Shown here: in pieces, positions 1 to 64,000 of the stretch | Numbering within the stretch: the first letter of the stretch is position 1 | Layout of the letters: every line of letters begins with the position of its first letter | Source: Planctomyces sp. SH-PL14 | GTDB taxonomy: Bacteria; Planctomycetota; Planctomycetia; Planctomycetales; Planctomycetaceae | Reading direction: 5' to 3' | NCBI RefSeq assembly: GCF_001610835.1 | Contig: NZ_CP011270.1 | Span: forward strand, 7,086,001 to 7,150,000 | DNA length: 64,000 nucleotides | The notes under the pieces: model-generated | The model's database searches: none | What the model was told of the DNA's origin: nothing | Seen by the model: only the letters and a program-made list of their open reading frames with translations | Program-made: the position numbers and the translations under genes

Positions 1-579
1 CTCTCCCCGGTCGAGCTCTCGGAGCCGGCGGGCCTGGCGATCGCCGGCGACCAGCTCCTCGTGGCGGACACGAACAACCACCGGCTGCTGTCGGTCGATC
101 TCAAGACGAAGGCGACCCGCGAGTTTGTGATCAACGGCCTCACCCCTCCGGCTCCGCCGCAGCCCAGGGAAGAGAACGACGGACTCGCGCCGGTCGAACT
201 CCCGGCCATCGCCGCCAAGGCGGGGGAAACCCTGACGCTCACGCTCGATTTCACCCTCCCGCCGGCCCACAAGCTCAACCCGCTGGGGCCCGTCAGCTAT
301 CGCCTCAAGGCGGTCGGGACGGCGACGGCGGTCGATAGTGCCGTCCTCGGCGCCCGCCACGACGGCTCGGGCGAGGGGAGCACGGGAACGATCGAGCTCC
401 CCCTGGCCGCGACGCCGGGGAAGGGGACGTACGAGCTGACGATGAACTACACGTACTGCCGGGAAGGGACCGAGGCGGTCTGCCGCTTCGGCCGGCAGAA
501 GTGGAAGGTGACGATCACCACCTCGGCCGACGGTTCGACCAAGCCGGTTGCCATTCCGGTTCGTGTCGCCATGAATTGA
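1..579 (+). CDS. NHL-repeat protein, C-terminal part (5' end outside window)
   Basis: The reading frame is open from the first base, so the start lies upstream. The first residues (GLAIAGDQLLVADTNNHRL) form a typical NHL propeller repeat. A roughly 150-residue C-terminal domain follows, starting after a proline-rich linker (TPPAPPQP). It contains a beta-rich segment with two cysteines (YCREGTEAVC), as seen at the C-terminus of NHLRC2-like thioredoxin/NHL proteins. The thioredoxin part, if there is one, would lie outside the window, so the redox role is inferred. The next gene starts about 215 bp downstream. Confidence 0.7.
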   Translation, partial: LSPVELSEPAGLAIAGDQLLVADTNNHRLLSVDLKTKATREFVINGLTPPAPPQPREENDGLAPVELPAIAAKAGETLTLTLDFTLPPAHKLNPLGPVSYRLKAVGTATAVDSAVLGARHDGSGEGSTGTIELPLAATPGKGTYELTMNYTYCREGTEAVCRFGRQKWKVTITTSADGSTKPVAIPVRVAMN

Positions 580-793
580 TCGGGAGGGAGCTGGTTCCGA
601 GTGGCGGACGTAATGTGCCAGCACGCTGAGACCCGGGGGCCGGGCAGGCGGCGGCAGATCACGTCAACTTGCGCCGCCGGTTCCCCAATCTCGTCCGTTC
701 CCCTCTTCCTTCCGCCTGTTCCGGCGGTTCTGTACCGTACCGGTCGTGCTCTGCATTGCTCCCCCGCGTCCCCAAGTATCGCGTGAGGCAGAC

Positions 794-1135
794 ATGGCGA
801 AACCTCCGGTCCTGCAGGTGTACCAGGCAGGCGAGACAACGATCGTCGGGTTCTGTGGCCAGGAGATCCTGGACGAGATTGGCGTCTCGCAGTGCCGGAC
901 CGAGGTCATTGAGATTCTCAAGGCCAACGACTGCAAAGTGCTCGCCTTCGACCTCACGGGCGTCCAGATCATCCCGAGCGGACTGCTCGGGCTGCTCTCC
1001 TCGATCCGGCAGATGGGTGTCGACGTCCATCTCTACAATCCGTCTGACGACGTCCGCGAGGTCCTCTCCGTGACGCACCTCGAACGGGTGATGCCGATCC
1101 ACGTCGTTGAAGTCGATCGACCGGCGAAAGGCTGA
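794..1135 (+). CDS. STAS-domain protein (anti-sigma factor antagonist-like)
   Basis: A 113-residue single-domain protein with the STAS fold pattern: an N-terminal strand, the segment CKVLAFDLTGVQIIPSGLLG around residues 54-74, and a C-terminal helix. In SpoIIAA-type antagonists a serine sits in the loop after DLxGV and is phosphorylated by a partner kinase. Here IIPSGLLG supplies a serine near that position, so regulated binding to an anti-sigma kinase is possible. The ATG at 794 was chosen because GAGG lies five bases upstream. The frame opens earlier, but those residues do not fit the domain. No kinase or sigma gene is adjacent. Confidence 0.75.
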   Translation: MAKPPVLQVYQAGETTIVGFCGQEILDEIGVSQCRTEVIEILKANDCKVLAFDLTGVQIIPSGLLGLLSSIRQMGVDVHLYNPSDDVREVLSVTHLERVMPIHVVEVDRPAKG

Positions 1136-1138
1136 ACC

Positions 1139-2299
1139 GTGGCGCAGGGGAGTCCGACGGGAACGGGGCGGCCCGAGAAGATGGGGGTCGATTCCAGCCG
1201 GTGGTCGCGGGTGCGGGAGTTGGCGCAGGATGCGGCGAACTCCGGGATCTCCCGATTGGCGATCGCCGTCGCGGGATGCGGAACGACGCTCGATCCAGTT
1301 TTCGTCCAGAACGAACGGGGAGCCCTGCCGGCAAGGCCCCTCGACGATGACTCGATTTTTCTCGTCGCCTCGCTGACGAAACCGATCGTCGCGATGGCGG
1401 CCCTGCTCCTCGTCGAGCGGGGCAGGCTGACTCTGAATGACCGCGTCTCCGACCTGCTGCCGCTCAAGGACTCCTCGAAGAAGTCGCTCACGCTCCGTCA
1501 TCTGCTGACCCACACGTCAGGGCTGCCCGACATGCTCCCGGGCAACCGGGAGCTGCGGATGGCCCGCTCGCCGTTCGAGGCGTTCTACGAAGGGACGCTC
1601 CAGGCCGCGATGGACTTTCCGCCCGGGCGCGGCGTCCAGTACCAGAGCATGGGATTCGTTCTTCTGGACCGGATCATTGCGGACGCGGCGGGTGTTCCGA
1701 CGGCGCGGTTCATCCAGGAGGAGATCTTTGAGCCCTGCGGTATGAACGCCTCGATCCTGGGGGCGCCGGACGGGTGGTTTGACGGCGGTTCTCCGCAGTT
1801 GGAGCGGATCGTTCCTGTTCAAGTCCCGCCGGAGCAGGTCGGGGGGGACGAGTGGAACTGGAACAGCCGGTACTGGCGTCAGTTCGGTGCCGCGTGGGGG
1901 GGGCTTCTTTCGACGCCGGCGGACCTGGCTCGGTTCTGTCTGATGATGCTGTCGCGCGGGAGTGTCGGGGGTCGGAAGCTGTTTTCTCCCGCGACGATTG
2001 CCGCCGCGACGACCAACCAGCTCGGCGCGTTCCCTGACGTCCCGGAGGCGGACCGACGCTGTCGCGGGTGGGGGCTCGGCTGGCGGATGCAGTGGCCGGC
2101 GCATGCCGCCTCGTTTGGGGACCTGCTGTCGCCTGCGACTTATGGTCACTGGGGAGCGACGGGGACTGTCTTCTGGATTGATCCGCAGCTGGACCTGGCG
2201 ACCGTGATCCTGACCGACACGCCGCTTGATCGCAGCACGCGGTGGATTATGCGGCTGTCTAATGCGATCGCGGCGGCCCGGTTGGAGTCCGCGCGCTAA
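1139..2299 (+). CDS. Serine hydrolase of the class C beta-lactamase family
   Basis: A 386-residue protein of the beta-lactamase/PBP-like esterase family. The nucleophile motif SLTK is at residues 78-81, the second motif is YQS rather than YxN (in GVQYQSMGF), and the third is HWGATGT near the C-terminus, in the position of KTG. These features are typical of the esterase/transpeptidase-like branch and not of true lactamases. LRHLLTHTSGLPDM is another family signature. The GTG start lies 3 bp after the STAS stop codon, so the two genes are probably cotranscribed. An alternative ATG is at 1181. No signal peptide is seen. The substrate cannot be told from the sequence. Confidence 0.85.
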   Translation: MAQGSPTGTGRPEKMGVDSSRWSRVRELAQDAANSGISRLAIAVAGCGTTLDPVFVQNERGALPARPLDDDSIFLVASLTKPIVAMAALLLVERGRLTLNDRVSDLLPLKDSSKKSLTLRHLLTHTSGLPDMLPGNRELRMARSPFEAFYEGTLQAAMDFPPGRGVQYQSMGFVLLDRIIADAAGVPTARFIQEEIFEPCGMNASILGAPDGWFDGGSPQLERIVPVQVPPEQVGGDEWNWNSRYWRQFGAAWGGLLSTPADLARFCLMMLSRGSVGGRKLFSPATIAAATTNQLGAFPDVPEADRRCRGWGLGWRMQWPAHAASFGDLLSPATYGHWGATGTVFWIDPQLDLATVILTDTPLDRSTRWIMRLSNAIAAARLESAR

Positions 2300-2335
2300 G
2301 CGCTGTCCGCAACTCAGCGTCATCGGCCCACCGAG

Positions 2336-2660
2336 GTCCAGGGGGCACCCTGGTGGGGAGTGCAGAGGGGCAACGCCCCTTTGCCCGCCGGAGGCCTGGC
2401 CGTCGAGAGATGTCTGAAGGAGCACGTGTCCAAGCGCGGACAACGTGCCGGATGCCCCTTCAACTAACCCGCGGGGACTGCAAAACGAGCGGTGTCGATG
2501 GAATGAGTCCTCAACGCTGGTACCACAATGGGGGCATCCGTTGTGTCCCACGGTTCAGCGAGGAAAATGCCTCCGGGGTCAAGGGGGTGAGACCCCCTTG
2601 ACCCCAAGCTGCCATGGCACGTTGGGTTTGAGCTATCAGAGCCGTGCCGGCAAGCACGCC
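2336..2660 (+). repeat. Dispersed intergenic repeat, copy A
   Basis: First of four copies of a roughly 310-325 bp element. Shared blocks in order are: a hairpin-forming CCAGGGGGCACCCTGG at the left end, TTGCCCGCCGGAGGCC, GTCCAAGCGCGGAC, GCCGGATGCCCC, CATCCGTTGTGT, a GTCAAGGGGG/CCCCCTTGAC hairpin, GCACGTTGGGTTTGAGC and the right end CGTGCCGGCAAG. This copy fills the gap between the convergent hydrolase and hemQ genes, with 36 bp to one stop codon and 2 bp to the other. Short reading frames inside it are not conserved between copies. Confidence 0.9.
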
Positions 2661-2662
2661 GT

Positions 2663-3466
2663 TCAGACACCCGCCTCGAGCTTGAGGTGCTTCAACAGGT
2701 CGCCGGCCGACAGGATGTACCCAATGTAGAACGGACCGAACGCCGCGTACTTCGCCGACGCCTGATCGAACCGCATCGTGTACACAATCTCCTTGATGTG
2801 CTCCGGCGACCGGCTCCAGAGCGTCACCCCCCACTCCCAGTCATCGAAACCGGTCGACGCCGTGATCAGCTGACTCACCTTGCCGGCGAACTTGATCCCC
2901 GAAGTGGCATGCTCCGCCATCAGCGCGGACCGGACACTGAACGGCTCCGTGAACCAGTTCGCGTGCGGATCCCGGATCTTGTTCATCGGGTAAAAACAGA
3001 TCACCGGGAAGTTCGGAAAGTCCGGATACAGCCGCTGCTGATTCATCATCGGCAGCCGCTGCTCATAAGCCCGGACTTTGGCGGCGTAGCTCGGATCCTC
3101 CGCCGAGACCCCGTCCATCTTCAGCCGCTCGCTGTACTGCTCGACCGTCGGGACATACTCGGAGACTTCCGTGATCGACACGAACGAGTACGTCGGCTCG
3201 AGCGCCGCACCGATCGCCGTGGCCCGGATCGCCTGCTTGACCGCGTCGATCTTGAGGGGATCTGGATCGAGCATCATCAGCCCGAAGTCCGCCCGGTGCC
3301 CCGAGACGGCAAACACCTGCAGCCGCTCCGGATTGCCGGCCCGCTCCGGATTCAGGAGCTCTTCGAGCTGGCTCAGGCCCGCCCGCCGAGCCGCGGAGTC
3401 GAGACCGCCCCACACCTGCGGATTCACCCGGTAGTACAGGTGCAGGCAGTGCCACCCCGTCGTCAT
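2663..3466 (-). CDS. hemQ: Coproheme decarboxylase / chlorite dismutase family (HemQ)
   Basis: HemQ converts coproheme III to heme b in the coproporphyrin-dependent heme pathway of the cytoplasm. The C-terminal half carries the family signature IVYTMRFDQASAKYAAFGPF followed by YIGYILSAGDLL. The segments DFPVICFYPMNKIR-like and DDWEWGVTLWS also fit. The start is placed at the ATG of MTTGWHCLHLYYR, giving 267 residues, close to the usual length of about 250. The frame extends upstream without family similarity, and no clear Shine-Dalgarno sequence decides the start. No other heme gene is adjacent. Confidence 0.87.
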   Translation of the reverse strand: MTTGWHCLHLYYRVNPQVWGGLDSAARRAGLSQLEELLNPERAGNPERLQVFAVSGHRADFGLMMLDPDPLKIDAVKQAIRATAIGAALEPTYSFVSITEVSEYVPTVEQYSERLKMDGVSAEDPSYAAKVRAYEQRLPMMNQQRLYPDFPNFPVICFYPMNKIRDPHANWFTEPFSVRSALMAEHATSGIKFAGKVSQLITASTGFDDWEWGVTLWSRSPEHIKEIVYTMRFDQASAKYAAFGPFYIGYILSAGDLLKHLKLEAGV

Positions 3467-3752
3467 GCGGATGGTCGGATCAGGCAGGGGAGCGGCGTGA
3501 GAGGGAGGACGCACGCGAAGTTCCTTGAAGAGTTTTTCGGAAAGGCTTTGCGAAGACAGCACCGGGGGCCGGGCAGCCGTCGACAGCCACCAGCGAAGGT
3601 GACCAATCTGCCGGGGGCTACAGGTGTGGTTGGCCTGAACTGTCCCGGCGGTCACGGATTATGGCGACCGGGTGATGGGGCGGCAAACTGGGCGCGGCTC
3701 GCCGTTCTCCGGGGAGTCGGTAAAATCGCCCATCGTGTCCCAGGAGTCTTCT

Positions 3753-5084
3753 ATGCGTTGCAACTTGCAGTGGGTTCTCACGGCCCTGACCGCCTTCACC
3801 CTCACCCGACCCGCTTCGGCGGGAGACTGGCCCCAGTGGATGGGCGAAGCGCGGGATGGGCTCTGGAAAGAGACGAGGATCGTCGACCGGATTCCTCAGG
3901 ACGGCCTCAAGGTGCTGTGGCGGGTTCCCGTCGGCGGAGGCTACTCGGGGCCAGCGGTTGTGGGGGATCGGGTGTATGTCACCGACTACCAGAAGACGGC
4001 CGGGACGATCACGAACAACCCCGGCTCACGGGATGAACTGACCGGACAGGAACGGGTCCTGTGCCTGAATGCGAAGACGGGCGAGGTCCTCTGGAAGCAC
4101 GAATACGACCGGCCGTACAAGCTTTCGTACCCCAGCGGTCCCCGCGCCACGCCGACCGTGGCGGACGGTCTCGTTTACGCCCTCGGCGCCGAGGGGAACC
4201 TGTGGTGCCTCAAGGCGGACTCCGGCGAAGTCGTCTGGTCGAAGGACTTCGTCAAGGACTACTCCGCGCCGGTCCCGATCTGGGGCTTCAGCGGCCATCC
4301 TCTCATCGACGGACCCCGGCTGATCTGCCTCGTCGGAGGGAAGGGAAGCGTGGCCGTCGCCTTCGACCGTAAGACCGGCGAGGAGAAGTGGCGGGCGCTG
4401 TCGGCCTCGGAGTCGGGATATGCTCCCCCTTCGATGATCGAAGCGGGAGGCAAGCGGCAGCTCCTGGTCTGGGATGCCGACAAGCTGAACTCCCTCGACC
4501 CAGAGACCGGTGCGGTCTACTGGTCGCAGGACCTCAAACCAAGCTACGGGATGTCGATCATGGCCCCGCAGAAGGAGGGGGACCTCCTGTTCGCCAGCGG
4601 GATCGGCAACGTTGGGGCGGTCTTCCGCCTCGATTCGACGCGGCCGGCCGCGGAGCGGGTCTGGGAAGCGAACGCCTCCAAGGGACTGGCCGCCGCCAAC
4701 GTGACGCCGCTGATCGTCGACGGGACGGTCTACGGTGCCGACTGTCAGCAGGGGGCCTTCCGGGCCTTCAATCTGGCGGACGGAAAGCGGCTCTGGCAGT
4801 CGTTCCAGCCGACCACGGGAGGGAAGCGGGGCGCGTCGCACGGGACCGCGTTCCTGGTCCGGAACGGTTCGCGGTTCTTCCTTTTCAGCGAAACCGGGGA
4901 CCTCATCGAGGCGAAGCTGACCCCGACCGGCTATGAGGAACTCGGACGGTTCCATGTTCTCGAACCGAGCCAGACCGTGTTCGGTCGGGAGGTGGTCTGG
5001 TCGATGCCCGCCTTCGCGAATCAGTGCGTCTACGCCCGCAACGACAAGGAACTGGTCTGCGTCTCGATGGCCGCCGACGAGTAG
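3753..5084 (+). CDS. Secreted PQQ-like beta-propeller protein
   Basis: A 443-residue protein with a signal peptide (MRCNLQWVLTALTAFTLTRP, cleavage after ASA) and repeated propeller blades. These include NAKTGEVLWKHEYDRP, LKADSGEVVWSKDF, DRKTGEEKWRAL, DPETGAVYWSQDL and NLADGKRLWQSF. The pattern is that of the PQQ-enzyme/BamB-type repeat family. The ATG at 3753 is preceded by CAGGAG at a good distance, which decides against earlier in-frame starts. No cofactor-binding or catalytic signature of a quinoprotein dehydrogenase is visible, so a structural or binding role in the periplasm is as likely as catalysis. Confidence 0.85.
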   Translation: MRCNLQWVLTALTAFTLTRPASAGDWPQWMGEARDGLWKETRIVDRIPQDGLKVLWRVPVGGGYSGPAVVGDRVYVTDYQKTAGTITNNPGSRDELTGQERVLCLNAKTGEVLWKHEYDRPYKLSYPSGPRATPTVADGLVYALGAEGNLWCLKADSGEVVWSKDFVKDYSAPVPIWGFSGHPLIDGPRLICLVGGKGSVAVAFDRKTGEEKWRALSASESGYAPPSMIEAGGKRQLLVWDADKLNSLDPETGAVYWSQDLKPSYGMSIMAPQKEGDLLFASGIGNVGAVFRLDSTRPAAERVWEANASKGLAAANVTPLIVDGTVYGADCQQGAFRAFNLADGKRLWQSFQPTTGGKRGASHGTAFLVRNGSRFFLFSETGDLIEAKLTPTGYEELGRFHVLEPSQTVFGREVVWSMPAFANQCVYARNDKELVCVSMAADE

Positions 5085-5134
5085 ACGGAACGATGGAAAG
5101 AGGATGAGCGGAGGCGGGGAAGGGCGGGAGAGAC

Positions 5135-5734
5135 GTGCCGATGCCAACGCGCCCGCCCGACGTCGCCCGCCACGCCCCCGGCACCGCCGCGGCGGCTCGC
5201 CTCTTTCTGGCGCTGGCCGCCAGCATCGTCGGGATCGCGATCCTGCTCGGCTGGGGGCTCGTGCGACTGGCGGGACGGCAGGTCGTCGTGACGACGAACG
5301 GCATGCGGTTCCCCCCCGCGTTCGTCCTGAGCTCGCTGCTGCTCTTTGCCGGGAGTCTGGCGCTGCACCGGGCCGTCTCCTGGGTCCGGATCGAAAAGCA
5401 GCACCTCTTTCGCCGCTGGCTTCTGATTTCTCTCGGGCTGGGGGCCGCCTTCATGGGGGTCCAGACCTACGGGCTGTGGGCCATGCTCCCGGCGGAGCGG
5501 TCGGCCGAGGAGGCGTCGCTCGGCATCACACCGTTCGTCCTGATGCTCGCGGCCCTGCACGTCATGCACTTCGTCGTGGCGACGCTGTTCGTGGTGCTGA
5601 TCACGGTCCGTTCGTTCCGGGACCGCTATGACCATGAGTACTACTGGGGCGTCCGGTACTGCGCCTGGTTCTGGCACTTCCTGGGAATCGTGTGGTGCGG
5701 AATCCTGGCCGTCATGATGATCGCCGTCACCTGA
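5135..5734 (+). CDS. Heme-copper oxidase subunit III family protein
   Basis: A 199-residue membrane protein with five predicted transmembrane helices, at about residues 20-45, 60-85, 90-115, 130-160 and 170-198. The motifs LHVMHFVVATLFV and YWGVRYCAWFWHFLGIVW match helices of cytochrome c/quinol oxidase subunit III. The five-helix form is usual for CyoC/CtaE-like subunits. No subunit I or II gene lies nearby, so it must assemble with proteins encoded elsewhere or act alone. The GTG at 5135 is used here, and an ATG two codons later is equally possible. Confidence 0.78.
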   Translation: MPMPTRPPDVARHAPGTAAAARLFLALAASIVGIAILLGWGLVRLAGRQVVVTTNGMRFPPAFVLSSLLLFAGSLALHRAVSWVRIEKQHLFRRWLLISLGLGAAFMGVQTYGLWAMLPAERSAEEASLGITPFVLMLAALHVMHFVVATLFVVLITVRSFRDRYDHEYYWGVRYCAWFWHFLGIVWCGILAVMMIAVT

Positions 5735-5864
5735 GTGGTGTCGCTCTCTCTTTTCCAAAGCTCTGCCAGTGAGCTTCCCCCCTCCGGGACCGCTCGATCG
5801 CTCGTTCCGGTCGCGACTTGAGTCCGGAAAGGGCCGACGGTAGCGGTTGCGCAGCCTCGCTAAA

Positions 5865-5879
5865 TTTCCGGACCGGAAA
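5865..5879. promoter_or_regulatory. Perfect palindrome upstream of a small gene, possible operator
   Basis: TTTCCGGACCGGAAA is a perfect 7+1+7 palindrome about 95 bp before the start of the 75-residue gene at 5975. A binding site for a dimeric regulator is one reading, but no regulator is known and it could be chance. Confidence 0.25.
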
Positions 5880-5974
5880 AGTTTCACTACACGGTCAAGG
5901 TTCTCAATTGGGGTGTGCTGGGTGGCCGAAAAGATTACCAGACCTTCCCAGTTGACGCCGTTTGAAGACCTGCC

Positions 5975-6202
5975 ATGACCCCGATCCTGACCCTCGACGC
6001 CTCCGCTTCGGCCTCCATCACTCCGGCCGGCGCGTTTCTGAACCGGATCGTCCGGCACGACGTCGCGGTTGATCGGGCCGCGGGGGAGTTCGATCGCTGG
6101 TGCACGGACCGGGAGCTGCGAGAGCAGGCTCTGCGTCGCCAGATGCAGGAACTCCGGAGCGCGGTCTCGACCGTCCTGTTCCGGACCGGCAAGCCGAAGT
6201 AG
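5975..6202 (+). CDS. Small hypothetical protein
   Basis: A 75-residue protein without recognised family. The C-terminal half (WCTDRELREQALRRQMQELR) is strongly helical and charged, and may form a coiled coil. No membrane segment or signal peptide is seen. The gene stands alone in a roughly 750 bp stretch between the oxidase subunit and the alkyltransferase-like gene, and its ribosome binding site is weak. A frame on the opposite strand overlaps it, but that one has an arginine-rich, low-complexity composition typical of a shadow. It may still be a chance frame. Confidence 0.45.
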   Translation: MTPILTLDASASASITPAGAFLNRIVRHDVAVDRAAGEFDRWCTDRELREQALRRQMQELRSAVSTVLFRTGKPK

Positions 6203-6492
6203 GGCGGCCCGGTCCAGGGTGAGCGATCGATGCTCGCTCAGCCTCGATTCGGGAGGCAGCGCAAGTGATTCCTGCTCTAACGATTAAGCGATCGCTCCCG
6301 TGTCGAGCCTGGGTGGCCGACCGGAAGCGTCCCCGGAGGAATCCCGGCGATCTCCGGTCGCGAGACAGTTCGTTCTTGAAGTCGTGGCGGCTGGCGGTTA
6401 CGGTCAAAACTGCGTCAGAAACTCCAGGGATCCTGCTGGTCGATCCTGGAGCGAGGTGTTCCAGCGGACCACGCAGTACCGGGGAGCGCGGG

Positions 6493-6858
6493 ATGGCGAG
6501 TGCACGGGCAACAGCTTTGGCCGAAGTGTTGTGGGAGTTGAAGCGAGCGGATCGTTTTGCCACATGCAGCGCAGTGGCCCGTCGCGCGGGATTTGCTCCG
6601 GGACCGGATGGGCGAATCGTCCGCAGCAGCCTCGAAGTGGTCCGACAGGAGTGGCCGCATCTTCAATGGTGGCGAGTCCTTCCCGACGACGGCCGGATTG
6701 AGCACACCGGCTCGCTGGCGGTCCAGTTGCGGGAATACGGCGTGACCCTCGAAGCCGATCCGAACGGTCCCTACGCGCACGTCATCCTCGACGAGCGGAG
6801 CCTGATGGTCTGGTCCAGCGAAGCGGCTGCGGTCGCAGTCGAGACCGCCAAAGTGTGA
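6493..6858 (+). CDS. Alkyltransferase-like (MGMT DNA-binding domain) protein without the reactive cysteine
   Basis: A 121-residue protein resembling the C-terminal DNA-binding domain of O6-methylguanine-DNA methyltransferase. The helix pattern CSAVARRAGFAPGPDGRIVR corresponds to the helix-turn-helix. LQWWRVLPDDGRI corresponds to the active-site segment PCHRVxxxdGxl, with tryptophan (residue 59) in place of the cysteine. The same Cys-to-Trp change defines alkyltransferase-like (ATL) proteins, which bind alkylated guanine and hand it to nucleotide excision repair. That role is inferred from the family. The ATG at 6493 follows GGGGAG; the frame upstream has no similarity. Confidence 0.72.
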   Translation: MASARATALAEVLWELKRADRFATCSAVARRAGFAPGPDGRIVRSSLEVVRQEWPHLQWWRVLPDDGRIEHTGSLAVQLREYGVTLEADPNGPYAHVILDERSLMVWSSEAAAVAVETAKV

Positions 6859-6923
6859 ACGGGACCGGTCAAAGCTGGACGCCTTGAAACCGTCCGTCGC
6901 CGGCGATCATGCCGGGGCGGCGA

Positions 6924-7553
6924 TCACCGATCTGGCGAACCGATCGCCTGCAGGTACCGGGACAGTTGAAGCTGAACCTTCTGCAGGCATCGCCAGGCGG
7001 CGGGGGCGAGAATCATCTTCTGCTGCGACTTGCTTCCGGTCGCCTCGAGCTCTTCGCCGTGATCGAGCGTGTACAGCACGTGCACCTGCAGATAGTTCAG
7101 AAGGTCCGATAGCTGGGCCGCCTGCAGGGTGGTGAGATCGGAAGGGAGTTCCGGCGGCGGGACCGTCGGAGACGTCACGAGCGGATTGACCCGCTTGTCC
7201 GTGCTGTCGTCATCGTCGTCGCGCTGGACTGTGGCGCGGCCCGCGCTCTCATCGAGTTCCTCCTCGCTTCCGTAGAGGAGGGTGCAGCGGCCGATGACGA
7301 TCTGGTCTCCCGGCTGGAGGACCCGGATCTTGATCGGGTGCCCGTTGATCCGCGTGCCGTTCGTGCTGTCGACGTCTGTCAGGATGATCCGGCCGGAGTC
7401 CTCCTGGATCCGGGCGTGCAGGCGGCTGACGCGGTCATCGTTGAGGCGGATGTCGCAGTCTTCTTCCCGACCGATCGTGACGGGGGTCTCGAGGTCGGCA
7501 TAGGTTCGCCCCGCCTCCAGGCCGTCGAGAATCTGAAACGTCACGAAGGCCAT
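6924..7553 (-). CDS. FHA-domain protein
   Basis: A 209-residue protein with an N-terminal forkhead-associated domain (residues about 5-95) containing all key positions: TIGREEDCDI, the SRLHA loop and DVDSTNGTRING. FHA domains bind phosphothreonine peptides, so a serine/threonine kinase substrate is the expected partner. An acidic linker (RDDDDDSTDK) and a helical C-terminal domain of about 75 residues (LTTLQAAQLSDLLNYLQVHV onwards) follow. No kinase is adjacent. A receiver gene lies about 100 bp upstream on the same strand, so the two may be cotranscribed. The start is the ATG of MAFVTFQILDG. Confidence 0.82.
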   Translation of the reverse strand: MAFVTFQILDGLEAGRTYADLETPVTIGREEDCDIRLNDDRVSRLHARIQEDSGRIILTDVDSTNGTRINGHPIKIRVLQPGDQIVIGRCTLLYGSEEELDESAGRATVQRDDDDDSTDKRVNPLVTSPTVPPPELPSDLTTLQAAQLSDLLNYLQVHVLYTLDHGEELEATGSKSQQKMILAPAAWRCLQKVQLQLSRYLQAIGSPDR

Positions 7554-7651
7554 CTTGGCGAACCTCAAGGAAGCAGCCGCCCCTCGCCCACCCGCGTCGG
7601 CAGCGGACCGCTCACACGATTGTCCCCGGCAGGCCCGCGCCGGCCAAGCGC

Positions 7652-8062
7652 CTACGAAACGGTGCAGGGAATATTGGGATCATGATAGCGGTCGCGGAGC
7701 GCCGTGTAGACCTCGGACAGGAGATCGCGGCGGCTGACCGGTTTTCGCAGCACGCCGTAGGCCTGGGCCGCGCGGGCTTCCTGGGCCAGCCGCTCGGTGA
7801 GGTCGGCGGTGATCAGGATGCAGGGGAGCCCTGTCCGGACCTGCTGGATGATCCGCAGGGCATCGAGTCCCGTCAGCAGGTGCATGTGCATGTCGAACAG
7901 AGCCAGGTGAATCGGCTCGTGTTCGACGATTTCGAGCGCCCGCTCCGCTGACGGGACCGACAGCGTGAGGAAGTGCGGCTCGAGGATGCTTTCAAGCGTT
8001 TCCCGGAAGCCGGCATCGTCGTCGGCGATCAGGACGCGGTACGTTGTGCTGGGCGAGGCCAC
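7652..8062 (-). CDS. Single-domain response regulator (receiver only)
   Basis: A receiver domain of about 136 residues with the acidic pair IADDD, the phosphoacceptor aspartate in HLALFDMHMHLLTGLDAL, a threonine in ILITADL and the lysine in GVLRKPVS. There is no output domain, so it probably acts by binding a partner. Two adjacent GTG codons (8062 and 8065) lie downstream of GAGAGGA at a suitable distance, so one of them is the likely start. An ATG at 8116 would add 18 unrelated residues across an AT-rich stretch that looks more like a promoter. The gene precedes the FHA gene. Confidence 0.8.
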   Translation of the reverse strand: MASPSTTYRVLIADDDAGFRETLESILEPHFLTLSVPSAERALEIVEHEPIHLALFDMHMHLLTGLDALRIIQQVRTGLPCILITADLTERLAQEARAAQAYGVLRKPVSRRDLLSEVYTALRDRYHDPNIPCTVS

Positions 8063-8202
8063 CACGAGATCCTCTCGTAGCGAGGAAAAGGCAAAATGTT
8101 CACTATCGCATAACACATTCTACGCAGACGCGTCAATTGGTATTGATGGATTCCCGGGATTGGCGCGCGTTCGGTGGCGTGGCAACGTCGCTGGTCGAAC
8201 GG

Positions 8203-8507
8203 GGTCCAGGGGCACCCTGGTGGGGAGTGCAGAGGGGGAACGCCCCTTTGCCCGCCGGAGGCCTGGCCGTCGAGAGATGTCTGAAAGAGTGGGTGTCCAA
8301 GCGCGGACGACGTGTCGTATGCCCCCTCACAACACGCTGGGATTCCAGGGCGACCGGTGAGTTCTCACCGCCGGCATCACAAAGGGGACATCCGTTGTGT
8401 TCCACGGTTCCTCAGGGAAGCGCCTCCGGCGGCAAGGGGTTGCCCCCTTGACCCCGGCTGCCGTAGCACGTTGGGTTTGAGCTGTCAGAGCTGTGCCGGC
8501 AAGGACG
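8203..8507 (+). repeat. Dispersed intergenic repeat, copy B
   Basis: This copy shares the left end (TCCAGGGGCACCCTGG), the TTGCCCGCCGGAGGCC arm, GTCCAAGCGCGGAC, the GCCTCCGGCGGCAAGGGG arm and the right end (GTGCCGGCAAGGACG) with the others. The middle (about 8330-8380) is more diverged, with a GGTGAGTTCTCACC dyad not found in other copies. It lies between the receiver gene's 5' end and the dehydrogenase stop codon, with 33 bp between its right end and that stop. Confidence 0.9.
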
Positions 8508-8540
8508 TCATTCGAAAACTCTGACTTCCTCGCGGCACCG

Positions 8541-9569
8541 CTACTCGACTTCGACGATCGCCTTGATGACCCCTGTCTCCGGCCGCGTGTAGGACTCGAA
8601 GTTGTCCACCAGAGCGTCAAAGCTCGTGCGGTGCGTAATCCACGGCGCGGTGTCGATCACACCGGTTTCGATCAGCCGGATGATCCGTGAGAAGTCGCCC
8701 GGGAGAGCGTTCCGGCTTCCCTTGAGCGTCAGCTCCCGCGCGTGCATCAGGCGATGCGGGAACTCGAGGCTGTCCGACGTGATACCGACATACACGAGCG
8801 TCCCGGTATGAGCGCAGTAGTTGAGGGCGTTCGACATCGAACGGGCATTGCCCGTGGCGTCGGTGACGACCGTGTAGAGCTCGCCGCCGGTGATCTCGCG
8901 CATCTGCTCCAGTTCCGAGCCGTCCCCCTTGAAGACGATCGTGTGCGGGACCTGGTACTGCCGCCGGCAGAAGTCGAGACGCGACGGGACCATGTCCATG
9001 ACGGTGATGACCGCCCCGGTGAGCCGCGCGAACTCGAGCGTCGCCAGCCCGATCGGCCCTGCGCCGATGATCAGGATGTGCTCCGCGGGGCGGGGAGCGC
9101 CGCGGTCGTTGGCGTGACACCCGATCGCCAGCGTCTCCACGAGGGCCAGCTGTTCGAACGACAGTCCCCCGGTCGACCGGTGGAGCTTCCGCGCGGGGAT
9201 GATCCATCGCGACCGCAATCCGCCATCGGTATGGACCCCCAGCACCTGGAGGTTCTGGCAGCAGTTCCCGGACTTGCGGCGGCTGGCGAAGCTCTGCTCG
9301 TTGTTGATGTACGGCTCGACGGAGCAGCGGTCTCCCGGGGCCACGTTCTGTACGTCCGGGCCGACCGCCAGGACCTCGACTCCCAGCTCGTGCCCGGGGA
9401 TTCGCGGGTAGCTGAAGAACGGCATCTTGCCGAGGTAGCCGCTGAGGTCCGTGCCGCAGATCCCCATCCGGCGCGTCGTCACGAGGGCTTCGCCGGGGCC
9501 GGGGGCCGAAGGCTCGGGGAGGTCGAGGCGGACGAACTTGCGAGGTTCTTCGAGGCAGAGCGCTTTCAT
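8541..9569 (-). CDS. Zinc-type medium-chain alcohol dehydrogenase
   Basis: A 342-residue MDR-family enzyme, expected to oxidise an alcohol or polyol with NAD(P). The catalytic zinc ligands are in GICGTDLSGYLG and RIPGHELG, and the Rossmann motif is in HILIIGAGPIGLATLEFARL. The structural-zinc loop is unusual: where four closely spaced cysteines are typical, only a CC pair is seen (RRKSGNCCQNLQVLG). The C-terminal domain is complete. The gene is single, with repeat copy B just after its stop. The substrate cannot be assigned; sorbitol or threonine dehydrogenase-like enzymes are the nearest named relatives by motif. Confidence 0.85.
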   Translation of the reverse strand: MKALCLEEPRKFVRLDLPEPSAPGPGEALVTTRRMGICGTDLSGYLGKMPFFSYPRIPGHELGVEVLAVGPDVQNVAPGDRCSVEPYINNEQSFASRRKSGNCCQNLQVLGVHTDGGLRSRWIIPARKLHRSTGGLSFEQLALVETLAIGCHANDRGAPRPAEHILIIGAGPIGLATLEFARLTGAVITVMDMVPSRLDFCRRQYQVPHTIVFKGDGSELEQMREITGGELYTVVTDATGNARSMSNALNYCAHTGTLVYVGITSDSLEFPHRLMHARELTLKGSRNALPGDFSRIIRLIETGVIDTAPWITHRTSFDALVDNFESYTRPETGVIKAIVEVE

Positions 9570-9948
9570 GGCGTAACCGGAGCGTGACCAGGGGCCGAAG
9601 GGGAGCGGGGAAAGTCGAATGCGACGAGAGTCTGGCGACTTGCCTTCGCGAACAGAAGCGCTGTCCCTCGGTCATGGAGACTCGCGGTGTTCCGTCGAAC
9701 GTGGCGAACAGGCGGCTTTCCGCAGACGCATGCTGGCGCCCTGCTGATCGGTGAACGTGGTTCGTGACGCCCGGGGGCCTCCGCACAACGTGCGCGGACG
9801 CACCTCATCGGCACGTCCCGCCGACGCCGCTCCGAAGGAGTTTTCTTTCCCTTCACCCTTTCCGGAATTTCTGTTAATGTCGCCGAGTTATGCGTGACCG
9901 ATGAAACTAAAAAGATCGGTCCAGTTGATGGGTGGCAAGGAGGCCATC
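9570..9948. other. Divergent intergenic region
   Basis: About 380 bp between the divergent dehydrogenase and rimI genes. It must hold both promoters. A relatively AT-rich stretch (about 9840-9900) precedes rimI. I find no gene and no clear consensus promoter. Confidence 0.4.
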
Positions 9949-10476
9949 GTGAGCATTTCAAAATCGCAGTTGGACGTGCAGATTCGATGGCTCATTCGGC
10001 GCGACATGCCCGAGGTCCTGCGGATCGAGCAGTCAAGCTTTGAGTTCCCGTGGACGGATGAGGATTTCCTCTGCTGTCTTCGCCAACGGAACTGCATCGG
10101 GATGGTGGCTGAGCACAACCATCAGATCGTGGGCTTCATGATCTATGAACTCCACAAGTCCCGGTTGCATATCCTCAACTTCGCCGTCGCGCCGGAAATG
10201 CGCCGGCAGGGGATCGGCCTGCAAATGGTCCTGCGGCTGGTCGACAAGCTGTCGCAGCAGCGGCGGAATGAGATCCTTCTGGAAGTCCGCGAGCGGAATC
10301 TGGAAGGCCAGCTCTTCTTCCGCAACCAGGGCTTCCGGGCGATCAGCGTCCTCCGGTCGCACTATGACGACACGGACGAAGACGCCTACATCATGCAGTT
10401 CCGTCTCGACGCCGCGGCCGATGCATCGGCCCCGTTCGCGCCGCAGAACCGCATTTCGGAATTCGACGCTGCATAG
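9949..10476 (+). CDS. rimI: Ribosomal-protein-alanine N-acetyltransferase family (RimI-like, GNAT)
   Basis: A 175-residue GNAT acetyltransferase. The N-terminus (IRWLIRRDMPEVLRIEQSSF) and the following WTDEDF match RimI, which acetylates the N-terminal alanine of ribosomal protein S18. The acetyl-CoA loop is VAPEMRRQGIGLQMV and the C-terminal signature is LEVRERNLEGQLFFRNQGFR. The GTG start at 9949 is set by AAGGAGG five bases upstream; the ATG 16 codons earlier lacks such a site. The acidic-residue cluster and C-terminal tail after residue 150 are longer than in E. coli. A strong terminator follows. Confidence 0.85.
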   Translation: MSISKSQLDVQIRWLIRRDMPEVLRIEQSSFEFPWTDEDFLCCLRQRNCIGMVAEHNHQIVGFMIYELHKSRLHILNFAVAPEMRRQGIGLQMVLRLVDKLSQQRRNEILLEVRERNLEGQLFFRNQGFRAISVLRSHYDDTDEDAYIMQFRLDAAADASAPFAPQNRISEFDAA

Positions 10477-10583
10477 GCCCCACTCAGTGAGCGGCGCCCC
10501 TTGTTGATCGGACGGGCCAGGAAAGGATTCCCGGCGACTCCGGTAGGCTATGGGGGGCGGTGTTCGCACTGGACCTGATCTTG

Positions 10584-10621
10584 AAGTTCGCGGATCCCAG
10601 TCGGGAGCCGCGAACTTTTTT
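10584..10621 (+). terminator. Rho-independent terminator after rimI
   Basis: A perfect 10-bp stem (AAGTTCGCGG at 10584-10593 with CCGCGAACTT at 10608-10617) and a 14-base loop, followed by a run of T. It lies about 110 bp after the rimI stop codon and separates it from the FlgM-like gene. Confidence 0.85.
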
Positions 10622-10861
10622 CGTTTCCTGGGGCAGGGGAGTGCCGGTCGAGGCCCGCAGCCGGAGAAGATTTACAATTTCCGGGGAAAAGGGAGGAAAA
10701 GACTACAAAACGAGGCCAGAGGGTGATCGCCGCGGCGGAGACAGGTCGATGAATATGGGCGTCAGGGACGCTCGATGGATGGGCGGACCTCAGTCATAAC
10801 GCAAGATGCAGCAGTGTCTTACGACCTGCCTTTTTCAGCGCCAGGACGGTTGCGAGGACTC

Positions 10862-11242
10862 GTGACCATGCGCACTCTCAATCATCTCATGGACCAGCTC
10901 ATCTCCTCCGCCGTCGGTCCCCGCAAGGCCCCGTTGATGACCGAATTCGGCATCCGTTATGCTGCCGAGACCGTCGGCGGCGGCCAGAGGGGCGAGTCGC
11001 ACAACTCGCAAGGGGGCGAGAGCTTGAGCAATGGAGAGACTTCACCGGCTCGCCAGCCGTCCGCCGCGGAGGGCGGTCGTGACGGAAACGGTACGGACGG
11101 AACGGTGACGCCGGCTCGTGCAGAACGCCTGCGTCGGATCCGTGCCCAGATCGAAGCCGGTGTCTATGATACCCCTGAGAAGTTCGAGGCGGCGATCGAC
11201 CGCCTGTACGAAGTTCTCCAGAACGATCTGGAGCCGCGGTAG
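10862..11242 (+). CDS. flgM: FlgM-like anti-sigma-28 factor
   Basis: A protein of about 126 residues. Its last 40 (AERLRRIRAQIEAGVYDTPE then KFEAAIDRLYEVL) match the sigma-28-binding C-terminus of FlgM, which holds the flagellar sigma factor inactive until the hook is built. The central part is a long disordered Gly/Ser/Asn-rich linker. The N-terminus (MRTLNHLMDQL) is not typical FlgM. GAGGA precedes a GTG at 10862 and an ATG at 10868, either of which may be the start. No other flagellar genes are nearby, so the role rests on the C-terminal match. Confidence 0.65.
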   Translation: MTMRTLNHLMDQLISSAVGPRKAPLMTEFGIRYAAETVGGGQRGESHNSQGGESLSNGETSPARQPSAAEGGRDGNGTDGTVTPARAERLRRIRAQIEAGVYDTPEKFEAAIDRLYEVLQNDLEPR

Positions 11243-11321
11243 GAACACGCGGCGATGATATCGCAGCAGCGGTGACGGCCTCAGCGGAACTCGAGGCGCC
11301 CGCAGGCCGGATGGTGCCCCC

Positions 11322-11840
11322 GTGGAAGCGACGTTGCCCGAACCTGACCTGTCTCCCGAGCTCGATTCTTCGATCTCCCCGGTCGAAAAGTACCGCGAGT
11401 TCCTGGCGACCAAGGGGCTGCGGCTGACGCGGGAGCGGAGCATCATCGTCGAAGAGGTCTTCGCCTCACACGATCACTTCGACGCGGAGCAGCTCGTTCA
11501 GCGGCTCGCCCAGCGGACCGACGGCCGGCGCGTCAGCCGATCGACGGTGTATCGCTCGCTGATCCTCCTCGAAGAGGCGGGAATGCTCCGCAAGGTCGCC
11601 CGCCAGGACGACCGCGATGTCTACGAGCACGAGTACGGCTATCCGCAGCACGACCACCTGATCTGTAAGAAGTGCGGCACGCTGTTCGAGTTCCACAACG
11701 AGGGAATCAGCGAACTGCTGGAGGAGATCGCCCGCCAGCACGGGTTCCGGATGGAAGGGCATCGCCTCGAAGTGAGCGGACTTTGCACGGCATGCAGCCG
11801 GCCCCCCGCCACGCGTCCGAAGAAGTTGAATCTGCTCTGA
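11322..11840 (+). CDS. fur: Fur-family transcriptional regulator
   Basis: A 172-residue metal-responsive repressor. The winged helix covers about residues 20-95 (GLRLTRERSIIVEEVFASHD; SRSTVYRSLILLEEAGML). The metal-binding domain has the conserved HDHLICKKCG and a second CTAC pair near the C-terminus, together the structural zinc site. Whether it senses iron, zinc or peroxide cannot be told. It has a GTG start and an N-terminal extension of about 20 residues with acidic and proline content. It lies 80 bp after the FlgM-like gene and ahead of fabH, and may share a transcript with either. Confidence 0.88.
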   Translation: MEATLPEPDLSPELDSSISPVEKYREFLATKGLRLTRERSIIVEEVFASHDHFDAEQLVQRLAQRTDGRRVSRSTVYRSLILLEEAGMLRKVARQDDRDVYEHEYGYPQHDHLICKKCGTLFEFHNEGISELLEEIARQHGFRMEGHRLEVSGLCTACSRPPATRPKKLNLL

Positions 11841-12003
11841 GCGGTTTCCCCTCGGGGCGGCGAGGTCGACGAGGGGAGCGGAACCGGGGCGTCGTTCTGG
11901 CCGGTTCTTGAACCCTTCCGGCCTAGATGCGTTTTCTTTGCACGGTTATACTCCCAAAGTTCCCATATCTCCGAGGGTTGCGCGACCGCGTCGCGGCCGC
12001 AGT

Positions 12004-13050
12004 ATGGGAGCCTTCGTTCCGAACGGATTCGCGGAGAAATTCCGCCAAGTGAAGAGTCGACGTACCAGCTCGCTGCTCGGCGTTCAGATCGTTTCTACCG
12101 GCTCGTATGTGCCGGAAGGGATCGTCACGAATGCTGATCTCAATGTGAAATACGGCTTCGATGCCGAGTGGATCGAGCAGCGGACCGGCATCCTGGAACG
12201 CCGCCACGCTCCGCCCGGGATGGCCACCTCCCACATGTCGGTTGAGGCGGCCAAGAAGGCGATCGCGTCCGCGGGAGTGAGTCCCTCGGACATCGACCTG
12301 CTCGTTGTCGGGACCTTTACGCCGGACTACCTCTGTCCTTCGGCCGCAAATCTCATTCAGGATCAGCTGGGGCTGGATTGTCCCGCGTTCGACGTGGCGG
12401 CCGCCTGTTCCGGCTTCATGTACGCGCTCGTCACTGCCTGTCAGTACGTCTCGACCGGGAACGCCAAGCTGGCGCTCGTGGTCGGGGCCGACACGAACAG
12501 CCGGATCGTCAATCCCAAGGATTACCGCTCGTACCCCCTCTTCGGCGACGGAGCCGGGGCGGTTCTGGTGACGCGGGGCGGTCCGCATCAGGGGCTGATC
12601 TGCTACCAGATGGGCTCGGATGGCTCCGGCGCGGCGCTGCTCGATCGGCCGATGGGAGGGGCCATGAATCCCTTCAGTCCCGTCGGTCTGGAGCAGGGCG
12701 AGCACTACCTGCGAATGGATGGCCGGAGCGTCTTCAAGTGGGCGGTCCGGACGGTCGTCGATTCGATCGAACTTGTGCTCGACCAGAGCGGACTCTCGGT
12801 GCATGACGTGGAGCTGTACCTGCTCCACCAGGCCAATATGCGGATCATCGAGGCGGCCCGGGAGCAGCTCGGGATCTCGTCCGACCGGTTCTTCAACAAC
12901 CTGCAGCGCTACGGCAACACCTCCGCCGGATCGATCCCCCTCGTTCTCGACGAGGCGATGCAGGCCGGACGCCTCCGCCGCGGCGACTCGGTTCTGATGT
13001 GCGGTTTCGGGGCGGGGCTCACCTGGGGAACAGGCGTCTACCGCTGGTAG
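12004..13050 (+). CDS. fabH: Beta-ketoacyl-ACP synthase III (FabH)
   Basis: FabH condenses acetyl-CoA with malonyl-ACP to begin fatty acid synthesis in the cytoplasm. The catalytic triad is visible: Cys in FDVAAACSGFMYAL (about residue 135), His in LYLLHQANMRII and Asn in RYGNTSAGSIPL. The C-terminal GFGAGLTWG is also conserved. From the ATG at 12004 the protein has 348 residues, slightly longer than usual (about 320-330), and the first 25-30 residues do not look conserved. The start is therefore uncertain, and a GTG at 12145-type distance or at 12049 is possible. The gene stands alone without other fab genes. Confidence 0.92.
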   Translation: MGAFVPNGFAEKFRQVKSRRTSSLLGVQIVSTGSYVPEGIVTNADLNVKYGFDAEWIEQRTGILERRHAPPGMATSHMSVEAAKKAIASAGVSPSDIDLLVVGTFTPDYLCPSAANLIQDQLGLDCPAFDVAAACSGFMYALVTACQYVSTGNAKLALVVGADTNSRIVNPKDYRSYPLFGDGAGAVLVTRGGPHQGLICYQMGSDGSGAALLDRPMGGAMNPFSPVGLEQGEHYLRMDGRSVFKWAVRTVVDSIELVLDQSGLSVHDVELYLLHQANMRIIEAAREQLGISSDRFFNNLQRYGNTSAGSIPLVLDEAMQAGRLRRGDSVLMCGFGAGLTWGTGVYRW

Positions 13051-13233
13051 ACTGCGTCGCCGGGCGAAATCCGGTCGAGTCAGCTTGCTGGCGGCCGATG
13101 CCCCGGGACGCGACAGCCGTTCCTGATCTTTTGGACGTTTTCTCCCTCCGCGGCCCGATTGCGTCCCCTGCGGGGTCTCTGTAAACTCCTCCCCCTTCCG
13201 TTGTTCGATTGTCAGTGGATTGCAGGTGTTCCG

Positions 13234-13350
13234 ATGATTTTCCGCCCGCGTACGAAGGCCAAGAAGGCCCTCAAGCAGAAGCGCTGCACGAAGTGCGGCC
13301 GCCTGGTCCAGTGGCGCGCCCGCTGCAAGACGTGCCATAAGGCCCAGTAG
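13234..13350 (+). CDS. 38-residue zinc-ribbon protein
   Basis: A very small basic protein ending CTKCGRLVQWRARCKTCHKA. Two CxxC pairs nine residues apart would bind one zinc ion as a minimal ribbon. The first half is Lys/Arg-rich (RPRTKAKKALKQK), which suggests nucleic acid or ribosome contact. Size and charge resemble ribosomal protein bL36, but the cysteine spacing differs (bL36 ends C-x4-H), so I do not call it that. The ATG follows a weak GCAGG. It lies between fabH and the RidA gene, all on the same strand. Confidence 0.6.
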   Translation: MIFRPRTKAKKALKQKRCTKCGRLVQWRARCKTCHKAQ

Positions 13351-13405
13351 TTTCGGGCGAGTGGCCGGGCGCGATCGACCAGGGGACCAGAGGCGAGGCA
13401 GGACG

Positions 13406-13861
13406 ATGGGAGCGGAAGCTCGGATCAAAGAACTCGGACTCGCTCTCCCCACGCCTCCCAAGCCCGCGTTCGTCTACAAGTCCGCGGTGCAGGTCGGAAA
13501 CCTGCTCTACGTCTCTGGCCACGGCCCGTGGCAGGGGGACGGCTACATCGCGGGAAAAGTCGGAGTCGACGTCTCCGCGGAACAGGCCAAGGAGGCGGCC
13601 CGTGTGACGGGCCTTGCCATTCTGGCCACTCTCCGCCGGGAGCTCGGCTCGCTGGACCGCGTCGTGCGGACGATCAAGACGCTCGGGATGGTCAACGCCA
13701 TTCCTGAGTTCACTGAGCACCCCGCGGTCATCAACGGCTTCAGCGAACTGCTCCGGGAAGTCTTTGGCGACGCCGGAGTCGGGGCGCGAAGCGCCGTGGG
13801 AATGGGCTCTCTCCCGGGGAACATCCCGGTCGAGATCGAAGTCATCTTCGAAGTCATCTGA
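13406..13861 (+). CDS. RidA family protein (YjgF/UK114)
   Basis: A 151-residue protein. RidA proteins hydrolyse reactive enamine/imine intermediates made by PLP enzymes. The N-terminal part PKPAFVYKSAVQVGNLLYVS fits the family, as do GHGPWQ, the helix with LATLRRELGSLDRVVRTIKT and the C-terminal VGMGSLPGNIPVEIEVIFEV. In RidA a conserved arginine near the position of GARSAVG contacts the substrate, and an arginine is present there. This longer form with an extra N-terminal helix is common outside the E. coli type. The ATG at 13406 follows GAGGCAGGA. Confidence 0.85.
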   Translation: MGAEARIKELGLALPTPPKPAFVYKSAVQVGNLLYVSGHGPWQGDGYIAGKVGVDVSAEQAKEAARVTGLAILATLRRELGSLDRVVRTIKTLGMVNAIPEFTEHPAVINGFSELLREVFGDAGVGARSAVGMGSLPGNIPVEIEVIFEVI

Positions 13862-13964
13862 ATGTCGTCGGGCGCAGACCAGGGCTCGGTCTGTTGGCGA
13901 AATCTTTCGTGCGAAAGCGGCGGCGTCCCGCATGAAGCCGCCTTTTTTCCGGGCAGGAGACCGC

Positions 13965-15866
13965 TCAGCCGCGCTCATCCGTTTCGCCCTTGGTGGCTTC
14001 CGTCCCGCCGCCGGTGCTGAACTCCACCTGGATGAGCGGGTCGAGCGTTCCGGTCTTCTCGAAGTTGCCGATCACCGTTTCGTACAGCGTGTGGTGCCCC
14101 AGAACGGAGCGTCCCACGTAGGCCCGCGTCTGCGTGTGATAGGCGACGACTTGGGATTCGCCGACCCGCAGCCGGTATCCAGTCGCTTCCCACGGCTCCA
14201 TGACTCGTCCGTTCTCGGCGACCGTCAGCCGGTTCCAGTCGACTCCCGCTTCGTGCTGCTCGGCATCCCACTCGTAGATCACGGGGAGGTAGAGCCCTCC
14301 CCGGCCCCGGGCGGCGACATGCAGTTGCCCATCCTGAATGCTGAATCGACCGGTCGTCGGGGTGGCCTTTTCCTGGGGGAGGTAGACCGGGCAGACCCGC
14401 AGGCGGGTGTCCTGCTGGAAGAGGGCCCACTCCCTCGTCGCCCCGTCGCTGGCAACGGTCCAGCCTTCACTCAGTGGGAGCGATGCGGAGTATTCGATCT
14501 CGGTATCGAAGGCTCGGACTTCGTCGGCCAGGAGCAGCCAGGGACGCCGCTTGGCGATCATGACGTGCCGATGCAGCGAGACGCCGGGGCGGACCAGGGC
14601 CTGGAGCTCGGCGAAATCGGCTTCGCTGTCGGAGTACCAGCAGCTGCACGTCCATTCCGCGGGACTGCGGAGCCACTCCGTGCCGAGCCGGATCCGGGCC
14701 TCCCAGGCGCCGTCAAACAGCGGCCGTCCGTCGATTCCCAGCGTCAGGCCGGGAGCCGGTCGATGAAACGCGACGACCGCGTGGGACGAGAAAGTCTCCC
14801 GCTGCGCGGCGAGCGAAGCGGAGTGGGCCCATTCGGAATGTGAGGACCGCAGCCGCCGGAGGGCCCGGGCGGTCGTCTTGGAGGGGGAGGGGAGGCGCTC
14901 GCTCTCGCCGGCCGTCTCCAGCCAGCGGAGGACCGTCCGTGTGTCGGTGGAGCGGGACAGGTCCAGCAGTCGCGACGCGGTCCGGAGCAGGCCGACCGTT
15001 TCCTTCGAATCGTTGCCGGGGAGTTGCCCCGCGTCGTTGAGGAGTCCGGTCGTCCGGACCACGAGCTGGGAGATGCGGTTCCGGGTCTGCTGCGAGAGGA
15101 CCGCCGATTCGCGGAGGTGATCGAGGACCAGGCACCGCACGAGCGAGGCGAGGATCGCCGGCAGCTCGTGGAAGACTTGGGCATGAGGGGCGCCGGTTTC
15201 GTCCGTCAGGCGGTCCAGTTGACCGGCCAGTTGCTCGTCGAACGACGCCGAAAACGCGGACGCCCCTGCGATCGGCCAGTGCGTCGTGGCGAACCACCAC
15301 GGCAACTCAACCCGCGAGAGGAACTCACCCAGCGAGGCAATCGCCTCGTCGGAAGCGGATGACTCGATCAGCGGCAGCCCCTCTTCACCGGTCCGGCCCC
15401 ACAGGGGGAGGACGATGCGGCTGGGGAGGCTGGAGCCGAACGCCACAAGGGCGACGAACGACATGAACAGACCGGCGGGTTCGAACGCCTCCGGAGAGGC
15501 GGCCCATTCCCGGACGAGCCGGGCCGTTTCGCTCCGCTGCTGCCGGTGGGGCAGGGCGGCCGCCTCGGTCAGTGACGCCAGGAAGGCCGCCGCCGGGCCG
15601 TTGGTCTCACCTTCGAGGACCTCGACCGCGGGGCGGGCGAGCGTGAGCAGCCCCGAGGAGCCCGCCTTGCGGAGCGGCTTGGGGAGACGAGAGGAGTAGG
15701 GGGCCCGTGCCACGAGCGCGTGAACAAAATCGCGAGGAACCTGTTCCTGCGCGGCCGCCTTGAGGGCTCCCCGCACGGCCGGATCCAGCCGGAGATCCCG
15801 CAGCCAGTTGTGATCCGCGTCAAAGCGGGGCGGTGTCAGATGGGGAGCGACGGTGGAGTCTTGCAT
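13965..15866 (-). CDS. Large hypothetical protein, heparinase II/III-like C-terminal half
   Basis: A 633-residue protein not confidently recognised. The N-terminal half is helical and contains a conserved-looking WFATTHWPIAGASAFS segment. The C-terminal half (from about residue 365, HAVVAFHRPAPGLTLGIDGR) is beta-rich, with ARIRLGTEWLRSPAEWTCSC and WLLLADEVRAFDTEIEYSAS. This resembles the beta-sandwich of heparinase II/III-type polysaccharide lyases, but I see no convincing His/Tyr catalytic set. No signal peptide is seen. Convergent with the RidA gene upstream and near the tRNA. The function is unknown and the family hint is weak. Confidence 0.6.
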   Translation of the reverse strand: MQDSTVAPHLTPPRFDADHNWLRDLRLDPAVRGALKAAAQEQVPRDFVHALVARAPYSSRLPKPLRKAGSSGLLTLARPAVEVLEGETNGPAAAFLASLTEAAALPHRQQRSETARLVREWAASPEAFEPAGLFMSFVALVAFGSSLPSRIVLPLWGRTGEEGLPLIESSASDEAIASLGEFLSRVELPWWFATTHWPIAGASAFSASFDEQLAGQLDRLTDETGAPHAQVFHELPAILASLVRCLVLDHLRESAVLSQQTRNRISQLVVRTTGLLNDAGQLPGNDSKETVGLLRTASRLLDLSRSTDTRTVLRWLETAGESERLPSPSKTTARALRRLRSSHSEWAHSASLAAQRETFSSHAVVAFHRPAPGLTLGIDGRPLFDGAWEARIRLGTEWLRSPAEWTCSCWYSDSEADFAELQALVRPGVSLHRHVMIAKRRPWLLLADEVRAFDTEIEYSASLPLSEGWTVASDGATREWALFQQDTRLRVCPVYLPQEKATPTTGRFSIQDGQLHVAARGRGGLYLPVIYEWDAEQHEAGVDWNRLTVAENGRVMEPWEATGYRLRVGESQVVAYHTQTRAYVGRSVLGHHTLYETVIGNFEKTGTLDPLIQVEFSTGGGTEATKGETDERG

Positions 15867-16080
15867 GCCGGGTTCGGGGGAAAGGTGTTCGCCGTGAGAG
15901 TATCCGATGGGGAACCGGATTCAACATCCGGTGTCTCGTCCAGGAACGGAATGGATTCCGGCGGTTCCGAGTCGTCCGTGCGATCGGTCCCCGGCCGACC
16001 GGAAGGTTGCTGCGGTGTCGAGCCGCTCCTATAGTCCGCCCTTCCCGGGCCCGCCCGTTGCCGGGGATGTGTGGAGCAAT

Positions 16081-16153
<73 letters not shown>

Positions 16154-16880
16154 TTTTCTTTTTTGGCCTCCGCCGGTGTCGCTGGGAGCGTGCCGATTTC
16201 TCGCCGGTGCCCGCGGCGGCCTCCGTATCGACTGGGGCCGTAAGGCGTTAGCTGTGGAGTCGAAACGCAAGAAAAACGGGATACCGGGCCGAAAAGTTCT
16301 CCAGCCTTCTTGAGGCGCGGCCGATGCATTCCAATGCATGTTGGACTGAGAATGCATTGATGGCCCAGTGGACCGGCGGCAGTTTCGTGGCAGATTCCGG
16401 CCACATCCGCTTGTCGTCCGTCCGAATCGACTGATCGACTGCCTCGCGCCACCCGGTAACGCCGGTGTGTCATGTGCAGCCTCCTTCGGCCTGCGCTTCT
16501 CGCCTCGCTTTTACCGGCCGACCGGTGGTCGCGCGGCTGTTGCAGGAGACGCCGCGCCTTGCGCACAGCGGTTGATTCGTCTTGGCCCCCGCCTTCTCTC
16601 TCCGGCGCCTGCGATCGAGCCTTTTGACGACCCGCCACCGCCCCCTTCGACGCGCGGCTGGGGGGGAAACGGTTCACCGCAATCGGGGACCGTGACGTCC
16701 AGTCGGTTGCCTTGAGGAGATGGTTTCAGTATTGCCAGCGTCTGGGCCGTTTCCATTCCGTCGGTCCGGGCGGTGTGAACGAGCCCGGCTTCTCCTCGAT
16801 CGCGACCGATCGCAATGGAAGAGGCGAACCGCACGCGGTCGTTGATGAACCTGGACCGATCGGCGTCAAGGAGTTGCAGC
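16154..16880. other. Long intergenic region after tRNA-Lys
   Basis: About 727 bp between the tRNA and the LuxR-type gene. Frames here are low-complexity (Arg/Pro/Gly-rich), change strand without supporting start sites and match nothing I know. There is no transposase, integrase or tRNA fragment. I see no feature beyond the T-rich stretch after the tRNA and a small ATGCATT/AATGCAT dyad at about 16324-16356. Confidence 0.4.
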
Positions 16881-17861
16881 GTGAAGTCGAGCGATCCGCT
16901 CCATCCACCTCAGATCTTCCTCATCGACCAGGATGACTCCCGGCGGACGCAGATGGCCCGCATCCTCTTCCGCGGGTTTCCGGGAGGAGCGCTGCGCGAG
17001 TTTTCCGGCCTGCCGGAACTGGCGAACGTGGAGGCGGGAACGTCGGCACTGCTCGTTGCGGCCGATGCCTGTTTCGCCTCGATCGGGACTGCGGACGAAT
17101 TTACGGCTCGCTGGCGGGAAAGCCCGCTGATTCTCATCTCCACGGGGGCCGAGGGCTCGCCCGAGCGGGAACGCCTCTCGTCATGGCGATCGGATGTCGT
17201 GCGCGTTCCCGTCGCCGACGTCGCGTTCCTGCCGCGAATGGTCCACCGCGGGCTGAACGGGATGGTCTCGGCCTCATTGGTTCCGGAGAGGCCGCTGGCC
17301 CGTCTTTCCGGACAGGCGCTCGGGGGGATTGCCGACGCCGCCGATCTGCTCCTGTTCGTCCACGGCGGGGACGGAACGATTGTCGACGTGGAATGCGGCC
17401 TGGCGCTGCCGATCGCCTCGAGCGTGGAACGGCTCGTCGGTGCGACTCTCGCCGACATTCTCCCACCGGCCTCGGCCTCCGCCGTCTCCGCGGCGATCGA
17501 GGCGGTCCTGCGGGACGCGACCCCTCGCACAATCGACTATCCGGTCACGATTCTCGGTTCGCAGACCCACTTCCAGGGGCGGCTTGTCCGGCAATCCGCT
17601 ACGCATGTCCTGGCGGTTCTGCGGGACATCACGCTGAAGGTCCAGGCCGCGCAGGCGATCGCCCTGTTGTCGCGGCGGGAACACCAGGTCCTCACGCGAA
17701 TCATCCTGGGGGAGACCAACAAGGAGATCGCCGCGCACCTGGGGATCGGCGTCAAGACGATCGAGACGCACCGCGCCGGCCTGATGAAGAAGCTGAAGGC
17801 CCGTACGGTGGCGGACCTCGTGCGGATCGCATTTCGTGCCGAGGTTCCCGCGGAGCCGTAA
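16881..17861 (+). CDS. LuxR-type transcriptional regulator with degenerate receiver and PAS-like domain
   Basis: A 326-residue protein. The N-terminal domain begins like a receiver (QIFLIDQDDSRRTQMARIL). However, the phosphoacceptor region reads TSALLVAADACFASIG, without the expected aspartate and MPG, and the KP motif is replaced by VP (VVRVPVADV). A PAS-like domain follows (about 150-255; ADLLLFVHGGDGTIVDVECG) and then a GerE/LuxR helix-turn-helix (LSRREHQVLTRIILGETNKE, VKTIETHRAGLMKKLK). The GTG start at 16881 is set by AAGGAG seven bases upstream. The signal is unknown, but phosphorylation control seems lost. Confidence 0.82.
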   Translation: MKSSDPLHPPQIFLIDQDDSRRTQMARILFRGFPGGALREFSGLPELANVEAGTSALLVAADACFASIGTADEFTARWRESPLILISTGAEGSPERERLSSWRSDVVRVPVADVAFLPRMVHRGLNGMVSASLVPERPLARLSGQALGGIADAADLLLFVHGGDGTIVDVECGLALPIASSVERLVGATLADILPPASASAVSAAIEAVLRDATPRTIDYPVTILGSQTHFQGRLVRQSATHVLAVLRDITLKVQAAQAIALLSRREHQVLTRIILGETNKEIAAHLGIGVKTIETHRAGLMKKLKARTVADLVRIAFRAEVPAEP

Positions 17862-18137
17862 GCCACGGCGATGGGGCCGGCGAAGCGAACGCCTCGACAG
17901 TTCCAGGCCGCAACGGGCTGCCGTCGCGGCAATCGCCAGAGGCTGAGGAAGCGTGCCAACCTGGCAGCTTTCTCTCGCCTCGTTTTTGTTCGTCTTTCGG
18001 AAGTTTCTTCTCCGCAAGATGTTGCGTAGCTCCGATTGTTGGGCGGCACATCCTTTGCTTCCGTCTAAGTCCTGATGAGTGTCGGGATCCCCTGACATTC
18101 GTGGCGGACACGGCCACGGTGCTGCGGAGCTGGACGA

Positions 18138-18626
18138 ATGCGATTGTTTCGGTGGGGGAATGCGCTCGAGGCGTTTCGCGATCTGCAACAGGAGATGGAT
18201 CGTCTCCTGGAGAGCGTGAATCTGGCCTCCGACGGTCTGCGATACGGGCAGCCGTACCCCCCCACGAACATCTATGACGCCGGTTCCGCGTTTCTCATCA
18301 CGGTCGAGCTCCCTGGGCTGAACGCGTCGGACGTTGAAATCAGCCTCGCCAACGGCGTCCTGACAATGAAGGGGGAGCGGGGAGCCAACGAAGGTGTTCC
18401 CGGCGATCAATATCGCCGCTGCGAGCGCCCGCGGGGGAGCTGGGAGCGACAGTTCGCGTTGCCGGAACGGGTCGAGGAAGAGGGGATCCGGGCGGATCTG
18501 CGGAACGGGATTCTGGTGCTGAAGCTCCCGAAGAGTCCTTCGACGCAGCCGCGGCAGATCCCGGTCAACGGCGGAGCGGCGACGGTGGCGGGAGTATCAG
18601 GAGGAGAGGGGCAGGGCGATGTCTGA
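18138..18626 (+). CDS. Small heat-shock protein (Hsp20/alpha-crystallin family), first of pair
   Basis: A 162-residue chaperone that would hold unfolding proteins in the cytoplasm. The alpha-crystallin domain spans about residues 40-140: [49 protein letters not shown] and the closing strand [16 protein letters not shown]. The C-terminal I-x-I/V anchor (RQIPV) is present. The stop codon overlaps the start of a second Hsp20 gene by 8 bp. I found no CIRCE element and no clear sigma-32 promoter in the 270 bp upstream. Confidence 0.92.
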
Positions 18627-19020
18627 GAACATTCCATCCATGGGAGGGGCCGAGCCGGTCGATCCGCGGACCGCTCAGCGGTGGGTGCGGACTCCCCCGA
18701 TCGACATCTTTGAGACCTCCGAGGGGCTCGTGCTCCGCGCGGACCTGCCCGGAGTGGCTCCGGAGTCGCTGGAACTGCAGGTGCAGGACAACCGGCTGAG
18801 TCTCTTCGGGCGCGTTCACGCGCCGCTGGAGGCCGATGCCCAGATCCTGCATCAGGAGTATCGCGTCGGGGATTTCGTCCGTTCGTTCATTCTGAGCGAC
18901 GATGTCGACCACGATCGGATTCGGGCCAAGCTGGCCGATGGTGTTCTGGAGCTGACGCTTCCGCGGGCCCGCAAGGCGGAGCCGAGGAAGATCGTCGTCC
19001 AGGGGGGCGAGCCCTCTTAG
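18619..19020 (+). CDS. Small heat-shock protein, second of pair
   Basis: A 133-residue Hsp20 protein. The alpha-crystallin domain runs through [48 protein letters not shown] and [20 protein letters not shown]. The usual acidic/aromatic fold residues are kept. Its start lies inside the upstream gene (8 bp overlap), so translation is likely coupled and the two proteins may form mixed oligomers. It is more diverged from the classical sequence than the first copy, and its C-terminal anchor (RKIVV) is short. Confidence 0.9.
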
Positions 19021-19199
19021 GATCACGCCCGCCGGAGACGCTTCTTTGGAGGAACGGTCCGGACTTCACGAGTGTTCGATGCCGCTGACCTGTTACCTCG
19101 GAATGCCGATTGCGGTCTGGAGATTGCGATCCTCGTGGAACCGATCGGTGTCGCGGTAGAATCCGCAGAGGGTCCCAGCCTCCATGGAGCTCTCTCAAC

Positions 19200-20099
19200 A
19201 TGAATGTCCTCATCTCCGGCGCGAGTGGTCTGATCGGTGGTCATCTCGTCCCTCGGCTGGAGAGGGCGGGGCATCATGTGTTCCGGCTGGTGCGGCGGAA
19301 GCCGTCGTCGCCGATGGAGCGGCAGTGGAATCCCGATGAGCGGGTCGATCCGATCGTGCTGGACCGGATCGATTCGGTGATTCACCTGGCTGGCGAGAAC
19401 ATCGGCGAGGGCCGCTGGACCGAAGAGAAGAAGCGCCGGATTCGTGAGTCGCGGGTTCAAGGGACGCGGCGGCTGGCCGAGGCGATTGCTGAAGCCCCCG
19501 CGCCGCCGAAGAGTCTGGTCTGCGCCTCGGCCATCGGGTTCTACGGCGATCGGGGGGATGCGACGCTCGACGAAGGGAGTTCGGCGGGGGCGGGTTTCCT
19601 GCCCGAGGTTTGTCGCGAGTGGGAGGCGGCCGCCGATCCGGCCCGCAGTCGCGGCGTCCGTGTGACTCATGTGCGGCTGGGGGTTGTCCTGAGCTCCGAA
19701 GGGGGAGCCCTGGCGAAGATGCTTCTGCCGTTCAAGATGGGGGTCGGGGGCGTCATTGGCAGCGGGAAGCAGTACTGGAGCTGCATCAGCGTCGATGAGG
19801 CAGCGGCGGTGTTTCAGTACGTGGCGGAGAACGATGCAGTCAGCGGGCCGGTCAATGCCGTCTGTCCGGAGCCGGTGACCAACCACGATTTCACCAAGAC
19901 ACTGGGCCGGATTCTGGGGCGGCCGACGGTCTTTCCGCTCCCGGCGTTCATGGCGCGGCTGGCGCTGGGGCAGATGGCGGACGATCTGATTCTTTCGAGT
20001 GCCCGCGTCGTTCCGGCGAAGCTGACTGCGGTCGGTTATCCGTTTGCCCATCCCAATCTGGAGTCGTCGCTCCGGGCGGCGCTGGAGGGGCATCGATAG
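19200..20099 (+). CDS. TIGR01777-type NAD-dependent epimerase/dehydratase
   Basis: A 299-residue SDR-type protein like YfcH/SULA. The N-terminal Rossmann motif is MNVLISGASGLIGGHLVPRL. The family motifs DSVIHLAGENIGEGRWTEEK, KKRRIRESRVQGTRRLAEAI and SAIGFYGDRGD follow, with DEGSSAGAGFLPEVCREWEA after that. The C-terminal DUF1731-like part ends DDLILSSARVVPAKLTAVGY. The activity of this family is poorly known. The ATG at 19200 has GGAG nine bases upstream. Repeat copy C starts 23 bp after the stop. Confidence 0.9.
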   Translation: MNVLISGASGLIGGHLVPRLERAGHHVFRLVRRKPSSPMERQWNPDERVDPIVLDRIDSVIHLAGENIGEGRWTEEKKRRIRESRVQGTRRLAEAIAEAPAPPKSLVCASAIGFYGDRGDATLDEGSSAGAGFLPEVCREWEAAADPARSRGVRVTHVRLGVVLSSEGGALAKMLLPFKMGVGGVIGSGKQYWSCISVDEAAAVFQYVAENDAVSGPVNAVCPEPVTNHDFTKTLGRILGRPTVFPLPAFMARLALGQMADDLILSSARVVPAKLTAVGYPFAHPNLESSLRAALEGHR

Positions 20100-20122
20100 G
20101 TCTACGGGCATCGGCCGAACCG

Positions 20123-20445
20123 GGTCCAGGGGCACCCTGGTGGGGGATGCAAGGGGGCAAGGCCCTCTTGCCCGCCGGAGGCCTGGCCGTCGAGAGATGT
20201 CTGAAGGTGTTTGTATCCAAGCGCGGACAACGTGCCGGATGCCCCCTCACCAATCCGCGGGGATTGCGAAGCCAGCGGTGTGGCGTAGAGCAGTCCTCAA
20301 CGCCGGTACCACAAGGGGAACATCCGTTGTGTCACACGGTTCCGCGACGAAAATGCCTCCGGCGGCAAGGGGGCGTGGCCCCCTTGACCCCAGGCTGCCG
20401 TGGCACGTTGGGTTTGAGCTATGGACGCCGTGCCGGCAAGGACGC
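20123..20445 (+). repeat. Dispersed intergenic repeat, copy C
   Basis: The clearest copy of the family. The left arm (20149-20183) contains a CAAGGGGG-type hairpin followed by CCCGCCGGAGGCC. The right arm (20355-20391) is GCCTCCGGCGGCAAGGGGG followed by a CCCCCTTG hairpin. The two arms are inverted copies about 170 bp apart with a one-base bulge. The left end forms CCAGGG-GCA-CCCTGG. It lies between the epimerase stop codon and guaA. Confidence 0.92.
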
Positions 20446-20603
20446 GGTTCGAGCCAGCGGGATAAGCGCCTGCGGTTCTCCCGGCCCCGCGGACACTTTA
20501 GCGCCGCGGCCGGGAGCGATATGATCCGGAATTCCCCACATTCCACCGCACCGCTTCCTCGTCGAGGCCGTGCGGCGGTTTCTTTTATTGACCCGGCCTG
20601 TCG

Positions 20604-22172
20604 ATGTCTTCAACTCCCGTCGCTGCGGAAACCCAGGAAGAGCGGATTCTGGTTCTGGACTTCGGTTCACAAACCGCCCAGCTCATCGCCCGCCGCGTTC
20701 GCGACCAGAACGTCTTCTGCCAGCTCGTCCGACACGACCTCTCGGCAGAACGGATCAAGGCCCTGAACCCCAAGGGGCTGATCCTCTCGGGAGGCCCCGC
20801 CAGCGTCTACGCCCCCGGCGCCCCCCAGCCCGATCCGGCGATCTTCGACCTCGGCATCCCCATCCTCGGCATCTGCTACGGGATGCAGGCGACCTGCCGC
20901 GTCCTCGGCTGCAACGTCGTTCCGGGCGAATCGCGGGAGTTCGGCCACACCCACACGCACAAGGTGACGGACGACCCCCTCTACGACAGCGTCCCCACCG
21001 ACTCCGTTGTCTGGATGAGCCACGGCGACCAGGTCCAGAACCTGACCGACCACTTCGTCCCGCTGGCGTCGAGCGACACCTGCGCCAACGCGGCGGTCCG
21101 CCACCACACCAAGACGATCTACGGACTCCAGTTCCACCCCGAGGTGACGCACTCCGCGTTCGGCGGCGTGCTGCTGGGGAACTTCGTCCGCAAGATCTGC
21201 GGCTGCCGCGGAACGTGGAAGATCTCCTCATTCATCGACCAGCAGGTCGCCACGATCCGGGAACGGGTCGGGAACAAGCGGGTGATCTGCGGTCTCTCGG
21301 GCGGGGTCGATTCCTCCGTCGTAGCCGCGCTGCTGTTCAAGGCCATCGGAAAACAGCTCTCCTGCATCTTCGTCGACAATGGACTCCTCCGGAAAGGAGA
21401 ACGGGAACAGGTCCGCGAGCAGTTCAGCGAGCATTTTCAGACAGACCTGCACGTCGTCGACGCCCGGGAGCAGTTCCTCGGCGAACTCGCGAACGTCTCC
21501 GATCCGCAGCAGAAGCGGAAGATCATCGGCCGGGTCTTCATCGACATCTTCAAACAGGAGGCGAAGTCGATTCCCGATGCCCACTTCCTGGCGCAGGGGA
21601 CGCTGTACCCGGACGTGATCGAGTCGGGAGCGAACCCGGACGGCCCGGCCCACACGATCAAAAGCCACCACAACGTCGGCGGCCTGCCGGCGGAACTCGG
21701 CTTCGAGCTGATCGAGCCGCTGCGGGACCTGTTCAAGGACGAAGTCCGGCGGATGGGGCTGGAGCTTGAGCTTCCCGAAGACCTGATCTGGCGGCATCCG
21801 TTCCCCGGTCCGGGGCTCGCCGTCCGCTGCCTGGGAGCGGTCTCCGAGAGCCGGCTGGATACGCTCCGCGAGGCGGACGCGATCCTGATCGAAGAGCTCC
21901 ACAAGGCCGGAGTCTACCGCGACGTCCAGCAGGCGTTCGCGGTCCTGCTGCCGATCCAGTCGGTCGGCGTCATGGGGGACGCCCGGACCTACGAAGACGC
22001 CCTCGCAATCCGTGCCGTCGACACGGACAACTTCATGACGGCCGACTGGTCCCGGCTGCCTTACGACCTGCTGCAGCGGATCTCGACCCGGATCATCAAC
22101 AGCGTCCGCGGAGTGAACCGCGTCGTCTACGACATCAGCTCCAAGCCGCCGGCGACGATCGAATGGGAATGA
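20604..22172 (+). CDS. guaA: GMP synthase (glutamine-hydrolysing)
   Basis: GuaA converts XMP to GMP with ATP and glutamine, the last step of guanine nucleotide synthesis. The N-terminal glutamine amidotransferase domain (about 1-200) has the nucleophile in [12 protein letters not shown] (about residue 89) and the His/Glu pair in [11 protein letters not shown]. The ATP pyrophosphatase domain starts at [15 protein letters not shown] (about 230). The C-terminal dimerisation domain ends [20 protein letters not shown], the family's invariant end. The length of 522 is normal. Repeat copy C lies about 160 bp upstream, and the promoter must lie between. Confidence 0.97.
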
Positions 22173-22262
22173 GTTCGCCGCATTTTGCTCGACCTGCCGC
22201 CTCCGCTCCCGGAGAATGGCAGGCGGCTGCGGGGCTGTGAAAACTCTGACCGGGAGGCTCTC

Positions 22263-22685
22263 ATGAAGTCGCTGACCGAGTATCTGACGTTCACGATTCG
22301 CGAGCGGGTGGGCTTCGTCAACATCACCGGCCAGGTGGAAGAGGTGGTGCGGCGAAGCGGAGTGAAAGAGGGGCTGGTGCTGGCGAACGCCATGCACATC
22401 ACGGCGTCGGTCTTCATCAACGACGACGAGAGCGGCCTCCAGGATGACTACCGCGCCTGGCTCGAACAGCTCGCTCCCTTTGATGCCTCACCCGAGCGGT
22501 ACCACCACAACCGGACCGGCGAGGACAACGCCGACGCCCACATGAAGCGGCAGATCATGGGGCGAGAAGTCGTGGTCGCCGTGACGAACGGGCTCCTCGA
22601 CCTCGGTCCGTGGGAGCAGATCTTCTACGGCGAGTTCGACGGCCGCCGGCCGAAGCGGGTGCTGATCAAGGTGATTGGGGAATAG
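22263..22685 (+). CDS. YjbQ family protein (secondary thiamine-phosphate synthase type)
   Basis: A 140-residue protein of the UPF0047/YjbQ family. E. coli YjbQ shows weak thiamine-phosphate synthase activity, and the true role is unsettled. Conserved segments are visible: [19 protein letters not shown], a [20 protein letters not shown] metal-site segment with several histidines, and [20 protein letters not shown]. The ATG at 22263 follows GGGAGG and gives the usual length. It lies 90 bp after guaA on the same strand, possibly cotranscribed. Confidence 0.9.
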
Positions 22686-22698
22686 GGGCTGCTGCGAA

Positions 22699-23256
22699 AT
22701 GAGGACGGACGTGATCGACAGCTCGTTTCGGTCACTCTGCGGACGGCCCTGTTGGGGTGTTCGGTATGACCGGCAGCTGAACCTGTCGCTTAACTTCGGC
22801 AAGCCGTCTCTCGATGTTCGCGAGCCGTATGATTCCGCGTCCCCGTCGGACTTGATCCGCCAACGGGCTTCACAGCGGGATATCACCGTTCGTGGGCAAT
22901 GGTGGCTATGGATTTACTGTTGTTTCTGGCGGCTAACCTCGGGCGATCTGGATCTGGCGACCGGTTCTTCCTCACTCCGGCGAATTGAGCGGGCGACTCA
23001 ACAGCTGGATGGACAAAAGCTTGTGTCCGTGGCTGTCCTGCCGTCGACAGGGGCAACACGATTTGAGTTCGATCTCGGCTGTGTTCTGCACTGCCGTCGC
23101 TTTGAACAGAACTCGGCCGACGAACTGTGGACACTCTACAAGCCGCGTGGATACGTGTTGTCGATCTGTGGCAACGGGACTTTCAGTCATCAACGTGATA
23201 CCGAGGTCAAGAATTGCTTTCGACCGATCGAGGACGGGGTTCGGTCTGAGAGCTGA
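22699..23256 (+). CDS. Hypothetical protein with lower GC than its neighbours
   Basis: A 185-residue protein that looks real: balanced composition with many aromatic residues. WWLWIYCCFWRLTSGDLDLA and DELWTLYKPRGYVLSICGNG are the most distinctive parts. The layout (a beta-rich body, then an E/DxW motif and a final LSI-type strand) recalls small stand-alone immunity-like proteins of the DUF6188 type, but that link is weak. Base composition is less GC-rich than the flanking genes, and the gene sits between housekeeping and cell-surface genes with no partner toxin visible. The start could also be a TTG inside yjbQ. Confidence 0.55.
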   Translation: MRTDVIDSSFRSLCGRPCWGVRYDRQLNLSLNFGKPSLDVREPYDSASPSDLIRQRASQRDITVRGQWWLWIYCCFWRLTSGDLDLATGSSSLRRIERATQQLDGQKLVSVAVLPSTGATRFEFDLGCVLHCRRFEQNSADELWTLYKPRGYVLSICGNGTFSHQRDTEVKNCFRPIEDGVRSES

Positions 23257-23429
23257 TAGGGGATCGGGATCGGATTCCACCAACGAAGCATCGCCGCAAC
23301 CATCCGGTGTGACGGAGCCGGTTGCTCGGCGTGCTCTGGTTGAAAGTGGCGGGGCCGCGTAGCATGGGGCGTTGGATTGGCACTCCGTGTGAGGAGTGGC
23401 AGGAGGCTTCCCATCTCGGGGATAGGACT

Positions 23430-25223
23430 ATGCGCTGGAATCTGCTGAGCGCGCTTGCGATCGTTCTGATCGGGACGGTCTTCGCGTCTCTGGTTTCAGG
23501 TCAGGAAACACCCCCCGCACCGGCTGGGCCGACGCTCGATCAGTTACAGCTGCAGGTCAAGAAGGACTTCGATCGCTTCGAGAAGTCGCTGTTCAATGTG
23601 GCCGAAGGGCTGCGGAAGACGGAGCCCGATCGGGCGGAACTGCTCTATCGGGCGCGGACCCAGAGCGAGACCCAGCGGCTGGCGGACGAGATGGCCGCCA
23701 TCGCCGACCTGCTGGAAAAGAAAGCACGCAAGCCGGGGGAAGAGGCTTCGTCTCTCTACGGCCGGGCTGGCGAACGGCAGGAAGAACTTCTGGCCCGCCT
23801 GGAGCAGTTGCTCAAGATCCTCCAGAGCGAGAACGAGCGGGAGCGGATCAACAAGGAGATCGCCCGGATCCAGGATCTCCTCAAGGATACGAACCGGATC
23901 ATCGGCAAACAGAAGGACGTGCGGGCCGATACCGGCCGCGGCGGAAAGCCAGGCCAGAATCTCGAAGAGGCTCAGGAGTCGGTCGAGAAGGACGCGCGGA
24001 AGCTCGCCGATAAGATTGACCGGCACGATGCCGAGCAGACCGGAAAGCCGTCGCCGTCGGGGAAGCCGATGGACGGCAAGAGCCCTCCGGAGAGCAAGCC
24101 CGGCGAAGCCAAGCCGGGTGAGTCGAAACCGGGGGAATCCAAACCGGGTGAATCGAAGCCCGGAGACCAGAAACCGGGCGAGGAGAAGAAAACCGGCGAG
24201 CCGAAGCCGAACGAACAGAAGCCGGGCGATCCCAAGCCCGGCGACATGCCGCCCATGCCCGGATCGCCGATGGATGGCAAACCGTCCGACGGCAAGCCGA
24301 TGCCCGGCAGCCCCTCCCAGCCGGGACGGCCGATGCCGATGGGGGAATCGAAGCCGGGGGATTCCGACCCCAAGGCCCCGCAGCAGGGGGAGCCGTCCGG
24401 TCCCCAGGAGCCGCAGCGGACCCAGGGACGCGAGGAACTGGAGAAGGCCCGCCGGGAGATGCAGAACGCCATCGAGGAGCTTAAGAAAAAGAAGCTCAAT
24501 GAGGCGTCGAAAGACCAGGACGACGCGATCGCCCAGCTCGAGCAGATGAAGGCCCGGCTCGAGGAGATCCTGCGGCAGCTCCGCCAGGAGGAGAAGGACA
24601 TTTATCTGGCGATGCTGGAGACGCGGCTGCAGAAGATGCTCCGCGCTCAGCTCAAGATCAACACGGAGACGACCCGCCTGGAGTCGGTCGACAAGGCGGC
24701 CCGCGGCTCCCAGACGACCGCCCTCTCGCGAGATGAGGCGGGGAACGCCATCGAGGCGGACAAGACCCTGAACCTGCTCAAGGAGGAGGGTTCGTCGGTT
24801 GCCTTTCCGGAGGCGGTCGAGCAGATGCGGGACAACATGCGGCTTGTGACCGGCCGGCTGGAGAAGGCCGACACGGGGGAGACGACGCAGCTCATCGAGC
24901 AGATGATCGTCGAAGGTCTCGAGGAGATGCTGCTCGCCATCCAGAAGGAAATGGAAAAGTCCCGGCAGGAGAAGAACAAACCCAAGCAGGGGCAGCAGGG
25001 GGGGGAGCCGCAGGACCCCTCCCTCGTCGAGACCATTCAGGAACTCAAGATGATCCGGTCGCTGCAGAATCAGGTGAACCGCCTGACGCGGCAGGTCGGC
25101 ATCCAGGTCGACGGAGAGCAGGCGACCGAGCCGGACACGATCAAATTGATCGACGACCTCGCCCGCCGCCAGCGCCGGATCCAGGAGGCGACGTATGATC
25201 TTTCGACGGGGAAAAACAAGTAG
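23430..25223 (+). CDS. Secreted coiled-coil protein with PGESK-type repeats
   Basis: A 597-residue protein with a signal peptide (MRWNLLSALAIVLIGTVFAS, then LVSGQ). A long charged helical segment (about 30-200), a low-complexity tract (about 205-330) and a second long coiled coil (about 335-590) follow. The low-complexity tract repeats GESKPGESKPGE, PGDQKPGEEKK and PGDPKPGDMPP, and Met/Pro-rich units come after it. It resembles proteins I have seen only in Planctomycetes, with a structural or spacer role in the cell envelope as the likeliest guess. The ATG at 23430 is chosen for the signal peptide. It is paired with the next gene. Confidence 0.75.
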   Translation: MRWNLLSALAIVLIGTVFASLVSGQETPPAPAGPTLDQLQLQVKKDFDRFEKSLFNVAEGLRKTEPDRAELLYRARTQSETQRLADEMAAIADLLEKKARKPGEEASSLYGRAGERQEELLARLEQLLKILQSENERERINKEIARIQDLLKDTNRIIGKQKDVRADTGRGGKPGQNLEEAQESVEKDARKLADKIDRHDAEQTGKPSPSGKPMDGKSPPESKPGEAKPGESKPGESKPGESKPGDQKPGEEKKTGEPKPNEQKPGDPKPGDMPPMPGSPMDGKPSDGKPMPGSPSQPGRPMPMGESKPGDSDPKAPQQGEPSGPQEPQRTQGREELEKARREMQNAIEELKKKKLNEASKDQDDAIAQLEQMKARLEEILRQLRQEEKDIYLAMLETRLQKMLRAQLKINTETTRLESVDKAARGSQTTALSRDEAGNAIEADKTLNLLKEEGSSVAFPEAVEQMRDNMRLVTGRLEKADTGETTQLIEQMIVEGLEEMLLAIQKEMEKSRQEKNKPKQGQQGGEPQDPSLVETIQELKMIRSLQNQVNRLTRQVGIQVDGEQATEPDTIKLIDDLARRQRRIQEATYDLSTGKNK

Positions 25224-25374
25224 ACTTCGTCCGGTCTCCGGATACCGTTGAGGAGTCCGTCGCGTGCGGGAACTGGCAGGGAGGGGGAGCGGGAGGCAAA
25301 AACCTCGCGGTCCCCTTCAGACGGACTGATCGGGGCAGGATGGATCTGCCGAAGAGACAATTTGGGAGAACGCG

Positions 25375-26394
25375 ATGCGCGTCGCCGCGACAATGGTGCT
25401 GAGCCTCGTTTTGGGCTCCACGGCTCTGGCCGCGGAGGTGTTCGCTCCCCAGACCACGGATCAGGCCAAGGCGGCGACCCGGCAGTGGCTCGCCACGCGG
25501 CAGATTTCCGATTCCGCCCTCCTGGGCCAGCTCGACACGCTGTGGCAGTTCCCGAGCGCCGAGCCGACGCCGGCTGAGCGGTTCGACGCCGTGATGCAGA
25601 CCTTCTACTCCGTCGACCCGGATGTCCGGCAGCTCGTCGACGCCTGCCGGGGGCTCGCTCCCCGGTTCTGGATGAACGACTTCGCGGCGATCGCCTCGCA
25701 CCGCAACGACCCGTTCTATTCGCAGAACGTGCGCTACTTCTATGCCCGCTACCTCACGGTCCTGACGCTGTACGAGGAAGCGCTCGACCTGTTCAACGAG
25801 ATTGAGCCGGAGCAGGTGGTCGATCCGGCGGGATGCCTGTTCTTCAAGGCGGTCTGCGAGCATAGCCTCCTGCAGAAAGACGAGGGGCTCAAGACGATCG
25901 CCCTCCTGACCGGAAGCACGCAGGACGTCCCCGCCCGCTACACCCAGGTTGCGGAGCTGATGAAGTTGGACTTGGAAGGGCTCAAAGAAAAGTCGCTCTC
26001 GGAAGTCGCCCGCCAGATGGACGACGTCGAGCGGCGGCTGGCCCTTGGCCGGGCGGGGGAGAAGGTGCAGCGCGTCGAGGAGAAGATCATTTCGACGCTC
26101 GACGAGATCATCAAGAAGCTGGAAGAGCAGCAGGGTGGGGGCGGAGGAGGCGCGGGGAACGCCGGAAATGCCGCTCCCAGCAACCCGGCGGACGAATCGT
26201 ACGTGGGCGGGATCAAGGGGCCCGGCGAAGTCGATCCGAAGAAGGCGGGCCACAAGGACAACTGGGGCAATCTGCCCCCCAAGGCCCAGGCGACGGCCAA
26301 GAACATGCTCGACCGCCAGTTCCCGCCGCACTACCGGCAGGCGGTCGAGGAGTATCTCAAGAAGCTGGCGGACCGTCAGGCACCGTCGCGGTAA
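25375..26394 (+). CDS. Secreted helical hypothetical protein, partner of the preceding gene
   Basis: A 339-residue protein with a signal peptide (MRVAATMVLSLVLGSTALAA). The middle is TPR-like (YFYARYLTVLTLYEEALDLF, GCLFFKAVCEHSLLQKDEGL), consistent with two or three helical hairpins. After a coiled coil and a Gly-rich linker (GGGGGGAGNAGNAA) the C-terminus reads GPGEVDPKKAGHKDNWGNLP, then a short helical domain ending in HYRQAVEEYLKKLAD. The same C-terminal pattern occurs in planctomycete proteins encoded next to large coiled-coil proteins. It lies 150 bp after the coiled-coil gene, probably in one operon. Function unknown. Confidence 0.75.
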   Translation: MRVAATMVLSLVLGSTALAAEVFAPQTTDQAKAATRQWLATRQISDSALLGQLDTLWQFPSAEPTPAERFDAVMQTFYSVDPDVRQLVDACRGLAPRFWMNDFAAIASHRNDPFYSQNVRYFYARYLTVLTLYEEALDLFNEIEPEQVVDPAGCLFFKAVCEHSLLQKDEGLKTIALLTGSTQDVPARYTQVAELMKLDLEGLKEKSLSEVARQMDDVERRLALGRAGEKVQRVEEKIISTLDEIIKKLEEQQGGGGGGAGNAGNAAPSNPADESYVGGIKGPGEVDPKKAGHKDNWGNLPPKAQATAKNMLDRQFPPHYRQAVEEYLKKLADRQAPSR

Positions 26395-26427
26395 CAGCTT
26401 TGGTCTCGCACGCTGCTCAGCGCTACG

Positions 26428-27102
26428 TCAGGCGGACGGTAGAGGGGGACTCGCGTCTCCGATCGGCTGCTCGAAGAAGTCTTCGCCCGCTGCCCGGGGC
26501 GACCACTCGGCGCTGCTTCGGGGCTGGGTTGCGATTCCGGCCAGTCGGAGAAAGTTCGCCAGCAGGGCGTGGCCGTGCTCCGTCAGGATCGCCTCCGGGT
26601 GGAACTGCACGCCGTAGAGGGGCCATTCCCGGTGAGCGAGTCCCATGATGAGTCCGGACTCGGTCCGGGCCGTGACGGTCAGCTCCGGCGGCAGGTTCTG
26701 GTCGGAGACGATCAAGGAGTGATATCGGGTGGCGCGGAAGGGACTCGGCAGACCGGCAAAGACGTCAACCCCCTCGTGGCTGACGAGCGACGTCCGGCCG
26801 TGCCGCGGTTCCGGACTGCGGGTCACCTCGCCCCCCAGGGCCTGGCCGATCGCCTGATGGCCGAGGCAGACCCCCAGAATCGGGATACGGCCGCCGAGCC
26901 GGCGAACGACGTCCAGCGTGATCCCGGCCTCGTCCGGCGTGCAGGGGCCGGGCGAGAGAATGATGGCCCGCGGCGGTTGCCGCTCGATCTCCTCCACGCT
27001 CGTTGCGTCGTTACGAACGACCGAGGTTTCGGTCCCCAGCTCCTCCAGGTACCGGGCGAGGTTGAAGACGAAGCTGTCGTAGTTGTCGAGCAGAAGGACC
27101 AT
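26428..27102 (-). CDS. pabA: Glutamine amidotransferase subunit of aminodeoxychorismate/anthranilate synthase
   Basis: A 224-residue class I glutamine amidotransferase that supplies ammonia to PabB or TrpE. The N-terminus is the family signature LLLDNYDSFVFNLARYLEEL. The oxyanion segment is ILSPGPCTPDEAG, the nucleophile is in LGVCLGHQAIGQALGG, and the His/Glu pair is in VQFHPEAILTEHG. The ATG at 27102 starts exactly at the conserved N-terminus. Sequence alone does not separate PabA from TrpG, and no trp or pab gene is adjacent, so one protein may serve both pathways. Confidence 0.9.
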   Translation of the reverse strand: MVLLLDNYDSFVFNLARYLEELGTETSVVRNDATSVEEIERQPPRAIILSPGPCTPDEAGITLDVVRRLGGRIPILGVCLGHQAIGQALGGEVTRSPEPRHGRTSLVSHEGVDVFAGLPSPFRATRYHSLIVSDQNLPPELTVTARTESGLIMGLAHREWPLYGVQFHPEAILTEHGHALLANFLRLAGIATQPRSSAEWSPRAAGEDFFEQPIGDASPPLPSA

Positions 27103-27172
27103 GGATCGTCCGGACCGGGCTGTCATCGCGCGACGGGCAACAGGATGAACGCATCGAGGCTCGTCGCCCTCA

Positions 27173-29620
27173 TTATTCGTACGTGAGCTGTGCGGAGAAC
27201 GTCCCATCCCGATCGGCCGTCGTGCGGAGCCAGTACGCCTCGAAGCCGGCCGGGAACTCGTGCGTCACGGTTTCCCCGGCCTGGACCGCCAGCTCGCGAT
27301 AAGTTCGCCACGTCCCGCTGCCGGTGATGTCGAGTTCGACCCGCATCCGAACGGGATCCCGGGAGGAGTTGGTGAGCGTGAGCGTCTTCCGGTCGTAGCC
27401 GGTCATGAGGTAGGGATCGGAGGGAGCGTCCTTGGCGACCGCTGTCTCCATCCACGGCCCGCCGTAGCCGCGGGGCTTCCCCATCCGCCAGACGTCGTCG
27501 ATCGCTCCGACCCACAAAGCGCAGCGGCGATCGGCCGACCGGACGATGTGGGGGTTCCCCTCCGGGAGGTCCGGCGAGAGGCCGGTCATCACGAACAGGC
27601 CCCGGTAGGAGCAGAAGTCGTGAATTCGATAGCCGTGCGTCGCGACCGGCCGGACCTTGGCGAAGCCCCCCGCGTTCTCGGCCGGCAGCTCGTAGAACGT
27701 GCCGTGAGCGCTGAACAGGTCCCGCTCAGTGGCGACTTCCCGGGCAACCCGCTGCGGGCCGATCCACGAGACCCCGTCGAATCCCTTCTGGCTCCGCGGC
27801 AGCCGCCAGCGATGGCCCCCGTCGTCGACAAAGATTACGGAAGCGCTGTCTGCGGTCAGCACTTGGTCCGGGATCGCCGCCTTCTCGGCCGTGTAGGCGA
27901 GGGTGGCGGGGTCGTTGACCGGCGACAGTGTCAGCGATTCGTCCAGCTCGTAGTATTCGGACGGCGCGACCGACTCACCGTCGACCAGTTTCCGGACGAC
28001 GCTCAGCGTCCGCTTGTTCTTGTCCCGGGCGCGGACCAGCCCGCCGAGTGACGCGGAATCCGCGGCTTCGGTCAGACCGGCAAAGATCGGATTGGACGCG
28101 GTAGTCCGCGGATCCGGCTCCGAGAAATGGAACGTGGCGGTTACCTTCTTCAGCGGCCCCCGGCTCGACAGCCGGAGCCACTCGCCCGATTCCGTGATCT
28201 CCTCCCAGCGATGCTCGCCTGGGGCGAGCGTCCAGCGCTTCCAGGCGGTCCAGTTCCCGGTACCGTCGCGGTCCATCTCGGCCTCGATCGTGGCCGGCTC
28301 CGTCCCCTGGTGGCCGATCGAGAGGTGCCGCCGAGGATACCCGGCGATGAGGTACGGCTCGGTGACAGCTCCCGCGGCAACGTCTTCCTCCAGCCAGAGC
28401 GCCCCGCGGCCGAGGACCGGGCCGAAGTCGTCGAGCTGCTTCGATTCGAGAAACCAGAGGTTTGACTGCGACTGCGGGCCGGGGATCTCTCCCTTGGCCT
28501 TCCGCTTGTTGAGGAACTCGTTGTGGGCCGTGTCGTCGCAACCCAGGACGATCCGGTCCTGCCAGCGGCAGAAGTCTCCGACGACCTTAAGGTAGGTGGA
28601 TCGCGGGGCGATCCCCTTGGCATTGGCCGGCGTGAAGTTGCGAGGGAACCGCCAGAACGCGCCGTGCATCGTCATGAGAAGATCGTCCTCGCCGACCTCC
28701 CGGATGCGGGGCCACTCCGTGTTCCAGCCGTGGGCACCGTCGTAGCTGTGACTCGCTTTGGGGAGCCGGTAGGAGTGCCACTTGCCCCCGTGCAGGACCA
28801 TCAGGATCAGCGAGCGGTGGTCCCAGCCGACGCTCCAGATCGGATCGTCCGGGCGTTCGTTCCCGATGATTCCGCCGGGGCCGGTCACCTCGGTAAACTG
28901 ATTGCGGCGGACGACATGCCAGTCCTCCCCCGGTCCGGTCCATTCGGCCAGGACGCCGGATTCGATGTCCGGCCGTTGACGGGCCAGGGGGCTGTTCTCG
29001 CCGTTGTTCGCGTAGATCAGCCGCCCCTGTCCACTGTAGAGCCCCTTGCCGTGGTATCCCGGCAGCAGGCTCCCGCCATGGTCCTTCTGGCGGTTGCCGT
29101 CCTCATAGAGCTGCGTCACCGCGAGCGTGCGGACGTCGACCTCGTAGAACCCCTCCTCCATCGTCGCGTAGTAGATCTTGTCCGCCGGCGCCATGAGGTG
29201 CCGCGCGTTGCCGGTCAGCCGCCCGAACATCTCCTTGGGGGGAATGACCCGCACCTGCCGCTGCGCGTCGATGACGTAGGGGCCAATGAAGAGCTGCTGC
29301 GACTCCCGGTGGATCATCCGGTTGGCGGGCGTTCCGCCGACGCTCTCCGGCCGGACCGTCTGCCGCAGCTCCGGGGTGATCTCGTAGAGCTTGTCCGACG
29401 AGCCGTTCGGAAGATGCGGTCCGTAGGTGATGACCCACAACCGGTCGGCCCAGGGGACCACGGCGCCGGTCCCGCATTCCCCCTCGTTGTTGAACATCGC
29501 CAGGTGCGGATAGATCCCGCTCACCTGCGGCCGGGGTGGATTCGCAGGGGGATCGGCGGCACGGAGCGGGCGGCCCCCGGCGAACAGGGCGAGAGCGAGG
29601 AGGAGAGCGCGAGCACGCAT
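27173..29620 (-). CDS. Large secreted protein of unknown function
   Basis: An 815-residue protein with a signal peptide (MRARALLLALALFAGGRPLR, cleavage near RAA). The body consists of beta-rich blocks with repeating LWVITYG, KIYYATMEEGFYEVDV, LLMTMHGAFWRFPRNF and SAHGTFYELPAENAGG elements, suggesting one or two beta-propellers. Several segments with WTAWKRWTLAPGEHRWEEIT and WRTYRELAVQAGETVTHEFP look like duplicated beta-sandwich modules about 340 residues apart. I know no family name. The C-terminal KVTAT/FSAQLTYE ends fit a periplasmic or surface protein. It lies about 100 bp downstream of the thioredoxin-like gene on the same strand. Confidence 0.75.
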   Translation of the reverse strand: MRARALLLALALFAGGRPLRAADPPANPPRPQVSGIYPHLAMFNNEGECGTGAVVPWADRLWVITYGPHLPNGSSDKLYEITPELRQTVRPESVGGTPANRMIHRESQQLFIGPYVIDAQRQVRVIPPKEMFGRLTGNARHLMAPADKIYYATMEEGFYEVDVRTLAVTQLYEDGNRQKDHGGSLLPGYHGKGLYSGQGRLIYANNGENSPLARQRPDIESGVLAEWTGPGEDWHVVRRNQFTEVTGPGGIIGNERPDDPIWSVGWDHRSLILMVLHGGKWHSYRLPKASHSYDGAHGWNTEWPRIREVGEDDLLMTMHGAFWRFPRNFTPANAKGIAPRSTYLKVVGDFCRWQDRIVLGCDDTAHNEFLNKRKAKGEIPGPQSQSNLWFLESKQLDDFGPVLGRGALWLEEDVAAGAVTEPYLIAGYPRRHLSIGHQGTEPATIEAEMDRDGTGNWTAWKRWTLAPGEHRWEEITESGEWLRLSSRGPLKKVTATFHFSEPDPRTTASNPIFAGLTEAADSASLGGLVRARDKNKRTLSVVRKLVDGESVAPSEYYELDESLTLSPVNDPATLAYTAEKAAIPDQVLTADSASVIFVDDGGHRWRLPRSQKGFDGVSWIGPQRVAREVATERDLFSAHGTFYELPAENAGGFAKVRPVATHGYRIHDFCSYRGLFVMTGLSPDLPEGNPHIVRSADRRCALWVGAIDDVWRMGKPRGYGGPWMETAVAKDAPSDPYLMTGYDRKTLTLTNSSRDPVRMRVELDITGSGTWRTYRELAVQAGETVTHEFPAGFEAYWLRTTADRDGTFSAQLTYE

Positions 29621-29720
29621 GGAACAGGACTCGTCGGAGAACACGACACCGCCGCCCGAATCGCTCCGACGCGTGGGCCGTCGCAGGGGGGCGGCGGGGC
29701 AGGGTAACCGGTTCGGCCCG

Positions 29721-30752
29721 TCACTGGTTAGTCGGAGGGGTGGGCCCGGTGCCTGGCGCCGCTGTCTGGAGGCGGCTGAGCGCCTCCTGGACTTCGGCCG
29801 CCGCCTCGGTGTCGGGGTACTGTTCCAGGAACTTTTCCATCTGCCCCTGGACCGACTTCGGCGAGAATTTGCTGCCGGAGACCTTTTGTTTCAGAGCGTG
29901 GAGGGCCTTGTCCGCGTTGAGTTCCTTCTTGACCCCCTCTGATCCCTTGAGCTCCTTGAGGTCGATCCCGACGGTCGCGGGAAGCGTGTACCCCTTGAAG
30001 CGGGTCGGGAGCTCCATGAGCGTCTTGTAGGCCTTCCAGGTGTCTCCTGAACTCTTGGCTTCGCTCGCCTGTGTCATGGCGGCCTGCAGCTCGGCGTCGA
30101 CCGCCCCCTGGAGCTTCTCGGCGCCCGCCTTGATGTCCTCTTTCGGCGAGGCCAGGTTCCGCTTCAGAACGGCCGCGGCCGGCGCGAAGTTCCCGAATTC
30201 GATCTGTTGCCACGTCGGACGCAGGGCGACCGGGATCTCCTTGGGATCGATCTTCCACTTCCCGGTCGGAGCGACCTTGTCCGCCGCTTCGCCGATTTCA
30301 AAGTTTCCGTGCTCCGCGAATGTCCCGTCCCCGCTGAGCACCTTGATCTGGTGGATGTTCTGCAGGCTGATCTCCCTGACGTCGCTCGCCTTCTCGAACG
30401 ACCGGTCGGTGTCGACCAGGACCGGCCAGTCGATCTTGTTCCGCCGCAGGTACTGCTCGACGGTCGGGCGGCTGGTGCCGGAGCAGACCGCCACGAACAG
30501 GACCGGCTCCCCTTCGTGCTTCTTCGCCGTCTCCAGCAGCTCGGGCCACTTCGCCTCGCACGTGGGGCAGGTCTCCTCGAAGTACCAGAAGACGACCGCC
30601 TTGTCCTTGAGGATCTCCGTCGTCAGCGGGGGCGAGTTGAGCCACTGCTGCGGCGCGGCGGGGAGGGACGGGAGAGTTTTCGCCGGCTCCTGGCCGAACG
30701 CGGCCTGAGTCGACACAGTCAGAAACAGCACCAGCGAACGCGAGAATGCCAT
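29721..30752 (-). CDS. Secreted thioredoxin-like (TlpA/redoxin) protein with helical C-terminus
   Basis: A 343-residue protein. The signal peptide is MAFSRSLVLFLTVSTQAAFG. A thioredoxin-like domain (about 25-165) follows, with the active-site motif CPTC in VVFWYFEETCPTCEAKWPEL and the cis-proline region near KIDWPVLVDTDRSF. The last 150 residues are helical, with KTLMELPTRFKGY and EKFLEQYPDTEAAAEVQEAL typical of TPR-like secreted proteins. CPTC instead of CxPC is less oxidising than DsbA and typical of TlpA-like reductants. The ATG at 30752 is set by the signal peptide. Divergent from kbl. Confidence 0.82.
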   Translation of the reverse strand: MAFSRSLVLFLTVSTQAAFGQEPAKTLPSLPAAPQQWLNSPPLTTEILKDKAVVFWYFEETCPTCEAKWPELLETAKKHEGEPVLFVAVCSGTSRPTVEQYLRRNKIDWPVLVDTDRSFEKASDVREISLQNIHQIKVLSGDGTFAEHGNFEIGEAADKVAPTGKWKIDPKEIPVALRPTWQQIEFGNFAPAAAVLKRNLASPKEDIKAGAEKLQGAVDAELQAAMTQASEAKSSGDTWKAYKTLMELPTRFKGYTLPATVGIDLKELKGSEGVKKELNADKALHALKQKVSGSKFSPKSVQGQMEKFLEQYPDTEAAAEVQEALSRLQTAAPGTGPTPPTNQ

Positions 30753-30914
30753 GAGCGACCCCGAGCGGAGTGAAGGCGAAGATGGACCGGAATGGCGCAG
30801 AAAGGTCTCTGGAGGATACCGTCCGGATCGCCCCGAAAACATCGGGCGCTCGTTCGTCCTTTTCATAGTGCACGAAGAAGTTCGACCGATCACCGTCGTG
30901 TCCGGACGCCATGC

Positions 30915-30950
30915 TGGACACGAATTCCATTATATTGCACAATTCGTCCA
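30915..30950 (+). promoter_or_regulatory. AT-rich dyad and possible promoter upstream of kbl
   Basis: A low-GC patch in a GC-rich region. The dyad is TGGACACGAATT (30915-30926) with AATTCGTCCA (30941-30950), matching except for a 2-base insertion. TGGACA (30915-30920) and CACAAT (30938-30943) are 17 bases apart, which fits a sigma-70 promoter whose -10 overlaps the dyad. If so, a repressor could bind there. This is a reading of pattern only. Confidence 0.35.
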
Positions 30951-30976
30951 TTCCCGTGAAACACCGAGGACGCAGC

Positions 30977-32167
30977 ATGTACGGCCGCTTTCAGGACCAC
31001 CTTCAGAACGAACTCTCCGGGATCCGGACCGCGGGGCTGTACAAGCCCGAACGGGTGATCACGACGCCGCAGTCGGCCCACATCTCCGTGGCCGGCGGCG
31101 AGGGGAAGCGGGTCGTCAACCTGTGCGCGAACAACTACCTCGGGCTGTCGGACGACCCGCGGATCGTCGAGGCGGCCGCGCGGGGGCTGAAGGAGTGGGG
31201 CTTCGGGCTCTCCTCCGTCCGGTTCATCTGCGGGACGCAGCAGATTCACAAGGAACTGGAGCGGAAGCTGAGCGAGTTCCTGGGGACCGAGGACACGATC
31301 CTCTATTCGTCGTGCTTCGACGCCAACGGCGGACTGTTCGAGACCCTGCTGACGGCGGAAGACGCGATCATCTCGGACGAGTTAAACCACGCCAGCATCA
31401 TCGACGGTGTCCGGCTCTGTAAGGCGCAGCGGTTCCGCTACCGGAACAACGACATGGCGGACCTCGAGGAAAAACTCCGGGCGGCTCAGTCGGCCCGATT
31501 CCGGATGATCGCCACCGACGGCGTCTTCTCGATGGACGGCTACCTGGCGAACCTGCCGGCGATCTGCGACCTCGCGGACAAGTACAACGCCCTCGTGATG
31601 GTCGACGACTCGCATGCCGTCGGGTTCACCGGCCCGAAGGGGCGGGGAACGCCTGAGCGGTTCGGCGTCATGGACCGGATCGACATCCTGACCGGGACGC
31701 TCGGCAAGGCACTCGGCGGGGCGAGCGGGGGGTACACGAGCGGACGCAGGGAGATCATCGAACTGCTGCGGCAGCGGTCCCGGCCGTACCTGTTCTCGAA
31801 CTCCCTGGCGCCGGTCATCGTGGCGGCCAGCATCGCGACGCTCGACCTGTTGACCGCCTCGACGGAGCTGCGGGACACGCTCGAAGCGAACACACGATTC
31901 TTCCGGGAAGAAATCCAGCGGGTCGGCCTGACCGTCCTGCCGGGCGAGCATCCGATTGCGCCGGTCATGCTCGGGGATGCCCGCCTGGCCGCCCAGATGG
32001 CCGAGAAGCTGCTGGAACGGGGAGTCTATGTGATCGGTTTCTCGTACCCGGTGGTGCCGCAGGGGAAGGCCCGGATCCGGACGCAGGTTTCCGCCGCCCA
32101 CAGCCGCGACGACCTGAAATTTGCCGTCGAACAGTTCGCCGCGGTGAAGCGCGAGCTCGGGATTTAG
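30977..32167 (+). CDS. kbl: Glycine C-acetyltransferase (2-amino-3-ketobutyrate CoA ligase)
   Basis: A 396-residue PLP enzyme of the alpha-oxoamine synthase family that cleaves 2-amino-3-ketobutyrate with CoA to glycine and acetyl-CoA in threonine breakdown. Motifs: [60 protein letters not shown] and the PLP lysine in [16 protein letters not shown] (about residue 240). The length matches E. coli Kbl (398). The ATG at 30977 has GAGGA six bases upstream. The usual partner, threonine dehydrogenase, is not adjacent; the zinc dehydrogenase at 8.5 kb is too distant to link. Confidence 0.93.
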
Positions 32168-32355
32168 CCGGCTGAGGTGGCCTTCGGAACTCGTGTCGTT
32201 GACGGACTTACCGCGTTTGGGAATGGGTTTCCCGGTCTCTTGAAAGGGCCTGGGGGTTCTGTCATAACCATCGCGTCGGTCATGGGGAATGCAGCGGGTC
32301 GCAAGCATTTTCCATGGTGTTTCAGCGATCGAAACTCCTTTCGGACTGCCGTTGC

Positions 32356-33639
32356 ATGACGCCGATCCTGGCCGCCCGGACCATTTCCGAAGCGCTTCAG
32401 GGCTTTCTGTCGCCCGGCGTGGCGACATTCCTGGCCGCCCTGATCCACATCACGCTTCTCGGCCTGTTCTTCGGCCTCCCCGCGTTCTTCTTCATCTGGG
32501 CTGAGCGAAAGGTCGCCGGCCGGATTCAGGACCGCCTCGGTCCCACCCGCGTCGGGGGCCGCTTCGGCTGGCTCCAGTCGCTGGCCGACGGCGTCAAGCT
32601 GATCCAGAAGGAAGACCTCGCTCCCGAGACCGCCGACAAGATGCTGTTTCGGTTGGCCCCCTACCTGACGGTCGTGGCGGCCTTCGCCGCCTTCCTGTTT
32701 GTTCCGTTCAGCGCCGGCTGGGTGGCGATGTCGCTCGACGTCGGCCTGTTCCTGGCTCTCGCGGTCCTGTCGGTCGAAGTCCTGGGGATCGTGCTGGCGG
32801 GATACTCCAGCGGGTCCAAGTGGTCCCTCTTCGGCGGGATGCGGGAAACGGCCCAGATGGTGAGCTACGAAGTTCCCCTCGGGCTGACCGCGGTCATTCC
32901 CGTGGCGATCGCCGGCTCGATGAATCTGAACGAGATCGGCCAGATGCAGTCCGGCTGGTTCACGAACTGGTTCATTTTCTACAACCCGTTCACGTTCATC
33001 GCCTTCTTCGTCTTCTTTACGGTGACCCTCGCCAGCAACAAGCGGGCGCCGTTCGACCTGGCTGAGGCCGAGAGCGAGCTGGTCGGTGGTTTTCACACCG
33101 AATACAGCGGGATGCGGTGGTCGTTCTTCTTCCTGGCCGAATACGCCGCCATGTTCCTCGTGAGCATGCTCGGGTCGCTGCTGTTCCTCGGCGGCTGGTG
33201 GACCGGGATCGCCCCGATCGACCAGTTCTTCATCAATCTGCCGTTCCCGTACCTCGATCGTGTTCTCGGGTTCTTTGTCCTGATGACCAAGACCGGGATG
33301 CTGGTCTTCGTCCAGATCTGGATCCGCTGGACGCTGCCGCGGCTTCGGATTGACCAGGTCATGACGACCTGCCTCAAGTACCTTGTTCCAATCAGCTGCT
33401 TCCTGTTCCTGGGGTCGACCGTCTGGTCGCTCATGCTTCCCGGCCGGCCGATCTTCGGTCAGCCGCTCGGCCTCCGCGTTCCCGTTCCCGCTCGCGTGAC
33501 CACCACTTCGGCGGACCCGTCCGCTCCGAAGTCGACCACTCCGCCACCCGCTCCCGCCCATCACTCCGGCCTCGAATCCGACGCCGCGAAGTCTCTGGCG
33601 GCGCGTGACGGCGAGGCCCACGCGGGGAGCGGACGCTGA
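32356..33639 (+). CDS. nuoH: NADH-quinone oxidoreductase subunit H
   Basis: A 427-residue membrane subunit at the quinone-binding junction of complex I. Conserved: FFIWAERKVAGRIQDRLGPT, the loop LQSLADGVKLIQKEDLAPE, ELVGGFHTEYSGMRWSFFFL and TLASNKRAPFDLAEAESELV. After the last helix (about residue 365) there is an extra roughly 60-residue Pro/Ala/Thr-rich tail ending in a charged segment, not present in the standard subunit. The ATG at 32356 starts the first helix. It opens the operon nuoHJKLMN, with nuoJ starting 2 bp later. Confidence 0.96.
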   Translation: MTPILAARTISEALQGFLSPGVATFLAALIHITLLGLFFGLPAFFFIWAERKVAGRIQDRLGPTRVGGRFGWLQSLADGVKLIQKEDLAPETADKMLFRLAPYLTVVAAFAAFLFVPFSAGWVAMSLDVGLFLALAVLSVEVLGIVLAGYSSGSKWSLFGGMRETAQMVSYEVPLGLTAVIPVAIAGSMNLNEIGQMQSGWFTNWFIFYNPFTFIAFFVFFTVTLASNKRAPFDLAEAESELVGGFHTEYSGMRWSFFFLAEYAAMFLVSMLGSLLFLGGWWTGIAPIDQFFINLPFPYLDRVLGFFVLMTKTGMLVFVQIWIRWTLPRLRIDQVMTTCLKYLVPISCFLFLGSTVWSLMLPGRPIFGQPLGLRVPVPARVTTTSADPSAPKSTTPPPAPAHHSGLESDAAKSLAARDGEAHAGSGR

Positions 33640-33641
33640 TT

Positions 33642-34253
33642 ATGGAAACACTTCTGTTTGCGATCTTCGCGGCCGGCGTGTGCGGCGGGGCTCTGGCGGT
33701 GGTCTTCAGCCAGAACGTCGTCCGCATGGCGTTCTGGCTCATCATCTCGCTGAGTTCGACGGCCGGCCTGTTCTTCATGCTCGGGGCCGACTTCATCGGC
33801 GCGACGCAGATCCTGATCTACGTCGGCGGGACGGTCGTGCTCCTGATCTTCGGGGTCATGCTCACGGCGACCGGGCCGTACCTCAATCTCAAGTCGAGTC
33901 CGGGGGACATCGTCACGGCCCTGGCGGTCGGCGGGCTGTTCCTGGCGATGGTCGCCTTCAGCGTCAGCCGGGTCGACTGGGACGGCAACAACGCCAAGCT
34001 CGTGGCCAAGTACGGCGGGCTCCCCGCTGAGAAGGCCGGTTACAACCAACTCGGGGAAGGGAAGACCGCCCGCGACCTGGGGGCGGCCCTGACCGGGCTG
34101 CGGTTCGACGAAGACCTCGGTGCTCCGCAGCGGACGATCAGCACCGGTTACCTGCTCCCGTTCGAAATCGTCTCGATCCATCTCCTGGTGGTGCTGATCG
34201 GGGCCTCCTATCTGGCCCGGGCCAAGCGGCGGGTTCTCCCTCCGCAGGCGTAG
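33642..34253 (+). CDS. nuoJ: NADH-quinone oxidoreductase subunit J
   Basis: A 203-residue membrane subunit with five helices. The segments NVVRMAFWLIISLSSTAGLF, FIGATQILIYVGGTVVLLIF and the terminal IHLLVVLIGASYLARAKRR are the standard core. Between helices 4 and 5 is a hydrophilic loop of about 55 residues (WDGNNAKLVAKYGGLPAEKA and so on). It follows nuoH by 2 bp; nuoI, which normally sits between H and J, is missing here. Confidence 0.95.
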   Translation: METLLFAIFAAGVCGGALAVVFSQNVVRMAFWLIISLSSTAGLFFMLGADFIGATQILIYVGGTVVLLIFGVMLTATGPYLNLKSSPGDIVTALAVGGLFLAMVAFSVSRVDWDGNNAKLVAKYGGLPAEKAGYNQLGEGKTARDLGAALTGLRFDEDLGAPQRTISTGYLLPFEIVSIHLLVVLIGASYLARAKRRVLPPQA

Positions 34254-34293
34254 TCGTTCGAGTTTCGGCGTCATCCTCCTCGAGGTCACCCCC

Positions 34294-34605
34294 ATGCAAA
34301 GCGTCGGACTTCAGGCGTACCTGCTCGTCTCGGCCGTCCTCTTCGTGTCGGGCGTGCTGTGCATGGCCACCAAGCGGAACGGGATCGCCGTCCTGATGGG
34401 GGTCGAACTCGTTCTCAACGGGGCGAACCTGAACCTCGTCGCCTTTTCGCGGTTCGGCCGGCTGGGGCTCGACGCCCAGGTGATGGCGATGTTCGTGATC
34501 GTTCTCGCCGCGGCGGAAGCGGCCGTGGCCCTCGCGATCGCCCTCAACTTTTACAACAACCACATGACGATCGACGTCGACCGGGCCAGCGAGCTCCGCG
34601 GATAG
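34294..34605 (+). CDS. nuoK: NADH-quinone oxidoreductase subunit K
   Basis: A 103-residue, three-helix subunit that forms part of the proton path. The conserved glutamates are in VLMGVELVLNGANLNLVAFS (helix 2) and VIVLAAAEAAVALAIALNFY (helix 3). The start is the ATG of MQSVGLQAYLLVSAVLF. The length matches the family (about 100). Between nuoJ (41 bp) and nuoL (70 bp). Confidence 0.96.
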   Translation: MQSVGLQAYLLVSAVLFVSGVLCMATKRNGIAVLMGVELVLNGANLNLVAFSRFGRLGLDAQVMAMFVIVLAAAEAAVALAIALNFYNNHMTIDVDRASELRG

Positions 34606-34675
34606 CCGCTCCCTCGCGTTTCGCACACCCCGCGCGGCCGCCACAGCCGCGCGACACTCGATAGAACCGAAACTC

Positions 34676-37171
34676 ATGTTGCTCGCCGAAACGACATCCA
34701 CCGTGAGTGCCGCGATCGAGCAGTACCACGCGACCGCCGGCACGCTGAAGACGCTGCTCGGGATCGCCTGGCTGTTGCCGCTGGCGGGGTTCGCCATCGA
34801 GATCTTCGCCGGATACTGGGGCGAGCGGAAATCGAAGGTCGCCGCCTACATGGCGATCGGCTGCATCGCCACCGGCTTCCTCTGCAGCGCGGCGGCCCTG
34901 ACGACTTGGCTCAAGGCGACGGCGGACGTCCGCCATCCCGCCGCGGCGGAGCACCACGACGAACACGGCGCGGGCGGGGGAGCTCACGCGAAGGACGAGC
35001 ACGCCAAGGCGGACCACGCCCACGCGACCGCCACGGCGGCGGACGCGGCACACGGGACGGATGCCGGGCACGCGGCCGATCATCACGACGAACACCACGC
35101 GAACAACCCGTTCGCCACCGGCTTTTCCGGCACCTTCTACGAACTGGCGGTCTACGGCACTCAGAAGTTCGCCATCGACTACTACATCGACGGCCTGACG
35201 GTCACGATGTTCACGATGGTCACGCTGATCGCGACCTGCATCCATATCTTCGCGTCGGGGTACATGAGCGATGAGCTGACCGAGCGCTACGAGGACCATC
35301 AGGTCCATCTGTCGGGCGGCCGGCACTTCCATCGGCCGGGCCGGTTCTACCGGTTCTTCGCCTTCCTCTCGCTGTTCTGCTTCTCGATGCTCGGCCTCGT
35401 GATCGCCGGGAACATCTTCCAGGTCTTCGTCTTCTGGGAGCTGGTGGGGGTCTGCAGTTACTTCCTGATCGGCTTCTACGTCGAACGGAAGTCCGCCAGC
35501 ACGGCCGCCAACAAGGCGTTCATCATGAACCGCGTCGGGGACTTCGGGTTCCTGATCGGCCTGATGGTCCTCTGGACCTATTTCGGCACGTTCCAGTTCG
35601 CCAACACCGACAAGTCGACCGCAGGGCAGCCCGGCCTGTTCCAGATGGTCCGCAACGCGGAGGGGCAGATCGACGTCGAAGGGGAAGGGCGGCAGGCGGT
35701 GGTTCACCTCCAGTCCGGCCACGGAACGCGATGGACCGACCCGGTCTCGAACGAGCCGCGGACGATTCCCTACTGGCTGCTCGTCGTCGCGGGGCTCGGC
35801 GTGTTCGGCGGGTGCATCGGCAAGAGCGCCCAGTTCCCGCTCCAGACGTGGCTTCCGGACGCGATGGAAGGGCCGACGCCGGTCTCCGCCCTCGTCCACT
35901 CCGCCACGATGGTCGCCGCCGGCGTTTACCTCGCCGGCCGGTTCTATCCGATGTTCACCCCCGAGGTGCTGCTGACGATCGCCTATGTCGGCTGCATCAC
36001 GCTCTTCGTCGGAGCGACGATCGCGATCGTCGCCACCGACATCAAGAAGGTCCTCGCCTACTCCACGATCAGCCAGCTCGGCTACATGATGCTGGCCCTG
36101 GGGGTCGGCGGCTGGCTGGCGGGCCTGTTCCACCTGATTACGCATGCCTTCTTCAAGTCCCTCATGTTCCTCTGCTCCGGCAGCGTGATCCACGGCTGCC
36201 ACCACGAGCAGGAGATGCCCAAGATGGGGGGGCTGCTGAAGAAGATGCCGATCACCGCGATCACGATGCTGATCGGGGTCATCGCCATCGCCGGTCTGGC
36301 GATTCCAGGAACCGCGATCGCCTTCTCCGGTTATCACTCCAAGGATGCCATCCTGGCCTCCTCGCTCGGGTTCTTCTCGCTGAATCCGAAGCATTCGCTG
36401 CTGTTCATGATGCCGCTCATCACGGCGGGCATCACGTCGTTCTACATGTTCCGCCTGTGGTTCATGACCTTCCTGGGGAAGCCCCGGGACCAGCACGTCT
36501 ATGACCATGCCCACGAATCGCCGTGGGTCATGACCGCTCCGCTGATCGTCCTGTCGTTCTTCGCGATCTTTTGTGCCGTCGGCGGCGAGGCGGGTCCGCT
36601 CGCGTCGCTCGTCAGCACCGCGGAGCCGGTCCATGTCGGCGGCGGGCTCACGAACGCCGGAATGCTGGGGCACAGCTTCCCCAGCCATCACCAGATCCAC
36701 GAGTACCACGCCACCGCCGGAACGCTGGCTCTGCTGGCCGCGACTCTCGGGATGCTGCTGAGCTACGTCTTCTACGGGATGGGGGCGATCGACCCGGCCT
36801 CGATCCGCAGCGCCTTCCCGGCGGTGTACCGGTTCCTGCAGAACAAGTGGGAATTCGACGACCTGTACGACGCCATGTTCACGAAGCCCGTCCACATCGT
36901 CTCCCGCTGGGCGACGGCGTTCGACAAGCACGTCCTCGACGCCCTCATCCACGCTGCCGCCAAGACCGTCGTCGCCGTGGCGACCGTCGACCGGCAGTTC
37001 GACGAGAAGGTCGTGGACCGGATCGTCAACGTCTTCGGAGAAACGACCCAGTCGGTTGGCCACGCCCTGAAGAACGTCCAGACCGGACGGCTCCGTCAGT
37101 ACGTGACCTTCATCGCCCTGGGTGTCGTCTCCCTGTTCCTCCTCATGTTCGCGTTCCTCCCCCGGTCCTGA
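34676..37171 (+). CDS. nuoL: NADH-quinone oxidoreductase subunit L, with a His-rich insertion
   Basis: An 831-residue antiporter-like proton-pumping subunit, with the long C-terminal lateral helix. Core motifs: VFVFWELVGVCSYFLIGFY, GKSAQFPLQTWLPDAMEGPT, PVSALVHSATMVAAGVYLAG and LAYSTISQLGYMMLALGVGG. Residues 87-141, between helix 2 and the FSGTFYELAVYG segment, are replaced by a hydrophilic tract with about 14 histidines (EHHDEHGAGGGAHAKDEHAK, GHAADHHDEHHANN). A typical NuoL has about 615 residues, so this one is over 200 longer. A second insertion, around residues 315-350 and rich in Gly/Glu, adds to this. The rest is a normal operon member. Confidence 0.95.
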   Translation: MLLAETTSTVSAAIEQYHATAGTLKTLLGIAWLLPLAGFAIEIFAGYWGERKSKVAAYMAIGCIATGFLCSAAALTTWLKATADVRHPAAAEHHDEHGAGGGAHAKDEHAKADHAHATATAADAAHGTDAGHAADHHDEHHANNPFATGFSGTFYELAVYGTQKFAIDYYIDGLTVTMFTMVTLIATCIHIFASGYMSDELTERYEDHQVHLSGGRHFHRPGRFYRFFAFLSLFCFSMLGLVIAGNIFQVFVFWELVGVCSYFLIGFYVERKSASTAANKAFIMNRVGDFGFLIGLMVLWTYFGTFQFANTDKSTAGQPGLFQMVRNAEGQIDVEGEGRQAVVHLQSGHGTRWTDPVSNEPRTIPYWLLVVAGLGVFGGCIGKSAQFPLQTWLPDAMEGPTPVSALVHSATMVAAGVYLAGRFYPMFTPEVLLTIAYVGCITLFVGATIAIVATDIKKVLAYSTISQLGYMMLALGVGGWLAGLFHLITHAFFKSLMFLCSGSVIHGCHHEQEMPKMGGLLKKMPITAITMLIGVIAIAGLAIPGTAIAFSGYHSKDAILASSLGFFSLNPKHSLLFMMPLITAGITSFYMFRLWFMTFLGKPRDQHVYDHAHESPWVMTAPLIVLSFFAIFCAVGGEAGPLASLVSTAEPVHVGGGLTNAGMLGHSFPSHHQIHEYHATAGTLALLAATLGMLLSYVFYGMGAIDPASIRSAFPAVYRFLQNKWEFDDLYDAMFTKPVHIVSRWATAFDKHVLDALIHAAAKTVVAVATVDRQFDEKVVDRIVNVFGETTQSVGHALKNVQTGRLRQYVTFIALGVVSLFLLMFAFLPRS

Positions 37172-37322
37172 CCGGGTGAGGCCCGGTTTCCGCGTGCCGG
37201 CCGCCGTTCCCCGTCTCTGTCCTGCACGCTGAAGCCGATTCCGTCCGTTCCGAAGCCAAACTGAAGCGACCGCCGACCGTGCGAAGGCGGAGCTTCGACA
37301 GCCCTACAGACCCGATAGCGCC

Positions 37323-38924
37323 ATGTCTGACACGATTCTGCTGTCGCTGACGATCTTCCTGCCGGTCGCGGCGATCCCGTTCCTGTTGATGTTCGACAAG
37401 AAGGCGGATGACGCGGCCCGCGGGTTCGTCTTCGCCGTCACGGTGATCGACTTCCTGCTGGCCCTCGGGATCTGGCAGCGGTTCGACTACTCGAACCCCG
37501 GGATGCAGATGCAGGTGAGCTATCCCTGGATCTCGAGCTGGAACATCAACTACCAGCTCGGGGTGGACGGGATCAGCCTGCCGCTGATCGTCCTGACCGG
37601 TCTCATCTTCTGCGTCTCGATGGCCGCCTCCTGGAGCATCACCAAGGCGGTCCGGGGTTACCTCGTCCTCTTCCTGCTGCTGCAGACGGGGGTCATGGGG
37701 GTCTTCATGTCCCTCGACTTCTTCCTGTTCTACGTCTTCTGGGAAGTGATGCTCCTGCCGATGTACTTCCTCATCGGGATCTGGGGTGGGCCGCGGCGGG
37801 AATACGCCGCCGTCAAGTTCTTCCTGTATACGCTCGCCGGCGGCGTGCTGATGCTCATCGCCATGCTGATGTTCTACGTCAACAGCGCTCCGGCCGGTCA
37901 GCCGGGGATCTTCGACCTGATGAAGCTCGCCGAGATCGCCCAGGCCGGGGGCTTCGACCGGACGATGCAGATCGCGGCTTTCGTGATGCTGTTCATCGGC
38001 TTCGCCATCAAGCTGCCGTCGTTCCCGTTCCACACCTGGCTCCCTGATGCCCACGTCGAGGCTCCCACGCCGATCTCGATGATCCTGGCCGGGATCCTGC
38101 TGAAGCTCGGCGGCTACGGGATCCTCCGCGTCGCCATGCCGCTGTGCCCCTACGGCACGCAGTACGCCGCCTACTTCCTCGTGGCCCTGGGCGTCTTCAG
38201 CATCATCTACGGGGCCTTCGCGGCGATGGCGCAGACCGACTTCAAGCGGCTCGTCGCCTACAGCTCGGTCAGCCACATGGGCTACGTCCTCGTCGGGATG
38301 GCGGTCTGGAAGATCAACGAATCGACCGGCGACACGATCCGCAACAACTCCTGGCACCTCGGCCTCGACGGCGCGATGTTCCAGATGATCGCCCACGGGA
38401 TCTCCTCGGCTGGGATGTTCTTTATGGTCGGGGTGATTTACGACCGCGTTCACCACCGCGACCTGAACCAGTTCGGCGGCCTGATGCAGAAGATGCCCCT
38501 CTACAGCGGGGTCGCCTTCGGGATCTTCTTTGCCGGCCTCGGTCTCCCCGGCCTGTGCGGGTTCATCGGCGAAGTCTTCGTCGTCCTCAGCAGCTGGAAC
38601 TTCAGCCCGCTCCTGGCGGTGATCGCCGCCTCGGGAGTGATCCTGACTGCCGGCTACATCCTGTGGACGATCCAGCGGGTCTACATGGGACCGGAATACA
38701 AGGGACCGCATCCCGAGGAACTGCGGGACATGGACGGCCGCGAGTCCTCCATCGCCTTCGTGATCCTCTCGCTCGCGATCCTGCTGGGAGTCGCTCCCGG
38801 CATCATGCTGAACGTCATGAGCCCCGCCTCCGAGCAGCTCACGAAGTCGCTCTCGACGGGGTACAAAGTGCTCCACGAGGCCCCGGCCGCCCAGGGGCCG
38901 CAGGTCACGTCGGTCGCACAGTAG
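37323..38924 (+). CDS. nuoM: NADH-quinone oxidoreductase subunit M
   Basis: A 533-residue antiporter-like subunit of the complex I membrane arm. Motifs: LFYVFWEVMLLPMYFLIGIW, KLPSFPFHTWLPDAHVEAPT, SMILAGILLKLGGYGILRVA and KRLVAYSSVSHMGYVLVGMA. The length is close to E. coli NuoM (509), with a loop of about 30 residues after LGMAVWKINES. The gap from nuoL is 151 bp, the largest in the cluster, and could hold a second promoter. Confidence 0.96.
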   Translation: MSDTILLSLTIFLPVAAIPFLLMFDKKADDAARGFVFAVTVIDFLLALGIWQRFDYSNPGMQMQVSYPWISSWNINYQLGVDGISLPLIVLTGLIFCVSMAASWSITKAVRGYLVLFLLLQTGVMGVFMSLDFFLFYVFWEVMLLPMYFLIGIWGGPRREYAAVKFFLYTLAGGVLMLIAMLMFYVNSAPAGQPGIFDLMKLAEIAQAGGFDRTMQIAAFVMLFIGFAIKLPSFPFHTWLPDAHVEAPTPISMILAGILLKLGGYGILRVAMPLCPYGTQYAAYFLVALGVFSIIYGAFAAMAQTDFKRLVAYSSVSHMGYVLVGMAVWKINESTGDTIRNNSWHLGLDGAMFQMIAHGISSAGMFFMVGVIYDRVHHRDLNQFGGLMQKMPLYSGVAFGIFFAGLGLPGLCGFIGEVFVVLSSWNFSPLLAVIAASGVILTAGYILWTIQRVYMGPEYKGPHPEELRDMDGRESSIAFVILSLAILLGVAPGIMLNVMSPASEQLTKSLSTGYKVLHEAPAAQGPQVTSVAQ

Positions 38925-38987
38925 CCGAGCCGGATTTCCGCTCTCCGTCCGACCAGATCCGCACTCCGCCGCCGTTCCGGAAACGCC

Positions 38988-40667
38988 ATGTCGGTCTCAA
39001 CGATCCTTCAGCAGTTCGCCAGCCAGGACCTTCCGCGGTCGCTGGAGATCTTCGCGCCGGAGCTCCTCCTGTGCGCCACGATCCTCCTGCTGCTTCTGGG
39101 CCGGCTCATCGGGTTCGACCGCAAGATCCCAGCGAGCTGGATTGCGCTCCTGGGGGGAATGGTCGCCTTCACGGCCGCCTTCACTCAGTTCATGTATCTC
39201 AAGTCGGGCGGCGAGCCGACCGGCGTCATCTCGGACCTCGCCTACGTCCTGCGGATCACCGAGGCCGGCGTCGGGACCCCCGGGCCCTACTTCACGGGGC
39301 TCCTGATGCACGACCACTTCGGGATGTTCTTCCGGCTGGGGCTCCTGCTGTTTCTCGTTCTCGTGATCGCCCTCACGGCCCTGACGGGGATTCCCGATAA
39401 CGAAGACGCCCCGGACTTCTACACGCTCCTGTGCGGCTCGATGGTCGGAATGCTGGTGGCGGTCAGCGCCAACCATCTCCTGATGGCGTTCCTCGCCGTC
39501 GAAATGATGAGCGTTCCGAGCTACGCGATGGTCGGCTTCCTCAAGGGACGCCGGGCCTCGAGCGAAGCCTCGTTCAAGTACGTCGTCTACGGGGCCGGAG
39601 CGGCCGGCGTGATGCTGTACGGGATTTCGCTCCTCTCGGGACTCCTCGGGACGGCCGCCTTCCCGCAGTTCGCCGAGCGGTTCGATCTCCTTGTCGGAAA
39701 CCAGTTCAGCTTCACGAACGCGAACGCCACGCTGATCGCCCTGGCGATGCTGATGATCCTCGTCGGCTTCGCCTTCAAGCTCTCGGTCTTCCCGTTCCAC
39801 TTCTGGTGTCCGGACGCCTTCGAAGGAGCCGCGGCGGAAGTCGGCGGGTATCTGTCGGTCGCCTCCAAGGCGGCCAGCTTTGGCCTGCTGATTCGCTTCG
39901 CCCTGGCGTTCCAGGGGACGAGCCCAGCCCTCAAGGAATTCCTGACATTCTTCGGGATCGCCCTGGGGGTCCTGGCGTGCCTCAGCATGACCTTCGGGAA
40001 CCTAGCGGCCTACACGCAGACGAACGTCAAGCGGCTCCTCGCCTACTCGACGATCGCCCACGCCGGCTACATGCTGCTGGGGGTTTCGGCCCTCCTCGTG
40101 ATCCAGGGGAGCAGCGTTCCGGTCGGTGTCGATATCCCCGAGCAGTCCGCCCGGGCGGTCGAGGGGCTGACCTACTACATCGTCGTCTACCTGTTCATGA
40201 ACCTCGTCGCTTTCGCGACGGTGGCCCTCCTGCGGAACGAAATCTTCAGTGAGAAGATCGAGGACTACCGCGGCCTGATCTCGGAGAACGGGGCGACGAA
40301 GGTCCTGTGCATCTGTTTGCTCGTCAGCTTCTTCAGCCTCGTCGGCCTGCCGCCGTTCGGGGGCTTCTTCGGCAAGTTCCTGATCTTCGCGTCCGCCTTC
40401 AAGGCGGGCTGGATCCACTGGGCGATGTGGGTGTTCGTCGTCATCGCCGGCCTCAACACCGTCTTCAGCCTGTTCTACTACCTGGGGGTCCTCAAGGCGA
40501 TGTTTATTCGCCCGGCCCCCGAGCATCGCCGGCCCCTCAAGACTCCGGGGATCGTGGGGGCGTATGTCGCCCTGATCACGATTCCGATCCTCGTCCTCGG
40601 CGCCTCGCCGCTGCAGGATGACCTGTCGAAGACGGCTCACTACGTCGCCGCGAAGCTGTTTGAGTAA
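38988..40667 (+). CDS. nuoN: NADH-quinone oxidoreductase subunit N
   Basis: A 559-residue antiporter-like subunit, the last of the cluster. Motifs: LLMAFLAVEMMSVPSYAMVG, FKLSVFPFHFWCPDAFEGAA, NLAAYTQTNVKRLLAYSTIA and FFSLVGLPPFGGFFGKFLIF. The lysines and glutamates of the proton path (VEMMSVP, KLSVFP, NVKRLL) are present. E. coli NuoN has about 485 residues; the extra length is in N-terminal loops (residues 75-110). It is separated from nuoM by 63 bp. Confidence 0.96.
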   Translation: MSVSTILQQFASQDLPRSLEIFAPELLLCATILLLLLGRLIGFDRKIPASWIALLGGMVAFTAAFTQFMYLKSGGEPTGVISDLAYVLRITEAGVGTPGPYFTGLLMHDHFGMFFRLGLLLFLVLVIALTALTGIPDNEDAPDFYTLLCGSMVGMLVAVSANHLLMAFLAVEMMSVPSYAMVGFLKGRRASSEASFKYVVYGAGAAGVMLYGISLLSGLLGTAAFPQFAERFDLLVGNQFSFTNANATLIALAMLMILVGFAFKLSVFPFHFWCPDAFEGAAAEVGGYLSVASKAASFGLLIRFALAFQGTSPALKEFLTFFGIALGVLACLSMTFGNLAAYTQTNVKRLLAYSTIAHAGYMLLGVSALLVIQGSSVPVGVDIPEQSARAVEGLTYYIVVYLFMNLVAFATVALLRNEIFSEKIEDYRGLISENGATKVLCICLLVSFFSLVGLPPFGGFFGKFLIFASAFKAGWIHWAMWVFVVIAGLNTVFSLFYYLGVLKAMFIRPAPEHRRPLKTPGIVGAYVALITIPILVLGASPLQDDLSKTAHYVAAKLFE

Positions 40668-40712
40668 ATCGTCTCCCCCTGTCGACCGTCGTTCACGCCA
40701 GCCCCCGTTGCC

Positions 40713-41138
40713 ATGCTCCAGACCGGACTCCTGATCGACGACCTCAACGCCGTCCTCGTGCCGGTCGGCCGGAGCCTCCTGCAGTACACGGCGGAGGCCT
40801 TTCCCTGGACCTCAGCCGGCTCGGAACACGTCCGTCGCGACGTTATCCGGCTCGCCCAGCGGCAGCAGCAGACGGTCCAGCGGCTGACGGACGAGATCAT
40901 CGCTCTCGGCGGCACCCCGGAGTTCGGGACGTTCCCGACCGACTACACGAGCCTGCACTTTGTGGCGGTCTCGTTCCTGATGGCGCAGATCGTCGCCAAC
41001 CAGGAAGCGGTGCTGAAAACGATCTGCGCCCTTGGCGATGCGACCCGTGACGACCGCGAGCTCAACCAGATGCTCTGGGAAGCGGCGGCCGTCGAGGGGG
41101 GGATTCTTGAAGAGCTGAAGCGGATCAAGGGGAAGTAG
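40713..41138 (+). CDS. Helical hypothetical protein after nuoN
   Basis: A 141-residue, almost entirely helical protein. The segments [40 protein letters not shown] and [10 protein letters not shown] suggest a four-helix bundle of a ferritin/Dps-like shape. I see no ExxH di-iron motif, so metal binding is not supported. It starts 45 bp after nuoN and may be cotranscribed. Its last 14 bp overlap the end of hisA on the opposite strand. Confidence 0.65.
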
Positions 41139-41868
41139 CGGCCACGGCGTCGGCGACGGTGAGCGTCCCTTCGTAGAGCGCCCGGCCGACGATCGCGCCG
41201 ACGAGGTTCGGCTGCCGCCGGTGGATCTCGGCCAGGTTCCTGATGTCCTGGGCGGTCGTGACGCCGCCTGAGGCGATGACCGGCAGCCCCATTTCGGCGA
41301 GCCGCTCCATGTCGGCGAGGGTCCCTGGGTCGACCCCCTTCATCATGCCGTCGTTAGCGATGTTCGTGTAGATGACCGCGGCCAGCGGCAGGCCGGCGAA
41401 GCGGCGGGCGAGGTCGATCGCGGGGGTCTGGGAGACGTCGAGCCAGCCGGCGGTCGCGACCATGGAGTCGCGGGCGTCGAGGCCGAGGGCGACGCGGCCG
41501 GGGAACTGGCGGACCATCGCTTCGAACCAGTCGGGCTGCTTGAGGGCCGCGGTCCCGACGATGACGCGGTTGATTCCGACCTCTTCGAGCATCATGCGGA
41601 TGGTCGCTTCGTCGCGGATTCCGCCGCCGAGCTGGCAGGGGATCTTCATCCGGCCGAGGACGGAGCGGATGGCGTCGAGGTTGACCGGGCGTCCGGCTTT
41701 GGCGCCGTCGAGGTCGACGAGGTGCAGCCGCGTCGCTCCTCCGGCTTCCCATTTGGCTCCCATGGCGGCGGGGTCGTCGCCGAAGACGGTTTCCTGGTTG
41801 TAGTCTCCCTGGCGGAGGCGGACGCACTTTCCTCCGCGGAGGTCGATGGCGGGCAGGATTTCGAGCAC
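41125..41868 (-). CDS. hisA: Phosphoribosylformimino-5-aminoimidazole carboxamide ribotide isomerase
   Basis: HisA opens the ribose ring in histidine synthesis (ProFAR to PRFAR). It is a TIM barrel of 247 residues. Catalytic aspartates are in [19 protein letters not shown] (Asp near residue 8) and [12 protein letters not shown] (about 130). The phosphate loops are in [10 protein letters not shown] and VIASGGVT. The GTG start at 41868 begins exactly at the conserved [13 protein letters not shown]; the longer frame would run into repeat copy D. No other his gene is adjacent. Confidence 0.94.
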
Positions 41869-41951
41869 GATGGGGCGGGGATATGAGGGAGGGGAGGGGG
41901 CCAAGCTGGAGAAGGTACGGCGTCGGGTGCCGCGTTGCCAGCCTTGGGACA

Positions 41952-42266
41952 TCGTCCTTGCCGGCACGACTCTGCTCGCTCAAACCCAACGTGCTACGGC
42001 AGCCGGGGTCAAGGGGGGCTCACCCCCTTGCCGCCGGAGACGCTTCCGTGAGGAACCGTGGTCAGCAACGGGCGGCCGCTTTGTGGAGCCGGCGTCGAGG
42101 ATTCGCTGCTCGTTTTGCAATCCCCGCGGGTTGGTGAGGGGGCATCCGGTACGTTGTCCGCGCTTGGACACGCGCTCCTTCAGAAAGAGCGAGACGAGAC
42201 GGGCCTCCGGCGGGCAAGGGGGATTCTCCCCCTTGCATCCCCTGACCAGGGTGCCCCTGGACCCGG
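41952..42266 (-). repeat. Dispersed intergenic repeat, copy D
   Basis: A reverse-orientation copy. Read on the minus strand it begins TCCAGGGGCACCCTGG, has the left arm hairpin CAAGGGGG/CCCCCTTG then CCCGCCGGAGGCC, the GTCCAAGCGCGGAC and GCCGGATGCCCC blocks, and the right arm GCCTCCGGCGGCAAGGGGG plus hairpin. It ends GTGCCGGCAAGGACG. The inner part (about 42070-42110 and 42160-42195) is more diverged. It fills the space between hisA (5' side) and the GCS2 gene stop (16 bp). Confidence 0.9.
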
Positions 42267-42282
42267 TTGGCTGGTGCGATGG

Positions 42283-43512
42283 CTACCGAAAACTTGCGCC
42301 TGCCGCGAGAGCGTCGGCCAACCGGCCATAGACCGCTCGCGGCGATTCGCCCGCCTCGAGATGACGGAGGATCCGCCGCGACAGCGAGCCCTCGCCCAGA
42401 TTCACCTCCAGCGGACCGCGCGACTCCCCGCCCGTTTTCAAAGCCGGATCGCGGGCTCCCTCCGCCAGCCGCCGCCAGAGCTCCGCGGCGGTGATCGACC
42501 GGACGTCCCGGACGCCAAACTGCGCCAGGTACTCAGAATCGTCGACCTCGGCCACCTCCGCCTCGCGGATCGTCCGCAACAGGATCCGCTCAAGCGGATC
42601 AACGCCGATCGCCTGCTGCCGTGCGAGGGGAGTCCACTCCTCAGAGACGAGCCGCTTCAGAACATCGATGACAATTCGCGCCACCGCCAGGTCGACCGCC
42701 GGCGACTCCTGCAGATCGAGGACGCGAATCTCGATCGCCCCCCGGCTGAAACGGGCAATCGCGCCGCGGGCGTTCAGGAACTCTTGCTGAAGAACCCCGT
42801 CGGCATCGTACGGCGCAATGTCCCGGAACATCGGTTCGAAAATCAGCCGGCGATACTCCGCCTCGCTGTAGACAGGCTCGGGGATAACGCGGCCGGTCAC
42901 GGACGCGATCCGGCGGGAGTTTGTCCGGTAGACCTCAAGTCGGTTGTCGAGGATTCCCGTGACGCGGCCGTCCACCATCGGCGAACTGGCGGCGAGGGCC
43001 GGGAGGATCGGAAGGATGAGCCGGATCGCCGCGTGGAGCCGGCCGAACTCCGCGTCGTCCGCGAAGGGAAGGTTGATGTGCATGCTCTGCAGGTTGGCCC
43101 ACCCGTGCCCCCGGCAGTCGAAAATCCGGTTGAACGTCTCATAGATGACGTGGTTGTCGTGCGGCCAGAGCTCCATTTCCTTCCCGGGATTCATCCACGG
43201 GTGCATGGCCGTCGGCAGCAACCGTGCTCCCAGCGGCTTCGCCAGGGCCTCGATCCGGTCGACGTGGGACTGCATCGCCCCCGCCAGCCCGTCGAGATTC
43301 GCCCGCGGCTCGCTCGTCTTGAGCTCGATCACGTGGCGCACGAGTTCGTTCGACCACGTGATGTCCGGGAATTCGACGTCCGAGGTGATCTCTCCCCCCG
43401 CCTGGGCGGAGAGGACGGCGTCGGCGATCGGGCGGACGTCGAGCGTGTCCGCCGCCACCAGCATGTATTCGAGCTCGATCCCAAACGCTTCAAACAGTCG
43501 CAGCCGGGCCAT
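42283..43512 (-). CDS. Carboxylate-amine ligase, glutamate-cysteine ligase type 2 family
   Basis: A 409-residue GCS2-family protein. These enzymes couple an amino-acid carboxylate to an amine with ATP. The N-terminus FEAFGIELEYMLVAADTLDV contains the ExE metal-binding pair. Conserved segments are HVIELKTSEPRANLDGLAGA, LLPTAMHPWMNPGKEMELWP and LQSMHINLPFADDAEFGRLH. The ATG at 43512 sits just before the conserved FGIE. Being alone, it could make gamma-glutamylcysteine or another amide; the product is not decided. Stand-alone homologues are common outside the gammaproteobacterial GshA type. A terminator follows from the gene upstream, so it has its own promoter. Confidence 0.85.
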   Translation of the reverse strand: MARLRLFEAFGIELEYMLVAADTLDVRPIADAVLSAQAGGEITSDVEFPDITWSNELVRHVIELKTSEPRANLDGLAGAMQSHVDRIEALAKPLGARLLPTAMHPWMNPGKEMELWPHDNHVIYETFNRIFDCRGHGWANLQSMHINLPFADDAEFGRLHAAIRLILPILPALAASSPMVDGRVTGILDNRLEVYRTNSRRIASVTGRVIPEPVYSEAEYRRLIFEPMFRDIAPYDADGVLQQEFLNARGAIARFSRGAIEIRVLDLQESPAVDLAVARIVIDVLKRLVSEEWTPLARQQAIGVDPLERILLRTIREAEVAEVDDSEYLAQFGVRDVRSITAAELWRRLAEGARDPALKTGGESRGPLEVNLGEGSLSRRILRHLEAGESPRAVYGRLADALAAGASFR

Positions 43513-43624
43513 GACACTTCCGTGCGCGGAACTCCTGAAAAACCAGTCCCGCACGATACCGCAAAGCCCCGAATTGACCAATCCGGCCTCGGCGGCGGGG
43601 CGGGGGAGGAGCAGAGGTACGGCC

Positions 43625-43682
43625 CGCAAAACGAAAATCCCGGCGGAACCGCGTTCTCAACGAAGAACGCGGTTCCGCCGGG
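43625..43682 (-). terminator. Strong rho-independent terminator (minus strand)
   Basis: A perfect 19-bp stem (43639-43657 with 43664-43682; CCCGGCGGAACCGCGTTCT and its complement) and a 6-base loop. On the minus strand it is followed by ATTTTCGTTTTGC. It ends the 75-residue gene at 43714-43941. Confidence 0.9.
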
Positions 43683-43713
43683 ACTGTGAAGTCGCCGTGG
43701 AGCGGGAAAAATG

Positions 43714-43941
43714 TCAGTTCATGCTTTCGGCGTCGGTCTGCTGGCTGCTCCAGACATTGAACGCTTCGTAAAGGTCTGAGGAGACATAGACACGCTCGTC
43801 GAAGCCGACCATCAGGTTGATCGCCAGTCCCGGGATCGCCGAACGGATCTCACGGATCACGCTCAGAGGGGCGGTCATGGTGTTCGACTGAAGTTCGGCG
43901 TCCTCGACGAACTCGACATTAAAGAAGTCGGGAACCAGCAT
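43714..43941 (-). CDS. Small hypothetical protein (75 aa)
   Basis: A 75-residue acidic protein of normal composition. It starts MLVPDFFNVEFVEDAELQSN, and SVIREIRSAIPGLAINLMVG is a helix-strand pair. No membrane segment, signal peptide or motif is recognised. The gene has its own strong terminator 30 bp downstream, which supports it being expressed. It has ATG with a purine-rich upstream region (GGAAAGGCGGCCGAG). It sits between the GCS2 gene and the nucleoside-hydrolase homologue on the same strand, with separate transcription. Function unknown. Confidence 0.65.
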   Translation of the reverse strand: MLVPDFFNVEFVEDAELQSNTMTAPLSVIREIRSAIPGLAINLMVGFDERVYVSSDLYEAFNVWSSQQTDAESMN

Positions 43942-44275
43942 CTCGGCCGCCTTTCCGTCACAACTGCCAATGGCTCAGGGGTGGTGTGCGGGGGCCATCT
44001 TCGGGGGGGCAGGCAGCGACTTCAATTCTTCTGCTCTCGCTGGAGAAGAATTCGAGAATCTCCGGCGCACGCACACCACTTGGCTGAAATGTGCCAGTCG
44101 CAACCTCTGGAAAGAGTGACAACGAGCTTGCCGGGAGGGGGCTTTGTAGCGATCGCGCAGGCCGGCGGAATGGCGGAAGGGATGCGCGGCCCAAGTGGAG
44201 GAGCCGACCCATTGAGCGCGGAGCAGCGGGAAGGAAAGCGGCCTCCCGAAGCCGGGGATTCGCGGAAGGGCCGTC
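43942..44275. other. Intergenic region with a 9-bp dyad
   Basis: About 334 bp upstream of the 75-residue gene. It contains AATTCTTCT (44024-44032) and AGAAGAATT (44044-44052), a perfect 9-bp inverted repeat around an 11-base spacer. This could be an operator or a hairpin of the preceding transcript; no T-run follows on either strand. No gene is seen. Confidence 0.4.
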
Positions 44276-45217
44276 TCAGGAGCGGATCAGCCGAGCGATG
44301 TAGTCGAGGACCGCCTCCGTCTCGACGGCGGTCGCATGGCTGATGTTCGCCTCGCGGGGTCCGGAGCGGCGGCGGTCGAAGACCGTCATCCCCCGCGTCA
44401 GTTCCCCATGCAGCTCGACATCGACGATCCCGTCTTCCTTTTCGAAGATCTCGGGATGCCGAACTGCCGCCAGGGCGACGACTTCCGGCAACAGAAGCCC
44501 TTCCAGTCCCAGGTGCTGGCGGCTGGCCCGCAGGCCGAAGGGAATGAGCTGCTCAAGCAGCCCGTTGAGGCGGTTTCCCCGCGACTTCAGGCGTTCGAAC
44601 TGGTCGAACGAGAGGGTCATCTGCCGCGACACTTCGAGCGGAATCAGGAGCTTGCTGGAGAGAACCCCCAGCACCGATCGGGCCGCCTCGGGATCCGCGC
44701 CGACGTTGAACTCGACCGCCGCGTGCAGGTCGCCCAGGCCCACGGCCGAGCCCCCGAGGCAGACGAAGCCGCTGAGCTGCTGGAGGAATTCCGGGAAGAG
44801 CTCGACCGCCCGCTGGATGTTGGTGAGGGGCCCCAACGTCAGGAGAACGCACTCGCCGGGCGCCCCCTTGACGCAGTCGATGAGGACCTTGGCCGCCTCA
44901 TGCTTCTGGTGGTGTTCCACATCGACCGTGGCACAATCCCCCAGGCCGTTGGCCCCATGCAGCAGCTGCGGATTGGGAAAATGCTGGTCGCCGCGGCCGA
45001 TCTTGCGGGGGCCTTCGCCGTGGCCGAACCGGGGCCAGCGGGGGGGATCGAGATGCGAAATCACCGTCAGGATGTTCCGGCAGGCGATATCCCCGGCGAC
45101 GCAGCCCGCCGTTCCGGTGATGGCCAGGACCTCCAGGTCCGGATCGACCACTGCCAGGGCAATGGCCAGCGCGTCCCCGATTCCCGGGTCGGCATCGATC
45201 AGCAATTTCTGAGGCAA
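44276..45217 (-). CDS. Nucleoside-hydrolase family protein with altered active site
   Basis: A 313-residue inosine-uridine nucleoside hydrolase homologue. Family features are KLLIDADPGIGDALAIALAV, LTLGPLTNIQRAVELFPEF and the GFVCLGGSA segment followed by EFNVGADPEAA. Active enzymes carry DxDPGxDDA, with calcium held by these aspartates, and a HD pair in the last third. Here Asp14 is glycine (GIGDA), and the segment that should hold HD reads GLEGLLLPEVVALAAV. Activity may be changed or lost. Asp8, Asp10, Asp15 and the NVGADPEA loop remain. It is a single gene. Confidence 0.82.
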   Translation of the reverse strand: MPQKLLIDADPGIGDALAIALAVVDPDLEVLAITGTAGCVAGDIACRNILTVISHLDPPRWPRFGHGEGPRKIGRGDQHFPNPQLLHGANGLGDCATVDVEHHQKHEAAKVLIDCVKGAPGECVLLTLGPLTNIQRAVELFPEFLQQLSGFVCLGGSAVGLGDLHAAVEFNVGADPEAARSVLGVLSSKLLIPLEVSRQMTLSFDQFERLKSRGNRLNGLLEQLIPFGLRASRQHLGLEGLLLPEVVALAAVRHPEIFEKEDGIVDVELHGELTRGMTVFDRRRSGPREANISHATAVETEAVLDYIARLIRS

Positions 45218-45440
45218 TGTTCACCTGCTGGGTCGGAAGGGAACGTCGGGCCTGCGATTTCATCCTAGGAGCCCGAGAGCGGCAGTTCAATTTGTTTGTT
45301 GCGACCCGTCGCGAAAAGGCCTTTGCAGGGAAGCGGTTAGGGCACAGTCCTTCGTGACCGCCGGGCCGCGTGCCGTCTTAGGGGGCGGGAAAAGGGCGCG
45401 GGAGGCTTCCGTCGGGCTCCGCTGAGGCCGCGGCCGCGGT

Positions 45441-45827
45441 TCAGACCATCGGCTCCGATCGCTTCACCAGCTGGAGGCAGACCCCCCAGGGATCCCGCAG
45501 CATCGCCAGGCGGTCGCCGTTGGAGGCGGACTCCGGTCCGCTGACGAGCGTGGCCCCGGCAGCGGTCAGGCGCTTCACGTCCCCCTCGACGTCCTTCGAG
45601 ACGAAGGCGAAGTGCAGGGCCGGCGGAGCGATGCCCGGGAGGTCGAGGCTCGCCGCGTCGGTGTTCCCGTAGAGTTCGAGCATCACCTTGCCGCTGTCGT
45701 CCGCCAGGAAGTGACCCCAGGGACGCTCCATGAACCGCCGCTTGACCGTGAATCCCAGGTGATCGACATACCACCGCGCCATCGCCAGCGGATCGGGAAC
45801 GTTCAGGGCGACGTGTTCGATTTTCAC
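45441..45827 (-). CDS. VOC (glyoxalase/bleomycin resistance) family protein
   Basis: A 128-residue protein with the paired beta-alpha-beta-beta-beta fold. The first motif is IEHVALNVPDPLAMARWYVD with HLGFTVKRRF, then ELYGNTDAASLDLP. The second half has HFAFVSKDVEGDVKRLTAAG and ends MLRDPWGVCLQLVKRSE. Metal ligands His (H4), Glu (in MLELYG) and His (LHFAF) fit a dioxygenase or isomerase-like site. The GTG start at 45827 is set by GAGG five bases upstream. Substrate unknown. Divergent from accA. Confidence 0.85.
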   Translation of the reverse strand: MKIEHVALNVPDPLAMARWYVDHLGFTVKRRFMERPWGHFLADDSGKVMLELYGNTDAASLDLPGIAPPALHFAFVSKDVEGDVKRLTAAGATLVSGPESASNGDRLAMLRDPWGVCLQLVKRSEPMV

Positions 45828-46016
45828 GGAAACCTCGATGTCGAAAAGGGACGGCGGCCGGCTCCGGCCGGGGCCGCGGCGCCGAAGTGTAGGCCAATCG
45901 GCCGGTTCGGGCAGCCGACCGCCGCCGCTTCCTGCCGCCCGGAACCGCTTTACACGCGGCGACGGATTGGCCACGATTCGCTGTTTCGCGTGTTTTCCAA
46001 GTTCCGGCAGCCGTTC

Positions 46017-47009
46017 ATGTCCCTCCCCATTCCTCTCCCGTTCGAGCGTCCGATCTTCGATCTGGAGACGCAGCTCGAGCGACTGGAGTCCCAGGCGAAT
46101 CCCTCCGAAACCACCCGCGACGCCATCCGGCAGATGCGGGTCGAGATCGCCCGCCTCAAGCGGGAGGTGTTCGACAACCTGAATCCGTGGGAAGTGGTCC
46201 AGCTCTCACGGCACGACATGCGGCCCAAGGCGTCGGACTACATCGAGCTTGTGTTCGACGAGTTCGTCGAGCTCCACGGCGACCGGGCCTTCAGCGACGA
46301 CCGGGCCATCCTGACCGGCTTCGCCAAGCTCGACGACACACGGGTCATGCTCATCGCCCAGCAGAAGGGGCGGAACCTCAAGGAGCGGGTCGAACACAAT
46401 TACGGGATGGCCCACCCCGAAGGCTACCGCAAGGCCCTCTCGAAAATGCAGATGGCGGCCAAGTACGGGCTGCCGATCATCTGCCTCATCGACACCGCCG
46501 GCGCCTATCCGGGGATCGGGGCCGAGGAACGGGGGCAGGCGTACCAGATCGCCTACAACCTGCGGGAAATGTCCCGCGTCGCGACGCCGATCGTCTGCGT
46601 CGTGATCGGGGAAGGGGGATCGGGCGGGGCGCTCGGGATCGGTATCGGCGATCACGTCGCGATGCTCCAGTTCTCGTACTACTCCGTCATCAGCCCCGAG
46701 GGCTGCGCAAGCATTCTCTGGAAGCATCAGCGGTTTGCGGACAAGGCGGCCCACGCCCTGCGGTTCACGGGCAAGGACCTGCTGTCGTTCGGCATCATTG
46801 ACGAAGTGATTCCCGAGCCGCTCGGCGGCGCTCATCGCGACCATCGCCGGACCGCCGCGAACCTCAAGGCGTCGTTGAACGTCGCCCTCAAGTCCCTCTC
46901 GCAGATGGACAAGACCCAGCTCCTCGATCATCGCTACGGAAAGTTCCGCAAGATCGGGGCATTCGAAGAGAAGAGCGTGGAAGCGGTCGCCGAAGCGGCG
47001 GCGACATAG
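46017..47009 (+). CDS. accA: Acetyl-CoA carboxylase carboxyltransferase subunit alpha
   Basis: AccA with AccD moves carboxyl from biotin to acetyl-CoA, making malonyl-CoA. The 330-residue length matches E. coli (319). Motifs: IFDLETQLERLESQ at the start, ELHGDRAFSDDRAILTGFAK, the GAYPGIGAEERGQAYQIAYN oxyanion segment, VIGEGGSGGALGIGIGDHVA and YYSVISPEGCASILWKH. The ATG at 46017 gives the conserved N-terminus; the frame upstream is unrelated. accD is not adjacent, as is usual. Confidence 0.96.
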   Translation: MSLPIPLPFERPIFDLETQLERLESQANPSETTRDAIRQMRVEIARLKREVFDNLNPWEVVQLSRHDMRPKASDYIELVFDEFVELHGDRAFSDDRAILTGFAKLDDTRVMLIAQQKGRNLKERVEHNYGMAHPEGYRKALSKMQMAAKYGLPIICLIDTAGAYPGIGAEERGQAYQIAYNLREMSRVATPIVCVVIGEGGSGGALGIGIGDHVAMLQFSYYSVISPEGCASILWKHQRFADKAAHALRFTGKDLLSFGIIDEVIPEPLGGAHRDHRRTAANLKASLNVALKSLSQMDKTQLLDHRYGKFRKIGAFEEKSVEAVAEAAAT

Positions 47010-47087
47010 AGCCCGAGAGCGTTCGTGTCGGATCCCTTGACCCGGACGGGCGTCGATGCGAGGGATCCATCGCACCGACGCGCCCGA

Positions 47088-47465
47088 CTACCGCAGCTTG
47101 ATGTCGTCGAACCGGCTCTGCATCGCCGACGGCGCCGAAGACCAGAACCGCGGGCGGGCGGGAATCGTGCTCGGCGCGGAGGCGGCCGGCCGCGGCCGGG
47201 CCGACATCCAGGCGGACGCTTCTCCGCCCCCCTGGTAGCTCGCCAGGTTCGGGTCGATCAGCAGGGTGATCGGCCGTTCGCTCGCGTTCACGAACGAGTT
47301 CGAGGCGGAGCGGGTCGTCGAAACCGCCGCAGTCACGGCGACGCTGGACTCGGCGTTGTACGAGACCTGACGGTACCGGGCCGGCGCTTCGGCGGATGCG
47401 GCGTGCGCGACGCCGAGGGTCAGGATCAGGGTGGCGATCGTCTTGGGAAGGATGTTGGTCGACAT
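47088..47465 (-). CDS. Small secreted hypothetical protein
   Basis: A 125-residue protein with a signal peptide (MSTNILPKTIATLILTLGVA, cleavage after ASA). A Ser/Ala/Thr-rich, probably disordered body follows, ending in a proline/arginine-rich stretch. No motif is recognised; it may be a surface or stalk-like exported protein. The ATG at 47465 is preceded by GAGGAG, which supports the start. The gene stands between accA (convergent) and the GT39-like gene. Confidence 0.65.
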   Translation of the reverse strand: MSTNILPKTIATLILTLGVAHAASAEAPARYRQVSYNAESSVAVTAAVSTTRSASNSFVNASERPITLLIDPNLASYQGGGEASAWMSARPRPAASAPSTIPARPRFWSSAPSAMQSRFDDIKLR

Positions 47466-47855
47466 GACACTGAGCTCCTCACATTCGGCCGCGTGATCAA
47501 CTGAGCGTTGCGGCCGCCATCGATTACGGTCCCGCGTTCTTCGAGGATCACGGGACTGACTGACGTGGCGAAGGAAAAGCAGCCGGCGTGCCATGCGGGG
47601 GCGAAGGAATCGAGCGAAGGGGCGGGTGGCAATCTTTGCCGACTGTGACGGACGGCCCGCAACCGCCCCGGCCAACCGTGCCGAAGGGAGCGCCTCGGCG
47701 ATCCGAATTCGATGTCGATTTGACGACGGCCTGTCGCGGCTGGATTGAAGGGATTTCCCAGGCCGTTTCAAGACGTCGACGGGGGCTGGGCGCCAGGGCA
47801 GGGGAGTGTGTGCGGCAGGCGGCGTTCACGCTCGAATCGAGGATGGCCGGCCTAC
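47466..47855. other. Intergenic region
   Basis: About 390 bp between the small secreted protein gene and the end of the GT39-like gene. It should hold the promoter of the former. I see a short GTCCCG/CGGGAC dyad (about 47529-47556) but no gene. Confidence 0.35.
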
Positions 47856-49775
47856 TCAGTTCGTCGGCCCGCGCCGCCGCTCCAGCAGCACGTGCGACTC
47901 CGACTCCCAGACGGGGACGAGGTCGCCGCTCTGGATCGCAAGCTCGATGGCCGCCAGCAGCGGAGCCATCCGCTCGAACCACTCGGCATCGCGATCCGGG
48001 CCGATCGGGATCCGCGCCAGCAGAAGGTGCGTGACCGCCAGCGCGTCGAGTCGCTGCCTCAACTCCTCGGCGCTGCCGGAGTCCAGGCCGCTGAGTCCCC
48101 GCGGTTGAAAGAACGGTGTCCCGATCGTGCACCGCCTCGGGAGGTACAGGCTGCGGTGCTCCAGAAACAGGAGCAGGTGAGCATCCTGCGGCGTCCGGTC
48201 CCGCACTGCCTCGACCACCGGCACATACATCCCGTCCGTCCCGTCATCGACGTAGTCCCGCCAGGACCAGACACCGGCGATCGTCTCCCAGGAGCCCGCG
48301 TAGTAGCCCGCCGTCTTCCACGGGAGACTCCAGACCGCGAGTCCACAGAGCAGCATCGTCACGGCCCGACGCGCCGGAACGGAAAGCCCCGCCAGTCCCG
48401 CGGCCGCCGCCGGCAGAAGGGAGGCCATCGCGGGAATCGCGAACCGCGCCTGCTGCGCGGTGAGGTACCAGAACCCGTACAGGAGCCCCGCGATTGCGGC
48501 CCCGAGAAGCGGGAGGGGCGATCGTCCGGAGCGCAGGGACAAGCCCCATCCGGCGAGAGACAGCACGACGAGCCATTGCCATCCGAACGACCCGTCGTAG
48601 AGCCGCTCCTGGAAGGCGAGCAGGATCGGGGCTGCGAAGAACCCGGCCCCGCTCCGGAACCCGAAGTTCCCCCCGATGGCGTGGTGATACGCGCTCATGG
48701 CGATCCGGCCCGGATCGTCCGTGAACAGGCTTTCGAAGTAGGGGAAGAACGGATTGCCGGTGGCGAGCCACGGACGGACATAGAAGGGGATGCAGACAAG
48801 GAGGGCGGTCCCGAGACATCCGGCCCCCCGGGCCCACTTTGCCCGGACCGGACCCGGCCGCATCACGGAGACGATCAGCGGACCGATCAGGAGGAACGGG
48901 AGTCCCGTGAGCTTGACCGCCGCCGCCCCCCCCGACAGCAGTCCCGCCACCCAGGGGATCTGCCACCCTGTTTCCGCGTCGGAGTCCCGGCCTGCCGCGT
49001 CGGCCAGCCACAACAGGGCCGCCAGGTTCATGAACAGCAACGTCTCGGCGTAGCAGTTCGCGCCGATCATGAGGCTCCCCGGAGCCAGGGCCATGGAAAG
49101 GAACAGGACGTGTCCGCTCCAACCGGGCGCGCGACGCAAGACCACGCCCCGGAGCAGCCCGAGTCCGAGGATCCAGCATCCCCAGGAGGTCAGCTTCGGA
49201 GCGACCAGGCTCGCGATCGGCGCCACGACCCAGTGGAGGATCTCCTGCAGCGCCGGGAACGCGGAGTAGGGAAGGTCCCAGTCGACCTGGAACGCCCCCT
49301 CGTCCATCCAGCGCCGCGGGACAACGCACCGGTAGACCAGTTCGTCCCACCCCGTCGGGAGGGTCAGTGCCGGCCCGAGGGTCAACAACAACGGGCCGGC
49401 CCAGAGCCAGTCCCGGGGAAACGACGTCGCGTGAGGCGACTTGGAAGACCGCGTCGTCCCATCGCGTCGAGCGAGTCGCCAGCTCCTGACCCACGCACCG
49501 ATCGCGACGACCGACACTGCCACGAGCGCCGCGATCCGTCCGCGGGGGGCGATGGGTGCTAACGACCCCATCAGAAGCGCGATCAGCCCCAGGCCGTTGA
49601 GTCCGAGGGCCACATCCAGGAGGGTTCGCCCCTTCCAGTCGGAGGGCGGAGACCAGCCGAACCGCAGGCCCCGCCCGATCGCCAGCGCGACGAACAGCAA
49701 GAGCCCGGCGGCCGCGATCGCCAGCGGCACCTGACCCGATGCCTCCAGCCCGACGATTTCCCTTCCGAGTGCCAC
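47856..49775 (-). CDS. Polytopic membrane protein, glycosyltransferase family 39-like
   Basis: A 639-residue protein with about 11-13 transmembrane helices in the first 480 residues and a soluble C-terminal part of about 150. The loop TLPTGWDELVYRCVVPRRWM contains the DE pair that lies in the catalytic periplasmic loop of GT39/ArnT/PMT-type lipid-linked sugar transferases. The pattern LVYxxVVPRRWxxxGxF is common in such proteins. The C-terminal domain (VPVVEAVRDRTPQDAHLLLF onwards) also fits. The acceptor is unknown; protein or lipid mannosylation is possible. Confidence 0.72.
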   Translation of the reverse strand: MALGREIVGLEASGQVPLAIAAAGLLLFVALAIGRGLRFGWSPPSDWKGRTLLDVALGLNGLGLIALLMGSLAPIAPRGRIAALVAVSVVAIGAWVRSWRLARRDGTTRSSKSPHATSFPRDWLWAGPLLLTLGPALTLPTGWDELVYRCVVPRRWMDEGAFQVDWDLPYSAFPALQEILHWVVAPIASLVAPKLTSWGCWILGLGLLRGVVLRRAPGWSGHVLFLSMALAPGSLMIGANCYAETLLFMNLAALLWLADAAGRDSDAETGWQIPWVAGLLSGGAAAVKLTGLPFLLIGPLIVSVMRPGPVRAKWARGAGCLGTALLVCIPFYVRPWLATGNPFFPYFESLFTDDPGRIAMSAYHHAIGGNFGFRSGAGFFAAPILLAFQERLYDGSFGWQWLVVLSLAGWGLSLRSGRSPLPLLGAAIAGLLYGFWYLTAQQARFAIPAMASLLPAAAAGLAGLSVPARRAVTMLLCGLAVWSLPWKTAGYYAGSWETIAGVWSWRDYVDDGTDGMYVPVVEAVRDRTPQDAHLLLFLEHRSLYLPRRCTIGTPFFQPRGLSGLDSGSAEELRQRLDALAVTHLLLARIPIGPDRDAEWFERMAPLLAAIELAIQSGDLVPVWESESHVLLERRRGPTN

Positions 49776-50108
49776 CGCCTCTCTCCCGCGCGAGGGACGT
49801 CCGCTGACTCAGTCCCCCGGTTGTAATGCGCAATCACACCGTCAGCCACTTCGGACCGGCGGCGTTCGCGAAACACCGGTCCTTCCGGTCAGGCCTCTTG
49901 CTCCGGTTCGTCTGCTCCGACGGCGTTACGGGGATCGGATGTTGATCGCCGGCATCACCGGCATGCTGAAGTGAGGCGAGGGGAAGGGCGGTGAAGCGGG
50001 AGCAACGTCCCCGACCCGGCGGAGTCGAGCCGTCTGCGTTCGGGGAAGAATTTCCGGTTCTGCGTGGCAGTGTTGGGAGGCGAATTCCGGTTTCCAAATA
50101 GGGAGCTA
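49776..50108. other. Intergenic region at the accessory-region border
   Basis: About 330 bp between the GT39-like gene start and the first winged-helix-like gene. No tRNA, integrase or direct repeats are seen that would mark an insertion boundary. It must hold the promoters of both flanking genes. Confidence 0.35.
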
Positions 50109-50426
50109 ATGAATCCGATCTGGTGCGAGGCGTGGAGAGCAATGTGTGAGGTTGGGCCGGGACTCGTCGCATTCACTCTGCCCGAGTTCCGGTTCCTTCA
50201 GCAATTGGCCTGGCTGGGCGATGCCAGTACGTCGGGGTTGGCCGACGACGAGTCGGGTTATGTCCGGGGGCTGATGGCCCAGGGGTTGGTGATCGATGAC
50301 GGCCGAAGGGTTCGAATCATCGAGCGCGGCCTGCGGGCCGTGACCGCCCCGCCGGTCCATCAGACGGAAACGGAGGTCGTGCTCCTGAAACGGGACCTGG
50401 AGGAACAGTTTCGCCACTGGTCGTAG
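50109..50426 (+). CDS. Winged-helix-like small protein, copy 1 of local family
   Basis: A 105-residue protein. The pattern LPEFRFLQQLAWLG, then YVRGLMAQGLVIDDGRRVRI and IERGLRAVTAPP has the helix-helix-wing layout shared with the genes at 54351, 56014 and 58950. Their common form is L-x-x-LV...hLTerGxRL...P. Such a fold may bind DNA or act as a protein adaptor. The ATG at 50109 is set by AGGGAG five bases upstream. No family name is known to me, and the sequence identity between copies is low (by eye). Confidence 0.55.
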   Translation: MNPIWCEAWRAMCEVGPGLVAFTLPEFRFLQQLAWLGDASTSGLADDESGYVRGLMAQGLVIDDGRRVRIIERGLRAVTAPPVHQTETEVVLLKRDLEEQFRHWS

Positions 50427-50720
50427 GACGCCCCTCGGGCCCCGGGACCAGTCGGTCCGTCGCCGAGGCGGACGGCCGGACCGAAGTCATCGGAAGGTGC
50501 GTCGGTTCGTCAGGACCAGCGAGGATGACGCTGTCGTCGGCTCGGACTTCATGGCGGCGGCACTTGTCCCTGGGGACCGTGCTCCCCGCGGTTCCGGCGC
50601 GATGAGCAGGCATGTGGTGACCGGGAAGGGGAATCGGAGGCTGCGGCTGCCGACCGACGTTTGAGCAACCTGCGCTGGCCCGCCTGGGTGTTCGCGTCCG
50701 ATGCTCGTGATGGTCGGCAA

Positions 50721-50753
50721 AAGAAAACGCCCCCTGTGCATCGGGGGCGTTTT
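50721..50753 (-). terminator. Hairpin terminator, probably bidirectional
   Basis: An 11-bp stem (AAAACGCCCCC at 50724-50734 with GGGGGCGTTTT at 50743-50753) and an 8-base loop. The minus strand continues TTTTCTTTTGCC, so it fits the end of the gene at 50883-51170. On the plus strand the T-run is only four. Confidence 0.8.
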
Positions 50754-50882
50754 CGCCCAACTCGCCTGCGACGGAGAAGCGACCTTGAAAGAAGAGCGTC
50801 GCCGACACCCGAGCGCCGCCGCTTTCTGTTTCCCCGTCTCAGTCGGCATCTTGAGCGGACTCGGCGGTCCGGCGGGGCGTCG

Positions 50883-51170
50883 TCACAGGTTCTGTTCGTC
50901 GAGCGCCTTCTCTCGTTCATCCAGTTCTCTCGCCCGTGCGTTGAGATCGCGTTGCAGTTTTTCGAGCCGTCTGTGGTAGACCGCATATTTCGCCTCATAG
51001 CTCGCGCCGAGGTTTGTGATCTGCTGTTCGAGTCGGACGATCGCCTCCCGGTCCGCCGAGTGAAGGTGAAGCTGCCGGACCATGAGTCCATTCATCCCCA
51101 GCAGGAACACGACCAGGGCGAATGCCCGCCACTCACTCAGTGGCCTTGATCCGGGACGGTCGGCTGACAT
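50883..51170 (-). CDS. Single-pass membrane/coiled-coil small protein, copy 1
   Basis: A 95-residue protein. A short basic N-terminus (MSADRPGSRP) precedes one transmembrane helix (about 15-32, AFALVVFLLGMNGLMV). A long coiled coil follows (REAIVRLEQQITNLGASYEA, RRLEKLQRDLNARARELDER). The same layout and the MSxDRx start recur at 56662 and 56973. AGGAGAG six bases before the ATG supports the start. The coil would lie outside the cytoplasmic membrane or within it depending on topology. A terminator follows. Confidence 0.7.
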   Translation of the reverse strand: MSADRPGSRPLSEWRAFALVVFLLGMNGLMVRQLHLHSADREAIVRLEQQITNLGASYEAKYAVYHRRLEKLQRDLNARARELDEREKALDEQNL

Positions 51171-51816
51171 GGCGACTCTCCTGTGTGGCTGGCCAAAGCG
51201 GTACAGGGAGTTTCGACTCTCGCCCCAGCCGAATCAACGACTCCACAGGTTCGAGCGTCTTGGCCGCCTGCTCTGTCATGCACTGCCGGGGGATCGGCAG
51301 AGGGACGCTACTGGCGCGGAGAGGTCCTTCACTCCCCCGGGCGGACCGTTCTCCCTCTGGTCCTGGTCTCGGTGGATTTGCCATCGCTGCGGCAGAAAAG
51401 ACGCCGGCCCGCCAGTGGTCCCTTCTCATCAGGCCTACCCAGATGGGGGCACAATCGACGACGGAGCTTGTCCTGGAGCCGACCGCCTTTCCCGTTTGCG
51501 GATCGATTTGAAAGAGGTCGTGAGCGGCTGACGACCGGAATGATCGACCAACGTTCGTAGGAATGTCTGAATGACGCCTGAAGGCGAAGGCGGAAGGAGG
51601 ATCCTCCTGACCGGTCGCCCCTGAAGATCGCGCTCCTGGCTGGTCCTATGAACGATGCAATCGTCACAGGCGGATGGGGAGGATTCCGCATTACTACCGA
51701 GTGCCTGACTCACCTCGACTTCCCTCATTGCTCCGGCAAGCCGGATGCAGGTCCGCCTCTCGACTCCTTCGGCGCCAAAGGAGATCAATCGCTCTTCTTT
51801 CAGGGAGCTTCGGGCC
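51171..51816. other. Gap in accessory region
   Basis: About 650 bp without a supported gene. Overlapping frames exist on both strands (for example 51435-51818 minus and 51648-51836 plus), but none has a good ribosome binding site and a recognisable pattern together. It should contain the promoter of the three-gene operon that starts at 51817. Confidence 0.35.
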
Positions 51817-52044
51817 ATGTCGATCTATCGCGGTGATCCAAACAAGATTGGCCGTCCCAATTGGGAGGTCTTACCGGTTGATCCTCGTCGGACGACGATG
51901 GGAAATCCGCCGACGTATGGACGTGGCGTTGACGCCGGAGGGCTGCTGAGAAGCCTTCTGCAGGCGGCTGCCGACGTCGCTGGCAACTCCGCTGCCGCCG
52001 GAGCAGGGCAGGGGGCCGGTTTGCCTGTCAGGAGGGAACCATGA
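51817..52044 (+). CDS. Small protein, first gene of ATGA-coupled operon
   Basis: A 75-residue protein. It begins MSIYRGDPNKIGRPNWEVLP and has a Gly/Ala-rich helical C-terminal half (LLRSLLQAAADVAGNSAAAG). There is no convincing membrane segment. AGGGAG lies about ten bases before the ATG. The stop codon overlaps the next start (ATGA), so translation is coupled to the following two membrane proteins. No family is recognised. The composition is plausible but the protein could be largely disordered. Confidence 0.55.
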   Translation: MSIYRGDPNKIGRPNWEVLPVDPRRTTMGNPPTYGRGVDAGGLLRSLLQAAADVAGNSAAAGAGQGAGLPVRREP

Positions 52045-52427
52045 GAGGGCATCGGAGGTGCAATGTCTCCTGGGCAGCCCGCGCAGGCCTTTGCTTTGCG
52101 TCATCGCTGCTGATCGGGATCTCGGTGTCGTCGTCGTTCGTCGCCGGTCTGCACGGCGCGCTGCTATCGGGAGCCGCCGCGGCCGCCCTGGTCAGCGCCT
52201 GTCAGTGGCAACGCCGCGAAGTACGACGTCGACTGCTTCTGGAACGACTGAACCGTACCGTTCTCCGCAGCACGCAACGTGCGGCGGTCAGGCGACCGGC
52301 CTGGCGAGTCGTCACACCCGGGTACCGCCGGGACGTGACCGCCACGCTGGAACGATCGGCGTCGGTGCGTGCGCAGTACGCCGCGCTCGTCGCCTTCGGC
52401 CTGCAACACGTGGGGAAGGACCAATGA
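52041..52427 (+). CDS. Small membrane protein, second gene of ATGA-coupled operon
   Basis: A 128-residue protein with one long or two short hydrophobic helices near the N-terminus (CFASSLLIGISVSSSFVAGL, GALLSGAAAAALVSA). A very basic cytoplasmic-type region follows (WQRREVRRRLLLERLNRTVL, RSTQRAAVRRPAWR). The start is preceded by GGAGGGA. Both ends overlap the neighbouring genes by ATGA, so the three proteins should be made in fixed proportion. The basic segment could contact nucleic acid or phospholipid. No family is recognised. Confidence 0.6.
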   Translation: MRGHRRCNVSWAARAGLCFASSLLIGISVSSSFVAGLHGALLSGAAAAALVSACQWQRREVRRRLLLERLNRTVLRSTQRAAVRRPAWRVVTPGYRRDVTATLERSASVRAQYAALVAFGLQHVGKDQ

Positions 52428-52720
52428 AAAAGAGACTCTGGACACTCGATGAGCTCGACCTGGCGGAGGAGCATTCGCCGCTGATCTCTCGCTTTACGAT
52501 CGCCGTCCTGTCGGCCCTGCTGACCGGCATGACGCTGGGCTACGCGCTGCCGGGGCAAGTCCGTCTGTTGACCGGCGCGGCGGCCGCCCTCGGTCTCCTG
52601 TACTACGTGTACCGGTCCCTGATTGTGCGGGACCACCTCCGGGAACGAGCCGATCGAAGCCGGGCCGACGCGGAGAGACGGCTCCAGAAGCTGAGCGCGG
52701 AGTACTCGACCTTCGGCTAG
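52424..52720 (+). CDS. Small two-helix membrane protein, third gene of ATGA-coupled operon
   Basis: A 98-residue protein. A cytoplasmic-type charged N-terminus (MKKRLWTLDELDLAEEHSPL) is followed by two transmembrane helices (about 24-42 and 48-66; FTIAVLSALLTGMTLGYALP, LLTGAAAALGLLYYVYRSL). A charged coiled-coil tail (RDHLRERADRSRADAERRLQ) ends the protein. GGGAAGGA precedes the ATG. A stable hairpin terminator follows 70 bp later. The layout resembles subunits of small membrane complexes, but no family name applies. Confidence 0.65.
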   Translation: MKKRLWTLDELDLAEEHSPLISRFTIAVLSALLTGMTLGYALPGQVRLLTGAAAALGLLYYVYRSLIVRDHLRERADRSRADAERRLQKLSAEYSTFG

Positions 52721-52791
52721 GAAGCCCTCTGTCGTTAACCCGCCAGGCCCTTTCAATACTCCGAAGCCGATCCCTGGTATAGGGGTCGCGG

Positions 52792-52831
52792 AGGCAGGAG
52801 TTGGACGGCACCTCCAGCTCCTGCCTTTGTC
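52792..52831 (+). terminator. Terminator after the three-gene operon
   Basis: A 14-bp stem (AGGCAGGAGTTGGA at 52792-52805 with TCCAGCTCCTGCCT at 52813-52826, one G-T pair) and a 7-base loop, followed by TTGTCTTG. It is about 70 bp after the operon's last stop codon. The remaining space to 53071 shows no gene. Confidence 0.75.
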
Positions 52832-53071
52832 TTGATGAGCCGCTGCCGAACGCTTGAGCGCTGGAGCAGGCCCGCCCGGCGCTCGCGTTCGGCATGCGTT
52901 CACTGCCGGAGCGGGCAGGGGAGTGATGGCGTCGGGGGCAGGGGGCAGGCGCCGCCTTTGACCATCTTCGACCTTGGGGGCAACTTCACATTCCAGAGTG
53001 CCCGTCTGTCGAACGCGGTGCTTGATCCACACATGGCAGCGGCCCAGCGTTCCCAGTAACGTGGCCTCACA

Positions 53072-53479
53072 ATGAGTTCGAACCCGATCGCCGCGACCCC
53101 AAACCCGCTGAATGTTCTGGTCGTGGAAGACCATCTTGACGCAGCCAGAATCCTGGCACAGTTACTGGAGATGTTCGGCCACACGGTCCGGCTGGCGAGG
53201 ACGGGTCCTGTTGCTCTGGAGATGTGTGCTTTGGATCGGCCAGACGTCGTGCTACTGGATCTGGCCCTTCCAGGCATCGACGGGTACGAAGTCGCGGCGC
53301 GTCTTCGTTCTCGGCCAGACTGCCGAAACATCACCATCTGCGCTGTCACAGGTTTCTCCCTCACGGAATCGGAAAAGCAGAAGCTCTCCCGATCGGGGTT
53401 CAACCACTACTTCACGAAACCGATGGACGTAACGAAAGTCGCCCACGTCTTCGATCACATTGTCCCGGCGGCCCGTTGA
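53072..53479 (+). CDS. Single-domain response regulator (receiver only)
   Basis: A 135-residue receiver domain. The acidic pair is in VLVVEDHLDAARILAQLLEM, the phosphoacceptor aspartate in VVLLDLALPGIDGYE, Ser/Thr in AVTGFS and lysine in HYFTKPMDV. An N-terminal tail of about 12 residues precedes it. Receiver-only proteins near histidine kinases of hybrid systems often act as shuttles, but no kinase is in the window. The start is ATG; the start region has no strong ribosome binding site. Confidence 0.85.
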   Translation: MSSNPIAATPNPLNVLVVEDHLDAARILAQLLEMFGHTVRLARTGPVALEMCALDRPDVVLLDLALPGIDGYEVAARLRSRPDCRNITICAVTGFSLTESEKQKLSRSGFNHYFTKPMDVTKVAHVFDHIVPAAR

Positions 53480-53609
53480 GGGACAGCATCTGTTCCGGCG
53501 AAGAACATCTCACACGCCACCAGGATGAGACATACAATCCGGAGGGGTTGGGGCCCGGCCAAAGCTGGGACGAGGGGCAGATGCCGTCACCCGCGGACTT
53601 GTCAGCAAG

Positions 53610-54089
53610 ATGAAGCACGTCCTTGCATTCGCATACTTTTTCCTTGTCTCATTCGCTGCCGCCGCGTTGGGGGCGCTGGCCACGACCCCTGAAATCGATG
53701 GGTGGTATCGTTCCCTGGTTCGCCCCCAATGGACGCCGCCCGATGCCGTGTTCGGCCCCGTGTGGACCGCTCTGTATTTGCTGATGGCGATCTCGGCCTG
53801 GCTGGTCTGGCGTGCGGCGGGCTTCCAACGAGCGGTTCTGCCGCTGGTCTGGTTTCATGTTCAACTGACGTTGAACGTCCTGTGGTCATGGATCTTCTTC
53901 CACCTTCATCAGCCGGGGTGGGCATTCGCGGAGATCCTCTGCTTGTGGGGAGCGATCGCGGTCACGATTTTTCAGTTCTTCCGGATACGGCAGCTCGCAG
54001 GCATGTTGATGCTGCCCTACCTGGCCTGGGTCTCTTTTGCCGCGGGCCTGAACTTCACGATCTGGCAGCTCAACCGCGGAGGTCTCTAG
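53610..54089 (+). CDS. tspO: TspO/MBR family membrane protein
   Basis: A 159-residue tryptophan-rich protein with five transmembrane helices. The family signature is the segment [20 protein letters not shown] followed by [17 protein letters not shown]. The second signature is [20 protein letters not shown], and the C-terminal [20 protein letters not shown] completes it. TspO binds porphyrins and related ligands and is linked to stress responses in bacteria. It may link to the heme pathway seen at hemQ, but they are 50 kb apart, so this is only a guess. It has an ATG start with no strong ribosome binding site. Confidence 0.93.
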
Positions 54090-54350
54090 CGCCTGATGTG
54101 CACGATCGGCCACCGTCTTTTTCCGGTTATGGCCCGTTGTCTGGCGGAAGAGGGCACGACACGACCACATGGCCGATTTGCCGGCGAGTCCGTCCGTCAC
54201 CTTACAGCTTCGGCGTCAGGACGAGTGCCCCTCCCCCCTTCCCACCGAAGGGAGGCGTGCCGACGAACACCAGATTGACGGCGTTATTCGTGAGCTTCCC
54301 CCGCAACTTCCATTGCGAGACGCCCTGTTTCTCCGAGCGTCGTGTCCTGA

Positions 54351-54650
54351 TCAACTCGCCAGCACAATTCCGAGCTCAGCCAGCCGAGAGTTTTGCAGGA
54401 CCCAGTTCTGTCGGTCTTTCGAGTCACCATTGACCAGCGTGCATTCCCGAAACACCTTCGTGCCGAGCGGCGTCAAAGTCGCCAGCCCCCGTGAGACGGA
54501 CACGAACCCTTTCTTCCGAAGTGCTGCCAACGGGACCGGGTCAAGCAGCCTGGACTTCACACCAGTGAACGTCAGCTCCAGACGACGCATCAGTAAGCCT
54601 TCGTGGCAGTGGAAGACGACGGCCGTCTCCGATTCAACAGAACTCAGCAT
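54351..54650 (-). CDS. Winged-helix-like small protein, copy 2 of local family
   Basis: A 99-residue protein. The order is LEVTFTGVKSRLLDPVPLAA-like (RLELTFTGVKSRLLDPVPLA), then LRKKGFVSVSRGLATLTPLG and TKVFRECTL. The turn GFV...LATLTPLG corresponds to the GLV...LTERG wing of the other copies. The ATG used (54650) has AGGA five bases before it; a second ATG lies two codons upstream. The C-terminal tail (QNWVLQNSRLAELGIVLAS) is not shared. It stands on the opposite strand from the TspO gene, with no obvious operon partner. Confidence 0.5.
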   Translation of the reverse strand: MLSSVESETAVVFHCHEGLLMRRLELTFTGVKSRLLDPVPLAALRKKGFVSVSRGLATLTPLGTKVFRECTLVNGDSKDRQNWVLQNSRLAELGIVLAS

Positions 54651-54861
54651 TTCCATCCTGGGGGTGCAATTTTCGGGGGGCACATCCTGACCACAACCGC
54701 GGGAATAGAACAGACCGCGACCCGTGTTCGCTCGAAAGTTCGCGACATTGAGAAGAACAGCACCGATGGCCCTTCCGGGCCTGTTTTGATCCAGATTGTG
54801 GCGACGGCGAGCCTCCGGGACGCCGGACCTGCGGAGGCCGCCGCCGGGGCATGTTGCAAGA

Positions 54862-54917
54862 GAGAAAACCCAACGGAGGAGCGGCGGCGCTGCGTAAGCC
54901 GGGCTCCTCGCGTTGGG
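54862..54917 (-). terminator. Terminator after the vWA gene (minus strand)
   Basis: CCCAACG-GAGGAG (54869-54881) pairs with CTCCTCGCGTTGGG (54904-54917) with one bulged base. The minus strand then reads TTTTCTCTC. It lies just after the vWA stop codon. Confidence 0.7.
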
Positions 54918-54927
54918 CGTCGATGCT

Positions 54928-55662
54928 TTACTGGGTCAGCAGGACCGGCATGGCGTAGGCGAGATCACGGAAGGCCGCTTCCAGCTCGGCTGCGTTCTGC
55001 GCGAAATAGTGCCGGCCGCCGGTGATCGTCGCGATCTCGACCATCTCGTTCTGCTGAGCTCCCGGCAGAAAGGTGATGGTGTGGATGACGATTCCCCTCC
55101 CTCTCGCCGTGCGAGCCACTTCGACCGGATCCGATCCCTGGTTCCAGAGTCCATCGGTCATGAGGACGATGGTCTTCTTTGCCAGCGGCTTTGACGTGTC
55201 CTGCTCCAGCATCCGGAGGGCTTCGGTCAACCCGGCGGACATGTTCGTGGCGCCGAGCATCACATTCGACGCCCGGGCCTCGATCTTCTTCTTGAGGCCC
55301 TTCTTCTTTCCGTTGCCGTTCAGCAGCCCGTTGATGACGGTGTCGGTCAGCTCCAGGTCTCGGGCAGTCACCGCCGAGGTCACTTTTGTCAGAAGGTATT
55401 CGACCGAGTTCCGCGTGATCTCGGAGGACCAGGTGACGATGCCGACGCGAGGCTGGAAGTTCGCCCGGCCGATGATCTCGTCGAAGGCGTCCACCGCCTT
55501 CATCAGCGCGGCCCAGCGGCTCAGCGTCGCGTGGGGTGGCAATGTGATTCCCACCGGATAGCCGGGGATACCGGGCGGATACTTCCAGTCGACGCCCGAC
55601 AGGTCGAAGGCCATTGAGTGCGACCGGTCGAGGGCCAGGATGATGTCCTGATCAAACTGCCG
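54928..55662 (-). pseudogene. von Willebrand factor A domain gene, 5' end lost
   Basis: The vWA core is complete: the metal-site motif is DRSHS in IILALDRSHSMAFDLSG, the threonine is in GATNMSAGLTEALRM, and the second aspartate is in IVLMTDGLWNQGSDP. The part N-terminal to the core that related proteins carry (a TadG-like membrane segment) is missing. Beyond about 55662 the frame runs into DNA antisense to a winged-helix-like remnant, and the residues there are unlike any vWA protein. I read this as a gene cut by recombination. If still translated from an internal start, a free vWA domain would be made. Type IVc (Tad) pilus proteins are the nearest relatives by motif, but this is uncertain. 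Confidence 0.65.
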
Positions 55663-55893
55663 ATGGTTCGGACGCTTCTCTTTTCCAGATGCGTCCACCT
55701 CCGCAGGCTGTCCGAGGAGCAGCGAACGACCGTCGATCGTCTGGCGGGTTCTGGCCTGGTGAGCCTCGAGAACTCGCAAGGCCGCCTGACCGAGCGGGGC
55801 TATCGCCTGGCGTTCGCCGAGCCGTGGTACGCGGGGGGCGGTGTGGCGTTCTTCTGGTGCGAACAGATGGTCTTCGAGCCGAGGCCCGTTTAG
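55663..55893 (+). pseudogene. Winged-helix-like small protein, 5'-truncated copy
   Basis: A 76-residue remnant. VRTLLFSRCVHLRRLSEEQR matches the copy at 58692 (LRTLLFSRFVHLGWLTDAER) in protein and DNA. It continues LVSLENSQGRLTERGYRLAF, the wing of the family, then an aromatic segment. The first residues of the open frame come from DNA antisense to the vWA gene, so the true N-terminus is lost. The junction at about 55660-55665 is the breakpoint described in the findings. Confidence 0.5.
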
Positions 55894-56013
55894 CAGGGAA
55901 GGGGGCGGGGGGGGCCCGAGTTTCCAGACTCAAGTCCGTTTTCCATCGATGGTGCGCAGGCACGACGTGTGCGTAAGTGGCGGTCGTGCCGCAAACGCCC
56001 ACGAGTGACAGCC

Positions 56014-56304
56014 ATGTATCACGACGAAATGCTCAGTTGCCCGTCGACCGGACCCCGGGGCGGCCTGATCCTGCTCGGGATCGAACTGCGGACCCTCTCG
56101 GAGATTGCGGACGGTCGGTTCACGCCGGGCTCAATCTCTCTGCCGGTGCGTGACGCTGTTGAACTGTTGGAGCGGTTCGGCCTGGTTGCCGAGCGAGGCG
56201 AACGGTACAAGGTGACCGACCGGGGGCACCGCCTGCTGGTCGCCGAGCCGACATATCGCACCGGCGGCTTCTATCGCTATGACCTGGCGGACCTCCTCGG
56301 CTGA
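56014..56304 (+). CDS. Winged-helix-like small protein, copy 4 of local family
   Basis: A 96-residue protein. The layout is LSEIADGRFTPGSISLPVRD, AVELLERFGLVAERGERYKV and TDRGHRLLVAEPTYRTGGFY. The family pattern (two helices, a GLV turn, a wing ending TxRGxRLxxAEP) is complete in this copy. The AEPxYxxGG segment is also in the copy at 55663 (AEPWYAGGG), which supports common descent. No strong ribosome binding site precedes the ATG. Function unknown; DNA binding is an inference from the fold pattern only. Confidence 0.55.
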   Translation: MYHDEMLSCPSTGPRGGLILLGIELRTLSEIADGRFTPGSISLPVRDAVELLERFGLVAERGERYKVTDRGHRLLVAEPTYRTGGFYRYDLADLLG

Positions 56305-56384
56305 GAATCGGCCAAAGGGGCATCCTCGGTAGCCCGCAGCGCCTCAGCGCTTGCACACCGTGCCAGCTCGGGCAGCTGGACCGT

Positions 56385-56558
56385 TCAGTCCTCCGCCTCG
56401 GGTTCGATCACACAGATGGCGTAATGCCGGCCGCCGTCCTGGATGAGCTTCATTGTGCACATCAGCCGCCTCGTCGGCGGACGTTGTCGCGACCACACCA
56501 CGCCGGCGGTGATGGCGACCAGGAGCAGGACAGTGATAGCGGCGTGGCTCTTCCGCAT
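56385..56558 (-). CDS. 57-residue single-pass membrane protein
   Basis: A short gene below the usual length cut-off. The protein starts MRKSHAAITVLLLVAITAGV, a basic N-terminus and one transmembrane helix. It continues with a basic segment (SRQRPPTRRL) and an acidic C-terminal tail. The tail contains two cysteines (MCTMKLIQDGGRHYAICVIE) that could pair outside the membrane. The codon use is consistent with a real gene. The next gene upstream on this strand (81 aa) starts at 56907, so they may form one operon with 56973. Confidence 0.55.
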   Translation of the reverse strand: MRKSHAAITVLLLVAITAGVVWSRQRPPTRRLMCTMKLIQDGGRHYAICVIEPEAED

Positions 56559-56661
56559 CGGTCGGCTACCGCCTTGAGAGAGGGCTTGACACGGTTACCG
56601 ATACCCCGTTTCTCTTCTCGAGGCAATTCGGGCCTCGGGGGATTCCTCAGCAGCACCCCGT

Positions 56662-56907
56662 CTACTCAACAGGTTGTTGTTGAGACCGAGCGGCTTTGAG
56701 CCGGTCGATTTCCTGTCGCAACCCGGTCACCTCCGTCGTGAGCTCCTCGACACGCCGCTGGACGGCGACGAGCTGCTCGTGCTGCTGCCGGTCCCAGCCG
56801 TCCTCGTGGACGACCCGCCATCCCTGGAATGCGAAGTACGTCAGGACGATCCCGTAGAAGATCAGTTCGGGCAGTCGGCTGGCTGAAGCGGGGCGGTCTT
56901 GCGACAT
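56662..56907 (-). CDS. Single-pass membrane/coiled-coil small protein, copy 2
   Basis: An 81-residue protein. The N-terminus MSQDRPASAS is followed by one transmembrane helix (LPELIFYGIVLTYFAFQGWR, about 12-31). A coiled coil follows (RQQHEQLVAVQRRVEELTTE, VTGLRQEIDRLKAARSQQQ). It shares layout and the MSxDRx start with the genes at 50883 and 56973. GGGAG lies nine bases before the ATG. The C-terminus is a Gln/Pro-rich tail (QQQPVE), similar to HQPIPVE at the end of the next copy. Confidence 0.7.
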   Translation of the reverse strand: MSQDRPASASRLPELIFYGIVLTYFAFQGWRVVHEDGWDRQQHEQLVAVQRRVEELTTEVTGLRQEIDRLKAARSQQQPVE

Positions 56908-56972
56908 TCGGTCAATCTCCCTTGTGCTGGCCGGGGGGAGGAGAGTTTCGGCTGCCGAGCGGCGAGGATCAA

Positions 56973-57209
56973 CTACTCAACAGGAATCGGCTGGTGTGGC
57001 TTTGGCGCTGCGTCGGCCAGCTTCCGGACGGCTTCGAGTTCCACCCGGAGCTGCTCGACCTGCTTTTGAAGCTGCAGCGTCGTTTCCCGATCGCGCTGGC
57101 GTTCGGACAGGGCTTTGAGTGAGAAGCCGTTCAGGATGATGAAAAAGAAGCATCCCGCGAGCGCGCAGGCCGTGCTGAGGGGCAGGGCGCGGGACCGGTC
57201 GGTCGACAT
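56973..57209 (-). CDS. Single-pass membrane/coiled-coil small protein, copy 3
   Basis: A 78-residue protein from the ATG at 57209. MSTDRSRALPL is followed by one transmembrane helix (CALAGCFFFIILNGFSL) and a coiled coil (RETTLQLQKQVEQLRVELEA). It ends HQPIPVE, like copy 2 (QQPVE). A longer frame starts at 57263 but lacks similarity. No strong ribosome binding site is visible. It lies 65 bp before copy 2, on the same strand, so they are probably a tandem duplication in one transcript. Confidence 0.65.
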   Translation of the reverse strand: MSTDRSRALPLSTACALAGCFFFIILNGFSLKALSERQRDRETTLQLQKQVEQLRVELEAVRKLADAAPKPHQPIPVE

Positions 57210-57792
57210 GGGCGAGGGCTGTGGAAAGGGGGGCGGCGGTGCGTGAGATTCGAAGGCCGGCAACCCGAATCACCTGCTCCGCAGTCTCGGCGGACTGGCT
57301 GTGTCCCGAAACTGCAGAGCCACCCAAAATCATTGCGGGCACGGTGGCTGTATCAAGGGGCATTCCGAGGGTGATTGCTCGCACGTTTGCACGCGTTTCC
57401 CGCCCCGACGGCGGCCGCCAAGCCGGATCAGAAGGAGTTCGAGGAGGAAGCGGAACGCCGGGTCACCGTCAGCAGCTCGGAGACCCGGAGGGAACCGATC
57501 TTCGGGATCGAGAAGGGGGATCGCCAACCGTGGAGCGTCAGGGATCGCAGTCGAGATCCCGCAGGCTATGCGAGGAGTCGGAGTGGCGGGCCTGGCCCGT
57601 TGAGGGGACGCCATGGGCCCGGAGTTGCGCCGCTTGCAGCGGCTGGCGCGCGAAGAACTCGGGAACCGGCGTGTCGGTTAGCGAGCGAGTGAGTGAGCTC
57701 GACGAGTTCAGCGAATCGAAGCGGAGCATCAGGGTCCGGACCGTCAACAGGCCGGTTGCCGCTATCGGGCAAGGGGTGACTGTTTGGGAGCG
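57210..57792. other. Gap in accessory region
   Basis: About 580 bp without a supported gene. Frames on both strands are Arg/Ser-rich with no recognisable pattern. A 69-residue minus frame (57538-57747) has mildly better composition, but no ribosome binding site or relative is seen. Confidence 0.35.
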
Positions 57793-58071
57793 TCAGCGGC
57801 CGGGTCGGCTCGTTCGATCAGGCGGGGTGGTGAGGGCGTCGTTGCGAACCGCGGGGTCAAGTTTCATTGCTTCTATCAGTGCTTCCTCGTCGTACATGAG
57901 CGGCTTGTAGAGCCAGAGCTCGTCCAAGGTCTTCTGGTAGTCGGCCTCCGTGTCCGCGGCCAAGCGCTTCAGCGAATCGTTGCTGGCTCTGGCTGCCGTC
58001 AGCTGATGCTCTGCGGCCCATCGCATGCTCGCCTCGTTCAGCCAGCCGAGGGCCAGGACAACAGTCGCCAC
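57793..58071 (-). CDS. Small hypothetical protein, possibly membrane-anchored
   Basis: A 92-residue protein from a GTG. The frame upstream, back to a stop codon, reads LSTIGLLVATVVLALGW, a transmembrane helix, which the GTG start would cut in half. The true start may be a rarer codon, or the gene may be damaged. The rest is a helical, coiled-coil-like body (RASNDSLKRLAADTEADYQK) and an acidic segment (YKPLMYDEEALIEAMK). It lies 39 bp after the gene at 58111, in the same reading frame. Function unknown. Confidence 0.45.
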   Translation of the reverse strand: MATVVLALGWLNEASMRWAAEHQLTAARASNDSLKRLAADTEADYQKTLDELWLYKPLMYDEEALIEAMKLDPAVRNDALTTPPDRTSRPGR

Positions 58072-58110
58072 CAGAAGCCCGATGGTACTGAGTCGAGATT
58101 CTGGGCATGA

Positions 58111-58374
58111 TCAACCGCCTTCGCGAGGGGGACGGGGTGACGTCGCATGATGGACGACGAGGCCGACAGTCCATCCCCCGATTCCACCGACGAAAAGCCC
58201 GAGGAACAGCGCGCCGATAAATGGGTTACCGCAAATCGGAGCGTCGGGGTTTTCAGCACGCATTCGTGCGGCCCAGCGAGCGGCGGAGACGGAGCTGGCG
58301 GTGCAGCCGCAAAGTATCCCCAGCAGCGAGAAGAGGCAGCCGAACTGCTCATGTCTCGGAAACGTCAGTGGCAT
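58111..58374 (-). CDS. Small two-helix membrane protein
   Basis: An 87-residue protein with two hydrophobic helices (FGCLFSLLGILCGCTASSVS, about 11-30, and FIGALFLGLFVGGIGGWTVG, about 52-72). Four cysteines are spread through it. A loop with ARWAARMRAENPDAP lies between. GAGG six bases before the ATG supports the start. The final segment (HHATSPRPPREGG) is basic. Followed closely by the 92-residue gene, so probably an operon. Confidence 0.6.
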   Translation of the reverse strand: MPLTFPRHEQFGCLFSLLGILCGCTASSVSAARWAARMRAENPDAPICGNPFIGALFLGLFVGGIGGWTVGLVVHHATSPRPPREGG

Positions 58375-58691
58375 GGGCTACCTCTGAGGCTGCGGGATGG
58401 CTCTTTTCCCCATCGATCGTATCACGGTGGTTCTGGCTGGAGGGAGGGGCACTGGTGTCGCGCGTCAGCCCGGTTTCTTGCCTCAAGGCAATTCTGGCCG
58501 CCAAGGCGCATCTGAAACAGACCAGGTGACGAGCGTGGCCCCGTTGGGCACCACTTGGACCATCGTCTCTTGTTAGCGCGCTACATCCGAATGCAGGCGA
58601 ACTCCTCGTCGGATTACCGAAAAGGTGGCGGAATTCTGGCTCGTTCGGTGTGAGGGCGGTGTTAAAACAGCCGAACCTCTTTGATGCACCG
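58375..58691. other. Gap in accessory region
   Basis: About 317 bp between divergent small genes. It must hold two promoters. A short CGGGCT/AGCCCG dyad lies at about 58469, but no gene is seen. Confidence 0.3.
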
Positions 58692-58859
58692 ATGAGCGAG
58701 GCTGCCATGCTTTTTGAGCGTTGGTCTCACGTCTTGGTTCTCGAAGTTGACCGTCCGTTGCTTCGTACGCTTCTCTTTTCGAGGTTCGTGCACCTCGGCT
58801 GGCTGACGGACGCGGAGCGAGGGGCAGGGGCGGGGGCCCGCGAGCGACGTCCGATCTGA
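58692..58859 (+). pseudogene. Winged-helix-like small protein, 3'-truncated copy
   Basis: A 55-residue remnant. After MSEAAMLFERWSHVL it reads LRTLLFSRFVHLGWLTDAER, matching the copy at 55663 at DNA level as well (the shared run CGCTTCTCTTTTC and surrounding bases). It then enters a GAGGGGCAGGGGCGGGGG tract and stops, so the second helix and wing are gone. Copy 55663 lacks the N-terminal part and this one the C-terminal part. Confidence 0.5.
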
Positions 58860-58949
58860 GAACCGTTCAGCGGGTGTGTCTGGTGCGGGCGAGATTCTTG
58901 GCGGGACCGATGGGCTCGGTTCTGCGATGCGCTGTCGAAACGGAGAACG

Positions 58950-59222
58950 ATGATCATGTACAGGTTCATGTTGAGCGAGGCCGAATGGGATTGGCTTGTC
59001 CGACTGCAATTCACGCCTCGTCGACTTGCTGCCACCCTTGAAGAGGTGGGATCGCTGGTCGTAGCGAATCTCCTCCGCTTGAAACTGGTGGAAGAGGTCG
59101 AGGGCTACCACCACCTGACGGAGCGAGGCACGCGGCTGATCGAGACTCCGCCTCGCCCCCTCCCGGACGGCAGCCGGATCGTGAAGCTGCAGTGGGTCAA
59201 GCCTCCGGCCGACTCGGCGTGA
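58950..59222 (+). CDS. Winged-helix-like small protein, copy 6 of local family
   Basis: A 90-residue protein. The pattern is WLVRLQFTPRRLAATLEEVG, VVANLLRLKLVEEVEGYHHL and TERGTRLIETPP, giving the complete family layout. GGAG lies five bases before the ATG. The stop codon lies 72 bp before the secretin-domain gene, in the same frame and strand, so this copy may regulate or be cotranscribed with it. The final segment (SRIVKLQWVKPP) is similar in position to the AEP-aromatic segment of other copies. Confidence 0.6.
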   Translation: MIMYRFMLSEAEWDWLVRLQFTPRRLAATLEEVGSLVVANLLRLKLVEEVEGYHHLTERGTRLIETPPRPLPDGSRIVKLQWVKPPADSA

Positions 59223-59294
59223 GATCGCAGAGGCGACCAGCAGCTGCGGCATTGCGGTCCCGGCTCCGGCTCAGGGCAGGGACGGAGGCCCAGC

Positions 59295-60539
59295 GTGTTG
59301 CCACAAGGCAATTCCGGCCCCGCCTGGGCTTCGGGCCGGTTCGGGATCTCGATCGTGGCGGATCCGGCGCTGCTCGCCCAACCGGTGGAGCTGAAGCTCC
59401 AGAGCGCGACCGCTAAGGAGTTGCTCTCGGCGATCGCCCACCAGGTCGGGGCTCAGGTCACGAAGAGCGGGGGCGTCTACCTCCTCGGCACCCTCCGGCC
59501 GGAAGACCGAGGGGCATTCGTGAAGCGGGTCCGCCGGCTGAGTGAGGCGCAGCTCCGGGAGGTCTGTCAGCAGATGCTGTCGGACGTGGGGCGAGTCTCG
59601 GCCTTCAAAGACGGGCTTGTGGTCGTCACCGATACGGTGGAAGTCCTCAACCGGGTCGCGGACCTGCTGGAGAGCGTCGAAGCGGCCGAGGCGGTGACGT
59701 GGGTCGTGCAAATGCACGTCGTGCAGCTCACCGACCGGGACATCCGGGATCTCGGCCTGGACACCGTGCCGGCCCTCGAAGTGGCGGCCGTTCTGGGCGA
59801 TGCCTCCTCCGGCAAGCTGCTCTCCGTCGAGACCGACCTGACGGCCAGCCTGAAAAGCGTCCTTCAGTTCGCCAACGAGAAGGGCAGGGCGGGCGTCCTG
59901 GCGGAACCGCTGTTCCTGCTAGTCGACGGGGAAGAAGGGATTCTCAACCGCACCAGGCGTGTGCCGGTCGAGAACTCGGTTATTGACCCGCGATCCGGGG
60001 CGATCTCGCGGAACTACTCGTTCACGGAGGTCGGCTTGCAGTTTCGGCTGACCCTGCGGGAGCTGAACTGGAAGACGGCACGAGCGAACATCTTCATCAG
60101 CCTGGGCGACGTAGAGGCCCAAGGGGAGGAAGGGCGTCCGCCGATCACCCGGCAACAGGAGATGACGCTCTCGGCCGACATGACGGCCGGCGGGGTCTAC
60201 CTGGTCGGAGCGCTGCGAGACGGGAACTCCGAGAGCTCACAGAAAGGCGGGCTCAAGTTGGGCGGCGTGAATCGAGCCCAACAGACGGAAACACTGGTGT
60301 TCGCGCGCGTCGCACGCGTAGCCGCACCAGTCTTCAGCGGACCGGAATCGGAAAGAGACCAAACCAGTGCGAGACGGGGGCAAGCAACCGTGGCAGCACC
60401 GGTCATTCCGGGGGCCGAACCGGCGTACGCAATGCGGGGGGCAGGGACGGGGAAGAGGAGCGAGCTAAGGGCTCAACGGACCTTCTCGATCACCGGGGGC
60501 TTCCACGAGTCATCGAGGATCGCCTCTTTCCCCCAGTAG
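59295..60539 (+). CDS. Secretin-domain protein without signal peptide
   Basis: A 414-residue protein. A short STN-like domain (about 15-60; [40 protein letters not shown]) and an N1-like domain ([20 protein letters not shown] then [12 protein letters not shown]) precede the secretin domain. The latter has [40 protein letters not shown] and [11 protein letters not shown]. The usual VPLLGDIPxLG end is missing; [20 protein letters not shown] stands there. GGAGG six bases before the GTG at 59295 fixes the start. No signal peptide occurs, and a stop codon 72 bp upstream in frame leaves no room for one. The last 67 bp overlap the convergent DUF1254 gene. Confidence 0.72.
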
Positions 60540-61930
60540 GCGCGGATGTAGAGCGAGAACGTTCCATCCGGGGCCGGCAGCCAGTTCGACTCCTTGTCGC
60601 CACCGGGAGACTGGCCGCCGGCGTAGAGCGTGAGCGAGCCGTCGGGATTCAGCTTAAGCGTCTTGTTCTTCGTTCCCAGCGAGTACCGCTTCAGCTCGTT
60701 CGGATGGAACAGTTGCTTGTCGTTGTAGAGCGTGAGTGACCAGAAGACTTCCACCGCCGGAGTCTGTCCCTTAGCGAACGTGACCGAATACAGACCGCGG
60801 CCGTGGAGCGGAGCGCCGCTCGAGTCGTAGTCGGTGTAGAAGTACTGCGCCTCGTTCGGCTTGTTATCGAACATGTTCGACCGCGCCGTGCCGGTGCGGT
60901 TGAAGTAGTCGTAGCCCCACTTCGCATTGTTGGGCGAGCGGTTCCAGCCGTTCCCCGCGGGGCGGCCGTTGTACTTCGACTGGAAGAACGGAGTAATGAC
61001 TTCCTTCTCCGTCTCCACCGCAACTTCGGTCAGGAGGGTCTTGATCTCAGGGTCCTTCGCGGCCGCGGCGAGGAGCGCCCGGAATTGGGCGTACATCGCC
61101 TCTTCCCCCGGCAGCGGCGGAACGGTCTCGAGCACTTCTGGGAACTGATCGAAAAACTTTTCGGGAATCACCCACTTAGTTGCGCGGCCCCCTTCGGACT
61201 TCGGTCCGGCGATCACCGGCGCCGATTTCCAATCGATCGTCTTCATCGTCCCGTCGAAGTCCTTGAGGGGATAGAAGACGACCTGATTGATCGCAGGCTG
61301 GATCGCGGCCCGGTCCTCCGCGGTGTCGTCCATGAAGATCCGCGGGATCGCATTGGCGAGCTTGGAAGGGCTGCGGAGGACCGCCTCGATCCCCTTCGGC
61401 TTGTCCCCTTTCCACTCCGGCCCGACCAGGAGATAGAAGCCGGGCTTCGACCCGTAGGGCTTTCCAAGTTCGCCGAACTGGTCGGTCCGGACGTCATAGA
61501 GGGCGTAGACCCAGAACCGGTCGCCGAAGTCGGGGACTTGGGCCACGACCGGCTCCTCGTCCAGTGAGAAGAAGCCTAGGCCGTAAACGACATCCTGGTT
61601 GGGGCAGGTGACAAATGTCTCCGAGGGCTCAATGTAGTCATGCAGCATGCCAATCTGACCGCGGGGAGCGGCGGGGAGAACGCCGTTGAGCAGTCCCGGT
61701 TGCGGGGCCTGGGTGATCTTCGCTCGCAGGTTGATCATATTGATCATCGGCCAGCCCCAGACATACGCCTGCCGAGCCACGGTCCGGACATACCCGACGG
61801 GCATCCGCACCCCGGCGGCTGGAAGCGTCACATCGGCCGGCGTTGCCGGCGACTGAACCTGTTGCGGGAACGCTTTCGATGCCGGCAACACGAGAAGTGC
61901 GAGGACACACGCATGAGTAATGGCCCTCAT
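60473..61930 (-). CDS. Secreted DUF1254/DUF1214 protein
   Basis: A 485-residue protein with a signal peptide ([20 protein letters not shown]). The N-terminal DUF1254 domain has [20 protein letters not shown] and [20 protein letters not shown]. The C-terminal DUF1214 domain has [40 protein letters not shown] and [20 protein letters not shown]. Such proteins are exported and of unknown activity, often annotated as membrane or lipid-linked. The 3' end overlaps the secretin gene's 3' end by 67 bp, on opposite strands. Confidence 0.92.
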
Positions 61931-62334
61931 TGCGAATGCCTTCTGGTGAGATTTCGCGTCCGAGCGAGCCTTTGAAGGCGCCCAGGAACTCGGAAGAAGG
62001 GTCGTTCCAAGCTTAACCCCATGTGATGTGAGAGGAAACGGCCGCGACCGGTGGCTTCATGGGGCGGTCCATCGTTGCCCGTGCGATAAGAGCCGTCGGT
62101 CCGCGGATATCCTTTGGAGCTGACGACATCTAAAGACGTGATTCGGAGTGCTTCTGGCTCCGGGGTAAGCGGCCGGGGTCCCCTCTGGGGTGGCCGCGCC
62201 CCCCGGACCCGGGCCGCAGGCCGATCAAGATACGAAAAAACCGGCTCGGGAACTCATGCAGGCGGGCCAGCACTGCTTTCGCTCAACCGAAGCCGGTCAA
62301 ACAGGTATTCTACGAACGACGAGAACGGGAAAAG
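61931..62334. other. Intergenic region
   Basis: About 404 bp between the divergent DUF1254 gene and the 42-residue peptide gene. It is GC-rich in the middle (about 62160-62230, with GGGTCC/GGACCC-type dyads) and holds no supported gene. Confidence 0.35.
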
Positions 62335-62463
62335 GTGAAAGCGTGGTGGACGGTGAAGAGATCATCGGTGTTGCTCGTCGTTGCAGTCCTTGCCTTCGTC
62401 CTTGCCGTGTACTTCGTCCTCCGGGTGCTCTCATCATGGTCCCAGATTGCCCGCGAGGCGTGA
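62335..62463 (+). CDS. 42-residue single-pass membrane peptide
   Basis: A very short gene with a GTG start after GGGAAAAG. The peptide begins with a charged, tryptophan-containing stretch (KAWWTVKRSS). A strong transmembrane helix follows (VLLVVAVLAFVLAVYFVLRV) and a short polar tail (LSSWSQIAREA) ends it. The stop codon is one base from the stop codon of the ParB-like gene on the other strand. Such peptides are often missed. Function unknown. Confidence 0.5.
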   Translation: MKAWWTVKRSSVLLVVAVLAFVLAVYFVLRVLSSWSQIAREA

Positions 62464-62464
62464 G

Positions 62465-63796
62465 TCAGGTGGGGGAGAACCCCAGTGCGGCAGGTTGAAG
62501 GCCGGGCGGGAAAACCCCCTTCTTGATCTTCGCCTCGATCTCGGGCCCGTAGACATCCTGCAGGTCGGCCAGCTCGGCCGGCGTCAGCGAGGCGAGGAAC
62601 TCCTCGGCGTACTTGATCCCGATCGCCTTGAGGATGGCCCGGCCCTGTGAAAAGTCCTTGATGAACCACAGGCGGTCCCGGCTCGCGAGCATGGCCGCTT
62701 CTTTCAGGTACTCCGCCAGGTAGGTCATGACGCCGGAGGCTTTAATCTTCCCGGTCTGCCAGATGTGCGACAGGGGATTCATGGCGTCCGGACCGCCGCG
62801 ACCGCCGCCGGCTGCCCAGTGGATCGAGTTCGACCGGATCGGAAACGACAGCTCCAGAAGCGGCAGCCACTTCACCGCCGCCGCCGGGTGCTTCATGCAA
62901 TACGCCTGGAACCGGCGGTTGATCCAGGCCAGGACGATCCGCTGGCGGACGAGGATGTCCGGCGTCTTGGTCTTCGGTTCGTCCTCGGCCGCCTCCTTTT
63001 CCGCCTGGGCCTGGGCGTCGTCGGTGATCTTCTTCCAGGCGGCGACATTGAAGGCAACCGGCTTCCCGTTGAGGTTCCGGATGTCGAGCTCCGTCCGGTG
63101 GGCCTCGTAGAGGGGCAGGGGCCTCGTTTTCTCGGGAGCATGGCAGGGCCGGCTGATGTCGTTGACGTACTTGGCCGCTTCCTCTTCCCAATCCTTGACC
63201 GTGATCGACTTCGAGGTGGTGAGGCAGTTGTAGAGCTGGGCCAGCTCTTTCGGGAGCTTCTCATGCACCTGGCTCAAGGCGGGAATGATCCGGGCGTGGG
63301 TCGGGTCGGCCAGTCCCTTCCGGAGCAGGAGCTGCCACTCTTCCGGCAGCTCCAGGAGCGCCAGCGATCGCGAGAGGGCCGCCTCGCCATAACCGAGGGC
63401 CGCGGCGGCCGCCTTCTGCTTTCCCTTTCCGGTCTGCATGTCGACCAGGGCCCGGAGCTCCGTCGCTTTCTCGATGGGGTTGAGGTCTTTCCGCTCGAGG
63501 TTCTCGATGATCCGGAGGGTGTGCTCCTGCTGGACGGTCATTCCCTTCGGGTAGGTCCGGCAGACGACCTCCTTCAATCCGGCCAGGCCGGCGGCGATCA
63601 CCCGGCGGGTGCCGTAGATGATCGTCCCGTCATCCCGCACGGCCGGCTCCTGCAGGATGCCGTTGACCTTGATCGAGGCGGCAAGGGCCTTCGTGTCGGG
63701 ATCGTTCTCGATGTCGAGCCGGGCATTGAGCTCGGACCGTTTCAGGTCGGAGAGCTTCCAGGCCTTGAGCGTGTACGTACCGGTAGCGCGGACCAT
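62465..63796 (-). CDS. ParB/Srx-domain protein
   Basis: A 443-residue protein. The ParB-like nuclease/CTPase domain (about 1-190) shows LKRSELNARLDIENDPDTKA, IKVNGILQEPAV, IIYGTRRVIAAGLAGL with the GxRR motif and LRIIENLERKDLNPIEKATE. A ParB helix-turn-helix follows (KQKAAAAALGYGEAALSRSL). The C-terminal half (about 200-443) is unlike chromosomal ParB and contains a large helical domain. Such long ParB-like proteins are typical of plasmids, phages and integrative elements. No ParA is visible. It probably shares a transcript with the partial gene upstream (63886 to the window end). Confidence 0.8.
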   Translation of the reverse strand: MVRATGTYTLKAWKLSDLKRSELNARLDIENDPDTKALAASIKVNGILQEPAVRDDGTIIYGTRRVIAAGLAGLKEVVCRTYPKGMTVQQEHTLRIIENLERKDLNPIEKATELRALVDMQTGKGKQKAAAAALGYGEAALSRSLALLELPEEWQLLLRKGLADPTHARIIPALSQVHEKLPKELAQLYNCLTTSKSITVKDWEEEAAKYVNDISRPCHAPEKTRPLPLYEAHRTELDIRNLNGKPVAFNVAAWKKITDDAQAQAEKEAAEDEPKTKTPDILVRQRIVLAWINRRFQAYCMKHPAAAVKWLPLLELSFPIRSNSIHWAAGGGRGGPDAMNPLSHIWQTGKIKASGVMTYLAEYLKEAAMLASRDRLWFIKDFSQGRAILKAIGIKYAEEFLASLTPAELADLQDVYGPEIEAKIKKGVFPPGLQPAALGFSPT

Positions 63797-63885
63797 GAGC
63801 GGGGTCTCCTGAGAGAGATTGAAGAGAGAGGGCCAAAGAGGTCCCGGCCGAAAGCGATGGCCGGGACGGTTCAGGAAGCGGGTCG

Positions 63886-64000
63886 TTACTCGGCCGAAGC
63901 CGGCGTCAGGTAGGGGAGATACCGCTCAAGGTGGGCCACCCGGCGGGAGAGGGTTTGTACCTGGGCGTTGGTCAGCACGACGCCGGCGAAGGCAATGAGC
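63886..64000 (-). CDS. Partial gene, C-terminal end
   Basis: The frame is open from the window edge to a stop at 63886-63888. The visible 37 residues are LIAFAGVVLTNAQVQTLSRR, then VAHLERYLPYLTPASAE. The first eight are hydrophobic and may be the end of a membrane helix; a coiled-coil-like charged helix follows. Upstream of the ParB-like gene on the same strand, 89 bp away. Too little is seen to name it. Confidence 0.5.
   Translation of the reverse strand, partial: LIAFAGVVLTNAQVQTLSRRVAHLERYLPYLTPASAE

Follow-up and report, generated by a model that had tools for sequence, protein, structure and literature searches.

A very large family of REP/BIME-like elements, of probable MITE origin, behind genes in Planctomyces sp. 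SH-PL14

Four copies of the element and their anatomy

The window, by which we mean the whole 64,000-nucleotide stretch of the Planctomyces sp. SH-PL14 chromosome that was analysed, carries four copies of a palindromic repeat (A to D; Table 1), called by nhmmer with a profile built from 136 copies. Each of them lies close to a stop codon of a neighbouring gene, the identities of these genes having been checked by Pfam. Copy A sits between a beta-lactamase-type hydrolase gene, whose stop is 32 bp from the 5' end of the element, and hemQ, whose stop overlaps the profile match at the 3' end by 10 bp (the two are 2 bp apart if narrower limits are used). The HemQ protein encoded here has best relatives that are up to 74% identical and places the genome near the Planctomycetaceae. 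An earlier note on this DNA had put every copy within about 40 bp of a stop, and for the four window copies our own gene calls and profile limits bear this out (4/4); individual distances differ from those given there because the ends of the element were set differently.

Table 1. Features of the window, with positions counted from its first nucleotide.
Feature	Position	Strand	Remarks
Hydrolase gene (Pfam Beta-lactamase)	1139..2299	+	stop faces copy A
Copy A	2332..2672	+	nhmmer 314 bits; readable start ACCG at 2330
Hairpin H1 CCAGGGGGCACCCTGG	2338..2353	+	six stem pairs unchanged in 200-203 of 203 copies
Hairpin H2 GCAGAGGGGCAACGCCCCTTTGC	2362..2384	+	IS4-type landing site in another copy (1/12)
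5' conserved arm CCGCCGGAGGC	2385..2395	+	complementary to 3' arm
3' conserved arm GCCTCCGG	2569..2576	+	
Hairpin H3 CAAGGGGGTGAGACCCCCTTG	2580..2600	+	IS4-type target in other copies (11/12)
Conserved block CTGCCATGGCACGTTGGGTTTGAGC near 3' end	2609..2633	+	beyond it, increasingly ragged among copies
hemQ (Pfam Chlor_dismutase)	2663..3562	-	stop abuts copy A
Copy B	8198..8527	+	3' end to dehydrogenase stop 13 bp; 5' end to response-regulator start 81 bp
Zinc-binding dehydrogenase gene	8541..9569	-	stop faces copy B
Epimerase-family gene	19200..20099	+	stop faces copy C
Copy C	20118..20466	+	5' end to epimerase-family stop 18 bp; 3' end to guaA-type start 137 bp
Copy D	41945..42268	-	5' end to GCS2 ligase stop 14 bp; 3' end to hisA-type start 76 bp
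GCS2 ligase gene	42283..43512	-	stop faces copy D

Across the family the parts follow one order. The 5' part comprises H1 (CCAGGG..CCCTGG), H2 (GCAGAGGGGCAACGCCCCTTTGC), the arm CCGCCGGAGGC and a variable head of about 160 bases, and the 3' part comprises the arm GCCTCCGG, H3 (CAAGGGGG..CCCCCTTG), CTGCCGTGGCACGTTGGGTTTGAGC and a ragged tail. The centre of the element pairs with itself on either strand; every second one of the 203 copies was folded (n = 102), with mean energies of -157 and -151 kcal/mol. A few pair-preserving changes are seen in H2 and H3, most stem columns being nearly invariant, and covariation therefore neither proves nor disproves an RNA role. Rfam models applied to the window at gathering scores returned tRNA only, and five copies with their flanks, searched with E values up to 5, gave only scores far below gathering; a known RNA family was accordingly rejected, no Rfam model having matched. 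Two details of the sequence are recorded here as side observations. A hypervariable trinucleotide occupies about columns 91-93 of the element (GAAGGAG-NNN-GTGTCC) between well-conserved neighbours, with CAC, TGA, AGC, GGC and ATC recurring among 30 copies, and the H1 loop and C-run of a copy change together with the length of its G-run in ACCGGG(G)T, as if two alternative hairpins competed.

Size, distribution and conservation of the family

The genome is a single contig of 8,442,773 bases, from which five 400-kb regions were sampled (1.99 Mb without masked bases; two of the five were added after the first position statistic). They hold 270 elements, 203 complete and 67 partial, which together account for 4.0% of the sampled bases, and extrapolation gives approximately 1,146 elements genome-wide, of which about 861 would be complete. 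To our knowledge, both this copy number and a 4% share of the genome are unusually high for bacterial MITEs. Pattern counts over the whole genome with four probes agree in scale, at 511, 831, 1,002 and 1,042 matches as against 0, 0, 10 and 1 for the reversed-pattern controls. Spacing along the chromosome is irregular (CV 1.13) and density differs among regions (39-69 elements per region, p = 0.005), so a role in chromosome-wide ordering is not obvious. Some partial elements have been split by insertion sequences and many are of half length; in the region 5.4-5.8 Mb (e.g., 5708229-5718892) half-length copies that cover model positions 2 to about 135-205 are clustered, possibly as a shorter subtype.

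Outside this genome the element is hard to find. The probe with 831 matches here has none in any of 98 relatives, all of them of other genera, and the shorter probe with 1,002 matches reaches at most 15 in any of the same genomes, mostly near control level (15 against 14 for the reversed control in one case, up to 12 against 3 in others). Of 391 further genomes from the phylum, none has more than three matches to the probe that gives 1,042 here. The element profile found nothing in 80 loci of named relatives, and 169 other genomes of the family yielded only matches of 25-35 bp (E 0.004-0.01), in 4 genomes. Phages gave no match, nor did IMG/VR viral contigs searched with one exact pattern. On plasmids there are hairpin matches of 31-48 bp only (60 records in one search, 65 in another), and such matches also occur in 11 E. 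coli genomes, in every case on plasmids. Four plasmid matches were inspected, two beside mobV genes and two in alphaproteobacteria: the plasmids of Roseomonas and Novosphingobium carry H2-like hairpins of 31-48 bp with a CCGCCGGAGGC-like arm, and the two mobV-bearing plasmids carry H2-like hairpins of the same size range near their mobV genes. We judged the plasmid and E. coli matches to be more probably convergent GC hairpins than homologues. On the evidence of these searches, the element seems restricted to the lineage of Planctomyces sp. SH-PL14.

Within that lineage the element is conserved very unevenly along its length. At a mean substitution rate of 11.9% per site, 101 of its 340 columns are nonetheless conserved at 98.5% or more among the 203 complete copies, where equal substitution rates would give 8e-6 such columns; 133 of the 203 copies are free of any substitution in this core. 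Mean identity is 0.92 and 0.93 in the outer arms and 0.86-0.89 in the middle, and with the outer arms the most conserved part, a simple gene-conversion gradient would not give this profile. The closest pair among the 203 copies is 91% identical, which argues against recent copying in the sample. Linkage between variants is gone beyond 25-50 bp, no subfamilies were found among the 203 copies, and identity is only 0.004 higher between near neighbours than between distant ones. Two-state variants (e.g., one H2 pair that is GC in 85 copies and AT in 84) are unlinked to others. This pattern suggests that copies exchange sequence, and with variants shuffled in this manner recombination or gene conversion would also shape the family; with 67 of 270 elements partial, cores are also lost or split.

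The core is kept no less well away from stops. Core substitutions per copy average 0.40 in convergent gaps, 0.63 in tandem gaps with the element in sense orientation, 0.66 in antisense orientation and 0.27 in divergent gaps, the divergent value being the lower in a comparison with the rest (p = 0.065), and substitution-free cores number 38/55, 28/51, 37/59 and 26/33, respectively. Two outlying antisense copies, one without 45 core columns and another without 10, raise the mean core gaps of their group to 1.14.

Placement behind genes

A codon-pair gene finder called 1,494 genes across the five regions, and 198 of the 203 complete copies are intergenic. Distances were tabulated for 197 gaps that each hold a single element, leaving aside the 5 complete copies outside gaps and one gap with a fragment; the 67 partial elements were excluded from all position counts. 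The median distance is 15 bp from the stop for element ends that face a stop and 124 bp from the start for ends that face a start, and 158 of the 219 stop-facing ends, as against 13 of the 175 start-facing ends, fall within 40 bp. A stop lies no more than 40 bp from an element end in 130 of the 197 gaps, where placing the elements at random in the same gaps gives 82 ± 5 and placing them at random intergenic bases 26 ± 5; the largest values in 1,000 draws were 98 and 40. Random placement in the same gaps further gives a median stop distance of 39.5 ± 3.6 bp, with 110.9 ± 5.0 stop-facing ends within 40 bp, and random intergenic bases a median of 194 ± 31 bp. The enrichment at stop codons that the earlier note had proposed to look for in other copies is thus present over 1.99 Mb, far beyond chance, and the preference for insertion (or retention) behind genes that it had suggested is supported as strong and independent of orientation. 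Its statement that every copy has a stop within about 40 bp holds in the window and fails genome-wide, since divergent gaps, which contain no stop, hold 33 of the 198 intergenic copies.

Tandem gaps permit the two sides of an element to be compared directly. In 100 of 109 the element lies nearer to the stop and in the other 9 nearer to the start (p = 1e-20), a bias that recurs in each of the five regions (17/18, 26/29, 26/28, 19/21 and 13/14) and in 75 of the 78 tandem gaps that lie between well-supported genes only. In tandem gaps of 200-400 bp (n = 30) the elements are 31 bp from the neighbouring gene on the stop side and 216 bp on the start side. Pure avoidance of promoters was rejected as an explanation, as the bias persists whether 0, 60, 100 or 150 bp are reserved on the start side, the last three reserves giving observed values of 13, 19 and 28 against expected values of 37 ± 5, 46 ± 8 and 51 ± 9. 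By type of gap, elements occupy 55 of the 245 convergent ones (1.03 per kb of gap), 33 of the 242 divergent ones (0.34 per kb) and 110 of the 1,002 tandem ones (0.51 per kb), and they avoid operon-like tandem gaps of less than 60 bp (6/270, against 104/732 of the longer ones; p = 2e-9).

Orientation obeys no such rule. For copies A, C and D the earlier note had also observed that the CCAGGGG end is turned towards the stop of a gene with the same orientation, and this is correct; genome-wide, 106 of the stop-facing ends are 5' (CCAGGG) ends and 113 are 3' ends, and tandem copies are divided into 51 sense and 58 antisense. The orientation rule was consequently rejected as a coincidence of the window, and the random orientation likewise led us to reject the idea that the element is joined as RNA to mRNA 3' ends.

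These counts bear on whether the palindrome acts at the 3' end of mRNA as a two-way terminator, a stabiliser of the message or a brake on ribosomes behind the stop. Such a role would fit a location 0-35 bp from many stops and at the ends of transcription units, the enrichment in convergent gaps, and a very stable fold on either strand. A reduction of translation by REPs closer than 16 nt to a stop is reported in the part of PMC12306157 available to us. Rare wobble pairs also tilt in the expected direction, G-U to A-C cells standing at 16:12 in sense and 15:24 in antisense copies; this leans slightly as an RNA role predicts and is not significant (p = 0.15; all stem pairs, p = 0.47), and an excess of G-U over A-C noted by eye was gone once all stems of the 203 copies were counted (52 vs. 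56). Against these points, sense and antisense copies are equally frequent, copies in divergent gaps are not less conserved, it is the primary sequence that is invariant and not pairing alone, with little covariation, and the element consensus lacks a T-tract. T-tract terminators were found between stop and element in 23 of 220 cases and beyond the element in 5 of 110, compared with 140 of 868 stops without an element and 66 of 1,041 start-side controls; the scan is confounded by the short search space next to elements and decides nothing. The action in the 3' untranslated region put forward in the earlier note thus finds no support in sense copies being as common as antisense ones and divergent copies as well conserved, and we regard a role at mRNA 3' ends as improbable.

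Origin, insertion sequences and meaning

Some copies extend past the core on both sides, and the two extensions form an inverted repeat (GGGTGCATTCGCCGAWTGGTGGTCG). If as many as 5 mismatches are allowed, this tip has 28 matches in the sampled DNA, of which 18 lie beside elements, all 18 pointing inward; 9 of the remaining 10 have 5 mismatches, the reversed control gives 11, and these 10 look like chance matches. At up to 3 mismatches there are 48 tip sites genome-wide (control 0), and all 30 that were fetched abut an element and point inward, 18 at its 5' end and 12 at its 3' end. Paired sites span 378-415 bp between the outer edges of the 22-base probes, which with 8 more bases per side gives a whole form of about 395-430 bp bounded by terminal inverted repeats of about 25-30 bp, readable in the best-preserved minority of copies. 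Remnants of tips were scored where a side beat all of its shuffles, as expected of 1 side in 21 (about 5%), and 3 of 396 sides without an anchor were dropped. On stop-facing sides they were detected in 14 of 43 with at least 60 bp of room, 10 of 54 with 20-60 bp and 13 of 122 with less than 20 bp, and on start-facing sides in 30 of 156. The inverted tips, together with remnants where room exists, indicate a MITE-like unit as the origin of the element, its tips having eroded since. The outer ends of readable tips that face stops lie at 4, 13, 18, 20, 29, 68, 85, 157 and 376 bp (n = 9); as 5 of the 9 are already within 4-29 bp, closeness to the stop does not come from erosion alone.

This last result bears on a further explanation of the placement, namely that terminators, or DNA immediately downstream of genes, served as the recognition target of the mobilising enzyme. 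The position of the readable tips (4-376 bp from the stop) would accord with it, as would a bias beyond promoter avoidance even in tandem gaps of 200-400 bp. Yet no shared target sequence was seen outside the tips in 30 sites, the core ends show no sign of a target-site duplication (4.66 vs. 4.71 ± 0.06), and copies are also present in divergent gaps, so that site-directed insertion appears unlikely. No empty site was recovered by synteny, the hydrolase gene being unmatched in the hemQ loci of 80 relatives. At three loci, two of them 4088995-4090431 and 4204020-4205541, inverted 3' ends of the element flank transposase genes; as an autonomous parent these were set aside, since they are probably products of inversion between insertion-sequence copies, the alternative being autonomous relatives.

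The element is itself a target of insertion sequences. The genome contains 42 matches to the transposase family PF01609, 40 of them above the cut-off, and 30 loci were read. A 473-residue type lies in H3 in all of its 7 copies, and a second type in H3 in 4 copies and in H2 in 1 (5/5), so that 12 of 12 copies of the two types are inside hairpins of the element. Examples are found at 7033569-7035017, 7300402-7301869 and 7385046-7386513, and duplications of 11-12 bp, such as GGGTGAGACCC, were read by eye. We take these transposases to be of the IS4 family, Pfam giving DDE_Tnp_1. Among ten loci with types of 443-536 residues, pieces of the element stand on both sides of 4, on one side of 3 and beside none of the other 3, and the remaining 8 of the loci read have a piece on one side in 1 case and none in 7. 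The two hairpin-borne types resemble ISRm22 of the IS4 family (nine copies according to the text and 10/10 according to the table of the accessible part of PMC1525189, all in REPs), and also ISPpu9 and ISPsy8, in being DDE transposases (PF01609) inserted in a palindrome (here 7/7 and 5/5), and differ in that the target is the H3 or H2 hairpin of a 340-bp element with duplications of 11-12 bp.

REP/BIME sites bind gyrase, IHF or other nucleoid proteins. From what the accessible part of PMC3733652 describes, REPs are extragenic and palindromic, with units of 20-40 bp that bear a GTAG or CGTC tag, occur in up to thousands of copies, lie mostly less than 20 bp from both flanking gene ends in convergent gaps, and in tandem gaps keep near the end of the upstream gene at a variable distance from the downstream one; a significant share of E. 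coli REPs is located 1-20 nt from the nearest gene end (cited in PMC12306157, seen in part). Placement close behind stops is hence an already known property of REPs. The present element shares with REP/BIME sequences its high copy number, intergenic location (198/203), palindromic structure and proximity to 3' ends in tandem and convergent gaps, and both are targets of insertion sequences (for REPs, in the portion of PMC1525189 at hand). It differs in its build: a core of 340 bp that contains three hairpins, together with inverted tips, takes the place of a 20-40 bp GTAG or CGTC unit. The GTAG end is absent from the core, and CGTC is found at the beginning of the ragged 3' end when that end is read on the reverse strand, there inside a far larger unit. 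It differs also in that no RAYT transposase is flanked by it. Two Y1_Tnp genes are present in the genome, one about 1.15 kb from an element and the other, RAYT-like in our own reading of its sequence, 4.6 kb from the nearest fragment. RAYT was rejected as the mobiliser, the RAYT-like gene (about 2097400-2098500) standing not beside the element and having GTAG-type REP repeats (GTAGGGTGC..GCACC, read by eye) near it instead; with 3 sites in 2.0 Mb and 0 in the control, these would be a separate, tiny REP system. The position at gene ends also brought integron attC sites into consideration; they were set aside because the element is 340 bp long and its copies are scattered over both strands.

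Bacterial MITEs include Correia and ERIC/RU. The element is like them short, non-coding, intergenic, palindromic, multi-copy and provided with inverted tips, and unlike them in its invariant core, its mostly unreadable tips, the absence of a target-site duplication at the core ends and the fact that a separate transposon with the same tips was not seen among the 30 of 48 tip sites fetched. We found no description of it in the literature that we searched. We conclude that the element makes up a very large REP/BIME-like family that descends from a MITE-like unit, is restricted to its lineage and appears to be new; as far as our searches show, its size, the share of the genome that it takes up, its private distribution and the contrast between core and tips are not known from other families.

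In our preferred reading, to which we give even odds (a probability of roughly 0.5), an old MITE-like element is tolerated behind genes and its core is selectively kept as a putative DNA site. A self-complementary element would have spread in this planctomycete lineage until it numbered about 1,100 copies, insertions would have survived where they did least harm, directly behind genes, unused tips would later have been lost, and selection would have held the core in place as a candidate protein-bound site. The ground for a DNA site is that retention of the core depends neither on the direction of transcription nor on its presence; the reading is weakened in that invariant columns could also result from constraint on the source copies while the family spread. 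Taken further, the same point yields neutral MITE remnants without function, in which selection purged all other insertions and the invariant columns reflect what mobilisation required of the source. MITE-like tips, restriction to one lineage, avoidance of operons and promoters and irregular spacing are all as this would predict. However, few copies show readable tips, which a transposase would need, whereas the inner core has stayed intact; with no pair of the 203 above 91% identity, the family does not have the look of a young one; and all 30 fetched tip sites belong to elements. This leaves us to view neutrality as somewhat unlikely.

If selection on the core as a DNA site is accepted, one may go on to suppose, though we think it less likely than not, that some 1,100 former transposon copies now form a genome-wide set of putative protein-binding sites at the ends of transcription units, selected copy by copy amid exchange between copies, which could serve, for instance, torsion relief or the nucleoid. 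Palindromes at gene ends are known, and three explanations of their position compete, namely targeted insertion, tolerated junk and function. This family has many copies in random orientation, a core that does not vary and tips whose decay provides an internal clock, and is thereby suited to separating these three answers; it also offers site-specific insertion sequences a large number of ready landing sites.

What the first reader, a model, noticed from the sequence alone, without database searches (positions are those of the whole stretch)
20123..20445. Family of four roughly 310-325 bp intergenic repeats with inverted-repeat arms
Copies at 2336-2660, 8203-8507, 20123-20445 and 41952-42266 (reverse) share at least eight blocks in the same order. 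Each has a left arm (CCCCCTTGCCCGCCGGAGGC-like) and a right arm (GCCTCCGGCGGCAAGGGGG) that are inverted copies with one bulged base. Each arm also carries its own CAAGGGGG/CCCCCTTG hairpin, and the left end forms CCAGGG-GCA-CCCTGG. It has no coding capacity conserved among copies. It could be a MITE-like element, a REP-type element or a structured RNA. Four in 64 kb implies many in the genome.
Basis: seen in the sequence. Interest (0 to 1): 0.6.

Follow-up and report, generated by a model that had tools for sequence, protein, structure and literature searches.

The report
Freely recombining family of ~1,200 intergenic repeats
One bacterial chromosome carries about 1,200 copies of a 316-base hairpin-bearing intergenic repeat, descended from an old transposon-like element, whose copies are so thoroughly shuffled with one another that they behave like a sexual population inside a single genome.

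Summary
The four window copies belong to a family of about 1,150-1,200 copies (143 per Mb, 4% of sampled DNA) in an 8.44-Mb Planctomycetota chromosome. No match was found in 58 nearest relatives, and only short chance-like stretches in a class-wide sample. Copies are almost all intergenic, hug stop codons and avoid the region just before start codons. They show no orientation bias.

About 60 places genome-wide keep an outer terminal inverted repeat (GGGTGCATTCGC...). All those checked border this repeat. Intact units are about 405-450 bp and keep a decayed ~9-bp target duplication (permutation p<0.0005). So it began as a MITE, now old and apparently immobile: there are no near-identical copies, and low-GC islands are almost empty of it.

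The inner 316-bp core is nevertheless well kept. Its variants, including unique indels, are at linkage equilibrium beyond ~40 bp, regardless of distance or orientation. Simulated whole-element copying cannot give this; simulated gene conversion does. Hairpins are nearly invariant; only hairpin B covaries, with wobble pairs on one strand. Best reading: a dead MITE whose core is maintained by ectopic gene conversion plus constraint on its hairpins. A structured RNA or a RAYT-driven REPIN is not supported.

The parts
20119..20447 (+). focal copy, conserved core (core positions 1-316 plus small indels)
   Evidence: profile hit 20117-20454, 374 bits; consensus of 203 copies
20126..20140 (+). hairpin A, CCAGGG-GCA-CCCTGG (core 8-22), >=99.5% paired in 203 copies
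   Evidence: sequence; pair counts
20150..20170 (+). hairpin B (core 32-52), the only covarying helix; G.T wobbles on the + strand
   Evidence: pair 35-49 GC 90/AT 88/GT 21; 186 GT against 4 AC in 7 pairs
20172..20182 (+). left arm CCGCCGGAGGC (core 54-64), pairs with right arm; preceded by one bulged C
   Evidence: 98.9% paired in 203 copies
20355..20365 (+). right arm GCCTCCGGCGG (core 225-235)
20366..20386 (+). hairpin C CAAGGGGG...CCCCCTTG (core 236-256); in other copies the insertion target of IS4-family elements
2332..2665 (+). copy 1 (between a beta-lactamase-fold gene and a convergent chlorite-dismutase/HemQ-like gene)
8196..8515 (+). copy 2 (left neighbour on the - strand; zinc dehydrogenase gene on the - strand whose stop lies 26 nt after it)
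41948..42269 (-). copy 4 (14 nt from the stop of a GCS2-family gene)

Best explanation
An old, now immobile MITE family whose core is maintained in place by gene conversion. Shown: ~1,200 intergenic copies of a 316-bp core in one Planctomycetota chromosome. Surviving complete units are ~405-450 bp, bounded by inverted GGGTGCATTCGC ends and ~9-bp target duplications, so the unit was spread by a cut-and-paste-type transposase. Shown: low-GC islands are nearly empty, no two sampled copies exceed 92.3% identity, and the outer arms and target duplications have largely decayed, so insertion is ancient and spreading has apparently stopped. Shown: core variants are at linkage equilibrium beyond ~40 bp between copies anywhere on the chromosome and in either orientation. 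Inferred: non-reciprocal recombination (ectopic gene conversion) keeps copying core segments between resident copies, so each core is a patchwork and mutations are homogenised. Conversion stops near the ends of homology, and the outer arms rot. Inferred: the near-invariant hairpins A, arm and C and the covarying hairpin B reflect purifying selection or conversion bias on a structure formed by one strand. A plausible host role is a REP/BIME-like gene-end element (bidirectional 3'-end, nucleoid or gyrase site), but that role is not shown.
For: Copy number and density. Intergenic placement hugging stops. TIRs adjoin the core in 22/22 and 30/30 loci. TSD ~9 bp, observed max z 5.6 against a 95% permutation maximum of 3.3. 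Graded decay of right arms: 82/227 copies score >=11 against 6/227 in the control. Core identity does not track arm survival (Spearman 0.01 and 0.04). Private or rare variants only 1.2% per copy against decayed arms. Islands: 1.0 copies per 20 kb in low-GC bins against 3.2 elsewhere, Poisson p 8e-9. Mean r2 0.17-0.24 at <=3 bp falling to 0.006 (about 1/N) beyond 40 bp, repeated in random halves. Multi-nucleotide and unique indel alleles independent with all four gametes. No effect of distance or orientation on identity. Simulation: whole-element copying gives flat r2 0.25-0.38, conversion reproduces the decay. Hairpin constraint: diversity 0.046-0.058 at the left end and right arm against 0.164 mean, helix pairing 99%.
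Against: No conversion event was observed directly; there is no second strain or congeneric genome to compare. Homologous recombination between 84%-identical 316-bp copies is expected to be inefficient where mismatch repair works. Long shared tracts between pairs exceed the block-shuffled null only modestly (102 against 33-64 at >=80 nt), so recent tracts are not conspicuous. Most copies show no recognisable outer arm, so part of the family could have been dispersed as the core alone. The left core edge is abrupt rather than graded, which conversion alone does not explain.
Confidence: 0.62

Rival explanations
1. Burst with template switching: the shuffling happened during an ancient amplification (recombination among replicating elements or their intermediates), and the copies have been frozen since.
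For: Linkage equilibrium alone does not date the recombination. Narrow identity range 78-92% looks like a single episode.
Against: Arms and target duplications have decayed far more than the cores, and core quality is unrelated to arm survival; a frozen burst should decay evenly. Hairpins are invariant while neighbouring sites vary.
Confidence: 0.2
2. Independent functional copies: each copy evolves alone under the same selection (for example a gene-end element), so variants look unlinked because they recur.
For: Strong site-specific constraint and hairpin B covariation. Gene-end placement.
Against: Shared unique events are also unlinked: a 12-nt loop insertion and an 11-nt indel, multi-base blocks, and two-state G/C or T/A transversion sites with the other two bases at 1-3%. 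Recurrence cannot easily make these.
Confidence: 0.08
3. REPIN-like element moved as single-stranded DNA by a RAYT (Y1/HUH transposase).
For: Paired inverted hairpins, extragenic, hundreds of copies, G.T wobbles on one strand only. One clear Y1 gene in the genome.
Against: The Y1 gene is flanked by its own unrelated inverted repeats; the nearest family copy is ~1.2 kb away, at background density. The unit has 9-bp target duplications and terminal inverted repeats, typical of DDE transposases. No recent copies.
Confidence: 0.05
4. Structured non-coding RNA family or 3'-UTR RNA.
For: One strand-specific covarying hairpin; fold z -4.3 to -5.
Against: Both strands fold equally well relative to shuffles. 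The interior has no covariation despite near-independent samples. Orientation to genes is unbiased, 75 against 73 in tandem pairs. No Rfam hit.
Confidence: 0.05

Closest known systems
Bacterial MITEs (Correia/NEMIS, ERIC/IRU, RUP, YPAL/RU-2; reviewed in PMC2229807)
   Same: short non-coding unit with terminal inverted repeats and target duplications, intergenic, high copy, hairpin forming
   Different: about 1,200 copies (4% of the sampled DNA), 405-450 bp, TIRs and duplications decayed while the inner core is kept, copies fully recombined; no autonomous partner seen
REP / BIME / REPIN elements (PMC2817692, PMC3116915, PMC3733652)
   Same: extragenic, near stop codons, paired inverted hairpins with a bulge, IS insertion targets, hundreds of copies
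   Different: core ten times longer than a REP, no GTAG/CGTC-tagged hairpin, no RAYT flanked by the repeat, DDE-type ends; Higgins et al. 1988 (cited in PMC3733652) asked whether REPs evolve by gene conversion, which this family can test
Gene conversion among Alu SINEs (PMC8230782, abstract only read)
   Same: dispersed non-coding repeats exchanging segments
   Different: eukaryotic retroelements with known subfamily structure (own knowledge); here no subfamily structure remains beyond ~40 bp
REP sequences as IS targets (PMC1525189, abstract only read)
   Same: insertion sequences home on the palindrome; here 9 of 10 IS4-type loci sit in or beside the element
   Different: the target is hairpin C of this longer element

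Membership tests
MITE | non-coding unit under ~600 bp | tested here: met
   units 405-451 bp, intergenic
MITE | terminal inverted repeats | tested here: met
   GGTGCATTCGC-type ends in inverted orientation; 63 places genome-wide, control 0, every locus checked adjoins the core; recognisable in only a minority of copies
MITE | target-site duplication | tested here: met
   ~9 bp, decayed, among 17 units with both ends; permutation p<0.0005; invisible if the core edges are used instead
MITE | autonomous transposon with the same ends | tested here: inconclusive
   none among TIR loci in 2 Mb or the 30 best genome-wide; the rest not read
REP/REPIN | 20-40 nt palindrome tagged GTAG or CGTC at the hairpin foot | tested here: not met
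   no such tag beside hairpins A, B or C in the consensus
REP/REPIN | cognate RAYT gene flanked by the repeat | tested here: not met
   two Y1_Tnp loci only; the strong one has different flanking repeats, no copy at the other
REP/REPIN | extragenic, high copy, inverted hairpin doublet | tested here: met
structured RNA family | covariation across the fold | tested here: inconclusive
   only hairpin B covaries; other helices invariant, interior unsupported
structured RNA family | known Rfam family | tested here: not met
   only a tRNA in the window
structured RNA family | discrete transcript | not testable with these tools
   no expression data
gene-converting repeat family | linkage decays with distance within the element across copies | tested here: met
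gene-converting repeat family | observed patch transfer between strains | not testable with these tools
   no congeneric genome held

The most novel reading that the evidence does not exclude
A bacterial chromosome sustains a panmictic intragenomic population: ~1,200 fixed, formerly mobile copies whose cores are continuously homogenised and reshuffled by ectopic gene conversion at near free recombination, with hairpins under selection, so that a dead transposon persists as a host-maintained gene-end element.
Probability: 0.45. Interest if true: 0.8.

Novelty: new variant of a known kind. Interest (0 to 1): 0.62.

Why it matters
Whether bacterial extragenic repeats persist by transposition, selection or gene conversion has been asked since Higgins et al. 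1988 (cited in PMC3733652 and PMC3116915). This family gives hundreds of nearly independent copies in one chromosome, with a built-in clock (decayed TIRs and target duplications) beside a maintained core. The three forces can therefore be separated. If conversion is ongoing, recombination between dispersed 84%-identical short repeats must be far more frequent in this organism than is usually assumed, with consequences for genome stability and for how functional non-coding elements are kept.

Tried and rejected
Target duplications at the core edges: none; found only at the outer TIRs. Insertion into split terminators: flank complementarity equals shuffles. RAYT as mobiliser: rejected. Regular spacing as a nucleoid ruler: not general; high clustering is explained by empty islands. 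Strand bias: 332 against 358. Local conversion or orientation bias: none. Hairpin D (core 266-306): pairs not supported. Relatives: none in 58 nearest genomes, only 20-60 nt low-score matches (E >= 1e-4) in 20 other class members. Plasmids: none. An 18-nt genome contigs pattern gave scattered hits in unrelated phyla, taken as chance. The z-scores printed are mis-scaled and are not used; only observed against expected fractions are.

Full report
1. Observation. The four copies are real and at the stated places, within about 10 nt. The window is 7,086,001-7,150,000 of an 8,442,773-bp single-contig genome. The genome has 66 matches to PSD1 (PF07587), a domain named for planctomycetes (own knowledge) and absent from 14 control genomes. 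No other genome of its genus is held.

2. Size of the family. I read five 400-kb blocks (2.0 Mb) of the chromosome and searched them with a profile built from 30 copies. That gives 286 non-overlapping copies, 203 of them full length, covering 4.1% of the DNA. Extrapolation gives 1,207 by density and 1,141 from a 20-nt end motif (690 genome matches, control 0). The searcher's own first look listed 1,196-1,201 candidates. The full query has no match in 58 nearest relatives. In a 397-genome sample of the class, 20 genomes other than its own give only 20-60 nt matches at E >= 1e-4.

3. Position. By a simple codon-based gene finder, 284 of 286 copies are intergenic. Orientation relative to genes is unbiased (75 against 73 in tandem pairs). 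Both ends sit within a few to ~30 nt of stop codons, but usually more than 60 nt from start codons. Convergent gene pairs with little residual space are the most occupied: 22 of 47 with under 20 nt left. Gene ends from this finder are approximate.

4. Origin. The core edges show no target duplication. Beyond them, a minority of copies keep GGTGCATTCGCYGRWTGGTGGTCG about 11 nt to the left, and its inverted partner about 30 nt to the right. All 22 such sites in 2 Mb and all 30 best sites of the genome (partly the same loci) adjoin a family copy. Most intact units are 405-451 bp. Among 17 units with both ends, flanks match at a ~9-bp offset: mean identity 45% against 26% expected, maximum z 5.6 against a 95% permutation maximum of 3.3, 0 of 2,000 permutations as high. 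One unit keeps 9 of 9 and another 8 of 9. This is the signature of a transposed MITE whose duplications have mostly decayed.

5. Age and immobility. No pair among 203 copies exceeds 92.3% identity; median 83.7%. 20-kb bins with GC below 0.632 hold 1.0 copies on average against 3.2 elsewhere (p 8e-9), although gene density is similar. The strongly atypical bins (GC 0.59-0.625) are almost all empty. Those bins look like acquired islands; the family has not colonised them.

6. Recombination. Among 73 common variable sites, mean r2 is 0.24 at adjacent sites, 0.18 at up to 3 nt, 0.04 at 6-20 nt, 0.012 at up to 40 nt and 0.006 beyond, which is close to the unlinked value 1/N. Random halves agree. 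Thirteen multi-base blocks are pairwise independent apart from immediate neighbours, and identity does not depend on genomic distance or relative orientation. Unique events, such as a 12-nt loop insertion and an 11-nt indel, occur in all four combinations at expected frequencies. In simulation, whole-element copying gives r2 of 0.25-0.38 at every distance, whereas segmental conversion gives the observed decay. The copies are mosaics drawn from one shared pool.

7. Maintenance in place. Rare variants amount to only 1.2% per copy, although outer arms and duplications beside the same cores have decayed. Core quality is unrelated to arm survival. Right arms show every degree of decay (82 of 227 above a level reached by 6 of 227 controls). 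The simplest account is continuing conversion of resident cores; a frozen ancient burst should have decayed evenly. This step is inferred, not observed.

8. Structure. Hairpins A, C and the arm helix are 99% paired and nearly invariant, so they give no covariation test. Hairpin B covaries (pair 35-49: GC 90, AT 88, GT 21; 99% paired against 79% expected), with 186 G.T and 4 A.C cells over seven pairs. It is therefore the + strand, as RNA or single-stranded DNA, whose hairpin is kept. The A35 allele, in nearly half the copies, would mismatch C253 in the alternative long-stem fold, so the local hairpin is the conserved form. The interior fold is not supported.

9. IS targeting. Nine of ten IS4-family loci in 2 Mb lie in or beside a copy, several at the same place in hairpin C. 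This parallels REP sequences as IS targets (PMC1525189).

10. Verdict. The family is a MITE by the tests that could be run, REP-like in location, and not a REPIN or known RNA. Its unusual feature is near-free recombination among ~1,200 dispersed copies. Higgins et al. 1988 asked whether REP sequences evolve by gene conversion (cited in PMC3733652 and PMC3116915); this family makes that directly testable.

Noticed in passing
genome blocks 2.0 Mb (e.g. L057 9612-11125, L071, L085, L089): IS4-family transposase genes are almost exclusively inserted in or beside this repeat, several at the same place inside hairpin C (9 of 10 loci).
   Followed up: partly
G000:C1 220-340 kb, 7,140-7,200 kb, 4,320-4,400 kb, parts of 2.64-2.82 Mb: Low-GC, compositionally atypical regions nearly empty of the repeat, probably acquired islands.
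   Followed up: partly
genome blocks: Several other short palindromic repeat families: AGGCGAGCGGGGGGCGTCAGCCCCCTGAT, ACACCAGCCCGAAGCGCCAGCGAGGG, CGGGAGGGCGAAGCTCCTGCTGAGCCGC, AGTCCCGTCAGGGACG; some are nested inside family copies.
   Followed up: no
one family copy in the 2.0 Mb sample: The 12-nt hairpin-B loop insertion occurs once as its reverse complement (CCCAGAAAAACAACACAGG), as if the loop had flipped between its own stem arms.
   Followed up: no
G000:C1 5.6-6.0 Mb: This block holds an excess of truncated copies (20 of 43 unpaired right-truncated ones).
   Followed up: no
L150 1366-2070: Y1/RAYT-like gene flanked by its own inverted repeats containing GCCTGGGGC-GCCCCAGG hairpins, unrelated to this family.
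   Followed up: partly
G000:C1 5,961,360-5,963,320: GGGACGTGGAAGGACCTGACGG recurs at spacings that are multiples of ~276 bp, probably a repeat-protein gene.
   Followed up: no
window 55660-55725 and 58755-58820: Two 66-nt stretches 79% alike, apparently paralogous coding segments.
   Followed up: no
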